Below are positions 1 to 6,937 of a stretch of 6,937 nucleotides of DNA, in pieces (the first letter of the stretch is position 1; each line of letters opens with the position of its first letter). The DNA lies in the NCBI GenBank assembly GCA_003695505.1, contig RFIY01000229.1:1-6937 (forward strand), in the 5' to 3' direction. A model generated the notes under the pieces. That model did not search any database, was not told the DNA's origin, and saw nothing but the letters and a program-made list of their open reading frames with translations. A program made the position numbers and the translations under genes. Origin of the DNA: J088 sp003695505 [NCBI: Candidatus Dadabacteria bacterium] (lineage in GTDB: Bacteria; J088).

Positions 1-2
1 CG

Positions 3-437
3 CTGACGGGCGCGAGCAGCGCGGCGATCACGCGTGCCGCGCCATACAGCGTGACGGCGACGATCATCGATGACGAAGCCGACCAGGCGACGGACAACGC
101 CGTGACCGCAGTGGCAGCCACGACGACGGTTGCCGAGAATCCACCCGGCGTCGCCGCATTCGATATCTGGCTCTCCCGTGCCAACCTGACCGGCAACCCC
201 ATCACGGTCAACTTCTCGATCGCCGGCACGGCCACGGCGGGCAGCGACTTCATCGCTGCACCAACCGCGGCAACGATTGCCGCCGGGCAGCAGAGCGTTC
301 GCGTCACGATGGCGATCCTCGATGACACAGATCTCGATCCCGGCGAAACGGTCGGCCTGACGCTGACCTCTGCAGGGCACCCGGCGGTTTCCGTTGGTGT
401 CCCGGCGAGTGCGCTGGCGACGATCAATGATGACGAA
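3..437 (+). other. Calx-beta domains (one partial, one complete)
   Basis: The end of one Calx-beta domain (3-77, closing with TATIIDDE) is followed by a complete one (93-437, closing with ATINDDE). The complete copy shows the family hallmarks: the GTATAGSDF turn at 225-251, the DDTDLDPGE segment with the following alternating hydrophobic strand (about 330-370), and the terminal IxDDE. Calx-beta modules are calcium-binding beta-sandwiches known from Na/Ca exchangers and integrin beta-4, and they are common in large bacterial adhesins. More copies may lie upstream of the window. Confidence 0.85.
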
Positions 438-3400
438 GTTGCAAATGACGCGCCAGTATTGCTTTCGTATGCGTTGCTGCCGACGGCGATCGCAGAGGGC
501 ACCAGCGTCAGCTTCGCGGTCGCGGTGACCGCGAATGACGATTTCACGGATCCGATTACCTATACGATCGACTGTCTGGGCGACGGCTTCGTGACCGCGG
601 ATGACGTGATCGTGCAAGGTCCGCTGACCGGCACGACCGCGACGTGCAGCGGCCTGAGCCTGAATCAGGGCAGCGTCACCGTACGTCTGCAGGTGGACGA
701 TGGCTTCCTGACCTCGGCCGTCAGCACCGCAACACTGATTGTCCAGAATGTCGCGCCGAGCGTGACCCTTTCCGGACCGGCGACGGCAAACGAGGGCAGC
801 GGCAGCGTAACCCTGGTCGCGAGCGCAACGGATCCGTTCGATACGGGCCTGACCTATCGTTACGATTGCGACGGCAATGGCACCTACGAGACGGCAGGTA
901 CCACCGTGGTGACCTGTGCCTACGGGCCGGTGAACCAGGGGCCGTACAGCTTCGCGGTTCAGGTCAGTGATGATGTCGACGCCACCACCGCCGTTGCGAC
1001 CGTGATGCTGCAAAACGTGGCGCCGGTGCTCAGCGCGATCTATGCGACGCCGCAGACCGTATTCGAGTCGGCGACCGGCGCGACGTTCGCCGTGACGTTT
1101 GTTGCGACGGACCGGTTCGATACCTCGGTGACTTTGAACGTCGACTGCGATGGAAACGGCGCAGACGATCTCGTGACCACGACGACGATCTCGGGTGGGT
1201 CGGGCATCTGTACGATTACCGGAGATCAGCGGGATGTGGTTGTGATCGCCTGGCTTCAGGATGATGCAGCATCGTCCGCGACCGCGTGGACGACGCTGCG
1301 GGTGGACAACCGCAATCCGGTGATCACGTCGGTGACGGCGCCGACACCGGTCGCCGAATCGCGCGGCGGGCTGATTCAGGTGCAGATCAACGCGACCGAT
1401 CCGGTCGACGCGGCCGATCTGCAATACAGCTTCGATTGCGATGGCGATCTGACGTACGAGATCGGGCCACAGAGTACGCCATCGTACCTCTGCCCGTACA
1501 ACTGGAATGGTCCCTCGACGCAGACGATCCGAATCTATGTCGGCGACCAGGACGGCGGCTTTGCGGTCACGAGTGCGTTGATCCAGGTGCGGAACATCCT
1601 GCCGGTTGCGCCGTCGCTCAGCTTCCCGCTCAATGGCGCGTTCGTGTCGACGACGCAACCGACCCTTATCGCCAACAACGCAACCGATCCGGTCGATACC
1701 GGCCTGATCTATGAGTTCGCGCTTTACCGGAATGCTGCGCTGACCGACGTCGTCACCGATGTGACGCGGAGCCAGACGTCTCCGGACGTGACGACCTGGC
1801 AGGTCACGGAAATTGCGCTGACCGAAGGCGAAACGTACTGGTGGCGCGCACGGGCGACGGACGATACAGGATACGGCCCGTGGAGCCGCGCGTCGTCGTT
1901 TGTCGTTCGCAGTGTGACCGGACCGCCGAGCATCCCGCAGCCGTTGCTGCCGCTGGACGGCGCGGTGCTGACCGACGATACGCCACTGCTGATGATTCGC
2001 AATAGCGTCGATCCGGATGGCGACAACGTGTTCTACACCTGGCAACTCTGCGGCGACGTATCGTGCGGAACGATCCTTGCCGACGCGGCACGGCAGCCGG
2101 AAGGTGTGCCGGCGACGACCTGGCAGGTGCCGCGCACGCTGGCCGATGGGCAATATTTCTGGCGCGTCACGGCCGTCGACGAAACGGGACTGGGATCGAG
2201 CGACTGGAGCACCGTTGCGAGCTTCCGCGTCGATACGAGCGGCAGTGCGAACACGCCTCCGCCGGTTCCGGCGATCACGAGCCCTGCGGATGGCACCTCG
2301 GTGGCCTCCGGTACGGTTGCCGTGCTGGCGTCCAGCGTCGTCGATCCCGATGGCGATGCGGTCCGCTACGACTTCGAACTCGATGTCACGTCGACGTTCA
2401 ACAGTACGTCGCTGACGACCTTCACGGCCAGCGTCCCGGTTGCGAGCTTTGCCGGCGTCAGCGAGAACACCTGGTACTGGGTGCGCGTACGCAGCAGTGA
2501 CCCGGCCGGCAGCGGTTCGAGCCTTGGATTCAGCGCCGTCGTGCGCTTCCAGGTCAACGCCGTTACCGAACCACCATCGGCGCCACGCCTGGTTGCGCCT
2601 GTTTCGGATGCGACGGTATCGCAGCAGCCGATTTTGATCTGTGCTGGTGCCTCCGATCCAGAGGGTGGGGCGCTGGTGTACGACTTCGCCGTCTACACGG
2701 CCGCCGATCGTACCGGTGCGATCTACACTTCCGGTGATGTCGCCGAGTTCGGCGGTGGGGCGGACCACCTGGTCGCATCGGCCCTGCCAACCGGCAGCCC
2801 GCTCTGGTGGGACTGCGGCGTGCGGGACAACGAGGGATACCGCGTCCGCAGTACGGAGGTCTGGCGACTGAATGTCGACAGCACGGCCAATGGCGCACCC
2901 TCGGCGCCGCAACCCGTCACACCGGCACACGAACTGGAGACCATGGCAACGAGCATCACGCTGGTCGTGCGCAACGCGGTCGACGACGGCCCCGCGCCGC
3001 TGTCGTACTGGTTCGAGCTGGCGCCGAATGCGCAGTTCAGCAGTGCCTGGCGTTCGTCCGCGGTCGCCGAAGGCAGTGGCTTCACACGTATTTCGATGCC
3101 ATTCGCGCTGACGGCGGGAACGACCTGGTACTGGCGGGCGCGTGCCAGCGATGCGGCCAGCCCGGCGATCTATGGGCCATGGAGTTCCACGTTCGCGTTC
3201 ACGATCACCAGCCCGACGGCGAAGCCTGACAAGGACGGCGACGGCGTGCCGGACGACGTGGAATGCCCGTGGGGTATTTCCGTCTGCGACGATACCGACG
3301 ATGACGGCATCCCCGATTATGAAGATCCGGATGCGGACAATGACGGGACGCCGGATGGCAGCGAATGTCCGAATCCGGCCATGTGCCTCGACACGGATGC

Positions 3401-4595
3401 CGACGGCATCTACGATTTCCGCGAGCCGGATGATGTCGATACCGACCGCGATGGCATCGTCAACGAGCTCGACCCGGACGACGATGGCGATGGTATCGCG
3501 ACCAGCAGCGAGTGCCCAACCGGGGTCATGTGTGCGGACCGTGATGGTGATGGCATTCCGGACTTCATCGAGCCCGACAGCGACATCGACTTCGACGGCA
3601 GTGACCAGCCAGATGACCTGGACAGTGACGCGGATGGCCAGCCAGATGCGGTGGAGTGCCCGGTTGCGTTGCGGTGCGCAGACGCGGACAGCGACGGTAT
3701 CCCCGACTATCTCGAACCGGACAATCGTGACACCGACCGTGACGGCATTTTCGACGACCGCGACAATGACAGCGACAACGACGGCATCGCGGACGGAACG
3801 GAATGCGGCACGCCCGGATTCTGCAGCGACAGTGATGGTGACACGATCGGCGATGAGCGAGAGCCGTCGAACAGCGACACCGACCAGGATGGCGTCGCCG
3901 ATTCGTCAGATCCGGACAGCGACGGCGACGGGCTGACCGATCAGAGCGAATGCGGCGGTATCATCTGCGCGGATCAGGACGGTGATGGCATCTACGACTA
4001 TCTGGAACGCAACGATGCGGATACGGATGGCGATGGCCTGTCGAACCCGGTTGATCCAGATGACGATGGCGATGGTAGCGGTAGCCAACTGGAATGTCCA
4101 CTCCCGTTTGCGTGCCCCGATGGCGATGGCGACGGCCTGCCGGATTATCTGGAGTCGGACACCGCGGACAATGACGGCGATGGCATTCCGAACAGCGAGG
4201 ATGGCAACGACGACCTGCCCGAGAATCCGCAACCCAATCCGCAGGACGATGGCGGTACGGACAGCGACGGCGATGGCCTCCCGGATGCCGTGGAGTGCGA
4301 GACCTGGCCCGACAACTGCGTCGACACCGACGGCGATGGTACGCCCGATTATCTCGATCTCGACAGCGATAATGACGGCCTGACCGATGCCGAGGAAGGC
4401 CTCGATGATTCGGACGGTGACGGCATACCGGCGTTCCGCGACCCGTGGGGCGAGGATGGTAACGTAAAGGTCTACGGCGGCGGCGGTTTCTTTGCCTGTA
4501 GCGCCACGACGCGCGGCGCAGCGGACGTGAGCCCGCTGCTACTGCTCCTGCTGCCATGGTTGTTCCGGCAACGCCGGCGTCGACGGGAAAGCTGA
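3..4595 (+). CDS. Giant modular surface protein, 5'-truncated by window edge (Calx-beta / PKD-Ig / Fn3 / TSP3 repeats / C-terminal sorting tail)
   Basis: This is the C-terminal 1,530 codons of a longer gene. The frame is open to the left edge, and the residues before the first in-frame GTG (position 51) already read as the end of a Calx-beta domain, so the true start and signal peptide lie upstream. Domains in order: Calx-beta tail (3-77), Calx-beta (93-437), four PKD/Ig-like domains (438-1598), five Fn3-like domains (1599-3221), acidic TSP3-like calcium-binding repeats (3225-4445) and a Cys-containing tripartite C-terminal signal (4473-4592). I count 29 cysteines: 28 fall into within-domain pairs and the last is the lone Cys of the tail. 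The likely role, inferred from architecture, is a surface-anchored adhesin, receptor or stalk; no enzymatic domain is seen. The gene ends six bases before the OmpA-family gene and is probably co-transcribed with it. RTX nonapeptides, typical of type I-secreted adhesins, are absent. The ligand and exact function are unknown. Confidence 0.93.
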   Translation: MTGASSAAITRAAPYSVTATIIDDEADQATDNAVTAVAATTTVAENPPGVAAFDIWLSRANLTGNPITVNFSIAGTATAGSDFIAAPTAATIAAGQQSVRVTMAILDDTDLDPGETVGLTLTSAGHPAVSVGVPASALATINDDEVANDAPVLLSYALLPTAIAEGTSVSFAVAVTANDDFTDPITYTIDCLGDGFVTADDVIVQGPLTGTTATCSGLSLNQGSVTVRLQVDDGFLTSAVSTATLIVQNVAPSVTLSGPATANEGSGSVTLVASATDPFDTGLTYRYDCDGNGTYETAGTTVVTCAYGPVNQGPYSFAVQVSDDVDATTAVATVMLQNVAPVLSAIYATPQTVFESATGATFAVTFVATDRFDTSVTLNVDCDGNGADDLVTTTTISGGSGICTITGDQRDVVVIAWLQDDAASSATAWTTLRVDNRNPVITSVTAPTPVAESRGGLIQVQINATDPVDAADLQYSFDCDGDLTYEIGPQSTPSYLCPYNWNGPSTQTIRIYVGDQDGGFAVTSALIQVRNILPVAPSLSFPLNGAFVSTTQPTLIANNATDPVDTGLIYEFALYRNAALTDVVTDVTRSQTSPDVTTWQVTEIALTEGETYWWRARATDDTGYGPWSRASSFVVRSVTGPPSIPQPLLPLDGAVLTDDTPLLMIRNSVDPDGDNVFYTWQLCGDVSCGTILADAARQPEGVPATTWQVPRTLADGQYFWRVTAVDETGLGSSDWSTVASFRVDTSGSANTPPPVPAITSPADGTSVASGTVAVLASSVVDPDGDAVRYDFELDVTSTFNSTSLTTFTASVPVASFAGVSENTWYWVRVRSSDPAGSGSSLGFSAVVRFQVNAVTEPPSAPRLVAPVSDATVSQQPILICAGASDPEGGALVYDFAVYTAADRTGAIYTSGDVAEFGGGADHLVASALPTGSPLWWDCGVRDNEGYRVRSTEVWRLNVDSTANGAPSAPQPVTPAHELETMATSITLVVRNAVDDGPAPLSYWFELAPNAQFSSAWRSSAVAEGSGFTRISMPFALTAGTTWYWRARASDAASPAIYGPWSSTFAFTITSPTAKPDKDGDGVPDDVECPWGISVCDDTDDDGIPDYEDPDADNDGTPDGSECPNPAMCLDTDADGIYDFREPDDVDTDRDGIVNELDPDDDGDGIATSSECPTGVMCADRDGDGIPDFIEPDSDIDFDGSDQPDDLDSDADGQPDAVECPVALRCADADSDGIPDYLEPDNRDTDRDGIFDDRDNDSDNDGIADGTECGTPGFCSDSDGDTIGDEREPSNSDTDQDGVADSSDPDSDGDGLTDQSECGGIICADQDGDGIYDYLERNDADTDGDGLSNPVDPDDDGDGSGSQLECPLPFACPDGDGDGLPDYLESDTADNDGDGIPNSEDGNDDLPENPQPNPQDDGGTDSDGDGLPDAVECETWPDNCVDTDGDGTPDYLDLDSDNDGLTDAEEGLDDSDGDGIPAFRDPWGEDGNVKVYGGGGFFACSATTRGAADVSPLLLLLLPWLFRQRRRRRES
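438..1598 (+). other. Four PKD/Ig-like repeats, each with a Cys pair
   Basis: Four domains of about 89-105 residues are seen at roughly 438-752, 753-1019, 1020-1313 and 1314-1598. Three of the four open with [AN]-P-V/S; the first opens with a similar APVLLS a little later. Each has a central D-C-x-G-[DN]-like turn; three of the four read DCDGNG or DCDGD. This corresponds to the DFDGDG-type turn of PKD domains with Cys in place of the aromatic residue. A second Cys follows at 24, 16, 21 and 18 residues respectively (codons 573/645, 867/915, 1146/1209, 1437/1491). A [VL]QV-x-D-D-like strand and a closing QNV or RNI follow. A disulfide within each domain is inferred from the pairing. Such domains usually serve as rigid spacers or binding modules outside the cell. 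Confidence 0.7.
1599..3221 (+). other. Five fibronectin type III-like repeats
   Basis: Five units of about 105-110 residues lie at roughly 1599-1919, 1923-2249, 2253-2570, 2571-2891 and 2892-3221. Each begins with a Pro-rich linker (for example PPSIPQP, PPPVPAI, PPSAPRL, GAPSAPQ), then a P-x-x-x-x strand, a DP-[VDE]-[DG]-x-hydrophobic-x-Y strand and a Trp/Tyr-rich strand such as TYWWRARATD, YFWRVTAVD, WYWVRVRSSD, LWWDCGVRD or WYWRARASD. The last is the typical bacterial Fn3-like Y-x-W-R-[VA]-x-[AS]-x-D signature. Units two and four carry an extra Cys pair each (codons 2049/2064 and 2640/2814). The domains suggest an extended rod. Confidence 0.75.
3225..4445 (+). repeat. Asp-rich thrombospondin type 3-like calcium-binding super-repeats (8 units)
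   Basis: About 407 residues are dominated by D-x-D-x-D-G loops (DGDGIPDY, DTDRDGI, DPDDDGDG and the like), the calcium-binding pattern of thrombospondin type 3 repeats. A higher-order unit is visible: [E]-C-x(4-6)-C-x-D-x-D-x-D-G-I-x-D-[YF]-x-E-x-[DN], then D-[TR]-D-x-D-G-[IV], then a D-rich loop. The first Cys codons of the eight units are at 3264, 3366, 3513, 3657, 3804, 3951, 4095 and 4296, giving spacings of 34, 49, 48, 49, 49, 48 and 67 residues. At DNA level, tracts such as gatggcgatgg recur, but the repeats have diverged and are not near-identical. The likely role is a calcium-stiffened stalk next to the membrane anchor. Confidence 0.9.
4473..4592 (+). other. C-terminal Cys-containing tripartite sorting signal (MYXO-CTERM / JDVT-CTERM type)
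   Basis: The protein ends with a Gly run and Cys (GGGGFFACS; Cys codon 4497), a short spacer with an Asp (ATTRGAAD), a Leu-rich hydrophobic stretch (VSPLLLLLLPWLF, 4527-4565) and an Arg cluster (RQRRRRR, 4566-4586) just before the stop. This order of motif, membrane segment and basic end is that of protein-sorting tails processed by dedicated intramembrane proteases. The Cys-containing classes MYXO-CTERM (myxosortase) and JDVT-CTERM fit best: the Gly-run-Cys and downstream Asp suggest the JDVT type, while the poly-Leu and Arg end fit both. The rhombosortase-linked GlyGly-CTERM type is less likely because of the Cys. Family knowledge suggests cleavage near the Cys and possibly its lipidation; exact class is uncertain. 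Confidence 0.78.
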
Positions 4596-4601
4596 TTCGT
4601 C

Positions 4602-6650
4602 GTGAAAAAGAATTGTTGGGGCCTGCTCGTTGCAGCCGCCGGTCTGGCTTTCGCCGGAACGGTACACGCGAAATCGACCGATTTCGAGCTGTTCGATCCG
4701 CCGGGCGCGCCCGAAGCGAGCCTGATGACCGAGCGCGCGCGCACGATCCCGTCGTTTTTCACGGTTGGCGCCTACAACCAGTTTGAGCAGAACCCGGGCA
4801 CGTTTGCGCGTAACGGCCAGTTCGACAGCGATCTTGTCCTCTATCGCTGGCAGATGCGGGTGGTGGGAACGATTCGTCCGTTGCCATTTTTGCAGGCGGG
4901 CGTCGATGTCCCGTTCACGCTGCTGACCGACCTGCAGCGCAACCAGGGAATTCGCGAGGGCGCGCAGGCCGCGATGAACGACATGCTGTTTCGGGCGCGC
5001 ATGCACTTTGGCGACGTCGAGCGGGACTATGGCACATTCGCCTTTGGCGGTGCGGCATCCGTGGCCTTCCCGACAGGCAATGCCGACAAGCTGGCCGGCG
5101 TAGACAAGCGCTTTGCCGAACCATCCGTCCGGATGCTGATCGACTTTTATCGCGGTCCATGGCGGGCGGGGCTGAATCTGGGCATCAAGGAGCGAGAGCG
5201 GACAGAGCTGCCCCAGTATGGCCTGATCCTGGACGACCAGTTTTACATTCGCCTGTCCGCCGCACGGGAACTGGGGATTGGCGGCGACCTGCGCCCGATC
5301 GTGTTTGCAGATTATGCGGTACAAACCAAGCTGTTCGATGGCGACTTCTTCGGCAGTGCCCAGCACAATGCGCACGAACTGTTCGCCGGCGTCGAATTGC
5401 ACAAGCGCCGAATGACGTGGACGCCGGGGCTGGCGATGGGGCTGAGTCGCGCCTTCGGGGTGCCCACCTGGCGGATGGTGCTCGGGATGTTCTTTGGCGC
5501 GGCGCCGGAGCCGATCCGGCCGCATTACCTCGACCTGCTGGTTCAGTCGCCCGAACAGGAGCCGATTGCCGGGGCACTCGTGGTGCTGGATGATGCGACG
5601 GGTGCCGAGCCGGTGACGGCGCGAACAGCCCAAACAGGTCTCGCGCATTTCGATCCGGTCAAACCGCCGGCGGTCGCACGCATCGACCATCCGTACTGGC
5701 TGCCGGCGACCGCTTTTGCGAGCCAGGTGCCGGCAACGGTGACGGTCGCACTGCAGCCGCGCCCTGTGACGGTCGAGGTCCGCACGGTCGAACCGAACGG
5801 CGCTCCCGTGACCGTCGCCATCGTGCGTGCGGCCGACCAGGGCGTGGAGGCCCACGTCGATCAGGATGCGACGGCGCGGTTGAGCGTGGAGCCGGGCGCC
5901 ATCCAGCTCTCCGCTGCTGGCGCCGGATACCAGGCGGCGGCAACCACGGTCAACGTGCGGCCCGGGCAGGCTCAGGTGTTGACGCTTGTCCTCAGGCCAG
6001 TGCCGAAAGCGCCGCCAAAAGTGAGCGTGGAGATCGTCGATGAACGCACCGGCGAGCCGGTGCCCGCCGGGCAGGTGCGGGTGTTTGGTGCAGGTGATCA
6101 GTTGCTCGATGTTCAGCCGTTCCGGGACGGTGCCTGGTCGGGGCAGTTTCAGGCACCCGGTGCGGTCACATTCGAATTCGTCGCCGCGCGCTACTTTCCC
6201 GCGAAACTGAAGCTTGATCTGCAATGGAATGATGACCTGGCCGTGCGGGTCCAGCTCACATCGAAGGCCAGCCGTCGGATCATGATCACCGAGGAAGACA
6301 TCTTCATTGCGGACAAGGTCTATTTCCGGACGGGGTCGGCAGAGATCGATCAGCGGTCGCACGAGATCCTTGACGAGCTGGCGCAGGCGCTGATTGAAAA
6401 TCCGCAGATTCGCAAGGTTGAGATTGCCGGACACACCGACAGCGTTGGCCGCCACGCCGCGAACGTGCGGCTGTCGCAGGCGCGGGCGGCAGCGGTTCGG
6501 AAGTACCTGATCGACAAGGGCGTGGAGCCCGAGCGGCTTGTCGCGCGCGGTTACGGGCCGGATCGCCCGGTCGATACCAATGATACACCTGAAGGTCGCG
6601 CAAACAACCGTCGCGTCGAATTCGTCATCCAGGAGATTGCACAACCATGA
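4602..6650 (+). CDS. OmpA-family outer-membrane beta-barrel protein with internal Ig-like segments
   Basis: The 682-residue product starts with a GTG (MKKNCWGLL) and a clear Sec signal peptide, residues 1-23, with an AxA-like cut after VHA. The next in-frame Met (42) would lose the signal, so the GTG is preferred despite only a weak gggaaa (4585-4590) upstream. Residues about 50-300 have alternating, aromatic-rich strands ending in turns (FLQAGVDVPF, FAFGGAASVAF, RAGLNLGI, LFAGVELHK), consistent with an outer-membrane beta-barrel. Residues about 307-558 hold two to three beta-sandwich segments of carboxypeptidase-regulatory/Ig type (IAGALVVLDD; GEPVPAGQVRVFG). Residues 560-680 form an OmpA-like domain: VYFRTGSAEI, then GHTDSVG with Asp613, then LSQARA with Arg628, and NNRRVEF near the end. 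Asp613 and Arg628 match in motif and 15-residue spacing the peptidoglycan-contact pair of OmpA homologues. The mature part shows no cysteine. It lies six bases after the giant surface-protein gene, which suggests one operon. Proposed role: an outer-membrane anchor or partner for that protein (inference). Confidence 0.95.
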   Translation: MKKNCWGLLVAAAGLAFAGTVHAKSTDFELFDPPGAPEASLMTERARTIPSFFTVGAYNQFEQNPGTFARNGQFDSDLVLYRWQMRVVGTIRPLPFLQAGVDVPFTLLTDLQRNQGIREGAQAAMNDMLFRARMHFGDVERDYGTFAFGGAASVAFPTGNADKLAGVDKRFAEPSVRMLIDFYRGPWRAGLNLGIKERERTELPQYGLILDDQFYIRLSAARELGIGGDLRPIVFADYAVQTKLFDGDFFGSAQHNAHELFAGVELHKRRMTWTPGLAMGLSRAFGVPTWRMVLGMFFGAAPEPIRPHYLDLLVQSPEQEPIAGALVVLDDATGAEPVTARTAQTGLAHFDPVKPPAVARIDHPYWLPATAFASQVPATVTVALQPRPVTVEVRTVEPNGAPVTVAIVRAADQGVEAHVDQDATARLSVEPGAIQLSAAGAGYQAAATTVNVRPGQAQVLTLVLRPVPKAPPKVSVEIVDERTGEPVPAGQVRVFGAGDQLLDVQPFRDGAWSGQFQAPGAVTFEFVAARYFPAKLKLDLQWNDDLAVRVQLTSKASRRIMITEEDIFIADKVYFRTGSAEIDQRSHEILDELAQALIENPQIRKVEIAGHTDSVGRHAANVRLSQARAAAVRKYLIDKGVEPERLVARGYGPDRPVDTNDTPEGRANNRRVEFVIQEIAQP

Positions 6651-6704
6651 TGCGCCGGCCTGACGCCAGTCGCCGTGTATCCGAAGGATGGATACGATAA
6701 CGCA
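6651..6704 (+). promoter_or_regulatory. 54-bp intergenic region with inverted repeat carrying an SD-like loop
   Basis: A perfect 6-bp inverted repeat, GTATCC (6677-6682) and GGATAC (6690-6695), encloses a 7-base loop, gaaggat. A T-G wobble at 6676/6696 could extend the stem. The loop contains gaagga (6683-6688), the only purine-rich Shine-Dalgarno-like run before the ATG at 6705. Its 16-base spacing is long for an SD. The stem is too short and lacks a T-run, so it is not a rho-independent terminator. It may present or mask the ribosome-binding site, or be chance. No sigma-70-like promoter stands out, so the downstream gene probably reads through from upstream. Confidence 0.35.
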
Positions 6705-6937
6705 ATGAAGCTCCGTTCCGGGAACGGGCTCGCGGCGGCGAGCTTTCTGCTTTTTGCGTTTCTGCTGGTCTTCACCGGCGGCACGGCACCCGTGCGCGCC
6801 GAAAGCACCGACTTTGACCGCCTCGAACCGGTACCATGGGCCCAGCGTGGCATCCAGATGGAGGATGTCGATCCGCTGCCGGCGCTGTTCTCGGTCGGCG
6901 GCTGGACACAAATCGAAAAGTCGCCGGTCGTTCTGTC
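6705..6937 (+). CDS. Secreted protein, 3'-truncated by window edge; N-terminal paralogue of the upstream OmpA-family protein
   Basis: Seventy-seven codons from an ATG run open off the right edge. The product starts MKLRSGNGL, then a long hydrophobic core (ASFLLFAFLLVF, residues 12-23) and a signal-peptidase site after residue 32 (VRA before ES). The mature start STDFDRLEP and the later PALFSVGGWTQIEKSP align without a gap to STDFELFDP and PSFFTVGAYNQFEQNP of the protein encoded at 4602-6650. I count 13 identities in 41 positions, many other positions are conservative, and the two blocks are spaced identically. It is therefore most likely a second beta-barrel/OmpA-type protein, although the barrel and any OmpA domain lie outside the window. 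It follows the previous gene by 54 bases on the same strand, probably in the same operon. The ATG was chosen because it gives an intact signal peptide. Confidence 0.85.
   Translation, partial: MKLRSGNGLAAASFLLFAFLLVFTGGTAPVRAESTDFDRLEPVPWAQRGIQMEDVDPLPALFSVGGWTQIEKSPVVL

Follow-up and report, generated by a model that had tools for sequence, protein, structure and literature searches.

A TraB-type barrel protein encoded beside a Cys-tailed giant surface protein in a Candidatus Dadabacteria genome, and the recurrence of this pairing in other bacterial families

Introduction

A gene for a giant repeat protein with a C-terminal Cys tail, followed at once by a gene for a signal-peptide barrel protein with an OmpA domain, raises the question of whether the two products form a surface system built like TraA and TraB of Myxococcus xanthus and, if so, what such a system would do. 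This arrangement occupies the window, by which we mean the whole 6,937-nucleotide stretch of DNA analysed here; it is an entire contig (G000:C298) of a 2.83 Mb genome that is split into 395 contigs and is 84.5% complete. An initial annotation, made from the letters of the window, had read the pair as a possible TraAB-like two-component system that had gone unrecognised and might serve cell contact, adhesion or exchange. Here we examine the tail, the barrel and their pairing across 290 genomes, and weigh that reading against three others.

Results

Layout of the window

The two-gene layout proposed in the initial annotation was confirmed (Table 1): gene 1, which carries the Cys tail, and gene 2, which carries the barrel and OmpA domains, are separated by exactly six bases. 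The frame of gene 1 extends past the beginning of the contig, so its signal peptide lies out of view. A third gene, absent from the initial annotation, begins 54 bases past gene 2 and runs off the other end; the 77 residues that remain of it match gene 2 at its start, and barrel genes thus stand in tandem at this locus.

Table 1. Positions of genes and domains in the window
Feature	Positions	Strand	Details
Gene 1, giant repeat surface protein, 1530 aa seen	3..4595	+	5' end cut by contig edge
Calx-beta-like domain of gene 1	117..434	+	Pfam PF03160, residues 39-144, E 1.2e-5, 25.8 bits (cut-off 27)
TSP3-like stalk of gene 1, 23 D.D.DG motifs	3228..4424	+	Motif count; TSP3_bac E 0.001, under cut-off, C-terminal piece
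Very probable Cys sorting tail of gene 1 (GGGGFFACSATTRGAADVSPLLLLLLPWLFRQRRRRRES)	4476..4592	+	Cys 4497-4499, hydrophobic 4527-4565, Arg cluster 4566-4586
Gene 2, TraB-type barrel protein, 682 aa, GTG start	4602..6650	+	Six bases 3' of gene 1
Probable signal peptide of gene 2 (MKKNCWGLLVAAAGLAFAGTVHA)	4602..4670	+	By eye
TraB-type barrel domain of gene 2	4677..5498	+	Profile A1 (window is a seed of A1), TraB profile, TraB barrel alone
CarboxypepD_reg-like domain of gene 2, best of three stretches	5769..5993	+	PF13620 E 2.7e-12
OmpA domain of gene 2	6321..6611	+	PF00691 E 1.7e-25
Gene 3, start of a tandem barrel-gene copy	6705..6935	+	34% over 58 aa with gene 2, E 5e-8

The ectodomain of gene 1 had been described as a combination of Calx-beta, PKD, Fn3 and TSP3 domains. 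The Calx-beta and TSP3-like parts of that description stand, the former through a match just under its cut-off, whereas neither PKD nor Fn3 was listed for gene 1 by Pfam at E ≤ 1. Pfam also returned Ig-like matches in gene 1, all of them below their cut-offs. Judging from its motifs, the TSP3-like stalk probably binds calcium.

A Cys tail with a candidate protease in the same genome

The tail of gene 1 consists of a Cys, then a 13-residue hydrophobic stretch, then an Arg cluster. Its assignment to the MYXO/JDVT-CTERM type holds for the layout but not for the model score: on the MYXO-CTERM model (TIGR03901) the tail reached 15.8 bits, below the cut-off of 20. No JDVT-CTERM model appeared in the gene 1 match list, which came from a library that may or may not include one. 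Using a profile of 17 tails, those of gene 1 and C131 included (A2), together with inspection by eye, we found tails of the same type on at least four other proteins of the genome: C131, C125 (1796 aa), C389 (E 2e-4) and, weakly, C171 (E 0.018). A Gly-rich stretch, a Cys, a hydrophobic segment and a basic end are present in each of the five. One more candidate, C377 (A2 E 0.003), was dropped when its match proved not to lie at the protein end. C125 (L249:2988-8378) carries FG-GAP and TSP3 repeats and C131 (L057) carries TSP3-like motifs; C389 and C171 correspond to L250 and L252.

The sole CPBP-family match in this 84.5% complete genome is a 241-aa protein of the myxosortase type (G000:C334, L155:1474-2199, minus strand). 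It scored 121.6 bits on MrtP (cut-off 250), 97.7 on MrtC and 63.7 on MrtJ. The only cut-off that it reached was that of Mrt_core (NF040914, cut-off 100), and this in the genome search only (101.1 bits, against 98.5 in the protein scan). By eye, an adjoining protein resembles a radical-SAM enzyme. The genome also encodes a type II GspD (473 bits). The gene 1 tail thus combines the hallmarks of Cys-type sorting tails in general (a Cys, a hydrophobic stretch and a basic end) with a candidate protease encoded by the same genome, the processing itself being a prediction. Because the genome holds four more Cys-tailed proteins and its sole CPBP protease is of the myxosortase type, we take the tail to be real; it is very probably a sorting signal of this genome.

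The barrel of gene 2 and the barrel of TraB

The signal peptide (by eye), the N-terminal barrel (by homology) and the OmpA domain that the initial annotation saw in gene 2 were all borne out. Searches with the whole of gene 2 were swamped by OmpA domains, and we therefore built a barrel-only profile (A1) from the window barrel aligned with four others, five seeds in all. Several comparisons link this barrel to TraB. Gene 2 without its OmpA domain matched the TraB profile at E 2.3e-7, and the barrel of a genuine TraB, used alone as the query against open frames of the fetched loci, found gene 2 at E 3.7e-9. A leave-out profile of 45 barrels, from which both the window and the genuine TraB had been removed, scored TraB at 197.3 bits and the window at 106.5 bits; the best of 200 shuffles scored 4.7 bits, which rules out a chance origin of the match. 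This profile serves as a check and is not fully independent, because its 45 barrels were gathered with A1, to which the window contributed one of the five seeds. Over its full length, gene 2 scored 123.3 bits on the TraB model (NF033763), below the cut-off of 700, and the genuine TraB (L121) scored 998.1. On the evidence of these profiles, the barrels of gene 2 and TraB are homologous. The barrel fold is assigned through this homology, because the predicted structure of the window barrel alone was of low confidence (mean pLDDT 30.7).

No relatives of gene 2 were found in viral_contigs or genome_contigs, and a plasmid tblastn search with a related barrel listed ten rows, all limited to residues 265-436. 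Profile A1 detected no second TraB-type barrel in the genome, the gene 3 fragment being too short for it, and among the five Cys-tailed proteins a barrel gene was seen beside gene 1 only. The genome also encodes the large OmpA proteins C16 (L053) and C282 (L055), whose similarity to gene 2 begins at about its residue 366 or 394; neither matched a TraB-type barrel or had a Cys-tailed gene next to it.

Recurrent pairing and fusion of TraB-type barrels with Cys-tailed proteins

Across 290 genomes, A1 gave 58 matches at E ≤ 1e-3 among the best 8 candidates per genome; G028 reached eight, and genomes rich in barrel genes, as it is, may hold more. Neighbourhoods were examined for every match listed with E ≤ 1e-12, together with some weaker ones. 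As a positive control, the survey recovered a genuine TraA/TraB pair (L121 in G028; 1125.7 and 998.1 bits, both above the NCBIfam cut-offs), from which we infer that G028 is myxobacterial.

Our counts refer to the 57 barrels that reached 40 bits across the 290 genomes, again from the best 8 candidates per genome. A Cys-tailed partner accompanied 21 of them, 8 directly upstream, 10 fused in frame and 3 directly downstream, and 36 had no adjacent Cys-tailed gene, some of these lying at a contig end; with the seeds of A1 left out, a partner was present for 18 of 52. None of the 33 OmpA-domain genes of the same loci that scored below 40 bits for the barrel had an adjacent Cys-tailed gene, a control set that includes two genes with a weak barrel match (L059 and L152). 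The difference was significant by Fisher's test for all barrels (21/57 vs 0/33, p 1.3e-5) and without the five seeds (18/52 vs 0/33, p 3.5e-5), in comparisons where fusion was scored for the barrels and not for the 33 controls and where neighbour windows differed slightly between scripts. Because fusion was unscored in the controls, the fairer comparison is that of adjacent genes only, without seeds (10/44 vs 0/33, p 0.0023). Among 467 other genes, the script called a Cys tail in six, two of which are downstream partners of barrels.

Pairs were present in 14 of the 25 barrel-bearing genomes and, by hand tally, in 13 families including that of the window, that is, in 12 others. G033 and G178 belong to one small phylum, and the phylum search around G178 comprised five genomes; family, class and phylum searches around the window covered its own genome only. 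The YchF of this genome shared at most 61% identity with its best 80 matches, which came from Gammaproteobacteria, Deltaproteobacteria-type and other records, so the host belongs to a distant lineage. The initial annotation had asked whether the barrel gene always follows a Cys-tailed gene, and a constant order of this kind is not supported: the tailed protein is upstream or fused for 18 of the 57 barrels and the order is reversed for three more. Judged by the refuting conditions that the annotation set, the outcome is mixed: 36 of the 57 barrels lack such a neighbour, some of them through lying at a contig end, and at least one pair is present in 14 of the 25 genomes. The reverse order, a barrel gene followed directly by a Cys-tailed gene, was seen at L061, L073, L137 and L268. 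One more downstream pair, in G292, came from a separate search and stands outside the 57-barrel counts.

The ten fusions are spread over nine genomes, with two in G028 and one each in G033, G178, G269, G127, G264, G230, G288 and G069; G127 and G264 are of the same genus. In every one, the reading frame continues unbroken from a Cys tail into a signal-like segment and then into the barrel. The G033 fusion, for example, is a 3336-residue frame that runs from TSP3 repeats through a Cys tail and a new signal-like segment to a barrel and an OmpA domain. An open frame of 8019 aa in G288 (C369, L133) likewise has a Cys tail and then a TraB-type barrel. L127 and L128 were counted as fusions by eye, their tails being visible even though the script printed another stretch, and L125, called a fusion by the script, was removed by eye as a read-through of the wrong frame. 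The partner ectodomains vary by locus: the four partner proteins scanned in other genomes carried DUF2341 with TSP3, DUF11, TSP3, or FG-GAP. The OmpA domain also varies, and went undetected by single-sequence search in 14 of 52 barrel ORFs, partly owing to broken frames; these include the paired L117, L127, L128, L129, L144 and L150, and not every fusion retains the domain. The wall anchor may therefore not be universal.

Could the pair consist of unrelated envelope proteins whose genes happen to lie in one operon, with no more behind the pairing than a general clustering of envelope genes? The 36 unpaired barrels would suit such an explanation, as would the scatter of the pair label on the barrel tree, where it requires 14 changes against a shuffled mean of 14.9; pairing therefore occurs across the family and not in a single clade, and its distribution does not match the tree. 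Against this explanation, an adjacent tailed gene was present for 0 of 33 other OmpA genes, tails occur in at most 6 of the 467 other genes, and there are ten in-frame fusions. We regard this explanation as improbable. The pairing of TraB-type barrels with Cys-tailed proteins is enriched and recurrent, and often takes the form of a single fused gene.

Myxosortase and type II secretion in barrel-bearing genomes

We compared 56 genomes, of which 24 were barrel-bearing (23 of the 25 barrel genomes, G097 and G276 being left out, plus G211, whose barrel match is weaker), the other 32 being low-numbered genomes without an A1 match. Counting genomes individually and ignoring kinship, an Mrt_core match of at least 60 bits, a line drawn after the scores were seen, was present in 16/24 barrel-bearing genomes vs 3/32 without a barrel. 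Above the curated cut-off, and on the same way of counting, the figures were 10/24 vs 2/32 for Mrt_core and 23/24 vs 10/32 for GspD. Five of the 14 pair genomes had no Mrt_core match of at least 60 bits: G264 (86% complete), G189 (80%), and G033, G178 and G230. Because these last three are 95% or more complete, another enzyme may act in pair genomes of this kind.

The near-universal GspD bears on a second alternative, in which the barrel is not an anchor but a dedicated outer-membrane factor for the export or display of its Cys-tailed partner. Tight gene order and fusions would suit secretion of a partner. Searched against solved sequences, the barrel profile listed five at E ≤ 1. Four of them are FapF, a secretion barrel of the outer membrane, with a weak best match (E 0.022); the fifth is not an outer-membrane barrel, and the FapF matches keep a role in export in play. 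Yet nearly all barrel-bearing genomes already possess a type II secretin, and the OmpA domain suggests anchoring. We therefore consider an export factor unlikely, if the strongest in claim of the alternatives to an anchoring barrel.

Position of the window barrel relative to TraB

In the best tree of 47 barrels, TraB and MXAN_5598-like barrels fell into a seven-row set (97/93), and the window barrel lay outside it on a long branch. AU tests did not reject holding the window with the seven-row set (p-AU 0.053) or with TraB alone (p-AU 0.115). For gene 1, no TraA model (NF033759) was listed at E ≤ 10; since its 5' end is missing, an N-terminal TraA domain could be hidden.

These results bear on whether the pair carries out true outer-membrane exchange (OME), in which homotypic cell contact would lead to membrane fusion as with TraAB. 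Such a function could be argued from the shared two-gene architecture, the homologous barrel and the unrejected placement inside the TraB clade. Against it, gene 1, as far as it is seen, has no listed TraA family and the best tree sets the window barrel outside that clade; moreover, OME in M. xanthus also requires motility and a specific recognition domain (PMC12045341). The window pair does not indicate membrane exchange, and the chance that it performs it appears very slight.

Discussion

Our results support a model in which the window pair consists of an adhesin, anchored by its lipid, that rests on a barrel bound to the cell wall, that is, the TraAB architecture with another ectodomain, and we put the probability of this reading at roughly 60%. 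It builds on what we observed directly, namely the pairing, the barrel homology, the protease and GspD of the genome, and its other tailed proteins. The gene 1 product would be exported by Sec, its N-terminus being out of view, and its tail would retain it in the inner membrane, where the Cys would be lipidated. The myxosortase-type protease would then cut off the helix of the tail and the type II system would carry the protein to the cell surface, with the lipid as its anchor there; these export and lipid-anchoring steps are borrowed from the M. xanthus model. Gene 2 would form an outer-membrane barrel whose OmpA domain, which is clearly present, is predicted to hold peptidoglycan. From the TraB homology, the recurrent pairing and the fusions, we propose that the barrel takes the base of gene 1 and so tethers it to the cell wall. 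With its TSP3-like, probably calcium-binding ectodomain, the complex would most likely mediate cell-cell or cell-surface adhesion, the role that analogy with TraAB also suggests. In the fused forms, myxosortase cutting at the internal tail would part the two halves.

The TraAB-like two-component reading of the initial annotation therefore survives in its structural part, through barrel homology, enriched pairing in 12 other families and fusions, and not in its suggestion of exchange, to which nothing in the data points. Its view of the system as unrecognised holds in part as well. A search of the open-access literature, by title and the start of the abstract, located no pairs of a TraB-type barrel with a Cys-sorted protein outside the myxobacteria; an earlier notice is possible, as that literature did not include an in silico study of myxosortases to which PMC11980579 refers. 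The fused form in Myxococcus is prior art, since PMC11980579 presents MXAN_5598 alongside a comparison with TraAB.

One broader implication, which we put forward tentatively and at slightly less than even odds, is that myxobacterial TraAB is one specialised branch of an older and wider platform, in which a TraB-type barrel docks a myxosortase-sorted surface protein. Many lineages would have swapped ectodomains (Calx-beta/Ig/TSP3, FG-GAP, DUF11, DUF2341) while keeping tail and barrel, and would repeatedly have fused both into one gene with a product cut at the tail. A broad barrel family found beside or fused to Cys-sorted proteins makes the docking of sorted adhesins a likely general role for the barrel, and the placement of TraB within this family suggests an origin for OME. 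In practice, the pairing of barrel and Cys tail offers a criterion by which uncultured bacteria can be searched for surface-contact systems not yet described.

Among known systems, PdsO of the Proteobacterial dedicated sortase system also joins a surface-sorted protein to an OmpA-type companion, with a different sorting enzyme. Gene 2 matched PdsO over residues 550-673 only, its OmpA end, with 84.7 of the 152.2 bits required. The likeness to myxosortase systems (MrtX/MrtC/MrtP/MrtJ with MYXO-CTERM/JDVT-CTERM targets) lies in at least five Cys-tailed proteins and a protease of borderline Mrt_core score (101.1 bits in the genome search, 98.5 in the protein scan) in one genome; the genome departs from them in a gene 1 tail under the MYXO-CTERM cut-off and in a protease that scores best on MrtP without reaching the cut-off there.

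The closest comparison is with TraA and TraB of M. xanthus. According to PMC12045341, the two proteins occur 1:1 at contacts and adhesion requires both; TraB is a predicted barrel with TSP3 repeats joining it to the OmpA domain, and when that domain is missing, adhesion persists whereas exchange is lost. The M. xanthus genes overlap by four bases (PMC3325183). The window shares with them a Cys-tailed surface protein followed by a signal-peptide barrel protein with an OmpA domain, a homologous barrel and abutting genes. Unlike TraA, gene 1 has a giant Calx-beta/Ig/TSP3-like ectodomain and no listed TraA family; unlike TraB, gene 2 has CarboxypepD_reg, not TSP3, between barrel and OmpA, and falls well short of the family score. 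The window pair probably works like TraAB but cannot be filed as TraAB, since the TraA and TraB cut-offs both failed.

MXAN_5598 of M. xanthus completes the comparison. As described in PMC11980579, it combines an adhesin, an internal MYXO-CTERM, a barrel and an OmpA domain in one protein, is compared with TraA plus TraB, and is proposed by that myxosortase paper to be processed at the internal tag. A protein of this layout is present in G028 (L070). MXAN_5598 is a single fused myxobacterial protein, whereas the window, in a distant lineage, carries the same parts in the same order as two genes.
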